From assembly GCA_030525245.1 (NCBI GenBank), contig JAUNFB010000002.1:12720-48748 (forward strand): DNA of 36,029 nucleotides. Direction: 5' to 3'. A model generated the notes under the pieces. That model worked only from the letters and a program-made list of their open reading frames with translations, was not told the origin of the DNA and did no database searches. This stretch comes from Erysipelotrichia bacterium. Its GTDB lineage: Bacteria > Bacillota_I > Bacilli_A > Erysipelotrichales > Erysipelotrichaceae. Shown one piece after another: positions 1 through 36,029 of this stretch (within the stretch, counting starts at the first letter, position 1; each line of letters opens with the position of its first letter). Both the position numbers and the translations under genes were made by a program.

Positions 1-320
1 ATGTCAAAGTACAAAGAGTAGAATCTTTCGGTATTTTTGTAGAATTGTTCCCTAATACCGATGCTATGGTTCATGTTTCTGATTTGCGTTGGGAAAAAGT
101 CGGTAAACCTTCAAGTTTATATAAAGTCGGTGATATAGTTGATAAGGTAATTGTTAAGGAAATTGATGAAAAAGGACGCATTAATGCTTCGATTAAAGAT
201 TTATTGGAGAAACCTGCCGATTATCAAGAACCGATACGCGATTATTCGAATAATAAGATTTTTACCGGAGGTAAATCTTTCAATCATCATCGCAATAACA
301 AGAAAGAGAATAAAGATTAA
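1..320 (+). CDS. pnp: Polynucleotide phosphorylase, C-terminal S1 domain (5' partial)
   Basis: The first complete codon is at position 3 and the frame is open from the window edge, so this is the 3' end of a longer gene. The roughly 105 visible residues form one S1 RNA-binding domain: a GIFVEL strand, then VHVSDL, then VGDIVDKVIVKEIDEKGRIN, then SIKDLLEKP. The GRIN-S-KDLL ending is typical of the S1 domain of PNPase, the phosphate-dependent 3'-5' exoribonuclease of the RNA degradosome. Catalytic and KH domains lie outside the window. A TTG at 45 is an internal codon and not a start. Another S1 protein is possible, but the ending favours PNPase. A strong terminator follows at once. Confidence 0.82.
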   Translation, partial: VKVQRVESFGIFVELFPNTDAMVHVSDLRWEKVGKPSSLYKVGDIVDKVIVKEIDEKGRINASIKDLLEKPADYQEPIRDYSNNKIFTGGKSFNHHRNNKKENKD

Positions 321-347
321 GAGATGATTAACTTCATCTCTTTTTTA
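320..347 (+). terminator. Rho-independent terminator after pnp
   Basis: AGAGATGA (320-327) pairs perfectly with TCATCTCT (334-341) across a 6-base loop and is followed by a run of T. It starts on the last base of the pnp stop codon. Confidence 0.85.
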
Positions 348-457
348 TTTGAGATAATTTAGTGAGTAAAAGAAGTGTTCTTATCGAAAATGTTTACAAA
401 ACAACTGATAATAGATCATATTTAATATACGGGCTTATATTTAAAGAAAAAGTTATA

Positions 458-463
458 TATAAT
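458..463 (+). promoter_or_regulatory. Possible -10 box for the C39 peptidase gene
   Basis: TATAAT at 458-463 in an AT-rich stretch. The hexamer 17 bases upstream (TTATAT, 435-440) is a poor -35, so the promoter call is weak. Confidence 0.3.
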
Positions 464-561
464 ATGTTTATAGAAGAAGGAGTTAAATGCGAGTGGAACC
501 GAGACAGATATCGCATTACATAATGATTATTAAACAATTGAATGAGAAGGGAGGATTTAAC

Positions 562-1629
562 GTGAGAAAATCTTTATCGATTATATTGATAATTGTGTTC
601 TCTTTGTTTGTAAGTGTGTGTCCTGTAAAAGCACAGAATACAGATAAAAGCGGTTATTATTACACTCAAGATGATGCAAAATGTGATGAATATGTATTTG
701 ATGATTTGTGGAGATATCTTAATTCTATCGAGAATATCAATTTAAATGATATTACTGTGGGAAGCGGAATAAAAGTATTTTCGGATATGGAACAGGTAGA
801 AAAAATTATTTATCCGATTTATGAAAATGACAAATTAAAATACACATTTATGGTATTAAATACGGGTGAGGGATACGGAGGATTTTTGTCGGAATGGTAT
901 GTTGATAATCTTTCTTATTTACTATCTCAATCATCAAGTAATGAGCCGTTATTACTTTTTGAAAACCGTAACGAAATATTCGGTCAAATCGGAAATAAAA
1001 AGATGCAGCTTACTGTTGAAGAAAAAGTTATGAGTATAGTTGAAAGAATAGAATTGGAAAGTAATGTTGAAATAAACAGTCAAAACAGTTATGTTGAATT
1101 CAATAAAACAAGTACCAAATCTATGAATCAAACGGTGAGATTAAAATGGCACTCGGATATGACACAAGATGAAGATGAGTATGATTGTGGCATTATTACA
1201 ATGCATAACATTCTTTACAATCAATTTGGGGGAATATATTGGTATAATGATATAGCAACATACATGACAAATAAATATGGAGATATATATCATATAAATA
1301 CATACAGAATGTATCAATACCTTGTAAACTCGTCATTGTCGGCATATAACTATATGCCTAGCAGTAGACCGACATTAGAAAATGTCAAGTATTATATCGG
1401 TTCTTTATCGAAATACATTTATGCCTGTGGTTCAAGACCAATCGAAGATGGCAAAAGAGCAGGACATGCCTTCGCTATTATTGGATATAATGATAATGAC
1501 TTGGTAATATATATAGATCCATACATTGACTATAGTATGACATCTTCACCGAATTATTATACTCTTCCGTGTTATTACGGTGGAACTTTTACCTGGGATG
1601 AAGGTTATATCACAAACATATATGATTAA
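562..1629 (+). CDS. Secreted C39-like (papain-fold) cysteine peptidase
   Basis: The 355-residue product has an N-terminal signal peptide: RK, a hydrophobic core, then cleavage probably after VKA at residue 24. The C-terminal half resembles the Peptidase_C39_2 family. Cys209 lies in DCGIITMHN, His302 in GHAFAIIGYND and Asp319 in YIDPY, giving the expected Cys-His-Asp order. The protein is therefore probably an exported thiol protease, substrate unknown; there is no ABC domain as in bacteriocin exporters. I chose the GTG at 562 because GGGAGG precedes it and it places the signal peptide at the N-terminus. An in-frame ATG at 487, with its own AAGGAG, would add 25 residues. The next gene follows after one base. 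Confidence 0.72.
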   Translation: MRKSLSIILIIVFSLFVSVCPVKAQNTDKSGYYYTQDDAKCDEYVFDDLWRYLNSIENINLNDITVGSGIKVFSDMEQVEKIIYPIYENDKLKYTFMVLNTGEGYGGFLSEWYVDNLSYLLSQSSSNEPLLLFENRNEIFGQIGNKKMQLTVEEKVMSIVERIELESNVEINSQNSYVEFNKTSTKSMNQTVRLKWHSDMTQDEDEYDCGIITMHNILYNQFGGIYWYNDIATYMTNKYGDIYHINTYRMYQYLVNSSLSAYNYMPSSRPTLENVKYYIGSLSKYIYACGSRPIEDGKRAGHAFAIIGYNDNDLVIYIDPYIDYSMTSSPNYYTLPCYYGGTFTWDEGYITNIYD

Positions 1630-1630
1630 G

Positions 1631-2392
1631 ATGAAAAAGATATCGGTTATTTTGTTAGTCCTTATTTTGCTTTGGGGATGCAAAACAAAAGAATATTATA
1701 TTAGTGTATTACACCCGAGAAAAGAGTATAAAATAGTTCCTTCAAAAGAAGATAATGAAATTTTAGCTGAATTGGTTAAAAAATATAATTCAGACAAAAT
1801 AATTCCATATCCGTATGGTGTAACCGGAGGAGTACCTATCTTTATAGTTGATGCTGTCGGGAAAAAAACTTATCGGAACAGTTGTGGAATGGTATCAATA
1901 AATGAAAAAACTTATATTTATGTTGATAACCAAGAGGGAATAGATGATACGGATATTCTTGTGGATATGGTAGATAAGTATAAACCGTTATTGGTGAGTA
2001 TAAATTATTATTCCGGTTCATTTGCGGAAGTTACGGATAATGCAACCGGTAAAAAGGTTAGAATAAATGAAAATGATTGGACCGATTATGCGGAAGGAAA
2101 TGTAAAAATATTGTCGCATTTATCTCATATGGTTAAGGACTGTGGAATATATGAAGAAGATAAAGGTATTGAATCTCCGATACAGGAAGAATACTTGTAT
2201 ACCGTCAATTTGAATAATACGAAAAGGGATTATTATTTCTATATTTCGGAAAATTATCTGTATTTTGAAGATAAAGTATATGTTTTAAAGGCTGATTTGA
2301 TGGCATATGTTATAAAAATAATTGAAAATGACGGATATATTGGTGACGGTCGCATAGGGGTTAATCCTTATAATTCTAGAGACCCTAAATAA
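1631..2392 (+). CDS. Putative lipoprotein of unknown function
   Basis: The 253-residue product starts MKKISV, then a hydrophobic stretch and a lipobox LWGC, with the acylated Cys at about residue 17. It should be anchored to the outer face of the membrane. The rest is hydrophilic, with no transmembrane segment and no family I recognise. A CGIYEED stretch near residue 180 holds one of its few other cysteines. The ATG at 1631 is one base past the stop of the peptidase gene, and an in-frame ATG at 1622 overlaps that stop. Neither has a clear Shine-Dalgarno sequence, which suggests translational coupling. The pairing hints that the lipoprotein acts with the secreted peptidase, which is inference only. 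Confidence 0.6.
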   Translation: MKKISVILLVLILLWGCKTKEYYISVLHPRKEYKIVPSKEDNEILAELVKKYNSDKIIPYPYGVTGGVPIFIVDAVGKKTYRNSCGMVSINEKTYIYVDNQEGIDDTDILVDMVDKYKPLLVSINYYSGSFAEVTDNATGKKVRINENDWTDYAEGNVKILSHLSHMVKDCGIYEEDKGIESPIQEEYLYTVNLNNTKRDYYFYISENYLYFEDKVYVLKADLMAYVIKIIENDGYIGDGRIGVNPYNSRDPK

Positions 2393-2414
2393 TTGAGTGG
2401 TTTAATGCAAGCAG

Positions 2415-2466
2415 AAGTGTGGTTTTGTCAAAAATAACAGATCAATTTGATTAAATCACACTTTTT
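2415..2466 (+). terminator. Probable terminator of the peptidase-lipoprotein pair
   Basis: AAGTGTGGTTT (2415-2425) pairs with AAATCACACTT (2453-2463) with one G-U pair. T bases run to 2466. The loop is long (27 bases), so confidence is moderate. Confidence 0.5.
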
Positions 2467-2504
2467 ATAATGGAACTATACTATATGATTTGACGCAGTT
2501 CTTT

Positions 2505-2533
2505 TTGATGAAACTTGACATATATGATAAAAT
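2505..2533 (+). promoter_or_regulatory. Candidate trmB promoter
   Basis: TTGATG (2505-2510), 17-base spacer, TAAAAT (2528-2533). A TTGACA at 2515-2520 has no good -10 at normal spacing. The start codon lies 17 bases after the -10, so the leader would be short. Confidence 0.35.
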
Positions 2534-2549
2534 AATAATGGTGATGTGA

Positions 2550-3200
2550 ATGCGAATGCGAAAAAAACCTTGGGCAAAGGACATGATTGAAAAAAGAACG
2601 GATTGTGTGATCAATGATCCGGAAAAGATGAATGGTAAATGGTCAAAATTGACTGATGGCAAAGTAGTTGTGGAAATCGGCAGTGGTAAAGGTGATTATT
2701 GGATTGCGATGGCTCATCAGTATCCTGATGACTTATGGATTGCGGTAGAAAAAAATATCGATGCTGCAGCAATTGCTTTGAAAAAAAGTTTAGATAATAC
2801 AAGCAAAAATATGAAAATGATCATAAATGATGCTCAAAATATCGATAAATGGTTTGCTCAGGGAGAAGTTGATCGAATTCATTTGAACTTTTCCGATCCT
2901 TGGCCTAAAAAATCTCACACAAAAAGAAGATTGACTTACGACAGTTTTCTTAAAGCATATGAACATGTCTTGAAAAAGGATGGCAGTATTGTGATGAAAA
3001 CCGATAATGCTAAACTTTTTGAATATTCATTAGCTTCTTTCAGTCAGGCTGGTTGGCTATTGAAAGAAGTAAGCGTGGATTTCCGTCGCGATGAGCATCC
3101 GGAAGATGCGATAACCGAGTACGAAAGTAATTTCATGGCTTTAAATCAGCCGATATATCGAGTTATCTTTGAAAAGAGAACTGATGAAAAAGATGAATAA
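2550..3200 (+). CDS. trmB: tRNA (guanine-N7-)-methyltransferase TrmB
   Basis: This enzyme methylates N7 of G46 in the tRNA variable loop using S-adenosylmethionine. The 216-residue length is normal. The N-terminus MRMRKKPWA is the family opening and fixes the start. The SAM-binding strand and loop are VVVEIGSGKGDYW near residues 40-52. The catalytic signature LNFSDPWPKKSHTKRRLT is complete near residues 113-130, and the late TEYESNF motif is present. The ribosome site is only a weak GGTGATG. The gene begins a three-gene run with a lipoprotein and a disordered protein, each overlapping the gene before it. Confidence 0.95.
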   Translation: MRMRKKPWAKDMIEKRTDCVINDPEKMNGKWSKLTDGKVVVEIGSGKGDYWIAMAHQYPDDLWIAVEKNIDAAAIALKKSLDNTSKNMKMIINDAQNIDKWFAQGEVDRIHLNFSDPWPKKSHTKRRLTYDSFLKAYEHVLKKDGSIVMKTDNAKLFEYSLASFSQAGWLLKEVSVDFRRDEHPEDAITEYESNFMALNQPIYRVIFEKRTDEKDE

Positions 3201-3990
3201 AAAATTATTAATTTTAATAAGTGCTTTATGTTTGTTATTTACCGGTTGTGATTCACAAAATATTAATAAGGAAATTCAACAAGCGGAGAACAGAGCGATA
3301 AGTGCGGATATTGGTGATACTTCAATAAATAACTGTCAAAAAAAATATTATTCATATTATTTGCACATGAATATCGGCAGAGTTTCTTCGGATGAAATTT
3401 CGAACATATTTAAAATAAACGGTAATATTGCCTCTATGTCTTTAGATATCACCAGTATTGTCAACAATTCCATTCTTTTGGATTCGGATGAATATACTAT
3501 AAGGGATATCGGAACATTGGATAATGCTATATACAGTAATTTATCAAGGTATACTGACAGCAGCGGACAGAGTATTCCGTATAAATTATCTATCGCTCCG
3601 AGTGATGACAATAAGTATTTTGTGATGATTCAAACAGGACAATTTATTTTTGTGGCATCGGCAGCTAAAGATAGTTGTGCTCAAACTATTTACGATATGT
3701 TTCTTCTTTTAAGAAGTTGTCAGGTAGAAAGCAAACAATTGATGTTGGACTATGCCAGTGACAGCATTATAACTTATAGTACCAATATTATCACTTTGTT
3801 TGAAGATATATTGCCTGAATCCGGTTACTTGATAGATTATGTTGATAATTGGAAGAATGATACAACTTTTGTGAAAATTGATAACCGCCCAAGTGCCGAT
3901 ACGGTAATTGGGGAAGATAGTGGGTCAGATATTAATGATAATATAGATGAAGAGGGTATAGATTATGGGAAAATTGATCGACAAAATTAA
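3184..3990 (+). CDS. Putative lipoprotein of unknown function
   Basis: The product of about 268 residues opens MKKMNKKLL, a hydrophobic segment, then the lipobox LFTGC with Cys near residue 23. It is predicted to be a lipid-anchored surface protein. The body is rich in Ser, Asn and Asp; the acidic C-terminal end (GEDSGSD, then NIDEEG) looks disordered. I recognise no catalytic motif or named family. The start at 3184 overlaps the end of trmB by 17 bases and has AAGAGA just upstream; ATG 3193 is an alternative. It is followed by another overlapping gene, so the three are probably co-transcribed. Confidence 0.6.
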   Translation: MKKMNKKLLILISALCLLFTGCDSQNINKEIQQAENRAISADIGDTSINNCQKKYYSYYLHMNIGRVSSDEISNIFKINGNIASMSLDITSIVNNSILLDSDEYTIRDIGTLDNAIYSNLSRYTDSSGQSIPYKLSIAPSDDNKYFVMIQTGQFIFVASAAKDSCAQTIYDMFLLLRSCQVESKQLMLDYASDSIITYSTNIITLFEDILPESGYLIDYVDNWKNDTTFVKIDNRPSADTVIGEDSGSDINDNIDEEGIDYGKIDRQN

Positions 3991-4645
3991 TAAGTTATTG
4001 TTTGAAGAAGTGGAAATAGAGACTCAATATGATGAAAAAACCAATAAGGTAAAAAGCAAGACTACTAAAGTACTCCAACAACAAGATAAAAAAGAAACAA
4101 CCGTTAAAAATAAACCGGTTGAAAAATCGATTAATCCGGAACCGGTAAAGGAACAGAATGTTGTTGAAAAGGAAGAACCGACATTTTTAAATGTTACAAA
4201 CAAAGCAAGAGAAAATGTTAAACCGGTCGAGAAAAAAGAAAAAAATGTTTATATTCCGAAGAATGTTATTTCACCTATTTTTGGTGAAAGTAAAGGACTG
4301 TATTCTACTAACAGCAGTTCACTGGATATTGATTATGAGAACGAAGTTAATAGACGCAGCATTATAGGCACAGTATTTTCGCCGATTAACGGAGATGGCA
4401 GCAATGTTCAATCTGTTGCCAATGATCCAATCGATGAGAATATTGCCGCAATGACTATTGATGATTTTATTGTTCCGAATAAAACAGAAACTGTTAAAAA
4501 GAATGATGTACCGACTTTAATGACCAAAAAAGAAAGAGCTGTCTTTCAATATCAACCGTTAGAGAAAGCAATCAAGGAAGAAAAAAATACTTCCAACAAA
4601 AAAGATGCAGGATTAACAATCGAAAATCTAAGTTTGTTTGATTAA
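3965..4645 (+). CDS. Disordered protein with N-terminal amphipathic helix and paired SPI(F/N)G motifs
   Basis: The 226-residue product matches no family I know. Residues 1-17 (MGKLIDKINKLLFEEVE) can form an amphipathic helix with Leu/Ile/Phe on one face, similar in style to membrane-targeting helices such as that of SepF. Residues about 25-85 are Lys/Glu/Pro-rich and probably unstructured. Two related motifs follow, VISPIFGESKG and VFSPINGDGS, about 40 residues apart. A short tail, LTIENLSLFD, ends the protein. There is no signal peptide, so it is probably cytoplasmic or membrane-associated. AGAGGG eight bases before the ATG supports the start. It overlaps the lipoprotein gene by 26 bases. 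Confidence 0.6.
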   Translation: MGKLIDKINKLLFEEVEIETQYDEKTNKVKSKTTKVLQQQDKKETTVKNKPVEKSINPEPVKEQNVVEKEEPTFLNVTNKARENVKPVEKKEKNVYIPKNVISPIFGESKGLYSTNSSSLDIDYENEVNRRSIIGTVFSPINGDGSNVQSVANDPIDENIAAMTIDDFIVPNKTETVKKNDVPTLMTKKERAVFQYQPLEKAIKEEKNTSNKKDAGLTIENLSLFD

Positions 4646-4669
4646 GTGGGATTATTTCTCACTTTTTTT
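4644..4669 (+). terminator. Terminator of the trmB operon
   Basis: AAGTGGGA (4644-4651) pairs with TCTCACTT (4657-4664) with one G-U pair, loop TTATT, then seven T. It overlaps the last codons of cca on the other strand but lacks a T run in that direction. Confidence 0.75.
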
Positions 4670-5854
4670 GATGAATTTTAACAATTCATCACGTTTGTTA
4701 GGAAGCTTGTTTTCTATCACTAAATTCAACAAATTATTCATTAAAGATCCTATCTCTACAGGTTTATAGCCGAAATGCAATAGATCATTGCCGTTTACAG
4801 CTAATTGTTTTAGCTGATAACATTGATTTTGTTGTTCGATTTTTGATAATGCATTTTGATAAAGAGAGAATTGTATTGGGTCAATGTAATTAAGCAGGTA
4901 TTGGAATTTGATTAATTGCTTGATCGCTTTGAATGAGAAAATCGATAGGAATTTTTTAAGTTCTACTTCGGTTAATGGAATAAGTAAAAATTGATTATTT
5001 ATCAAAAAATCTATTTCATTAGTAAGATTTTTATTTAAACTTAAATTTTTGACTTCTTTAATGCCTTGACAATTATGAAAAAATAAAGCCAAACGTATGG
5101 TAAGGTTGTGTTTGCTCTGTACAAGTGCTTCGCAATTGTTTTGATATTGATTAGTGGATATATCGTTTAATTGGGGAAATAATTCTTCAAAAACAGAACG
5201 ATAATCGAGCAATATTTTGGGATGGGATATGGCAACCAAAAGTTTACTGAACTCTTCGGTAATTCTTTCTTTTGACAGAAAATGTAATAAATGTTTGTTT
5301 TTGTTGATGGAATCAGCGGTATTTTCTTCCAAAGAAAAATTCAATTGAGCACAAAAGCGCAGAGCTCTGAGTATGCGCAATGCATCTTCATCAAATCTGC
5401 GATCACTATTGCCGATTGTACGAATTAATTTGTTTTTTAAATCATTTAATCCGTTATAGCAGTCAGTAATTTCTCCTTGACAGTTACATGCAAGGGCATT
5501 GACTGTAAAATCTCTTCTTTTTAAATCATCTTTCAAATTGTCGGTAAAGATTACTTCTTTTGGACGACGATGATTGATGTATTGCCCATCTAAGCGAAAA
5601 GTGGTTATCTCATATTCTTGATTGTTTAAAACTAAAGTAACACTTCCTTCATTTATTCCGTTTGTTATTATTTCGTATTCAGCAAAAAGTTGACATATTT
5701 CCGTCGGAAGAGCATCTGTTGTAAAATCATAATCGTTGGGTGTTTTGTTCAGCAACATATCGCGGACACATCCTCCGATTAAATATATTTGATAGTTATT
5801 TTTAATAAATGTTTCAAAAATGAAATTTATGTCTTCGTTAAATGTTCTCTGCAT
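4652..5854 (-). CDS. cca: CCA tRNA nucleotidyltransferase
   Basis: It builds or repairs the 3' CCA end of tRNAs from CTP and ATP without a nucleic acid template. The 400-residue length suits a class II bacterial enzyme. Motif A is clear: GGCVRD at 27-32 and the metal-binding DYD at 41-43. RRPKEV, DDLKRRDFTVNALA, RRFDEDALRILRALRF and ERITEEF follow in the family order. The start at 5854 gives the right N-terminal length and no later start is plausible. No ribosome-binding sequence precedes it, and the predicted transcription start coincides with the ATG. The gene is divergent from murC and convergent with the trmB operon. Confidence 0.93.
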   Translation of the reverse strand: MQRTFNEDINFIFETFIKNNYQIYLIGGCVRDMLLNKTPNDYDFTTDALPTEICQLFAEYEIITNGINEGSVTLVLNNQEYEITTFRLDGQYINHRRPKEVIFTDNLKDDLKRRDFTVNALACNCQGEITDCYNGLNDLKNKLIRTIGNSDRRFDEDALRILRALRFCAQLNFSLEENTADSINKNKHLLHFLSKERITEEFSKLLVAISHPKILLDYRSVFEELFPQLNDISTNQYQNNCEALVQSKHNLTIRLALFFHNCQGIKEVKNLSLNKNLTNEIDFLINNQFLLIPLTEVELKKFLSIFSFKAIKQLIKFQYLLNYIDPIQFSLYQNALSKIEQQNQCYQLKQLAVNGNDLLHFGYKPVEIGSLMNNLLNLVIENKLPNKRDELLKFIKKSEK

Positions 5855-5860
5855 AACAAT

Positions 5861-5889
5861 ATTATAAGAGATTATGAAGGTATTTTTAA
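5861..5889 (-). promoter_or_regulatory. cca promoter, probably giving a leaderless transcript
   Basis: On the minus strand: TTAAAA (5889-5884), 17-base spacer, TATAAT (5866-5861). Only six bases separate the -10 box from the ATG at 5854, so transcription should start at or next to the start codon. Confidence 0.6.
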
Positions 5890-5921
5890 GGGGGAAGGTT
5901 TATTTTATTTTGAAAAGTAAG

Positions 5922-5927
5922 TATAAT
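5922..5927 (+). promoter_or_regulatory. murC promoter -10 box
   Basis: TATAAT at 5922-5927 with a weak -35 (TTTATT, 5899-5904) at 17 bases. AGAGG (5937-5941) sits seven bases before the murC ATG. Confidence 0.5.
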
Positions 5928-5948
5928 TAAATAGATAGAGGCAGTGAT

Positions 5949-7322
5949 ATGAAAAAGTTAAATCAAGAAGATCAATTATTATTAAGTGTAAAAAAAATTC
6001 ATATGATCGGTATCGGTGGTTCCGGTATGTGTCCTTTAGCGGAAATTCTAAACAATAAAGGATATGAAATCAGCGGTTCCGACAATAATGAATCCGATCC
6101 GTTGAAAAGGGTAAGAAAATTCGCTAAAGTTTCTTTAGGTCATAAAGCAGAAAATGTTGATGGTGCTCAATTGGTTATTTATTCGGCAGCTATCAGTAAA
6201 GATAATCCTGAACTTGTCCGGGCAAGGCAATTAAATATTCCTATAATGGAAAGAAGCCATGTCTTAGGTACTTTAAGCAGGATGTATGATAATGTAATCG
6301 GAGTCAGCGGAACTCATGGCAAAACAACGACAACAAGTTTGTTGACACAGATATTGATTTACGGCAAAAAGGATCCCAGCGCAATTATCGGCGGTAAATT
6401 ACCTTTGATTGATCATTATGGAATTGTCGGTAATTCGGATATTTTGGTGGTTGAAGCTTGCGAATTTGCGGATACATTTTTGCAATTGTCTCAAGATATC
6501 GCTGTTTTATTGAATATAGACAATGATCATTTGGATTATTTTAAAACAATGGATAATTTGGTTGCATCTTTTCATAAATATGTTGCCAAAGCGAAAAAAG
6601 TTTTTGTTAATGGCGATGATAAATTGTCGTTAGAGGCTGTTAAGGATATTTCAGCAGAAATAATTACTTTTGGTAACAGTGCTCATGATGATTATAATTT
6701 TCAAAATGTTCACAGGGGACAATACGGCTATTGTTTTGACGCCTATTATCATAACGATTTAATCGCTTCATTCCAATTACATATACCGGGAAAACATAAC
6801 TTGTACAATGCGATGGCAGCTATAAGTGTGGCTCATTGCTTAAATGTAGACAGCAAAGATATAGCGGCTGCGATAACTGATTTTAAGGGTGCTGCTAGGC
6901 GTTTTGAATTCATCGGTGATTTCGGTTTTGTTTTAGCGGATGATTATGGACATCATCCATCAGAAATCAAAGCAACGCTGACAGCCGCTAAAGAATTGAA
7001 TTACAAAAGGGTAGTAGCAATATTTCAACCTTTTACTTTCTCACGTACAGCCATGTTAAAAAAAGAATTTGCGGATGTTTTAAGTATTGCCGATGAAGTT
7101 ATATTAACGGAAATAATGGGTTCAAGAGAGGTCAATACTTATAATATTTATTCTAAAGATTTGGCACAATTGATAAAAGTTCCTTGTCGGATTATTCCTG
7201 ATTTTGCCGATATCCGTGATTATATTATTTCGACATGTAAAAAAGGTGATTTGGTAATCACCTTAGGCTGTGGGGATATTTATAAAGTTGATCATTTGAT
7301 TGAAGATTATTTTCGTAAATAA
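5949..7322 (+). CDS. murC: UDP-N-acetylmuramate--L-alanine ligase MurC
   Basis: MurC adds L-alanine to UDP-MurNAc with ATP, the first amino acid step of cytoplasmic peptidoglycan precursor synthesis. The length is 457 residues. The N-terminal Rossmann-like domain shows GIGGSGM at 21-27. The ATP-binding loop GTHGKTT is at 121-127. The central ligase region contains VVEACEFADTFL and the NIDNDHLDYF motif. The C-terminal domain has ADDYGHHPSEI and QPFTFSRT. All hallmark residues are present. AGAGG with good spacing supports the start. The gene appears to be transcribed alone, ending at a terminator placed inside the opposing zinc-ribbon gene. Confidence 0.96.
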   Translation: MKKLNQEDQLLLSVKKIHMIGIGGSGMCPLAEILNNKGYEISGSDNNESDPLKRVRKFAKVSLGHKAENVDGAQLVIYSAAISKDNPELVRARQLNIPIMERSHVLGTLSRMYDNVIGVSGTHGKTTTTSLLTQILIYGKKDPSAIIGGKLPLIDHYGIVGNSDILVVEACEFADTFLQLSQDIAVLLNIDNDHLDYFKTMDNLVASFHKYVAKAKKVFVNGDDKLSLEAVKDISAEIITFGNSAHDDYNFQNVHRGQYGYCFDAYYHNDLIASFQLHIPGKHNLYNAMAAISVAHCLNVDSKDIAAAITDFKGAARRFEFIGDFGFVLADDYGHHPSEIKATLTAAKELNYKRVVAIFQPFTFSRTAMLKKEFADVLSIADEVILTEIMGSREVNTYNIYSKDLAQLIKVPCRIIPDFADIRDYIISTCKKGDLVITLGCGDIYKVDHLIEDYFRK

Positions 7323-7331
7323 AAAGCAACT

Positions 7332-7769
7332 TTAAATTCGAACATTAAAATCTTGATGGCAATTAGGACAACATACTGTGTGTTGTCCTTTTTTATTTTT
7401 TAATCGTAATATTTTTTTACAATTAGGACATTTACGATAACGATATTCTTTTCTGTCTTTGAATTTTTTAACTTGTAAGTTGATATAACTTTTGATTTTA
7501 CCGGATATATTTAAATATATTTGATTTTCCTTAGCTCTTTGAGAATACTTTTTAGAAAAAGGACGTAAACCGTTAAGAATCATCAGTGTTAAAGTCACAA
7601 TGTAGAGATAAGAGTTTCTCAAAAACAGTTGAAGTATCAACAATATCATTGTGAAATACATTCCAAAGCGGTACAGCTGATCTACACCGTATCTTCCGGA
7701 CATAAAACGTTGAGTTTTTCCGGCTAAATTGTAAAAGAAATTTTGCATTTTATATTTAAATTTGTTCAT
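7332..7769 (-). CDS. Membrane protein with C-terminal zinc ribbon
   Basis: The 145-residue product has a basic N-terminus including FMSGRYGVDQL, two predicted membrane helices between about residues 37 and 68, a Lys/Arg-rich linker and a C-terminal zinc ribbon, CPNC then CPNC near residues 114-138. This build occurs widely in Bacillota as an uncharacterised zinc-ribbon protein. The ribbon probably faces the cytoplasm, which is inferred from the positive charges. GGAGG six to seven bases ahead of the ATG supports the start and lies just past the stop of the J-domain gene. It is the last gene of the DUF5685 operon. Its 3' end contains the terminator of murC on the other strand. Confidence 0.7.
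   Translation of the reverse strand: MNKFKYKMQNFFYNLAGKTQRFMSGRYGVDQLYRFGMYFTMILLILQLFLRNSYLYIVTLTLMILNGLRPFSKKYSQRAKENQIYLNISGKIKSYINLQVKKFKDRKEYRYRKCPNCKKILRLKNKKGQHTVCCPNCHQDFNVRI
7366..7394 (+). terminator. murC terminator inside the convergent gene
   Basis: GGACAACA (7366-7373) and TGTTGTCC (7381-7388) form a perfect eight-pair stem followed by TTTTTT. It lies within the zinc-ribbon coding sequence on the other strand, about 45 bases past the murC stop. Confidence 0.85.
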
Positions 7770-7781
7770 AAATAACCTCCG

Positions 7782-8453
7782 TTATAAGAAAAAGCAAGGT
7801 AAAAAATAGCACATATTACCACCGGAACAAATTCCGCAAAGTATTTGGGAAAGTATGTAAGATAAACAAAGTGTTCGGCCAAAGAAAGGTTGTTTGTAAC
7901 GGCGGTAGGAAGATTGATAAGTTCGGCGACCGTTTTTAATAGAATTTCTTGTTTGTTGATAAGTTTGATTATCCGGTTCGAATTGACAAGCTTTTTCAAT
8001 GTGTTCTAAAGCTGTTACTTTATTGCCGCTGTAGTAATTGGCTAAAGAACTTAAATAATACCAACGGGCATTTTTGACTTCAATACTGTTTAACACATTG
8101 ATGGCTTGTTGGTACTCGCCCACTTGGATAAAGTGATAGGCAATATCATAGTCGTTATTTCTTTGATAATTTTGTTGTTGTCGATTAAAAAAATCACTGA
8201 AATCATAAAAGTTGTAAGGGTTACGATATTGACTGTAATTACTTTGATTGTTTTGGTAATAATTTTGACTTTGAGCATTACCGCTTTTTATCATATCGTA
8301 AGCACTGTTAATTTCTTTCATCTTTTTTGCGGCTTCCGGATTGTTGGGATTTAAATCCGGATGATATTTTTTGGCTAAAGAGCGATAGGCCTTGGTGATC
8401 TCCTCATCACTGGCATTTCTTGATACGCCCAATACTTCATAAGGATCTGTCAT
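7782..8453 (-). CDS. J-domain (DnaJ-type) protein with TPR-like region and cysteine-rich tail
   Basis: The 223-residue product starts with a complete J domain (residues 1-65, HPD at 31-33), so it should stimulate the ATPase of an Hsp70. It lacks the Gly/Phe, zinc-finger and client domains of housekeeping DnaJ. A Gln/Asn/Tyr-rich linker (about 60-100) leads to a TPR-like helical region around 105-165. The last 30 residues are hydrophobic with five cysteines (196, 206, 209, 215, 220) around [10 protein letters not shown]. In other Bacillota I recall J proteins with similar Cys-rich tails beside DUF5685. The ATG follows the DUF5685 stop with no gap, which implies coupling. Client and partner are unknown. 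Confidence 0.8.
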
Positions 8454-9263
8454 TTATAATGTTCCTTTCTTTTTGGATAGCTGGTATTTGGACCAAATAC
8501 CGGAATAGATAATATTATCTATTAATGTTTTGTTAGTATTTAAGAATAATTGCTGATAAGCGTTATCTGCATCTTCCATAATCATCATCAAAATATCTTG
8601 ATAATTACAATCTTCAATTCCGACTAGAGGATTGTAACGTTGCTTCTTTATGTCCTGCCTTAAATCTATTACTGCATCGATCAAGTAAATAAACCTTCCT
8701 AAATGGTAACCGAAAGCATACAATTCTTCTTTTTCTTTCTCGCTTTGATTGCTTAATAATTCTCCCATGATTATACCAAACGCATTGCTTCCCGGGTCGG
8801 GATTGAGGATATTTTGCTTTTCAATATCATTGATATAATTCAGTTCCTGTTTGATTACAGATGTAATATGGGGATATTTTTCTTCAATCTGTTGCAGATA
8901 GGGTTGAAGTCTTTGACTTTTTTTGCGTGCTTTACGAGAATTGTCATCATAAATATCATCCAAATACTTATAATAGGTTAAATAGATATTCATATCGGCA
9001 CAATAACTGTTATATTTATTGGTAATAATATCTTGTTTCTTTAGTGGGTGAATCGGACAGCTTATTTGAGAAGTATAACATTCAGCATTGTTGACATCAC
9101 TTAAAATCATATTGACAAATGTCAAATCATAAGTTAATGTGGCTCGTCCGATATTGCCGTAATCGGTTGCCAGTTTTTGACATAAACCGCAATATTGACT
9201 TTTATATAGTTTTTTTTCTTCTTTAGACATAATTTCCAAATTACCAAGCAGATAACCGAACAT
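8454..9263 (-). CDS. DUF5685 family protein, possible isoprenoid-synthase fold
   Basis: The 269-residue product opens MFGYLLGN and has YCGLCQKLATDYG near residue 25, the DUF5685 family pattern as I recall it. It contains two Asp-rich motifs: LDDIYDD near residue 100 and LIDAVIDLRQDIKKQRYNP near residue 200. The second resembles the second Asp motif of phytoene/squalene synthases (D-x3-D-x3-D followed by R-Y-x-P). The predicted all-helical fold agrees with that, but enzyme activity is inferred and unproven. AGAAGGTG precedes the ATG. It is the first gene of a three-gene operon with a J protein and a zinc-ribbon protein, driven by a strong promoter. Confidence 0.72.
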   Translation of the reverse strand: MFGYLLGNLEIMSKEEKKLYKSQYCGLCQKLATDYGNIGRATLTYDLTFVNMILSDVNNAECYTSQISCPIHPLKKQDIITNKYNSYCADMNIYLTYYKYLDDIYDDNSRKARKKSQRLQPYLQQIEEKYPHITSVIKQELNYINDIEKQNILNPDPGSNAFGIIMGELLSNQSEKEKEELYAFGYHLGRFIYLIDAVIDLRQDIKKQRYNPLVGIEDCNYQDILMMIMEDADNAYQQLFLNTNKTLIDNIIYSGIWSKYQLSKKKGTL

Positions 9264-9291
9264 TTAGCACTTTCACCTTCTAACTGCTAAA

Positions 9292-9320
9292 ATTATAATA
9301 TAAATAAAGAGAGCAGTCAA
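9292..9320 (-). promoter_or_regulatory. Promoter of the DUF5685 operon
   Basis: Minus strand: TTGACT (9320-9315), exactly 17 bases, TATAAT (9297-9292). This is close to the sigma-A consensus. The -35 box lies inside the distal arm of the hairpin that ends the NifU-like gene. Confidence 0.75.
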
Positions 9321-9338
9321 TAAATTCTTGTTGACTGC
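9313..9338 (-). terminator. Hairpin at the end of the NifU-like gene
   Basis: GCAGTCAA and TTGACTGC form an eight-pair stem with a ten-base loop, starting within the stop codon region. The following bases on the minus strand are C/T-rich (CTCTTTATTT) and not a pure T run, so termination may be incomplete. Confidence 0.5.
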
Positions 9339-9598
9339 TAAAATAATCCGTCAAATTCGTTGTTGTAAAAATCCTGTTGCAAGACGACATCTTTTACTTC
9401 CGGGACCTCATCTAAAATCCATCCTTTTATGCCGTCATTTAGTGTTGTGTCAATCATGGAGCAACCGACACAAGCACCGGTTAATTTTACGGTTACAATG
9501 TTATCAACATAGGATACAAATTCCAAATCACCGCCATCGGCATTTATATAAGGTCGAATATGTTCGATAATCTTTTTGATTTTTTCTTCAGCTTCCAT
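9338..9598 (-). CDS. NifU-like C-terminal domain Fe-S scaffold protein
   Basis: This single-domain protein of 86 residues has the NifU/Nfu fold: INADGGDLEFV, then LTGACVGCSM. The CxxC pair binds or delivers an Fe-S cluster, and here it probably serves as carrier for clusters made by the SUF or ISC system. I chose the ATG at 9598 because GGAGGT lies eight bases upstream; a further start ten codons earlier would be inside the preceding gene. Its start overlaps the stop of the DUF212 gene as TAATG, so the two are translationally coupled. The cysteine desulfurase gene is elsewhere in the window at 25696. Confidence 0.88.
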   Translation of the reverse strand: MEAEEKIKKIIEHIRPYINADGGDLEFVSYVDNIVTVKLTGACVGCSMIDTTLNDGIKGWILDEVPEVKDVVLQQDFYNNEFDGLF

Positions 9599-10068
9599 TA
9601 AAATGTACCTCCAAAAATTATATAGCATAAATATGATACCGCAATTCCTAAAATTATACCACCGAGAACTTCAAAATATGTATGACCGAGAACTTCTTTC
9701 ATCTTTTTTTGATAGATGGGGTCATCAAATCGTATTTTCATGCTGTTCAATTCTTTCAAATCGTTGATTAATTTATGGGTTAAAGAAATGTTTTGACCGG
9801 CATAATAGCGAACATTAGCAGCATCGAAACTGATAATGCAGGCAAAGCACAAAGCGATGTAAAACGTATTGGATGTGAAACCATCGGTTAAACCGACAGA
9901 AATCGACAGAGCTGTAACTAATGCGGTATGGCTGGAAGGCATTCCGCCACTGGCTCCGATTAATTTGAAATCCCACTTGTTGTGTAATACAAAATAACCT
10001 ATCGGTTTAAGCAATTGAGCGAGTAGACAAGCGGAAACAGATGCTACAAAAACATATAATTTAGACAT
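9598..10068 (-). CDS. Divergent PAP2 family (DUF212) membrane protein
   Basis: The 156-residue integral membrane protein has the DUF212 signatures: GGMPSSHTALVTALS near residues 42-56, SFDAANVRYYAGQN near 80-93, and a late LGHTYFEVLGGIILG. The family is related to acid phosphatase/haloperoxidase-type PAP2 proteins, and the SSH motif resembles part of their active site. The substrate is unknown, perhaps a lipid phosphate. The ATG at 10068 follows GGCGGTGA. A start 11 codons upstream would place the start before the predicted transcript start. It heads a two-gene unit with the NifU-like gene. Confidence 0.8.
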   Translation of the reverse strand: MSKLYVFVASVSACLLAQLLKPIGYFVLHNKWDFKLIGASGGMPSSHTALVTALSISVGLTDGFTSNTFYIALCFACIISFDAANVRYYAGQNISLTHKLINDLKELNSMKIRFDDPIYQKKMKEVLGHTYFEVLGGIILGIAVSYLCYIIFGGTF

Positions 10069-10083
10069 AAAATCACCGCCTAT

Positions 10084-10112
10084 ATTATATTCTTTTAACA
10101 ATAAAATTACAA
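10084..10112 (-). promoter_or_regulatory. Promoter of the DUF212-NifU unit
   Basis: Minus strand: TTGTAA (10112-10107), 17 bases, TATAAT (10089-10084). It interlocks with the plus-strand promoter of the S1-domain gene. Confidence 0.65.
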
Positions 10113-10124
10113 TTTTGGTATAAT
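10095..10124 (+). promoter_or_regulatory. Promoter of the S1-domain/pgi genes
   Basis: TTAACA (10095-10100), 18-base spacer, TATAAT (10119-10124) preceded by TGG, an extended -10. The start codon is only 16 bases after the -10 box. Confidence 0.7.
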
Positions 10125-10139
10125 ATAAGCGGAGTTAAT

Positions 10140-10487
10140 ATGTACAGAGTCGGTCAAGTTGTTCAAGGAATTATTACAGGTATTAAATCATACGGTGCAT
10201 TTGTTAAGGTGGATGATGATGTCTCAGGATTAATTCATATATCGGAGATCAGCGATTATTTTGTTAATGATGTGCATCGCTATTTTCGTAAAGGCGAAAA
10301 AGTTGTTGTCAAGATTATTGATATTGATCAAAGCGGTCAATTACGACTTTCTTTAAAAGCAATACAGTCTAATCGAAAATATGCTATTCCGACAAAAAAA
10401 AATATTTATGATTTAACAAATATTGGCTTTAAGTCTTTGGAAAAACAATTACCGATTTGGATAGAGGAAGCTCTGAAGGAGAAATAA
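10140..10487 (+). CDS. S1-domain RNA-binding protein (YugI / general stress protein 13 type)
   Basis: This 115-residue protein has one N-terminal S1 domain: GQVVQGIITGIKSYGAFVKVDDDVSGLIHISEI and later GQLRLSLKAI. A short helical tail follows. It matches the YugI/GSP13 (CvfD) family, which associates with ribosomes and acts as a post-transcriptional regulator in Gram-positive bacteria. AGCGGAG five bases ahead of the ATG supports the start. The gene lies four bases before pgi, and the Shine-Dalgarno of pgi is inside its last codons. In Bacillus subtilis yugI is also close to pgi, as I remember it. Confidence 0.8.
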   Translation: MYRVGQVVQGIITGIKSYGAFVKVDDDVSGLIHISEISDYFVNDVHRYFRKGEKVVVKIIDIDQSGQLRLSLKAIQSNRKYAIPTKKNIYDLTNIGFKSLEKQLPIWIEEALKEK

Positions 10488-10491
10488 GTAT

Positions 10492-11766
10492 ATGATTACA
10501 TTGGATTACACAAGAACAGATTTACAGGAGGATATTTTTTCTTATCAACAAAAAGTTAATGAATTGCATCAACAATTGAATGATAAGACTTGCTTGGGCA
10601 ACGATTATATCGGTTGGTTGGATTGGCCGGAAAATTATGATAAAGAAGAATTGACGAGAATAAAGGAGGTTGCTCAAGAAATTAGAGAAAAGGCTGATGT
10701 TTTATTGGTGTGCGGTATCGGCGGCTCTTATTTGGGAGCAAGAAGTGCCATTGAAATGCTTCAAGGCTTATATTCGCAAAATAAATTGGAAATTATTTAT
10801 ACCGGTAATACAGTTTCTTCGACATATTTATATCAGACCTTAAAACATATCGAAGGAAAGAGTGTCTATTTGAATGTTATTTCTAAATCGGGAACTACTA
10901 CGGAAACAGCAGTTGCTTTCCGTCTGTATCAACAATATATAGTAGATAAATTCGGAGTTGAAGAAAGCAAAAAGAGAATAATTGCTACAACTGACAAGAA
11001 TAAAGGAACATTAAAAACATTAGCTGATCAAAATGGTTATCGTACTTTTGTTATTCCTGATGATATCGGAGGTCGATATTCGGTATTTACCGCTGTCGGT
11101 TTACTTCCTATTGCTGCTGCCGGATTTGATGTTGAAAAAATATTGGCCGGAAGTCGTCAAGCAATGAAAGACTTATCTGATCCGTCTTTAAGGAATAATG
11201 CTGCATATCAGTATGCTGTTATCAGACGTATTTTACAGAATAAAGGAAAAGATGTGGAGTTTTTAGTCAGCTATGAACCTAATATGACCATGGTAAGCGA
11301 ATGGTGGAAACAATTGTTTGGTGAATCGGAAGGTAAAGAGGAAAAAGGTCTGTTACCTGCTTCGGTCACTTTTACCACTGACTTACATTCTATGGGGCAG
11401 TTTATTCAACAAGGAACAAAATGTTTTTTTGAAACGACTTTAGCTGTTGATACACCGTTGCACGATTTAACATTCCCTAATGATGAATCTAATTTAGATA
11501 AGATGAATTATTTGGCCGGAAAGAGTATCGATTGGGTTAATAAAATGGCTTGTCAAGGAACTGTTGCTGCTCATCATGAAGTTGGTGGAATTGACAACTT
11601 GATTATTCATTTGCCGAAAATCGATGAAGAAAATTATGGATATATGATTTATTTCTTCTTTAAAGCATGTGCTATGTCGGTATTGTTATTAAATGTCAAT
11701 CCGTTTAATCAACCGGGTGTCGAAGTTTATAAAAAGAACATGTTTAAATTATTGGGAAAAGAATAA
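10492..11766 (+). CDS. pgi: Glucose-6-phosphate isomerase
   Basis: It interconverts glucose 6-phosphate and fructose 6-phosphate in glycolysis and gluconeogenesis. The 424 residues are slightly short of the usual 445-450 for Bacillota. The first signature, DDIGGRYSVFTAVGLLPIA, is complete near residues 195-213. The sugar-phosphate loops CGIGGSYLGAR and SKSGTTTETAVAFR are intact. The QLFGESEGKE segment carries the conserved Glu, and the C-terminal signature region ends with FNQPGVEVYKK and its catalytic Lys. AAGGAG sits nine bases ahead of the ATG. It is co-transcribed with the S1-domain gene and probably with the RnfC-like gene, which begins two bases after its stop. Confidence 0.96.
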   Translation: MITLDYTRTDLQEDIFSYQQKVNELHQQLNDKTCLGNDYIGWLDWPENYDKEELTRIKEVAQEIREKADVLLVCGIGGSYLGARSAIEMLQGLYSQNKLEIIYTGNTVSSTYLYQTLKHIEGKSVYLNVISKSGTTTETAVAFRLYQQYIVDKFGVEESKKRIIATTDKNKGTLKTLADQNGYRTFVIPDDIGGRYSVFTAVGLLPIAAAGFDVEKILAGSRQAMKDLSDPSLRNNAAYQYAVIRRILQNKGKDVEFLVSYEPNMTMVSEWWKQLFGESEGKEEKGLLPASVTFTTDLHSMGQFIQQGTKCFFETTLAVDTPLHDLTFPNDESNLDKMNYLAGKSIDWVNKMACQGTVAAHHEVGGIDNLIIHLPKIDEENYGYMIYFFFKACAMSVLLLNVNPFNQPGVEVYKKNMFKLLGKE

Positions 11767-11767
11767 A

Positions 11768-13066
11768 ATGAGTCAAAAATATACAATTCTAAAGGAAGAA
11801 AAAGTCAGATACGACGGAAATATTATAAGCATTAAGCCACAGAAAACTGTGGCTATTGCTTTAGCGAGCAATCAGTCGGAAAAAGCCGTTTGTACTGTTA
11901 AAATCGGCGATGATGTAAAAATCGGTTCACTTATCGGATATATCGATGATAATGTTTATTTGCCGATTTACAGCAGTGTTTCCGGAAAAGTTATTGCCTT
12001 TGAAGAATATCAATACTGCACATTAAACAAAGTACAACATGTTATTATTGAAAACAATTTTTTAGATGAGAAAGTGCCTTTGTTTCCGAAAGATGTCGAT
12101 TATCAAAACTTAAGTCGTCAACAATTGATTGAATTTACCAAAAAAAGCGGACTTGTCGGCATGTCCGGGGCCGGTTTTGCGACTTATGGTAAATATTTGA
12201 GTGCTTGTGATACGCTGATTATTAATGGTTGTGAATGTGAAAGTTATTTGATCAGCGATTATGTCAATGTTATCAATAATTGTCGTGATATGTTAGATGG
12301 AATATTGATAATGGAAAAGATGGCTCAAACATGCAATTCTTATATCGTATTGAAAAAGAGTGCAACCGAAGAAATCGAAAAAGTAAGCCAAATGATAGAA
12401 AGTGACAAAAAATATCAACACTTACATTTGTATTTAATTGATGATTTCTATCCTTGCGGTTGGGAAAAATTATTGACTGAAAAAATAACCGGCAGAACTT
12501 ATAATATGTATACCACCGAGTGTCAAGTAATTGTTAATAATATATCTACCGCTATTTCCTTGAAACAGATTTTTTCTCAAAATATGCCGGTTATTGAAAA
12601 GCTGATTACCGTAGCGGGCAATGGGATTGATAACAGTGCGGTAATTAAAGCGCGGATCGGTTATCGGGTTAAAGAAATACTTGATGAGGTCGGTTCAAGA
12701 GTACCGGGAAGCATAATTTATTGTGGCGGTACAATGATGGGCTCTGTTATGGAAGATGATAATTTCTATATTTGTTCCCCTTATAATGGGTTAATTGTTA
12801 TGCAACCACCACATTATATTGAAAGAGTATGTGATGCTCAATGTCATGAATGTGAAGATCATTGTTGTTGCGAATTAAAAGTAAAAGATCTTTTGCAGGC
12901 TTGTTTGCATAACGATATGTCAGAGGCCAAAAAATTAAGAATCGTTGATTGCTGCGAATGTAACATTTGTTCATATGTTTGTACAAATCATATTGATGTT
13001 CGTCAATATATTCGTGATATGAAATATAAAATTATAGGAGAAGATAACAATGAAGAAAGTATCTAA
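11768..13066 (+). CDS. Orphan RnfC-like SLBB/ferredoxin-type protein
   Basis: The 432-residue protein resembles RnfC, the NADH/FMN-facing subunit of Rnf complexes, and the related PrdC. Residues 10-80 form the RnfC N-terminal barrel-sandwich domain. SGLVGMSGAGFATYGKYL (127-144) and LIINGCECESY (150-160) are the Nqo1/RnfC core, and SLBB sequence follows. The C-terminus has a standard 4Fe-4S motif, Cys395-x2-Cys398-x2-Cys401-x3-Cys405. An irregular first motif has cysteines at 355, 359, 362 and 366-368 and lacks the usual Pro. No rnfABDEG genes are nearby. The ATG at 11768 fits the domain; the frame is open further upstream inside pgi. It probably transfers electrons to an unknown partner. Confidence 0.72.
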   Translation: MSQKYTILKEEKVRYDGNIISIKPQKTVAIALASNQSEKAVCTVKIGDDVKIGSLIGYIDDNVYLPIYSSVSGKVIAFEEYQYCTLNKVQHVIIENNFLDEKVPLFPKDVDYQNLSRQQLIEFTKKSGLVGMSGAGFATYGKYLSACDTLIINGCECESYLISDYVNVINNCRDMLDGILIMEKMAQTCNSYIVLKKSATEEIEKVSQMIESDKKYQHLHLYLIDDFYPCGWEKLLTEKITGRTYNMYTTECQVIVNNISTAISLKQIFSQNMPVIEKLITVAGNGIDNSAVIKARIGYRVKEILDEVGSRVPGSIIYCGGTMMGSVMEDDNFYICSPYNGLIVMQPPHYIERVCDAQCHECEDHCCCELKVKDLLQACLHNDMSEAKKLRIVDCCECNICSYVCTNHIDVRQYIRDMKYKIIGEDNNEESI

Positions 13067-14651
13067 ATTTGCTTTGATTATTTGGTTGCTTGCCGTGGCT
13101 GTGGCGTATTTTATTCTTTTGCCACCTCTTAATCCGGCAAGTATGGCTTTTTGGGCCTTTTTCTTGCCGGCAGCGTTTGCTCCTCTATTTGTAATTATTC
13201 AGGCAAAATCTTTTAAACAGGGTTTGAAACACGGAAAGGCGTTTTATCCAACTTTATTCGTTTTGATTTTAGCGGCAGTATATATTATCGGTTGTGTAGT
13301 ATTTTCTCCGATATTCAATTCAAAAAGTTACAATGAAAGAATAAATGTGGAGGATGCATCTTTTGAACAAGATATTCCGGAAGTAGATTTTAATAATTTA
13401 CCGTTATTGGACAAGGCTTCTGCTCAAAAAGTCGGTGACAGAGTTGTCGGACAGATTGCCGGAGATGTTTCTCAGTTTACTGTCAGTGATGAATATTCGT
13501 TAATAAATTATCAAGGTCGAATTGTTCGGGTTACTCCTCTGGAACATAATGGTTTCTTTAAATATTTATCCAATCTATCGGGGACAGCCGGGTATGTAAT
13601 GGTTGACTGCACTAATGGTGAGGCTCATTTGGTTAAAACATCGGAGGGAATGAAATACTTACCAAGTGCTTACATGTTCCAGGATTTAAATCGCCATGTT
13701 CGTTTCCGCTATCCTTTTGACATATTGGGTGAAACTTCTTTTGAAGTGGATGATCAAGGTAATCCTTATTGGGTAATTCAAAGTCTACGCTATACTTGGA
13801 TTAATATGAAAAAACAGGTAAAAGCAGTTATTGTGGTAAATGCTGTCGACGGAACAATGCAAAAATATGCTGTAGGTGAAGTACCTAGTTGGATTGATAA
13901 TGTTTATGATGCTCATTTGGTAATGGAGGAAATTGATGATTGGGGTTTATACCGCAATGGTTATCTCAACAGCAAATTCGCTCAAAAAGATGTTGTGCAG
14001 ACAACTGACGGCTATACTTACATAACTAATGGTGATGATGTTTATTTATATACGGGTATTACCTCTATTTCCAATGATGAAAGCAATATTGGTTTTGTTA
14101 TGGTTAATTTAAGAAATCATCAGGCAAAATATTACAATGTAGCCGGTGCTGAAGAATACAGTGCTATGGATTCAGCTTTGGGTATGGTTCAGGAAAAAGA
14201 TTATGTACCTACTTTTCCGTTACTTATTAATCTTAACGGTCGACCTACATACTTATTGTCATTAAAAGACAGCGGTGGTTTGGTAAAGATGTATGCTTTT
14301 GTTGATGTAGTCAATTATCAAAAAGTTTCAGTCAGTGATGCAGCCAACGGTATTGAAGAGGCCGCAAAGGTTTATTTGAAAATGTTGGGAATGACCGATA
14401 AGAATAATAATGAGTTAATGAGTAAGGAAATTACAATTTATGAACTAAAAGATGTTGTCATTGATGGAAACACATACTATTATATTGTCAGTTATGAGAA
14501 GGAAAAATTTTCTGTCCAAGCCAGCATTAATTTAGCTGTTACCCCTTTTATGCAACCTCAGGAAACATATAAGGTGAAATACTACAATAACGGTTCGATT
14601 AATGTCATCAATGAAATCGAAGCAGTTGATAATATATTTGAGGAAGAGTAG
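13050..14651 (+). CDS. Membrane protein with large C-terminal domain, unknown function
   Basis: The 533-residue product has three predicted membrane helices, at about residues 7-24, 29-50 and 68-89, and then about 440 residues with a mostly beta-strand look (QGRIVRVTPL, GYVMVDCTNGEAHLVK, YWVIQSLRY). The large part probably lies outside the membrane, judging from the odd helix number and a short Lys-bearing N-terminus. I recognise no named family or catalytic motif. AGGAG nine bases before the ATG supports the start. It overlaps the RnfC-like gene by 17 bases, so the two products may work together. Its 3' end is three bases from the galactokinase-like gene. Confidence 0.65.
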   Translation: MKKVSKFALIIWLLAVAVAYFILLPPLNPASMAFWAFFLPAAFAPLFVIIQAKSFKQGLKHGKAFYPTLFVLILAAVYIIGCVVFSPIFNSKSYNERINVEDASFEQDIPEVDFNNLPLLDKASAQKVGDRVVGQIAGDVSQFTVSDEYSLINYQGRIVRVTPLEHNGFFKYLSNLSGTAGYVMVDCTNGEAHLVKTSEGMKYLPSAYMFQDLNRHVRFRYPFDILGETSFEVDDQGNPYWVIQSLRYTWINMKKQVKAVIVVNAVDGTMQKYAVGEVPSWIDNVYDAHLVMEEIDDWGLYRNGYLNSKFAQKDVVQTTDGYTYITNGDDVYLYTGITSISNDESNIGFVMVNLRNHQAKYYNVAGAEEYSAMDSALGMVQEKDYVPTFPLLINLNGRPTYLLSLKDSGGLVKMYAFVDVVNYQKVSVSDAANGIEEAAKVYLKMLGMTDKNNNELMSKEITIYELKDVVIDGNTYYYIVSYEKEKFSVQASINLAVTPFMQPQETYKVKYYNNGSINVINEIEAVDNIFEEE

Positions 14652-14654
14652 TTT

Positions 14655-15935
14655 ATGAAATCGGATCTGTTGATACAACGAATCAAAGAAAGACGCTATG
14701 ATGATCTTTTTGAAGATATTTATGTTGATAAAAAATTAATTGATTATCAGTGTAAAAGATATGTTTCGGCATTGGAAAACTTTCAATCAATCTACGGCTG
14801 TAAAGATATAACGGTTTTATCTGTACCCGGAAGAAGTGAAATCGGTGGAAATCACACCGATCATCAATGTGGTAAGGTCTTGGCTGCTTCGATTAATTTA
14901 GATATGATTGCGGTAGTTTCTGCTGAAAAAAGTAATTATATTAATATTATTTCTGATAAGCGTAAGGTCAATGGTATAAAAATAAATGAATTGGATTTTC
15001 GTAGGGAAGAGACACATAGTTCCCGCGGTTTGGTTAAAGGCGTATTAAAAAAATTTGATGATGATTTTTATCGTATAGGCGGTTTTAATGCTTATATGAC
15101 AAGTGATGTACCGGTAGGTTCGGGACTAAGTTCATCAGCTGCTTTTGAAGTCATGGTTGCTACGATTATTAATTGCTTATATAATCGCTTTGAAGTCGAT
15201 CCGATAACAATTGCTAAGTATTGTCAATATGCAGAAAATGTATATTTCGGCAAACCTTCCGGTTTAATGGATCAAATGGCTTGTAGTGTAGGTAATTTAA
15301 TTGGTATAGACTTTGCTGATCCGAAAAGGCCGCAAGTTAAAAGGATTGATACAAATTTTTCGCAGAGTGATTATTCTTTATGCATTGTGGATTGTCAGGG
15401 ATCACACGCCTCACTTACCGATGATTATGCTGCGATTGTTCAAGATATGAAAACAGTTGCCCAATTTTTCGGTAAAGAATATTTGAGAGATGTTACTTAT
15501 CAGCAGATTTTAGCGAATACCAATGAGCTGAGAAAGAAAGCCGGAGACAGAGCGGTTTTAAGGGCTTTGCATGTTATTTCAGAAAACAAAAGAGTAGAGA
15601 AAGAAATAGCTCATTTGAAAAATGCCGATTTCAGCAGCTTTTTGCATTATGTTAAGGAAAGCGGTAATTCTTCTTATAAATATTTGCAAAACATTTATTC
15701 AATGAAAAATTATCAGCAACAACCTTTAGCTTTAGCTTTATGTATCAGTGAAAATATTTTGCAAGATAAAGGTGTATGCCGAGTTCATGGTGGTGGTTTT
15801 GCCGGAACAATACAGGTTTTTGTGCAAAATGATTTTGTCAATGAATACAAAGCGGAAATTGAAAAAATATTTGGTTTAAACAGTTGCAAGGTTTTAAATG
15901 TCAGAAAATACGGAGCAATTGCTGTATTTAAATAG
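14655..15935 (+). CDS. galK: Galactokinase-type GHMP kinase
   Basis: The 426-residue protein carries all three GHMP/galactokinase motifs: VPGRSEIGGNHTDH (57-70), PVGSGLSSSAAFEV in the ATP-binding loop, and VHGGGFAGTIQVFV near the C-terminus. KPSGLMDQMACSVG with the catalytic Asp region is present. It should phosphorylate galactose at C1, entering the Leloir pathway. The sugar-binding motif reads GGNHTDH instead of the usual GEHTDY, a variant seen in longer Bacillota proteins annotated as galactokinase. No galE or galT lies in the window, so another sugar is possible. GAGGAAGAG just upstream serves as ribosome site. Confidence 0.78.
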   Translation: MKSDLLIQRIKERRYDDLFEDIYVDKKLIDYQCKRYVSALENFQSIYGCKDITVLSVPGRSEIGGNHTDHQCGKVLAASINLDMIAVVSAEKSNYINIISDKRKVNGIKINELDFRREETHSSRGLVKGVLKKFDDDFYRIGGFNAYMTSDVPVGSGLSSSAAFEVMVATIINCLYNRFEVDPITIAKYCQYAENVYFGKPSGLMDQMACSVGNLIGIDFADPKRPQVKRIDTNFSQSDYSLCIVDCQGSHASLTDDYAAIVQDMKTVAQFFGKEYLRDVTYQQILANTNELRKKAGDRAVLRALHVISENKRVEKEIAHLKNADFSSFLHYVKESGNSSYKYLQNIYSMKNYQQQPLALALCISENILQDKGVCRVHGGGFAGTIQVFVQNDFVNEYKAEIEKIFGLNSCKVLNVRKYGAIAVFK

Positions 15936-15945
15936 GAGAAAAAAG

Positions 15946-16512
15946 ATGACGACTTATTTGGTAGATTTTGAAAATGTGAAAAGTGATGGGTTAAACGGTA
16001 TAGCTGATTTAAAAGCGGAAGACAGAGTAATGATATTTTATAGCGTTAATGCCGATAAAATAACTTTCTCGTTGCATAAAAGAATGAATGAGTCTTCGGC
16101 AAACATCAGTTTTTGGAAAGTGGATGTTGGTCATAAGAATGCTTTGGATTTTCAACTTGTGAGCTATCTGGGCTATTTGTTGGCTAAAAATGACAGAGAA
16201 GAATATGTGATTGTCAGCAATGATACCGGTTATAACAGCGTTATAACTTTTTGGAAAAAGAAAAATTATAAAGTCATGCTGGTAACCGATTTAACTAAAC
16301 AAAATATGTTAGAAAAGCAAAGCGAATTGTTGATTAATGTTAAACAGTATATCGATGATGAAGAAGAAGCTAAATTGGTAACGGATTATATATTGAAATA
16401 TAAAACTAAGCAAGGATTGAATAATGCGATTGTAAAAGTTTACGGAACAACCAAAGGGGGAAAACTTTATAAAGCAATTAAACCGTTAATTCAAGACAAA
16501 AAGGGTAAATAG
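15946..16512 (+). CDS. PIN-like domain protein (putative nuclease)
   Basis: The 188-residue protein begins MTTYLVDFENVKSDGL. Acidic residues sit where PIN/NYN nucleases bind metal: D and E in VDFEN, D in ALDFQLVSYLGYLL, and D in IVSNDTGYNSVITFW. This is the layout of the PIN_7-like family, proposed RNases of unknown target. The C-terminal 60 residues are basic and may help bind RNA. GGAG eight bases ahead of the ATG at 15946 supports this start over an upstream one inside the kinase gene. It is the last gene of the run that began at 10140. Confidence 0.7.
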   Translation: MTTYLVDFENVKSDGLNGIADLKAEDRVMIFYSVNADKITFSLHKRMNESSANISFWKVDVGHKNALDFQLVSYLGYLLAKNDREEYVIVSNDTGYNSVITFWKKKNYKVMLVTDLTKQNMLEKQSELLINVKQYIDDEEEAKLVTDYILKYKTKQGLNNAIVKVYGTTKGGKLYKAIKPLIQDKKGK

Positions 16513-16544
16513 TCTCAAAGCAACTGTAAACCCTTGTATATTAC

Positions 16545-16573
16545 TTGAAACAACTTTCAAACTGTGCTATATT
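16545..16573 (+). promoter_or_regulatory. Promoter of the ytxG-ccpA unit with palindrome over the -35
   Basis: TTGAAA (16545-16550), 17-base spacer, TATATT (16568-16573) preceded by TGC, an extended -10. TTGAAA-CAAC-TTTCAA (16545-16560) is a perfect inverted repeat covering the -35 and could be an operator. Confidence 0.7.
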
Positions 16574-16590
16574 GTAATTGAGGTGAAGTT

Positions 16591-17046
16591 ATGAACGCTT
16601 TAGAATCAGTAAGTAATATTTTTAAAGCATTATTGCCTATTATAGCAGTTGTTGCTTTGATTTTCATCATCGTAATGATAGTGAAAATTAATAAGACAAT
16701 CGGTAAATTGGACCAAACTGTTGACAGCTTAAATACAACAATCGGCTCTGCTCAAAATACTATAAGTTCGGTAAACGATACATTAGCGGTTGTAAATACT
16801 TATGTTAAAGAACTGAATACAACTGTAAAAACCGTTAATAATGTTTCCATGTCTGTTGAGGCAGTTAGAGCAACAGCAGAGAGAATAGTTGTAAAAGCAG
16901 TTGATAAGTGGTCGAAAGAATATCAGCAAATGAAAAAATTTGTATTAAATGTCTTAGAAAAATTGGATAACAAAGCTAAGACAAGCCAGTCTGCTTTAGA
17001 AATTGCGGACAGAAAGGAAGAAAACAATGGAAGAAAAGAAAATTGA
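16591..17046 (+). CDS. DUF948-like membrane-anchored coiled-coil protein (YtxG type)
   Basis: The 151-residue protein has one membrane helix (about residues 12-31, LLPIIAVVALIFIIVMIV) followed by a long coiled-coil or helical stretch rich in Thr, Val, Asn and Ser. This is the build of DUF948 proteins such as Bacillus subtilis YtxG. Function is unknown; the helical part most likely lies in the cytoplasm. GAGGTGA ahead of the ATG and a strong promoter mark the start. Position upstream of ccpA and near murC matches the B. subtilis arrangement as I recall it, which supports the assignment more than the sequence alone does. Confidence 0.62.
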   Translation: MNALESVSNIFKALLPIIAVVALIFIIVMIVKINKTIGKLDQTVDSLNTTIGSAQNTISSVNDTLAVVNTYVKELNTTVKTVNNVSMSVEAVRATAERIVVKAVDKWSKEYQQMKKFVLNVLEKLDNKAKTSQSALEIADRKEENNGRKEN

Positions 17047-17608
17047 AGAAGTTGAAAATAATCAAGCAGAAGATGAAAAGGAAAATGATGAGGTGCAAAA
17101 AGCCATTGATTCTGTGAAGAATGCTGCTGCCGATGTAAAAAACGGTATAAAAGACTCGGTAAACAAATTAGTAGATCAATTGGATGACATTAATTTAAAT
17201 AAGGAGACTTTATCATCTTATTTGAATGAGTTTACTAAGACGGTTAATGGTTTGGTTGCTAAAACAAGTGATAAAGTTAACGAAATTAAAAATTCTCCTA
17301 AAACTACGGAATATTTAAATAAAGCAAAAGAAACTTATGATTCTGTAGCAAAAGGAGCAAGTGAAACTTGCAATAAAGCTTTAAATAACGAAACAGTTAA
17401 GAAAACCATTGCGGTTGTCACCGAAAAAGCAAAAGATGTAGCTAATTATGCTGATGAAAAATATCAAAAATTTGTTCACGATCCAAATGTCAGAAAGACA
17501 GTTGTCGGTGCTAAAGAAAAGGTAACAGGCGTGATCAGCGATGTTGTTGGTTCAATCAAATCAACATTAAAAAAGGAAGAAAAAGAAGATAAAGAAAAGG
17601 AAGAATAG
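17027..17608 (+). CDS. Hydrophilic amphipathic-helix protein in the ytxH position
   Basis: The 193-residue product is highly charged at both ends (EEKKIEEVENN and KKEEKEDKEKEE) and has no signal peptide or membrane helix. The middle is a series of 11-13-residue helical segments with recurring Ala/Val/Lys pattern (DSVKNAAADVKN, AKETYDSVAKGASET, EKAKDVANYADEK), resembling LEA or apolipoprotein-like amphipathic helices. I know no defined family. AAGGAAG precedes the ATG, which overlaps the ytxG-like gene by 20 bases. It stands where ytxH lies in Bacillus subtilis, but the N-terminal membrane segment expected of YtxH is absent. Confidence 0.55.
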   Translation: MEEKKIEEVENNQAEDEKENDEVQKAIDSVKNAAADVKNGIKDSVNKLVDQLDDINLNKETLSSYLNEFTKTVNGLVAKTSDKVNEIKNSPKTTEYLNKAKETYDSVAKGASETCNKALNNETVKKTIAVVTEKAKDVANYADEKYQKFVHDPNVRKTVVGAKEKVTGVISDVVGSIKSTLKKEEKEDKEKEE

Positions 17609-17614
17609 AAGAAT

Positions 17615-18628
17615 ATGAATGCGTTTAATGATGAGAAGAAAAAAGTAACAATATATTCCGTAGCTCATGAAGCGGGAGTTTCCCTTGCGACAGTTTCTCG
17701 TGTCATTAACGATTCATCATTGGTTAAAGCTGATACAAAGAAAAAAGTTCAGGAAGCCATAGCAAAATTAGGTTATCGTCCGAATGCTGTCGCTCAAGGA
17801 TTAGCATTGAAAAAAACAACAACCATTGCTTTGGTAATTCCGGATACAAGCTTTCTTTATATCGGTAAGATAATTAACGGATTATTGGATGTTGCAAAAA
17901 TCTATAAATATAACATTATGCTACATACCTCAAGTAGCAGTATTAATGAAATGGATGAAATTGTTGATAATATTGTTAAATCTAGAGCTGATGGTGTAAT
18001 TGTATATAATGATTATTTGACAGAAAAGCAAGTGCTCACTTTGAGTAATTTCCAAGTACCGATAGTATATGTCGGTCACGATAAACAATCGGAAAATTCT
18101 TGTAATGTTTATGTCGATTACAAGGATGCTATTTATAAATTGGTTACGGATTACTTGGATAAAGGCATTGATGATATTGTTCTGATTGAAGATAAAAAGA
18201 ACAAATTGATTATCGAAAGCCTGATTGATGGAGTAAACAAAGCTTTTGATGAAAAAGGAAAAAAATTCAATGGATTTATCAGTATTCCGGACAACTTCCA
18301 TAATTCGTATGATTATTTGAATAAATATTTTGCTGATCATACACATAAATTGGTAATCACATTGAGAGATTCGCAAGCAATGGCAGTGTTGAATACTTGC
18401 AAAGAAAACGGAATAGATATACCAAAAGATACTGATTTGGTATGTATGATGGATTCTCGTTATAATGAAATGGCTCGTCCGACTATTTCATCATTTGTAA
18501 CACCGGCTTATGATCTTGGTGCTTTAGCAATGCGGGTTATGACTAAAATGTTATCTGATGATGAGATTATGCAACGTGAATATCAATTGGCTTGTATATA
18601 TCATCGCAAGGAATCTACAAAATATTAG
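17615..18628 (+). CDS. ccpA: LacI/GalR-family regulator, probably CcpA
   Basis: The 337-residue protein has an N-terminal LacI helix-turn-helix, VTIYSVAHEAGVSLATVSRVIND (10-32), the hinge helix region YRPNAVAQGLALKKTTTIALVIPD (55-78), then a periplasmic-binding-like effector domain. The wording around KKTTT and IYKYNIMLHTS closely follows CcpA, the master carbon catabolite regulator that binds cre sites with HPr-Ser-P. The location next to ytxG and tyrS agrees. Segments in the effector domain diverge (VIVYNDYLT where CcpA has DGIIFMG-like sequence), so a different LacI regulator is possible. The gene ends at a strong terminator. I did not find a convincing cre site upstream. Confidence 0.75.
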   Translation: MNAFNDEKKKVTIYSVAHEAGVSLATVSRVINDSSLVKADTKKKVQEAIAKLGYRPNAVAQGLALKKTTTIALVIPDTSFLYIGKIINGLLDVAKIYKYNIMLHTSSSSINEMDEIVDNIVKSRADGVIVYNDYLTEKQVLTLSNFQVPIVYVGHDKQSENSCNVYVDYKDAIYKLVTDYLDKGIDDIVLIEDKKNKLIIESLIDGVNKAFDEKGKKFNGFISIPDNFHNSYDYLNKYFADHTHKLVITLRDSQAMAVLNTCKENGIDIPKDTDLVCMMDSRYNEMARPTISSFVTPAYDLGALAMRVMTKMLSDDEIMQREYQLACIYHRKESTKY

Positions 18629-18651
18629 TTCAAAAAAGTTTGTCTATAAAG

Positions 18652-18680
18652 GATATGGTACTAAATACTATATCTTTTTT
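18652..18680 (+). terminator. Terminator after ccpA
   Basis: GATATGGTA (18652-18660) pairs with TACTATATC (18666-18674) with one G-U pair and loop CTAAA, then six T. Confidence 0.85.
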
Positions 18681-18711
18681 ATTATATTGTGTATTTGTTG
18701 AGATATTATGT

Positions 18712-18717
18712 TAAAAT
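18712..18717 (+). promoter_or_regulatory. Candidate tyrS extended -10
   Basis: TAAAAT at 18712-18717 preceded by TGT. The -35 is unclear (TTGTGT, 18687-18692, at 19 bases). The leader would be about 20 bases, too short for a T-box. Confidence 0.35.
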
Positions 18718-18739
18718 TAAATGTGATACGAGGTGGAAT

Positions 18740-19987
18740 ATGAATTTTTTTGATGAATTAAAATGGCGCGGTTTAGTTAAAGATGTTACTGATGCTGAAG
18801 GATTAAAGGAAAGGTTGAATCAGCCGATAACTTGTTATTGCGGTTTTGATCCAACGGCGGATTCATTACATATAGGACATTTACAACAAATACTTTTGTT
18901 AAAACGTTATCAAAAAGCCGGTCACAGACCGATAGTTTTAGTAGGCGGTGCAACAGGTATGATCGGTGATCCGCGAATGACCAGCGAGAGAAAGTTGTTA
19001 TCTTTGGCTGATGTTCAGCATAATGCTGAGTGCATTAAAAATCAACTTGCTCATTTTGTCTCTTTTGAAGGAGAAAACAGTGCTATAATGGCAAACAATT
19101 ATGAGTGGATAAGTTCACTTTCGGTTATAGATTATTTGCGTGATTACGGCAAATGCTTTAATGTAAGTTACATGTTAGCTAAGGATACCGTGGCATCAAG
19201 ATTAGAAAGAGGAATTTCATATACGGAATTTTCATACATGATTTTGCAATCTTTGGATTTTTTACACTTATATGAGAAATACAATTGTCAATTGCAAATA
19301 GGTGGTTCCGACCAATGGGGTAATTTGACCTGCGGAGTAGAAATGATAAGAAAAATTAAGGGTGAGGATGCCAAGGTATACGGAGTTACTTCACCATTAA
19401 TTACTAAATCTGACGGAACAAAATTTGGTAAGTCGGAAGGAAAGAATGTTTGGTTAGATCCGAGAAAGAGCAGTTCATATGAATTTTATCAATTCTTTGT
19501 TAATATAGCTGATGCTGACATCGTTAACATGCTAAAGAAATTATCGATGAGATCACCGGAAGAAATCGAAGAATTAATTAAAAAATTTAATGAGCAGCCT
19601 CATCTTCGTGAAGCACAAAAAGCTTTGGCAGAAGAATTGACCGAAACAGTTCATGGCAAAGAAGGATTACAGACTGCCTTAAAGATTACCGATGCTTTGT
19701 TTAAAGGAAATATTCGCGATTTGAACGGGCAGGAAATAAATGATGCCTTTAAAGATGCAACTAAAATTATCATTAATGATAATACGAATTTGATTGATGC
19801 GTTGATTGTTGGCAAAGTTGCCGCAAGCAAAAGAGAAGCCAGAGAATTTATCAATAACGGTTCAATTTCGATTAATGGTGAAAGATGTCAAGATTTAAAT
19901 AAGAATTTAACTAAAGAAGATACTTTAGATGGGAAAACTATCGTTATCAGAAAAGGAAAGAAGAATTACTTTATATTTAATTTGTAG
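18740..19987 (+). CDS. tyrS: Tyrosyl-tRNA synthetase
   Basis: This class I enzyme charges tRNA-Tyr with tyrosine. The 415 residues contain YCGFDPTADSLHIGHL with the HIGH motif (about residues 33-48), VLVGGATGMIGDP, the tyrosine pocket sequences QIGGSDQWGN, and the KMSKS variant KFGKSEG near 225. A C-terminal S4 RNA-binding domain spans about 350-410 (KVAASKREAREFINNGSISING). The ATG at 18740, with GAGGTGG just upstream, gives the normal N-terminus. In Bacillus subtilis tyrS is T-box controlled; here the space between the ccpA terminator and the start is about 60 bases and holds no T-box. The next gene follows after 17 bases. Confidence 0.96.
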   Translation: MNFFDELKWRGLVKDVTDAEGLKERLNQPITCYCGFDPTADSLHIGHLQQILLLKRYQKAGHRPIVLVGGATGMIGDPRMTSERKLLSLADVQHNAECIKNQLAHFVSFEGENSAIMANNYEWISSLSVIDYLRDYGKCFNVSYMLAKDTVASRLERGISYTEFSYMILQSLDFLHLYEKYNCQLQIGGSDQWGNLTCGVEMIRKIKGEDAKVYGVTSPLITKSDGTKFGKSEGKNVWLDPRKSSSYEFYQFFVNIADADIVNMLKKLSMRSPEEIEELIKKFNEQPHLREAQKALAEELTETVHGKEGLQTALKITDALFKGNIRDLNGQEINDAFKDATKIIINDNTNLIDALIVGKVAASKREAREFINNGSISINGERCQDLNKNLTKEDTLDGKTIVIRKGKKNYFIFNL

Positions 19988-20004
19988 AACTTGGAGGATG
20001 ACAA

Positions 20005-20523
20005 ATGAAGAAGATAATCATTTGTATATTGATATTATTTACACTTTGGGGATGCGATAATAATGCCAGAAAACTTGATGAGGAGAAATATAATACATAT
20101 TTACTATATTATCAATCTATATTGGATTCGGACAGCAAAAAAGAAAAGTCACAGTGTTTTGACTTTTCTTTGGCAGTCAATCAAATCGGTGAGAATTTAT
20201 ATCGATATGATATTATAATTGATAATCCGCGTGTCGCAATGTATGAAATCAAGGCATTGGCAGTTATTGATAACTTAACGATAGAAGTGGATAAAAATCA
20301 AATGATGCCTTCGGTAGGAATTTTGGATAATAAGAATTATAATATGATACCTTTTCAAGTAGATACAGAGAAGGACTTTGTTTCCGGAATAGTTTTATCA
20401 TTAACCAGTGAGCAGTCTGCATTGCGTATCTCCGTTATGATTGAATGTAAGGATTCGTCAGGATTAAATTATGTAAGAGAATACTTAAGCATATATGGGG
20501 AATATGTTCCTAATCAGGAGTAA
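20005..20523 (+). CDS. Small putative lipoprotein of unknown function
   Basis: The 172-residue product has an N-terminal lipoprotein signal: MKKIIICILILFTLWGC, with the acylated Cys at residue 17. The rest is hydrophilic and probably folds as a small beta-rich domain (LYRYDIIIDNPRVAMYEIKALAVID), somewhat like the immunoglobulin-like fold of surface lipoproteins, but I assign no family. GGAGG seven bases before the ATG supports the start. It lies between tyrS and the flippase gene with gaps of 17 and 3 bases, so it is probably in their operon. Confidence 0.62.
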   Translation: MKKIIICILILFTLWGCDNNARKLDEEKYNTYLLYYQSILDSDSKKEKSQCFDFSLAVNQIGENLYRYDIIIDNPRVAMYEIKALAVIDNLTIEVDKNQMMPSVGILDNKNYNMIPFQVDTEKDFVSGIVLSLTSEQSALRISVMIECKDSSGLNYVREYLSIYGEYVPNQE

Positions 20524-20526
20524 TTT

Positions 20527-22173
20527 ATGATGGATAAGCAAAGAAGGAAACAATCGATTATTGCCGGGGCGTTGACCGGCAGTGCCGGTATTTTCATCAC
20601 GAAAGCTTTAAGTTTACTGTATGTGATACCTTTTAATGAAATTGCTCAAGATGCTACGGTCTTTTATTCTTATGGTTATTCGGTTTACGATGCGTTATTG
20701 CAAGTCTGTCTCAGCGGATTTCCTTATGCGATTGCTACATTAGTGGCGAAATATACGACTCGCAATGATTATGATACAGTTAATTTAGTAAAAAAGGTTT
20801 CTAAAAACATACTTTTGGTTTTGGGTAGCGTGTGTTGCGTATTTATGATTGCTTTCTCCAAAATATTAGCTCTTAAGATAATTCCGACAGAACTGCAGTC
20901 AACTTCCTATTTGCATAATACGCAGATGGTTTTCGTTATTCTATCCTTTGCTTTGATATTTGTTCCTTATTTGAGTTACTACAGGGGTATTTACCAAGGA
21001 ATGAAAGAAGTTAAAACATATGCTTTTACGCAGGTTTTGGAACAGGTGGTTAGAATTGCTTTTTTGTTGTCTGCCAGCAGTATCTGTGTGTATGCTTTTA
21101 ATTTGGATCGTGTTTGGGCAGCTTATATGGGTGTTGCCTCAACCAGTGTCAGTGCTATATGTACGATAATATTTTTTATTGTCAATGAAAAAAAGATCCA
21201 ATTACCGGAAATTTCCGGTGTCAGTATTTTAAGCGAGAAGGATGTATTTAAAGAATTGGTCGAAGCTGCTGTCCCTTATTTATTTAGTTCTTTAATGTTT
21301 TCCAGCAGCGGAATGTTTATATTATTGGTATTTTCTTCCGGATTGGAGGCATACGGAACTGATGGGAAATTGATTACTGTATATCAGGGAATTATCAATT
21401 ATCAGGTTTCCAAAATATCATCCATTCCTACTATAATTATGTCCGGATTTTGTTTGGTAATTATTCCGCATATTACCGAATCCGTAACTAATAGAGATGA
21501 CAGAAATGTTATTCAGTTAATTCACAAAATATTGGAGACAGTCAACTACTTATCTGTACCATTGATCTGCTTTATGATTTTCTTTAGTCAGGAAATATAT
21601 TATATAATGTATGGCAATTATTATTTGGATGTCGGTGCCTCACTTTTGGCTAAATCATTAGCTTGTCAATTGTTGATGAATTTATCGGGGGTTTTAAATT
21701 CATTAATGATTGCGGTTCAATTGCGTAAAAAATATTTACTGTTGGAAACCGTTAGATTGCTATATATGTTGTTGTTTTTTAAATTGTTTTTATCTAAATT
21801 TGGTATAAACGGCTATTTTTTGATTTTAGCAAGTGAATATTTATTGCTTATAGCCGGTTCAGTATACATCATTAATACTCAATATGAATTAAATTTTAAG
21901 GGATTATTTGATAATTTCTCAAAAAGTTGGGTAGGATGCGCTCCTATGTTTGTAATAGTTACACTGATGAACAATTTGCTGAATATTTCGATATTGCATA
22001 GTTCGAGGTTTTTGACATTAATCCTGACCGGAATAATGTTTGTCATTTGTATTGGTTTGTATGTAGTAATAACTTATAAATTACAAGTTGTGGAGAAGTT
22101 GTTTGACTTACAGTCGATTACAGAAACGTTTAAAAAAATTAAATTCAAAATATTTAAAAGGAAAATGCAATAG
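20527..22173 (+). CDS. murJ: MOP-family flippase, SpoVB/YtgP (MurJ) type
   Basis: The 548-residue polytopic protein has about 14 predicted membrane helices. The opening GALTGSAGIFITKALSLLYVIPFNEI and FPYAIATLVAKY are typical of the SpoVB/YtgP branch of the MOP superfamily, whose YtgP member moves lipid II across the membrane in Bacillus subtilis. It probably supplies lipid-linked precursor for peptidoglycan; export of another polysaccharide repeat unit cannot be excluded. GGAG ahead of the ATG pair at 20527 supports the start. The gene ends at a strong terminator, facing rpsD. Confidence 0.8.
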   Translation: MMDKQRRKQSIIAGALTGSAGIFITKALSLLYVIPFNEIAQDATVFYSYGYSVYDALLQVCLSGFPYAIATLVAKYTTRNDYDTVNLVKKVSKNILLVLGSVCCVFMIAFSKILALKIIPTELQSTSYLHNTQMVFVILSFALIFVPYLSYYRGIYQGMKEVKTYAFTQVLEQVVRIAFLLSASSICVYAFNLDRVWAAYMGVASTSVSAICTIIFFIVNEKKIQLPEISGVSILSEKDVFKELVEAAVPYLFSSLMFSSSGMFILLVFSSGLEAYGTDGKLITVYQGIINYQVSKISSIPTIIMSGFCLVIIPHITESVTNRDDRNVIQLIHKILETVNYLSVPLICFMIFFSQEIYYIMYGNYYLDVGASLLAKSLACQLLMNLSGVLNSLMIAVQLRKKYLLLETVRLLYMLLFFKLFLSKFGINGYFLILASEYLLLIAGSVYIINTQYELNFKGLFDNFSKSWVGCAPMFVIVTLMNNLLNISILHSSRFLTLILTGIMFVICIGLYVVITYKLQVVEKLFDLQSITETFKKIKFKIFKRKMQ

Positions 22174-22189
22174 AGTTTGCATTTTTTTT
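22163..22189 (+). terminator. Terminator after the flippase gene
   Basis: AAATGCAA (22163-22170) and TTGCATTT (22177-22184) form a perfect eight-pair stem followed by T to 22189. It spans the stop codon. Confidence 0.85.
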
Positions 22190-22196
22190 GGCAAAT

Positions 22197-22221
22197 AAAA
22201 AGCAGAGCCAAAACTCTGCTT
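22197..22221 (-). terminator. Terminator after rpsD
   Basis: On the minus strand AAGCAGAG and CTCTGCTT form a perfect stem with a six-base loop and end in a T run. It lies 13 bases past the rpsD stop. Confidence 0.85.
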
Positions 22222-22233
22222 AATAGAATTAAA

Positions 22234-22842
22234 CTATTTCTTTCTGTTGTAGTATTCAACAACAAGTAATTCGTTGAAATCAGGATTTAATTCATTTCTT
22301 TCCGGAAGTCTAACGTATTCACCTTTCATTGTCTTCTTATCGAATGTAACGAATGCCGGTGTATTTAATTGAGCGTCAAGAGAATCCAAAATTGCTGAAT
22401 TGTTTTTCATGTTGTCCTTAACTTCAATGATCATGCCAGGTTTAACTTGGAATGATGGAATATCAACTTTTTTTCCGTTAACTAAAACATGTCCGTGATT
22501 TACGAGTTGTCTTGCACCTCTTCTTGTTCTTGATAATCCCATGCGATAACAAACATTATCTAAACGAGATTCCAATAATTGCAAGAACACAGTACCTGTA
22601 ACTCCTTTTGAACTTGAAGCCTTGTCAAACAAATTAGAGAATTGCTTTTCATTTACACCATAGGTGAAACGAATCTTTTGCTTTTCGGCTAATTGTTGAC
22701 CATAGTTAGAATACTTGATTCTTTTTGTCGGACCATGTTGTCCTGGAACATAAGTTCTTTTGCTTAATTCTTTGCCGGTTTCTAATACTGAGAAGTTCAA
22801 TCTTCTAGATTGTCTCCATACCGGACCAGTATAACGTGCCAT
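22234..22842 (-). CDS. rpsD: Small ribosomal subunit protein uS4
   Basis: S4 is a primary 16S rRNA-binding protein that nucleates 30S assembly. The 202 residues have the S4 N-terminal domain ([27 protein letters not shown]) and the S4 RNA-binding domain near 90-155 ([42 protein letters not shown]). It lacks the Cys zinc motif of C+ S4 paralogues. AGGAGG nine to ten bases ahead of the ATG is a strong ribosome site. It is transcribed alone from a strong promoter with a leader of about 130 bases, as expected of the autoregulated rpsD of Bacillota. Confidence 0.97.
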
Positions 22843-22974
22843 TTTCTTTCCTCCTAGTTATTAATTACTAACAGGTACGGATTAATTTATTTGGGTGTTG
22901 ATCTTTCACTTTAACAGCAAGTTACTTTTTAACGATCAACGCACACAAAATAATCTCCGTATGCTGCTATCGGC
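22843..22974 (-). promoter_or_regulatory. Structured rpsD leader, probable S4 autoregulatory element
   Basis: The untranslated leader of about 130 bases has two long-range pairings: GTTGATC (22940-22934) with GATCAAC (22903-22897), and TACGGA (22961-22956) with TCCGTA (22881-22876), the first nested in the second. CAGCA near 22965 can also pair with TGCTG near 22919, which would give a pseudoknot-like alternative. In Bacillota S4 is known to repress its own mRNA through such a leader; identity here is inferred from position and folding. Confidence 0.6.
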
Positions 22975-22980
22975 TTAAGT

Positions 22981-23010
22981 ATCATAACATTTCGATGAAT
23001 ATTATGTCAA
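22981..23010 (-). promoter_or_regulatory. rpsD promoter
   Basis: Minus strand: TTGACA (23010-23005), 18-base spacer, TATGAT (22986-22981) preceded by TGT, an extended -10. A perfect -35 fits a highly expressed ribosomal gene. Confidence 0.8.
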
Positions 23011-23016
23011 TAGTAT

Positions 23017-23055
23017 AAAAAAGATATGCTGTGTCAAATGATGACACTTCATATC
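23017..23055 (-). terminator. Terminator after the CmpB-type membrane gene
   Basis: Minus strand: GATATG and GTGTCA pair with TGACAC and CATATC, with an AA/AG internal mismatch, followed by six T. It lies between this gene and the rpsD promoter. Confidence 0.85.
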
Positions 23056-23056
23056 C

Positions 23057-23794
23057 TTAATTTTTATGGATTAGTTCCGAAACATTATCTTTTACTTCAT
23101 TCAAATATTCACTAAGACTCTTGTGAGCAGAACTGAGTGGAAAAAAGAATTTTGCTTTTTCTTGTCTTATTTCTTTAAAACGGATAACATCCGATTTGAG
23201 TTTTTCCAAACGAACAACGACTTGATTTTCATCGGCGAATTTTTTAACGATAGAAATCAAATGAGATGAATAGATGACATCAATCAGAAATACTCCGAAG
23301 AATAAACCGATGAAGAAACTGAAAGCTAAATTGCCTTTAAGCCAAAATAAAGCTTTTGTAATATATGGGTGGATGAAAAATAAATAAATGGCTCCCAATA
23401 TTGCCCAAAACAGTGAGAACAGCGGACAAATTATACCTTGGATATTTCCCCACATATCAGAATAATCCCATAATTTAACATGCATAACTTTTAACGAAAT
23501 TAATCCGGCTATATATTCTATCAAAGTCATAACAAGAGTCATTAGCCCGAACCATAAAATGACTGATTTCCAGTTAGAGAACATATTATATTGTTCGCTG
23601 ATATATGACAAGATGAATAGCGCACATAAGCCGAAACCGTAAATAGGTAAATATGGTCCTATACAAAATCCTGGGTTTACCCATTTGTGTTGGGGATTGG
23701 AGCTGGAAAACCAATGGCGAAAAAACACTTCGATTATCCATCCGGAAATTGATCCCAAAGCGAATAGAAATGCGAAGGCTAATAAAGTATTCAC
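23057..23794 (-). CDS. Putative ABC-transporter type IV (CmpB/DUF1113) membrane protein
   Basis: The 245-residue protein has about five membrane helices and the family signatures SISGWIIEVFFRHW near the N-terminus, KWVNPGFCIGPYLPIYGFG, and LWDYSDMWGNIQGIICPLFSLFW. The family is named after ABC transporters, but no ATPase is here and the function is unknown. The C-terminal 70 residues are a charged cytoplasmic tail. I chose the GTG at 23794: AAAGGAG lies eight bases upstream. The ATG seven codons earlier has no ribosome site, and its codons contain that Shine-Dalgarno sequence. The gene stands alone between its own promoter and terminator. Confidence 0.78.
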   Translation of the reverse strand: MNTLLAFAFLFALGSISGWIIEVFFRHWFSSSNPQHKWVNPGFCIGPYLPIYGFGLCALFILSYISEQYNMFSNWKSVILWFGLMTLVMTLIEYIAGLISLKVMHVKLWDYSDMWGNIQGIICPLFSLFWAILGAIYLFFIHPYITKALFWLKGNLAFSFFIGLFFGVFLIDVIYSSHLISIVKKFADENQVVVRLEKLKSDVIRFKEIRQEKAKFFFPLSSAHKSLSEYLNEVKDNVSELIHKN

Positions 23795-23824
23795 GATAAT
23801 TTCTCCTTTCTTCATTAGAATTTC

Positions 23825-23853
23825 ATTTTATCATATTGTTTGGCGATATACAA
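23825..23853 (-). promoter_or_regulatory. Promoter of the CmpB-type gene
   Basis: Minus strand: TTGTAT (23853-23848), 17 bases, TAAAAT (23830-23825) preceded by TGA, an extended -10. The weak -35 is offset by the TG element. Confidence 0.5.
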
Positions 23854-23886
23854 TTTGACAGCTCTGCTGATGTGTACAGTTTGACA
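23849..23886. repeat. Direct repeat TACARTTTGACA upstream of ezrA
   Basis: TACAATTTGACA (23849-23860) and TACAGTTTGACA (23875-23886) differ at one base and are offset by 26 bases. Each contains TTGACA, but neither has a convincing -10 at 16-18 bases. Confidence 0.6.
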
Positions 23887-23942
23887 TAAATCAAGTACAT
23901 TTTATACCCTTATTATGATACAATAATAAAGAGGTGAGACCT

Positions 23943-25694
23943 ATGACAGTTCAGGAAATATATAACGGTTTGAAGTCATCAATATGGTTTTATATATTAA
24001 TTTTTATAATTATTTTAATTGTTGTTTTATTGATTTTTAGAGGAAATAAAAAAAAGAAAATAAATAAACAAATTGAGTCCTATCAAATTAAGATTAATGA
24101 GCTGAAAAGCCATCCTTTTGCGGTAGATATCGCTAAAATGGATGCTATTGCTAAAGTCAACAACAGCATTCTTTCGACAGCTCAACAATGCAAAAAAGAT
24201 TTTGATTTGCTTCAGGATGGAATCAAAAATTCGGTCAGTCTGTTACAGGATGCATCAGAAAATGTGGAAACAAATAATTTTAATGCGTGCAAGCAAAATT
24301 TGGAAGAAATAGACAGTAAATTGAATGAATGTGAGAAATTGACCGCTGAACTCGACACAGTATTAAATGGTATTTTAAATCAGGCTACTCAACAAAGAAA
24401 AAGAATCAATGAACTGAAAAGCGAATTTCATGATATAAAAGAAAGAGTTAATAATAATCCGAATGCTTATACTTACAGTTGGGAAATGCTTGATGTAATT
24501 ACTAACCGTATATCTCATCAGTTTTCTGATTTTGAGGCTATTATGGAAACTTCTAAATATGATGAAGCAGCCACTCAAGCTGAGCAGATAAGTTTAGCGA
24601 TAGAAAACTTAAATCAATTAATCCAACAGTTGCCTGAATTAGTAGTTTTGGCTAAAAATACCATTCCTGCTCAATTGAATGAACTCAACAGTAATTATTT
24701 AGTAGCTTTATCCAATGGTACCTACTTGAAACATCTTTCCATTCCTCAAAATATGGATGAAATAAAAAAGGAGACTGAAGCCGCTTTACAATCGTTAAAA
24801 AAATGTGAAATAGCGAATTGGGCGCAGAAGTTGAGTGATTGTCAAGCCAAGATCAATCAATTAACGATTGCTTTGATTAATGAAAAGGAAGCATACAATG
24901 AATTGTTGAAAATAAAAAAAGAATGTGAAAATAATATGGCAGTTATATCCGAAAGCATCGACAAGGTTAAAAACAGTGAGTCAGCAAGCATTGAAAGATA
25001 TAATCTGTCTGAAATTCATTCAAGATTGAGTGATGTGAGTGATAAATATAAAGATTGTGCCTCTGAATTATCCTCATTGAACAACTCCTTATCAGCGAAT
25101 ATTACCGAAAGCAGTCAGCTTGTAGTTTCTTACAGACAACTGGCTGCTACTGTAAAGGAATTGTTAAAAGAAAGTCGGGAAATGACTGAAATGATTTCTC
25201 TGAATCGTCGTGAAGAAATGCGCGCCAGAGAGTTAATATCACGTTTTATAGTTGTATTAAATGAATCTAAAGCTTCTATTAAGCTTTCGCGTCTACCTAA
25301 TATTTCTCAAAAATATAATGAGGATATTATTGAAGCGGAAAGACACATTGCCAAATTAAATACAATGTTGCAAAACAGTACTATTGATATTGAAAAACTG
25401 AATAATTTACTTGATGAAACGCAAACGATTATTATTAATTTATATAAGAATGTTAATGCACTGGTCAAAACAACTAAATATATTGAAGATTTTATAGTTC
25501 TAACTAACAGATATCGTGCTTATTGTCCGGAAGTAGATAGTATGCTTTACTCCGCAGAATTGGCATACCGTAACGGTGAATATACCAAGGCTTGCAAATT
25601 GACTGCTTCAGCACTGTCATTGATTGAACCGCAAATGGCACAGAAATTAAATGCCGAAATTAATGAAAAAATAAACGAGCAAAAGGAGAAATAG
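23943..25694 (+). CDS. ezrA: Septation ring formation regulator EzrA
   Basis: EzrA is a membrane-bound spectrin-like protein that restrains FtsZ ring formation and links it to wall synthesis. The 583 residues have one N-terminal membrane helix (about residues 14-34, SIWFYILIFIIILIVVLLIF) with a short outside N-terminus, a basic stop RGNKKKK, and then about 540 residues of alpha-helical coiled coils, the right length for the family (about 560-570). Position next to rpsD and before iscS and thiI matches Bacillus subtilis as I remember it. AGAGGTGA ahead of the ATG at 23943 decides the start over a GTG three codons upstream. Confidence 0.88.
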   Translation: MTVQEIYNGLKSSIWFYILIFIIILIVVLLIFRGNKKKKINKQIESYQIKINELKSHPFAVDIAKMDAIAKVNNSILSTAQQCKKDFDLLQDGIKNSVSLLQDASENVETNNFNACKQNLEEIDSKLNECEKLTAELDTVLNGILNQATQQRKRINELKSEFHDIKERVNNNPNAYTYSWEMLDVITNRISHQFSDFEAIMETSKYDEAATQAEQISLAIENLNQLIQQLPELVVLAKNTIPAQLNELNSNYLVALSNGTYLKHLSIPQNMDEIKKETEAALQSLKKCEIANWAQKLSDCQAKINQLTIALINEKEAYNELLKIKKECENNMAVISESIDKVKNSESASIERYNLSEIHSRLSDVSDKYKDCASELSSLNNSLSANITESSQLVVSYRQLAATVKELLKESREMTEMISLNRREEMRARELISRFIVVLNESKASIKLSRLPNISQKYNEDIIEAERHIAKLNTMLQNSTIDIEKLNNLLDETQTIIINLYKNVNALVKTTKYIEDFIVLTNRYRAYCPEVDSMLYSAELAYRNGEYTKACKLTASALSLIEPQMAQKLNAEINEKINEQKEK

Positions 25695-25695
25695 A

Positions 25696-26823
25696 ATGAA
25701 TAAATATTTTGATTATTCTTCAACTACACCTTTGGACACTTCATTGATTCCTTTATACAATGATTTGTTGCGCAAATATTATGTCAATTCTGAATCTCTT
25801 TATCCTCAAGGTCAAAAAGTAGAAAATATATTGCAGAAAGCGCGTCAAAGAATTGCTGACGATATGCAAGTCTTGACTAAAGAAATAATTTTCACTTCCG
25901 GCGGCAGTGAAAGTAATAATCTAGCAATTAAAGGAACGGCACTAAAGCGTCAGGATAAAGGTAAACATATTATTTCTACGGTAGTAGAGCATTCCAGCGT
26001 TATTAATTCATTAAAATGGTTACATGACTATTTCGGTTTTGAGATTACTTTGCTGCCGGTTAAAAGTGACGGACAAATTGATCCTCAAGATTTAAAAAAA
26101 GCTATGCGTAATGACACTATATTGGTGAGCGTTATGTATGTTAATAACGAGTCCGGTGCGATTATGCCTATTGAAGAAGTAAAAAAAATAGTTAAAAAAT
26201 ATCCCAATTGTTATTTACATGTTGATTGTGTTCAAGCTTTAGGAAAGATCAACATCGATTTGACCGATATTGATATGGCGAGTTTTTCCGCCCACAAAAT
26301 AAACGGATTAAAGGGTAGTGGTTTTTTGGTTAAAAAACAGCATGTGATGATTGCACCTCTTATTTCAGGAGGACAGCAGGAATATCATTTGCGCGGTGGC
26401 ACAGCCGATGCACCTGCCGATATTTTATTAGCTAAAACGTTAGACAACGCCTTAGCTGATTTGGATAATAAAAAGCAAAAGGTTCAGCAATTACACGATT
26501 ACTTGTGGGAAAAGTTAAGTGTAATGGATAAAATTGTTATCAACAGTCCTAAAGATGGATTACCGTATATTTTGAATTTTTCTTGTTTAAGCATTACTTC
26601 TCAAGTGATGATGAATGCTCTTGCCGAATTCGGCTTTGAAGTCAGTGCTCAATCGACATGCGATTCGGAAAGTTCTTACAGTCATGTCATTGCGGCAATG
26701 TTTAATAAAGATGAAAAAAGGTTAAAGGGTACAATTAGAATTTCATTGAGTTACACTCATGAGATAAGTGATATAGATGAGTTGTTATCAGCAATAAAGG
26801 AGTGCATAAGATTGTATGGATAA
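25696..26823 (+). CDS. iscS: Cysteine desulfurase (IscS/NifS family, thiI-linked)
   Basis: This PLP enzyme takes sulfur from cysteine as an enzyme-bound persulfide. The 375 residues have FDYSSTTP at the N-terminus, FTSGGSESNNLAIKG (66-80), the PLP-lysine motif SAHKINGLKG with Lys201, and the sulfur-carrying Cys322 in QSTCDSESSYSHV. The mobile loop around Cys322 is long, as in group I enzymes. Because thiI overlaps it by eight bases, its likely job is to feed sulfur to ThiI for tRNA 4-thiouridine (NifZ-type in Bacillus). AAAAGGAG at the end of ezrA provides the ribosome site. It may also serve Fe-S assembly. Confidence 0.93.
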   Translation: MNKYFDYSSTTPLDTSLIPLYNDLLRKYYVNSESLYPQGQKVENILQKARQRIADDMQVLTKEIIFTSGGSESNNLAIKGTALKRQDKGKHIISTVVEHSSVINSLKWLHDYFGFEITLLPVKSDGQIDPQDLKKAMRNDTILVSVMYVNNESGAIMPIEEVKKIVKKYPNCYLHVDCVQALGKINIDLTDIDMASFSAHKINGLKGSGFLVKKQHVMIAPLISGGQQEYHLRGGTADAPADILLAKTLDNALADLDNKKQKVQQLHDYLWEKLSVMDKIVINSPKDGLPYILNFSCLSITSQVMMNALAEFGFEVSAQSTCDSESSYSHVIAAMFNKDEKRLKGTIRISLSYTHEISDIDELLSAIKECIRLYG

Positions 26824-28018
26824 ATTACAATATGAATACATTTTAATTCGCTATGGCGAATTAACCACTAAAGGAAAAAATAAAAAAGATTTTATCAGAA
26901 AGTTAGCCGATAATATGAGGTTGGCCTTAGGTGATTTTGAAGGCTTAACATTTGAAAGAACCAGAGATCATATTTATATTCATCTGCATGGCAATGATCC
27001 TGATAAGATTGAGCCGATTTTGAAAAAAGTTTTTGGGATTCGCTCTTTTTCTAAGGCGATTAAGACCGAAAACGATCTGGACAAAATCGTTCAATGCGCT
27101 TTATTGCTTATGCAGGACAAAAAAGGAACTTTTAAGGTTATCACTAAAAGAGCTAATAAAAAGTTTCCGATTCATTCCGATGAAGTAAACAGAAAAGTTG
27201 CTTCAAATCTGTTGATGAAATATGCTCCCGATTTACATGTCGATGTTCATGATCCGCAATTTCCTCTAATAGTTGAAATACGGGAGCAAAATACATATTT
27301 AATGTGTCAGACCGTATTGGGAGCTCAGGGTTATCCTGTCGGTGTAGCTGGTAAAGCTATGCTGATGCTTTCGGGCGGAATTGATTCACCGGTAGCCGGC
27401 TATTTGGCAATGAAAAGAGGAGTGCAAATAGAATGTATTCATTACTGTTCTCAACCGTATACTTCTGAAGCCGCTTTAAATAAAGTTAAAGAGTTAGCCA
27501 GAATGTTAGCACCGTACCAGGGCAGTATTGCTTTACATGTTGTTCCTTTTACGGAAACACAGTTGGCTATTTATAAACATTGTGATGAGTCTTATGCTAT
27601 AACAATGATGCGGCGAATGATGTATCGTTTAGCCGAAAGATTGGCTAAACAACAGAATTGTTTGGCTATCGTCAACGGAGAAAGCATCGGACAGGTTGCT
27701 TCTCAAACTTTAGACAGCATGGGCGTTATTAATGAGGTAACATCTATGCCGGTAATTCGACCTGTAGTAACTTATGATAAATTGGAAATAATTGCTATTG
27801 CACGCAATATAGGAACATATGAAACGAGTATTTTACCGTTCGAGGATTGTTGTACGATCTTTAATCCTAAAAATCCGACTACTAAACCGCGTATTGATAA
27901 GTGCCGCTGGTATGAAGAAAAGTATGATTTTGAGACATTGTTGGATAAGGCATTGGAAGAAAAAGAAACAATATATATCTATCCTAATACTAAATTTGAA
28001 GATGAAGATATATTCTGA
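26816..28018 (+). CDS. thiI: tRNA 4-thiouridine synthase ThiI
   Basis: ThiI adenylates U8 of tRNA and replaces its oxygen with sulfur. The 400-residue protein has an N-terminal ferredoxin-like region, a THUMP domain (about 60-165), and a PP-loop ATPase domain with SGGIDS at 186-191. The C-terminal rhodanese domain of the enterobacterial enzyme is missing, as is usual in Bacillota; these versions take sulfur directly from a partner desulfurase. A CC pair is present in EDCCTIFNPKNPTTKP near residue 342. The start is coupled to iscS, with AAAGGAG 11 bases upstream. A role in thiazole synthesis is not indicated. Confidence 0.95.
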   Translation: MDKLQYEYILIRYGELTTKGKNKKDFIRKLADNMRLALGDFEGLTFERTRDHIYIHLHGNDPDKIEPILKKVFGIRSFSKAIKTENDLDKIVQCALLLMQDKKGTFKVITKRANKKFPIHSDEVNRKVASNLLMKYAPDLHVDVHDPQFPLIVEIREQNTYLMCQTVLGAQGYPVGVAGKAMLMLSGGIDSPVAGYLAMKRGVQIECIHYCSQPYTSEAALNKVKELARMLAPYQGSIALHVVPFTETQLAIYKHCDESYAITMMRRMMYRLAERLAKQQNCLAIVNGESIGQVASQTLDSMGVINEVTSMPVIRPVVTYDKLEIIAIARNIGTYETSILPFEDCCTIFNPKNPTTKPRIDKCRWYEEKYDFETLLDKALEEKETIYIYPNTKFEDEDIF

Positions 28019-28033
28019 TAGAAGGAGAAATTT

Positions 28034-29353
28034 ATGGCTTTTGAATCATTAAGTAATCGATTGACCGCATCTTTTAAACATATTGTCGGTAAAGATAAAC
28101 TTACCGATAAAAATATGGAACAGATGCTTAAAGAAATAAGATTAGCTTTATTGGAAGCGGATGTAAACTATTCGGTAGTAAAGAAATTTATTGCGGATGT
28201 AAGAGAAAAAATGTTGGGTGTTAAAGTATCTCAAGCTCTTGATCCGTCGCAAATGGTTTATAAAATAGTTCATGACGAGATTGTTCAATTGCTTGGTGAG
28301 GGAACAAGCGGTCTTAATTATAAAAATTCCGGTTTAACTGTTGTGATGGTTGTCGGTTTGCAGGGTACCGGTAAGACGACTAACAGTGCTAAAATTGCTA
28401 AATTGATCAAGGAAAAGCAAAACAGAAATCCGTTATTGGTCGCTGCCGATGTTATTCGACCGGCAGCAATCGATCAATTACAGACTCTGGGTAAACAAAT
28501 CGGTATTGAGGTATTTACTCTCGGTCCAAAGGAAAAAGCAGTAAAAACGGTCGAAGAAGCGGTCAAATACGCTAATAAAAATAATTATGACACATTAATT
28601 ATCGATACTGCCGGAAGATTGCATATTGATAATGATTTGATGAATGAATTGTCAGTTTTAAAGAAAAAATTTAAGCCTGATGAAATATTGTTGACAGTCG
28701 ACGCGTTGACTGGGCAAGACATAGTTAATGTTGCTAAGACATTTGATGATCTTTTGGATATTACCGGTTTGATTGTAACAAAATTTGACGGTGATGCTCG
28801 TGGCGGTGGAGTACTCTCGGTAAGGGCTGTAACCGATGTTCCTGTTAAATTTGTCGGTGTAGGAGAAAAAGTAACAGATATCGATATTTTTTATCCGGAC
28901 AGAATGGCTCAAAGAATTTTGGGAATGGGTGACCTACAGACATTGGTGGAAAAAGCCGAAGCTGAATTTGATCAAGAGCTGGCAAATCGCTCAATGCAGA
29001 ATTTAATGAATGGAACATATTCCTTAGAAGATATGTTGGTTCAAATGCGACAAATGAAGAAATTAGGACCTTTAAGCGGTATTATGAAAATGATACCGGG
29101 AATGAATCAATATGTTGGTGCATTGGAAGGTATGGATACGGATGCTATGATGAAAAAGCAAGAAGCAATCATTCAATCCATGACGCCTTATGAAAGAAAA
29201 CATCCGGAAGAATTGCGTAATTCTCATAAAAACAGAATTGCTAAAGGAAGCGGAACATCAGTTAGTGATGTTAATAAATTAATCAATTCGTTTGAAAGAA
29301 CGAAAAAAATGATGGCATCAATGGGCATAGGAAAATTTCGCAATTTCAGATAA
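28034..29353 (+). CDS. ffh: Signal recognition particle protein Ffh
   Basis: Ffh binds the SRP RNA and hydrophobic signal sequences and delivers ribosomes to FtsY at the membrane. The 439 residues show the N-terminal four-helix domain (residues 1-90), the G domain with GLQGTGKTT (108-116), DTAGR and TKFDGDARGGG, and the methionine-rich M domain (from about 300: MLVQMRQMKKLGPL, MKMIPGM, RIAKGSGTSVSDVNKLI). AGAAGGAG precedes the ATG. The usual upstream partner ylxM and the receptor gene ftsY are absent here; thiI is 15 bases upstream. The rpsP cluster follows from its own promoter. Confidence 0.97.
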   Translation: MAFESLSNRLTASFKHIVGKDKLTDKNMEQMLKEIRLALLEADVNYSVVKKFIADVREKMLGVKVSQALDPSQMVYKIVHDEIVQLLGEGTSGLNYKNSGLTVVMVVGLQGTGKTTNSAKIAKLIKEKQNRNPLLVAADVIRPAAIDQLQTLGKQIGIEVFTLGPKEKAVKTVEEAVKYANKNNYDTLIIDTAGRLHIDNDLMNELSVLKKKFKPDEILLTVDALTGQDIVNVAKTFDDLLDITGLIVTKFDGDARGGGVLSVRAVTDVPVKFVGVGEKVTDIDIFYPDRMAQRILGMGDLQTLVEKAEAEFDQELANRSMQNLMNGTYSLEDMLVQMRQMKKLGPLSGIMKMIPGMNQYVGALEGMDTDAMMKKQEAIIQSMTPYERKHPEELRNSHKNRIAKGSGTSVSDVNKLINSFERTKKMMASMGIGKFRNFR

Positions 29354-29364
29354 AATATTTATGG

Positions 29365-29386
29365 TGTTAAGTAAAAATACTTGACA
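29365..29386. repeat. Inverted repeat overlapping the rpsP -35 box
   Basis: TGTTAAGTA (29365-29373) and TACTTGACA (29378-29386) form a nine-pair stem with one G-U pair and an AAAA loop. The right arm contains the TTGACA of the rpsP promoter. No T run follows, so it is not an ordinary terminator. Confidence 0.6.
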
Positions 29387-29409
29387 GGTCAAAATGAATG
29401 TTGTATATT
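29381..29409 (+). promoter_or_regulatory. rpsP operon promoter
   Basis: TTGACA (29381-29386), 17-base spacer, TATATT (29404-29409). Near-consensus, so rpsP and the genes after it can be transcribed independently of ffh. Confidence 0.8.
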
Positions 29410-29437
29410 ATTTAAGTATTTAGAAAAAGAGGTATTT

Positions 29438-29701
29438 ATGGTTAAATTACGTTTAAGAAGAATGGGTGCCAAAAAGGCTCCGACATACAGAATTGTAGCT
29501 GCTGATTCAAGAACAAGAAGAGATGGTGCAGTTATTGATACAGTTGGTTTGTATAATCCGACTACAAATCCTGCAAGCATCACATTGGATGAAGAGAAAG
29601 TTATGAAATGGTTGAAAGCCGGAGCACAACCTACTGATACTGTTAGAAATATTCTTTCAAAGCAGGGAATCATGAAGAAATTTCATGAAGATAAGCAATA
29701 A
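29438..29701 (+). CDS. rpsP: Small ribosomal subunit protein bS16
   Basis: S16 is an assembly protein of the 30S subunit. The 87 residues show the family N-terminus [30 protein letters not shown] and the core [13 protein letters not shown], then [25 protein letters not shown] lies seven to eight bases ahead of the ATG at 29438; the open frame upstream to 29381 lies in the promoter and is not translated. Its stop overlaps the khpA start as TAATG. The order rpsP-khpA-rimM-trmD-rplS is the conserved Bacillota cluster. Confidence 0.97.
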
Positions 29702-29949
29702 TGATTAATTACGAAAAGACTTTAATGGATTTAGTTTCGCCGATGGTTGATGAACCGCAGAAAGTTAAAATCCAAAAAATGAACAGCATTAATGATAATG
29801 AAATCTTGTTATATGTTTACGCTACAAGTAATGACATTTCAAGATTAATCGGAAGACAAGGTAATATGGCTTCTTCGATTCGTCAAATGATGTCTGTTTG
29901 CTCTAGTATTGACAGTAAGCGTATCAGTATTAAATTTGAATCGTACTAG
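29701..29949 (+). CDS. khpA: KH-domain RNA-binding protein KhpA (YlqC)
   Basis: This 82-residue protein is a single KH domain with the GxxG loop in IGRQGNMASSIRQMM (about residues 50-64). KhpA, with KhpB/Jag, binds RNA and influences cell division and elongation in streptococci and related bacteria. The ATG shares its A with the rpsP stop codon, so the two are coupled. A terminator-like hairpin overlaps its stop codon and separates it from rimM. The length agrees with YlqC of Bacillus subtilis. Confidence 0.92.
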   Translation: MINYEKTLMDLVSPMVDEPQKVKIQKMNSINDNEILLYVYATSNDISRLIGRQGNMASSIRQMMSVCSSIDSKRISIKFESY

Positions 29950-29970
29950 GATGCTTTTTGCATCCTTTTT
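29949..29970 (+). terminator. Intra-operon terminator between khpA and rimM
   Basis: GGATGC (29949-29954), loop TTTTT, GCATCC (29960-29965), then T to 29970. The short stem and its place before the rimM ribosome site suggest partial attenuation. Confidence 0.7.
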
Positions 29971-29985
29971 ATTAAGGTGATCAGA

Positions 29986-30483
29986 ATGAAATTTATCAAA
30001 ATAGGGACTATAATCAACACTTTTGGAATCAAAGGCGAAATAAAAATCAAATCATTGACTGATTTTCCGGAAATTCGTTTTAAGGAAAAGCAATTGATTT
30101 ATGTTTATTATAAGAATGAATATCTTCCTTTCACAATTAAAAGATCTCGTCAGCACAAAGGCTTTATATTACTTACATTGTTAGATAATGAAGATATTAA
30201 TTTAGTGGAAAAATACAAGAATTGTGATATTTTTGTAGATCAAGAACATATTCATTCTTTAAATGAAGGAGAATATTATTATTTTCAATTAAGAGGTTGT
30301 GAAGTATATTACAACAATCAGCCGATAGGCAAGGTAACTTCGGTAGAGGAAGGATATCAAACGGTTTTACGTATTAAATTGTCGGAAAAGGAGTTGTTAC
30401 TTCCGTATGTTAAGAGGTTTATTAAAGATATAGATGTTCAAGAAAAAAGAATTGATATTGATGTTATTGAGGGAATGTTATGA
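29986..30483 (+). CDS. rimM: Ribosome maturation factor RimM
   Basis: RimM binds S19 and helps process and fold the 16S rRNA 3' domain. The 165 residues have the N-terminal barrel KIGTIINTFGIKGEIKIKSLTDFPE and the PRC-barrel domain beginning YYYFQLRGCEVYYNNQPIGKVTSVEEG, ending LLPYVKRFIKDIDVQEKRIDID. AAGGTGA five bases ahead of the ATG at 29986 decides the start over a GTG at 29977 that is part of that ribosome site. Its stop overlaps the trmD start as ATGA. Confidence 0.95.
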   Translation: MKFIKIGTIINTFGIKGEIKIKSLTDFPEIRFKEKQLIYVYYKNEYLPFTIKRSRQHKGFILLTLLDNEDINLVEKYKNCDIFVDQEHIHSLNEGEYYYFQLRGCEVYYNNQPIGKVTSVEEGYQTVLRIKLSEKELLLPYVKRFIKDIDVQEKRIDIDVIEGML

Positions 30484-31229
30484 AAATAAAAATATTAACA
30501 ATATTTCCGGAAATGTTTACCGGTTTTCTGCAAACCTCAATTATCAAAAGGGCTTTGACTAATCAACTTGTGGACATAGAAGTCATAAATTTCCGCCAAT
30601 ATTCGAACGATAAATCAAAAAGAGTTGATGACTATCCATATGGCGGAGGAGCAGGAATGGTTTTAATGTGTCAACCGATATTGGATTGTTTAAATGATGT
30701 GAGAGGTGATAACAGTTTTGTTTTGCTTACATCTCCCGAAGGCGTTCAATTTAATCAATCATTGGCTAAAGAATGGTCAAAGAAAGAAGAAATAGTTATT
30801 ATTTGCGGACATTATGAAGGATATGATGGGCGAATATATGATTATGTTGATCAACGCGTATCGGTAGGAGATTATGTTTTGACCGGTGGTGAATTACCGG
30901 CGATGATAATTGCCGATGCTATTACCCGACTTTTAAAAGATGTTATCAGCAGTAATTCAACCTTGGAAGAAAGTTTTGAAGATAATTTGTTGGAATACAA
31001 ACAGTATACCAGACCGGAAAATTATAACGGAAAAAAAGTTCCGGAAGTCTTATTGAGTGGACATCACGAAAATATTCGTCGATATCGTTTGAAGGAACGC
31101 TTAAGAGAAACATATTTACATCGACCGGATTTATTGGCAAAACATAAGTTTACTGATGAAGAGAAAAAGATGTTAGCAGAAATTAAAAAAGAAGATCAAA
31201 ACGTTATTAAAAATAATGTTGAATATTAA
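30480..31229 (+). CDS. trmD: tRNA (guanine-N1-)-methyltransferase TrmD
   Basis: TrmD methylates N1 of G37 next to the anticodon, preventing +1 frameshifts. The 249 residues match the SPOUT family: ILTIFPEMFTGFLQTSI, the PYGGGAGMVL loop, ICGHYEGYDGRIYDYVDQRVSVGDYVLTGGELPAM of the trefoil knot, and the C-terminal SGHHENIRRYRLKERLRETYLHRPDLL. Together with TrmB, ThiI and Cca it adds to the window's set of tRNA enzymes. It is translated by coupling to rimM. The promoter of rplS begins inside its last codons. Confidence 0.97.
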   Translation: MKIKILTIFPEMFTGFLQTSIIKRALTNQLVDIEVINFRQYSNDKSKRVDDYPYGGGAGMVLMCQPILDCLNDVRGDNSFVLLTSPEGVQFNQSLAKEWSKKEEIVIICGHYEGYDGRIYDYVDQRVSVGDYVLTGGELPAMIIADAITRLLKDVISSNSTLEESFEDNLLEYKQYTRPENYNGKKVPEVLLSGHHENIRRYRLKERLRETYLHRPDLLAKHKFTDEEKKMLAEIKKEDQNVIKNNVEY

Positions 31230-31247
31230 AACTGAATATGGTATCAT
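31219..31247 (+). promoter_or_regulatory. rplS promoter at the end of trmD
   Basis: TTGAAT (31219-31224), 17-base spacer, TATCAT (31242-31247) preceded by TGG, an extended -10. It overlaps the trmD stop. Confidence 0.55.
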
Positions 31248-31253
31248 TATTAA

Positions 31254-31326
31254 GCGAAAAGCCGAATAGTTCCGCTGGTATTTGAAATCATGAACTGTTT
31301 TGAAATTATTTGTTGAAGGAGAAAGT
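31254..31326 (+). promoter_or_regulatory. rplS leader with hairpin, candidate L19 leader
   Basis: The expected transcript has about 73 untranslated bases. AGTTC (31268-31272) pairs with GAACT (31292-31296) and an inner TGGTATTTGAAATCA forms an imperfect hairpin. Small L19 leaders are known upstream of rplS in Bacillota; this is a match by position and shape only. Confidence 0.4.
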
Positions 31327-31674
31327 ATGAATTTAAGTTTAGTTGAAGACATTACTAAGGCTCAATTAAAAAAGGATCTTCCTTATTTTGAACCGGGATG
31401 TACTGTAAAGGTATCTGTAAAGATTCAAGAAGGCGATAAAACTCGTATTCAGGTATATGAAGGTGTTGTTATCGCAATTAACGGACATGGAATTGCTAAG
31501 ACATTTACTGTTAGAAAGATGTCAAGCGGTGTTGGCGTTGAAAGAACATTCCCACTTCATTCACCGATTATTGATAAGATTGAAGTTGTTCGTTTCGGTA
31601 AAGTTAGAAGAGCAAAATTGTTCTACTTACGCGGACGTTCAGGAAAAGCAAGCAGAATCGAAGAAAAACGTTAA
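31327..31674 (+). CDS. rplS: Large ribosomal subunit protein bL19
   Basis: L19 sits at the 30S-50S interface. The 115 residues show [82 protein letters not shown], the normal family sequence. GAAGGAGA precedes the ATG at 31327; the frame is open a little further upstream, but within the leader. It has its own promoter and leader and ends at a strong terminator, so it can be expressed apart from trmD. Confidence 0.97.
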
Positions 31675-31682
31675 TTTTCAAG

Positions 31683-31705
31683 AACCGGGTAAGTGCCCGG
31701 TTTTT
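31683..31705 (+). terminator. Terminator after rplS
   Basis: AACCGGG (31683-31689) pairs with CCCGGTT (31696-31702), six-base loop, T run to 31705. It is the most GC-rich hairpin in the window and lies 18 bases before lepB. Confidence 0.88.
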
Positions 31706-31723
31706 GTTTTATAGGAGGGCAAA

Positions 31724-32326
31724 ATGGAGACTTTGAGGTTAAAGATAACAGAATTATTAGGAACTTTATTTATCGCAATATTGATTTATTTGGATGATAT
31801 TTTAGATACGATAGTTACCGTAATAACAACTGCTGTTGTTTGTTTAATAGTAACGCATTTTATTTTTATGCCGGTAAGAGTCAAGGGAACGAGTATGTAT
31901 CCGACACTATATGATCAATCTATCGGGTTTTCTAATATTATCGGTAGAAAACTCGGAGGACTGAAGAGATTCGATATCGTTATTATTCATATTGATGAGA
32001 AAGATGAAAATTTGGTAAAACGGGTAATCGGTTTGCCTAACGAAACAATTTCTTATACTGAAGGAGTGCTTTATATAGATGGAAGAGCTGTGGAAGAGGA
32101 GTTTTTGGATCAGGATTATGTAAAACAACAATTAGAATTTTCTTATCATGATTATTTTACCGATGATTTTACATATACTTTATCTGATGACGAATATTTT
32201 TGTATGGGTGATAATCGTCTTGTTTCTTCAGATTCCCGTTTTTACGGACCGTTTAGCAGTGACAAAATAATTTCAAAAGGTATATTTATAATTTATCCCT
32301 TTTCCAAATTCGGATCAGCTCAATAA
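31724..32326 (+). CDS. lepB: Signal peptidase I
   Basis: It removes signal peptides from exported proteins at the outer face of the membrane. The 200 residues have a membrane helix at about 30-48, the catalytic Ser57 in VKGTSMYPTL, the general base Lys99 in LVKRVIGLP, and the MGDNRLVSSDSRFYGP signature near 167-182. The N-terminal 30 residues may form a further helix or in-plane segment. AGGAGGG four bases before the ATG is a strong ribosome site. No promoter fits between the rplS terminator and the start, so expression depends on read-through or on a promoter inside rplS. Confidence 0.95.
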   Translation: METLRLKITELLGTLFIAILIYLDDILDTIVTVITTAVVCLIVTHFIFMPVRVKGTSMYPTLYDQSIGFSNIIGRKLGGLKRFDIVIIHIDEKDENLVKRVIGLPNETISYTEGVLYIDGRAVEEEFLDQDYVKQQLEFSYHDYFTDDFTYTLSDDEYFCMGDNRLVSSDSRFYGPFSSDKIISKGIFIIYPFSKFGSAQ

Positions 32327-32335
32327 GGAGATTTT

Positions 32336-33175
32336 ATGAGTTATATTTCTATTGTTAAAGCTGCATTTATCGCTTTTCCTTTGGTTGCCGCAATCGTAAC
32401 CGTGCCATTTGTTTTAGTAGAATATCATAAATACGGTTCCGTTAATAAATTAAGAACATTGATTATTTATTCATTTATATTGTATATGATAACAGTGTAT
32501 TTCTTAGTTATTTTACCTTTGTCGGATATTGAAGATGTTCGCAATCTTACTACTCCGACAACTCAATTGATTCCTTTTAAATTCATTTATGATTTCATTA
32601 GCAACACTCCTTTGAAATTGAATGATTTCAGCACATATATACCGGCATTGAAACATCCCAGTTTTTATACCGTATTTTTTAATATATTAATGACTGTACC
32701 TTTTGGAATGTACTTAAATTACTATTACAAGTGTGATTTAAAAAAAGTTATAAAGTATAGTTTTATTTTGTCTTTGTTTTTTGAATTAACACAGTTGAGC
32801 GGCTTATATTTTATTTATCCGCGACCTTATCGACTGTTTGATGTAGATGATTTGATTATGAACACTTTAGGCGGTATCTGTGGTTACTTTTTAATGAATA
32901 AACTGAATCATTTATTACCGACGAGGGATGAAATAGATGAAAAATCATTCAATGACGGTTTAAAAATATCAGGATTAAAGAGACTAGTGTTATTTTTCTT
33001 AGATGGTCTGATATGTTCAGTGTTCATTACCTTTGTTATGATGTTTTTCAACTATTCTTTTGTCAAATATATTGTTATATTTATTTATTATATAGTGGTT
33101 CCTTTGCTTAATAACGATCAAACTCTTGGTAGTAAGTTCTTGAATATTAAATTTGTTGCTTCTAAATATAAATGA
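32336..33175 (+). CDS. VanZ-like/RDD membrane protein, stopped early by an in-frame TGA
   Basis: The 279 residues up to the stop contain a VanZ-like domain (membrane helices with VYFLVILPL, TQLIPFKFIY, FELTQLSGLY and DVDDLIMNTLGGICGYFL, about residues 40-195) and the first part of an RDD domain (LKRLVLFFLDGLICSVF to DQTLGSKFLNIKFVASK). VanZ-type proteins are implicated in glycopeptide tolerance; the RDD domain is of unknown role. Translation stops at TGA 33173-33175 in the middle of the RDD domain, but the same frame stays open to 33445. AAGGAG precedes the ATG. A recent nonsense mutation or read-through are both possible. Confidence 0.75.
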   Translation: MSYISIVKAAFIAFPLVAAIVTVPFVLVEYHKYGSVNKLRTLIIYSFILYMITVYFLVILPLSDIEDVRNLTTPTTQLIPFKFIYDFISNTPLKLNDFSTYIPALKHPSFYTVFFNILMTVPFGMYLNYYYKCDLKKVIKYSFILSLFFELTQLSGLYFIYPRPYRLFDVDDLIMNTLGGICGYFLMNKLNHLLPTRDEIDEKSFNDGLKISGLKRLVLFFLDGLICSVFITFVMMFFNYSFVKYIVIFIYYIVVPLLNNDQTLGSKFLNIKFVASKYK

Positions 33176-33445
33176 TTATATCTGTTAATCAGAACAGCAA
33201 TTATTTATGTTTATTGGTTATTATTCCCTACATTATTGCTTTTTCTGACTGCTTTAGTTATTAATGTTTTTGAGTTCAGTGATATAGAAATAACCGCGGC
33301 TTATTTTATTGATTTAATGATATTTTTCTTATATTATTTAATCTCGCTTATAAATTTATTGTCCGGCAGAAAGATGTTCTACGATCGATTTATTAAAGTT
33401 CAGTGCGTGAGCACAATTAAAATCGATGAAAGGAAAAATGCATGA
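33176..33445 (+). pseudogene. C-terminal part of the VanZ-RDD gene, in frame after TGA
   Basis: Directly after the TGA the same frame continues for 89 codons (LYLLIRTAIIYVYW onward) and completes the RDD domain with two membrane helices and GRKMFYDRFIKVQ. A lone downstream start (TTG near 33236) has no ribosome site, so this is best seen as the tail of the upstream gene. Its stop overlaps the next gene's start as ATGA, the normal coupling expected if ribosomes reach this point. Ordinary codon composition shows no sign of long decay. Confidence 0.7.
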
Positions 33446-34185
33446 AAGATAATTTTTATCAACAAATATTTAAAAGAAAGTCATTTCACTTATTTCGAAA
33501 TTGTCCTGCTGAACCTTTGAATGAGGAAATATTACTGAAAATTAAAGAGAAATATTATCAGCTAAATAAGTTATATCCGAATATTATAACCGATATTCAA
33601 ATCGTTAAGGGAAATTATCGAGGTGAACAATATGACATTTTATTTTACAGCGAAATTAAAGATAACTATTTGCGCAATATTGGCTATATTGGGGAACAAT
33701 TAGATTTATATTTGACAGGATTAAATATCGGATGTCTGTGGTACGGAATGGGTAAACCTGCAGAAAACGAGTATAATGGTTTGAAATTCGTTATTATGAT
33801 GCTGATCAAAAAAGTACCGGATGATAAATTCCGTAAGGACATGTTTAAAAGCAAGCGAAAAGATATTGCTGAAGTGTGGTGGGGAGAAAATCATAAAGAT
33901 GTTGGAAATATAGTCCGTTTTGCTCCTAGTGCTTGTAACAGTCAGCCATGGTTGGTGAAAGATAATGCTGAAAGTTTAGAAGTCTATCGCTACAGAAAAA
34001 AAGGCCGAGTAGGAATTATGCCAAAAGATAAAGTCAGTTATTATAATCAAATTGATATCGGTATATTTCTTCTTTTTATCGAAGTTGTGTTACAAGAAAG
34101 AAAAATTACTTTCGAAAGAAAACTTTTTGATGATAAAGAAACAGAAAATGAATCGGTTCTTTCGGCGATATATTATTTAAAATGA
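33442..34185 (+). CDS. Nitroreductase-like protein (TM1586 type)
   Basis: The 247-residue protein looks like the TM1586_NiRdase branch of the nitroreductase fold, flavin proteins with two pseudo-symmetric halves. Visible features are the opening FKRKSFHLFRN, the middle IGEQLDLYLTGLNIGCLWYGMGKP near 90-115, and the second-half FAPSACNSQPWLV near 158-170, the family's FMN-site sequence. Substrate is unknown. The ATG overlaps the stop of the VanZ-RDD frame, with AAAGGAAA just upstream. The family position suggests a redox enzyme, possibly for oxidised or nitro compounds, but this is only inferred. Confidence 0.72.
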   Translation: MKDNFYQQIFKRKSFHLFRNCPAEPLNEEILLKIKEKYYQLNKLYPNIITDIQIVKGNYRGEQYDILFYSEIKDNYLRNIGYIGEQLDLYLTGLNIGCLWYGMGKPAENEYNGLKFVIMMLIKKVPDDKFRKDMFKSKRKDIAEVWWGENHKDVGNIVRFAPSACNSQPWLVKDNAESLEVYRYRKKGRVGIMPKDKVSYYNQIDIGIFLLFIEVVLQERKITFERKLFDDKETENESVLSAIYYLK

Positions 34186-34225
34186 GTGAAGCATAGGTAT
34201 ATTTTTAGGAAACAGAGGTGGGAAA

Positions 34226-35620
34226 ATGAAAGATATTTATGTGATAATTATTGCTTTTGTTGCGTTGCTGACAGGAGTATTAGTGGATTACTTGATTCGC
34301 AAAAGCAAAATTGATTATTTAGATAAAGAAAAGGAAAACAGCTTACGCAAAATTGATGAATTGCAAAAACAATATGAGCAAGTAAACCTGCTGTTAAACA
34401 GTTGCAAAACTGATGTGGCAGTTAAGGAAGAAAAAATAAAGGATTTAACTTCTAATGTTGAAAAACTGCAAATTGTTAATACTGATTTGATGAACGAAAA
34501 AAACAAGTTAAGCGTACAATTAGCCGATATCAGAGCATCTAAATCAGCAATTGAAGAAAGCAACAAAAATCTAAAACAGTGGATCGAAAAATCCGAAAAT
34601 CGACTTAAGGATTCCTTCTCCAGTTTGTCTAAAGATATAACCGAAAATAATTCAAAGTTTTTTTTGGATAATGCTAATGAAAAATTGAATGATTTTGCAT
34701 CTAAATTGAAAGAGAATTTACAAGGTAATAATGAAAAAGTTGATAGTATGGTTAAACCTGTAGATACAGAGTTGAAAAATCTGCAAGAAAAAATGACAAG
34801 TTTAACGGAAAGAGTAGATAATCTAAAAAGTCAAAACAGTGAATTGAAAAATGCGACCGATATGTTGAATAATACTTTAAAAAACAACTCATTGCGAGGC
34901 AAATGGGGTGAAGAACAATTGCGTAAGATTGCCGAATTATCAGGAATGATTGCACATATCGATTTTGAGGAACAAGAAACAAACGGCAAAGGAAGCAGAC
35001 CGGATATGGTTATTCATTTAACTGGCGGAAGGACTATACCGGTTGACAGTAAAGTGCCGATGAATGCATATATTAAATATTTAAATGAAAGTGATGATCA
35101 ACAGAGAAAAAAATATTTAGATGAGCATGTCAAGTCTGTGCGCAACCATATTGATACTTTAAATAAAAAAGCTTATTGGAAAGATGAGAAGAGAGCAGCT
35201 GAATTGGTAGCGATGGTTGTCCCTTATGAATCCGGCCTATCAGCAGCTTTTAGCACTGATCAAAACATATTTAGTTATGCGATGGAAAAGAATGTTCTTT
35301 TGTTGTCTCCAATGACCTTTTATGCTTTCTTGAAATCTGTTTCAATCGGCTGGCAAGAAAATGCGATGAGTAAAAATGCTCAAGAAATTGCCAATTTAAG
35401 CAAAGAATTGATAGGCCGTTTTGAAAAGTTTTTCTCTTATATGGAAAATGTTGGAAAATCGATCAATGATGCCCGCGATCAGTATGACAAAGCGATGTCT
35501 TCTTATAATACGAGATTGTCGGTTACTTTTAATCGTTTTAAGCAATATAGTACTGCTTCAGATATGATCGAAGAGAAACCGACATATATGTTGACGGATA
35601 ATAACAGTAAAGATGAATAA
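34226..35620 (+). CDS. rmuC: DNA recombination protein RmuC
   Basis: RmuC limits rearrangements at inverted repeats and belongs to the PD-(D/E)XK nuclease group. The 464 residues have an N-terminal membrane helix (about 4-22), a long coiled coil (about 30-215), and the RmuC domain: SLRGKWGEEQLRKIAELSGM, GSRPDMVIHLTGGRTIPVDSKVPMNAYIKYL and YEKNVLLLSPMTFYAFLKSV-like sequence. The E, D and K of the nuclease core appear in GEEQL, RPDMV and VDSKV. AGAGGTGGG lies ahead of the ATG. It is separated from the preceding gene by 40 bases and may be in the same unit. Confidence 0.93.
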   Translation: MKDIYVIIIAFVALLTGVLVDYLIRKSKIDYLDKEKENSLRKIDELQKQYEQVNLLLNSCKTDVAVKEEKIKDLTSNVEKLQIVNTDLMNEKNKLSVQLADIRASKSAIEESNKNLKQWIEKSENRLKDSFSSLSKDITENNSKFFLDNANEKLNDFASKLKENLQGNNEKVDSMVKPVDTELKNLQEKMTSLTERVDNLKSQNSELKNATDMLNNTLKNNSLRGKWGEEQLRKIAELSGMIAHIDFEEQETNGKGSRPDMVIHLTGGRTIPVDSKVPMNAYIKYLNESDDQQRKKYLDEHVKSVRNHIDTLNKKAYWKDEKRAAELVAMVVPYESGLSAAFSTDQNIFSYAMEKNVLLLSPMTFYAFLKSVSIGWQENAMSKNAQEIANLSKELIGRFEKFFSYMENVGKSINDARDQYDKAMSSYNTRLSVTFNRFKQYSTASDMIEEKPTYMLTDNNSKDE

Positions 35621-35712
35621 ATTGAGAAAAAATGTTGCTGATTACAGACGATATTTTTGGGAGAATAATAAATAATCATAAATTGTATTTTCTGTTTTCC
35701 CTTAGCGAATGA

Positions 35713-35718
35713 TATAAT
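35713..35718 (+). promoter_or_regulatory. Extended -10 upstream of the ogt-type gene
   Basis: TATAAT (35713-35718) preceded by TGA. The hexamer 17 bases upstream is a poor -35, but the TG element compensates. The leader is about 88 bases. Confidence 0.55.
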
Positions 35719-35812
35719 TAAGATGGTAAGCAAGATTGAATAAGAACAAAAAGATTAGAGCGTGGGATAGTCATTTTATCTTTTGAACTGAAATTGCGGA
35801 GGCAACAGCAAA

Positions 35813-36029
35813 ATGAAATATATTTATAAATACTGTACACCTAAAGAATATTCTGATATGTATATGAGCAGTGATGGTCAATATTTGACCGGACTATGGT
35901 TTGAAAACTCACAGGACAATATTAAAAATGGGCAAGATGGTATTTGGAAAGATCTTCCGATATTTGCGGATACGGCAATGTGGTTAAATGACTATTTTAT
36001 TGGGCGGCGACCTGAAAACAGTGTTAAAT
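35813..36029 (+). CDS. ogt: Methylated-DNA--protein-cysteine methyltransferase (3' truncated by the window)
   Basis: The visible 72 residues are the N-terminal domain of an Ogt-type O6-methylguanine repair protein: YIYKYCTP, SSDGQYLTGLWFENSQ, then DLPIFADTAMWLNDYFIGRRPE. The match is to the N-terminal ribonuclease-like domain; the DNA-binding helix-turn-helix and the PCHR active-site cysteine lie beyond the window. GGAGG ten bases ahead of the ATG at 35813 supports the start, and an extended -10 promoter precedes it. The frame stays open to the last base. Confidence 0.8.
   Translation, partial: MKYIYKYCTPKEYSDMYMSSDGQYLTGLWFENSQDNIKNGQDGIWKDLPIFADTAMWLNDYFIGRRPENSVK

Follow-up and report, generated by a model that had tools for sequence, protein, structure and literature searches.

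A VanZ-RDD fusion gene of an Erysipelotrichia bacterium interrupted by an in-frame TGA, probably through a recent nonsense mutation

The stretch of 36,029 nucleotides analyzed here (hereafter the window) carries, next to the signal peptidase gene lepB, a gene for a VanZ-RDD fusion protein that is cut in two by a premature stop codon (Table 1). The in-frame TGA is present in the assembly on the plus strand and closes the open reading frame (ORF) after codon 279. Behind it the same frame stays open for 89 codons, until a second TGA at 33443-33445 which overlaps the ATG at 33442 of a nitroreductase-like gene in an ATGA motif. The initial annotation of this DNA had reported the in-frame TGA, the intact frame behind it and the ATGA coupling, and all three are confirmed at these positions.

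Table 1. Genes and features around the interrupted VanZ-RDD gene, in window coordinates.
Feature	Position	Strand	Basis or remark
lepB (signal peptidase I), left neighbor of the insert	31724..32326	+	Pfam Peptidase_S26, E = 9.8e-40
VanZ-RDD fusion gene, whole	32336-33445	+	cut by TGA at 33173-33175
VanZ-RDD gene, 5' part, 279 codons; VanZ whole, RDD module cut	32336..33175	+	Pfam VanZ and alignment with 52 relatives
In-frame TGA	33173..33175	+	sense codon at the site in 52/52 aligned relatives
Orphaned in-frame 3' part, 89 codons and terminal TGA; second half of RDD	33176..33445	+	profile match E = 1.5e-12, codon usage
Nitroreductase-like gene, start overlaps terminal TGA	33442..34185	+	Pfam TM1586_NiRdase PF14512, E = 2.8e-23
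rmuC-like gene, same insert as VanZ-RDD	34226..35620	+	Pfam RmuC PF02646, E = 3.3e-81

The lepB gene has an orthologous position after rplS in the genomes G001, G004, G005 and G006 of the same genus. In G001 it is followed by the block rbgA-rnhB-dprA-topA-trmFO, and likewise in G005 with one gene between (as read from two ORF lists). In the window genome this block lies approximately 6 kb after lepB, and a lineage-specific insert between lepB and rbgA holds the broken VanZ-RDD gene, the nitroreductase-like gene, rmuC and two further longer ORFs; the names of genes outside the window were read off their translations, without family searches. Homologs of the nitroreductase are found in five of the six genus relatives, on other contigs and at 51-57% identity, and the best matches to the rmuC-like gene in the six other genus genomes are 21-28% identical. 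The trmD gene is present in all six at 66-68% identity. Full-length VanZ-RDD was found in none of them: a search with the 279-residue protein gave weak matches to the VanZ part in G002 and G005, and the read-through protein used as a query gave no match in the six. Since these genomes hold no full-length copy, the VanZ-RDD gene is, judged by gene content, accessory, and its loss would be cheap.

The part of the protein before the stop contains the VanZ domain (Pfam PF04892; E = 3.1e-25, residues 47-187, 89.7 bits vs. a cut-off of 30.1). The Pfam RDD profile reaches 17.6 bits before the stop, under its cut-off of 24.1, and has no match in the part behind it. When six relatives were scanned with Pfam, VanZ was found in every one and RDD exceeded the cut-off in one (L008, 37.7 bits), and this speaks for calling the C-terminal module RDD. 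For the window protein itself the RDD domain named in the initial annotation is weak by Pfam; its downstream part is homologous to the second half of the RDD module of the relatives. The window holds no complete RDD module in one open frame, the TGA falling inside it, and both halves are homologous to the relatives.

A run of 89 stop-free codons arose by chance in 25 of 20,000 trials under a Markov model with the dinucleotides of the window. Because 7 of the 35 window ORFs, the VanZ-RDD ORF among them, stay open for at least 89 codons past their own stop, the open frame by itself is weak evidence. In the other six ORFs with long extensions the ATG of the next gene comes within 0-4 codons, whereas behind the VanZ-RDD stop the first ATG is 47 codons off. 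It is the homology of the downstream peptide that decides that the extension is a genuine remainder of the gene. Taken alone, this peptide matches a profile of the C-termini of 11 relatives with E = 1.5e-12 (the best of 1000 shuffled peptides gave 0.018) and the 52-row profile with E = 4.6e-12 (best shuffled peptide 0.029). The codon-usage score per codon is 0.11 behind the stop, 0.08 in the RDD part before the stop and 0.19 in the whole upstream part, and the score of the 3' part was equalled by 1 of 2000 random stretches. A restart of translation behind the stop is unlikely, as nothing resembling a Shine-Dalgarno sequence occurs in the 20 bases that precede the in-frame TTG at 33236.

Homologs were collected from a scan of genome contigs (43 loci), from 100 of 272 genomes in a family search, where most matches were weak and confined to VanZ, and from 104 of 315 genomes in an order search. 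Of the resulting 76 loci, two (L001, L002) belong to the window itself; the alignment took in 52 of the other 74, all of them foreign. The 22 left out comprise L013 (a near copy of L012), L046 (VanZ only), L052 (no match for its first 21 residues), L058 (with an earlier frameshift) and 18 loci with weak or partial matches (L003, L004, L059-L063, L065, L067-L076). All 52 aligned relatives have a sense codon at the site (Leu 22, Phe 12, Trp 6, Ile 5, Val 3, Thr 2, Lys 1, Gly 1), the assignment for the distant relatives depending on an alignment that is gapped immediately ahead of this column, and they run 74 to 112 residues past it, one of them 377. Outside the alignment, L013 and L052 are also open past the stop region. 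With a stop at the site in none of the 52, nothing suggests a conserved stop. The comparison of relatives proposed in the initial annotation accordingly favors a recent mutation. The TGA can also be dismissed as the normal C-terminus of the protein, an outcome that the initial annotation had named as contrary to its reading: no aligned relative ends there, and L046 ends approximately 90 residues earlier, right after its VanZ domain.

L046 (positions 2193-2771) is a natural stand-alone VanZ protein without RDD that is close to the VanZ-RDD family, its VanZ part being 57% identical. Two further copies of the family are themselves damaged. A relative from a Tenericutes MAG (L058:3001-4082) is broken by a frameshift near residue 135 and otherwise open, and another (G153:C1:1171806-1172931) is split into pieces; the family thus decays now and then. 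When viral contigs were scanned for the exact pattern, one position of the stop codon being left free, no other allele was matched.

A tree of 53 rows places the window protein as sister to 11 MAG proteins, the set of 12 having support 96/91, and the nearest relative of the window protein, L034, is approximately 50% identical to it over the whole length. Compared with 12 close relatives, the mean identity is 0.595 for VanZ, 0.336 for RDD before the stop and 0.243 behind it. Being divergent throughout, the window protein is the second lowest of 13 in each part. Its ratio of downstream to upstream identity, 0.72, ties for the lowest, the relatives spanning 0.72-0.93. There is no clear excess of decay behind the stop in this comparison of sequences, which is a blunt test at no more than about 50% identity to L034. 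Beyond the premature TGA no lesions were found in the 3' part, which has kept its open frame, its profile match and its codon usage.

We consider it probable that an accessory VanZ-RDD gene recently suffered a nonsense mutation, by which the VanZ domain was spared and the RDD module cut. At the UGA, ribosomes would be terminated with the help of RF2, giving a protein of 279 residues in which VanZ is complete and roughly half of the RDD membrane module remains, and the 89 codons of the 3' part would still be RDD-like because decay has had too little time. The stop, its absence from the relatives, the homology behind it and the failure to detect a UGA-decoding factor are observations; production of the truncated protein, a partial or complete loss of its RDD function and the recency of the event are inferred from them. 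The truncated product may retain part of its function, by analogy with L046, which shows a VanZ protein of this group living without RDD.

That same protein invites the view that the truncation is a useful form, with VanZ lacking RDD being selected and the tail on its way out, and many of the VanZ matches of the family search are indeed short VanZ-only frames. Unlike in L046, however, the stop in mid-RDD leaves approximately 65 residues of a cut membrane module, and no relative was seen with a stop at the site; we regard a useful truncation as extremely improbable.

The main rival of a nonsense mutation, although on balance unlikely, is an error of assembly or sequencing, or a draft consensus that took up the allele of a minority strain, the true or prevailing gene being intact. 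The draft genome, in 133 contigs, has a completeness of 88.89% and a contamination of 3.04% and may be of metagenomic origin, and the change affects a single codon in undecayed surroundings. On the other hand, the 35 window ORFs include no other extension resembling a split gene, as each of the other six long ones leads straight into a new gene. Of the three readings offered in the initial annotation, a recent nonsense mutation is thus the best supported and a sequencing error is possible, whereas the third, functional read-through of the UGA, found no support.

In functional read-through some ribosomes would insert Trp at the UGA and go on to complete VanZ-RDD, so that the full and the truncated protein are both made. 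An intact frame behind the stop and an ATGA overlap are equally expected of a read-through gene under selection. In addition, Trp, the likeliest residue to be inserted by misreading of UGA, stands at the column in 6 of the 52 relatives, and it is mainly for this tolerance that we retain read-through at all, as a quite improbable alternative. None of the 52 relatives shares the stop, and neither UGA-decoding machinery in the draft nor a stem-loop at the site was found. The region 33170-33260 forms no stable structure after the stop (z -0.66; 49 of 200 shuffles fold as well), and the base following the TGA (+4) is U.

The draft encodes RF2 (500.5 bits vs. a cut-off of 370), and its gene begins with a 24-codon leader ending in CTT TGA C, which we take to be the RF2 autoregulatory frameshift. 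Two TAA codons within the RF2 match belong to the shifted frame and precede the frameshift site. An RF2 with a UGA-controlled frameshift start means that UGA is a working stop in this genome. A change of the genetic code is rejected for this reason, and also because no tRNA with a UCA anticodon was found and 5 of the 35 window ORFs, that of VanZ-RDD counted, end in TGA. The anticodon count, 0 of 55 tRNA genes, comes from a tRNA family search and ARAGORN on a draft 88.9% complete, from which one tRNA could be missing (ARAGORN gave 56 predictions for the 55 genes, one gene lying in two loci). Selenocysteine insertion is likewise rejected: the best of seven SelB matches in the 88.9% complete draft has 176.8 bits, under the cut-off of 242.25, and there is no stem-loop behind the stop; tRNA-Sec was covered by the general tRNA search only.

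The tRNA-Trp(CCA) gene that looks chromosomal (L144:98-171, on contig C82 of the window genome, G000) can form five anticodon-stem pairs, the top one being G-U, vs. A-U (four) or G-C (two) in the six genus relatives. A leaky UGA switch can be imagined on this basis, in which the tRNA with the weakened top pair would misread some UGA as Trp and give a VanZ-only-like protein with a minor share of full VanZ-RDD; we hold it to be very improbable. Were read-through true, the locus would let the leakiness of UGA be tested in nature, in a Bacillota-like lineage whose tRNA-Trp stem is weakened. A second tRNA-Trp(CCA) gene, of 84 bases and with a longer variable arm, belongs to an array of 22 tRNA genes in 7 kb (G000 contig C31:5000-12000, L142) that looks like a phage-type tRNA array.

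The available part of one report ties UGA decoding by tRNA-Trp(CCA) to an anticodon stem of four pairs with the top pair unpaired (PMC13092985). Common to that system and the window genome are UGA, tRNA-Trp(CCA) and a Trp tolerated in some relatives. The window genome differs in that all five stem pairs can form, RF2 is standard and the stop is unconserved (compared with PMC13092985 as far as its accessible text goes). Read-through is described, in the part of the source at hand, as reduced with +4U and worst with UGA-C (PMC5289835), and the U at this position in the window therefore speaks against it.

Fusion membrane proteins of VanZ and RDD are a described class, at least in the accessible portion of PMC12419801. 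The window gene has in common with them an N-terminal VanZ followed by an RDD-type membrane module, and the relatives have at least 354 residues; the difference is that the window copy is cut inside the RDD module (PMC12419801, same portion).

In-frame stops in bacterial genes are, according to the available text of PMC7918605, widespread and mostly short-lived, at the scale of population polymorphism, and many of them are argued there to be read through. The window case differs in being known from one genome of its species. As a nonsense mutation it would be an ordinary case, an accessory gene for a membrane protein that has begun to decay, or else an error to be put right in the annotation. 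With the nonsense-interrupted genes of the same text it shares a single in-frame stop, an intact frame behind it, a sense codon in the relatives and the accessory nature of the gene, and since such stops are widespread in bacteria, the VanZ-RDD gene falls inside a known class (PMC7918605).
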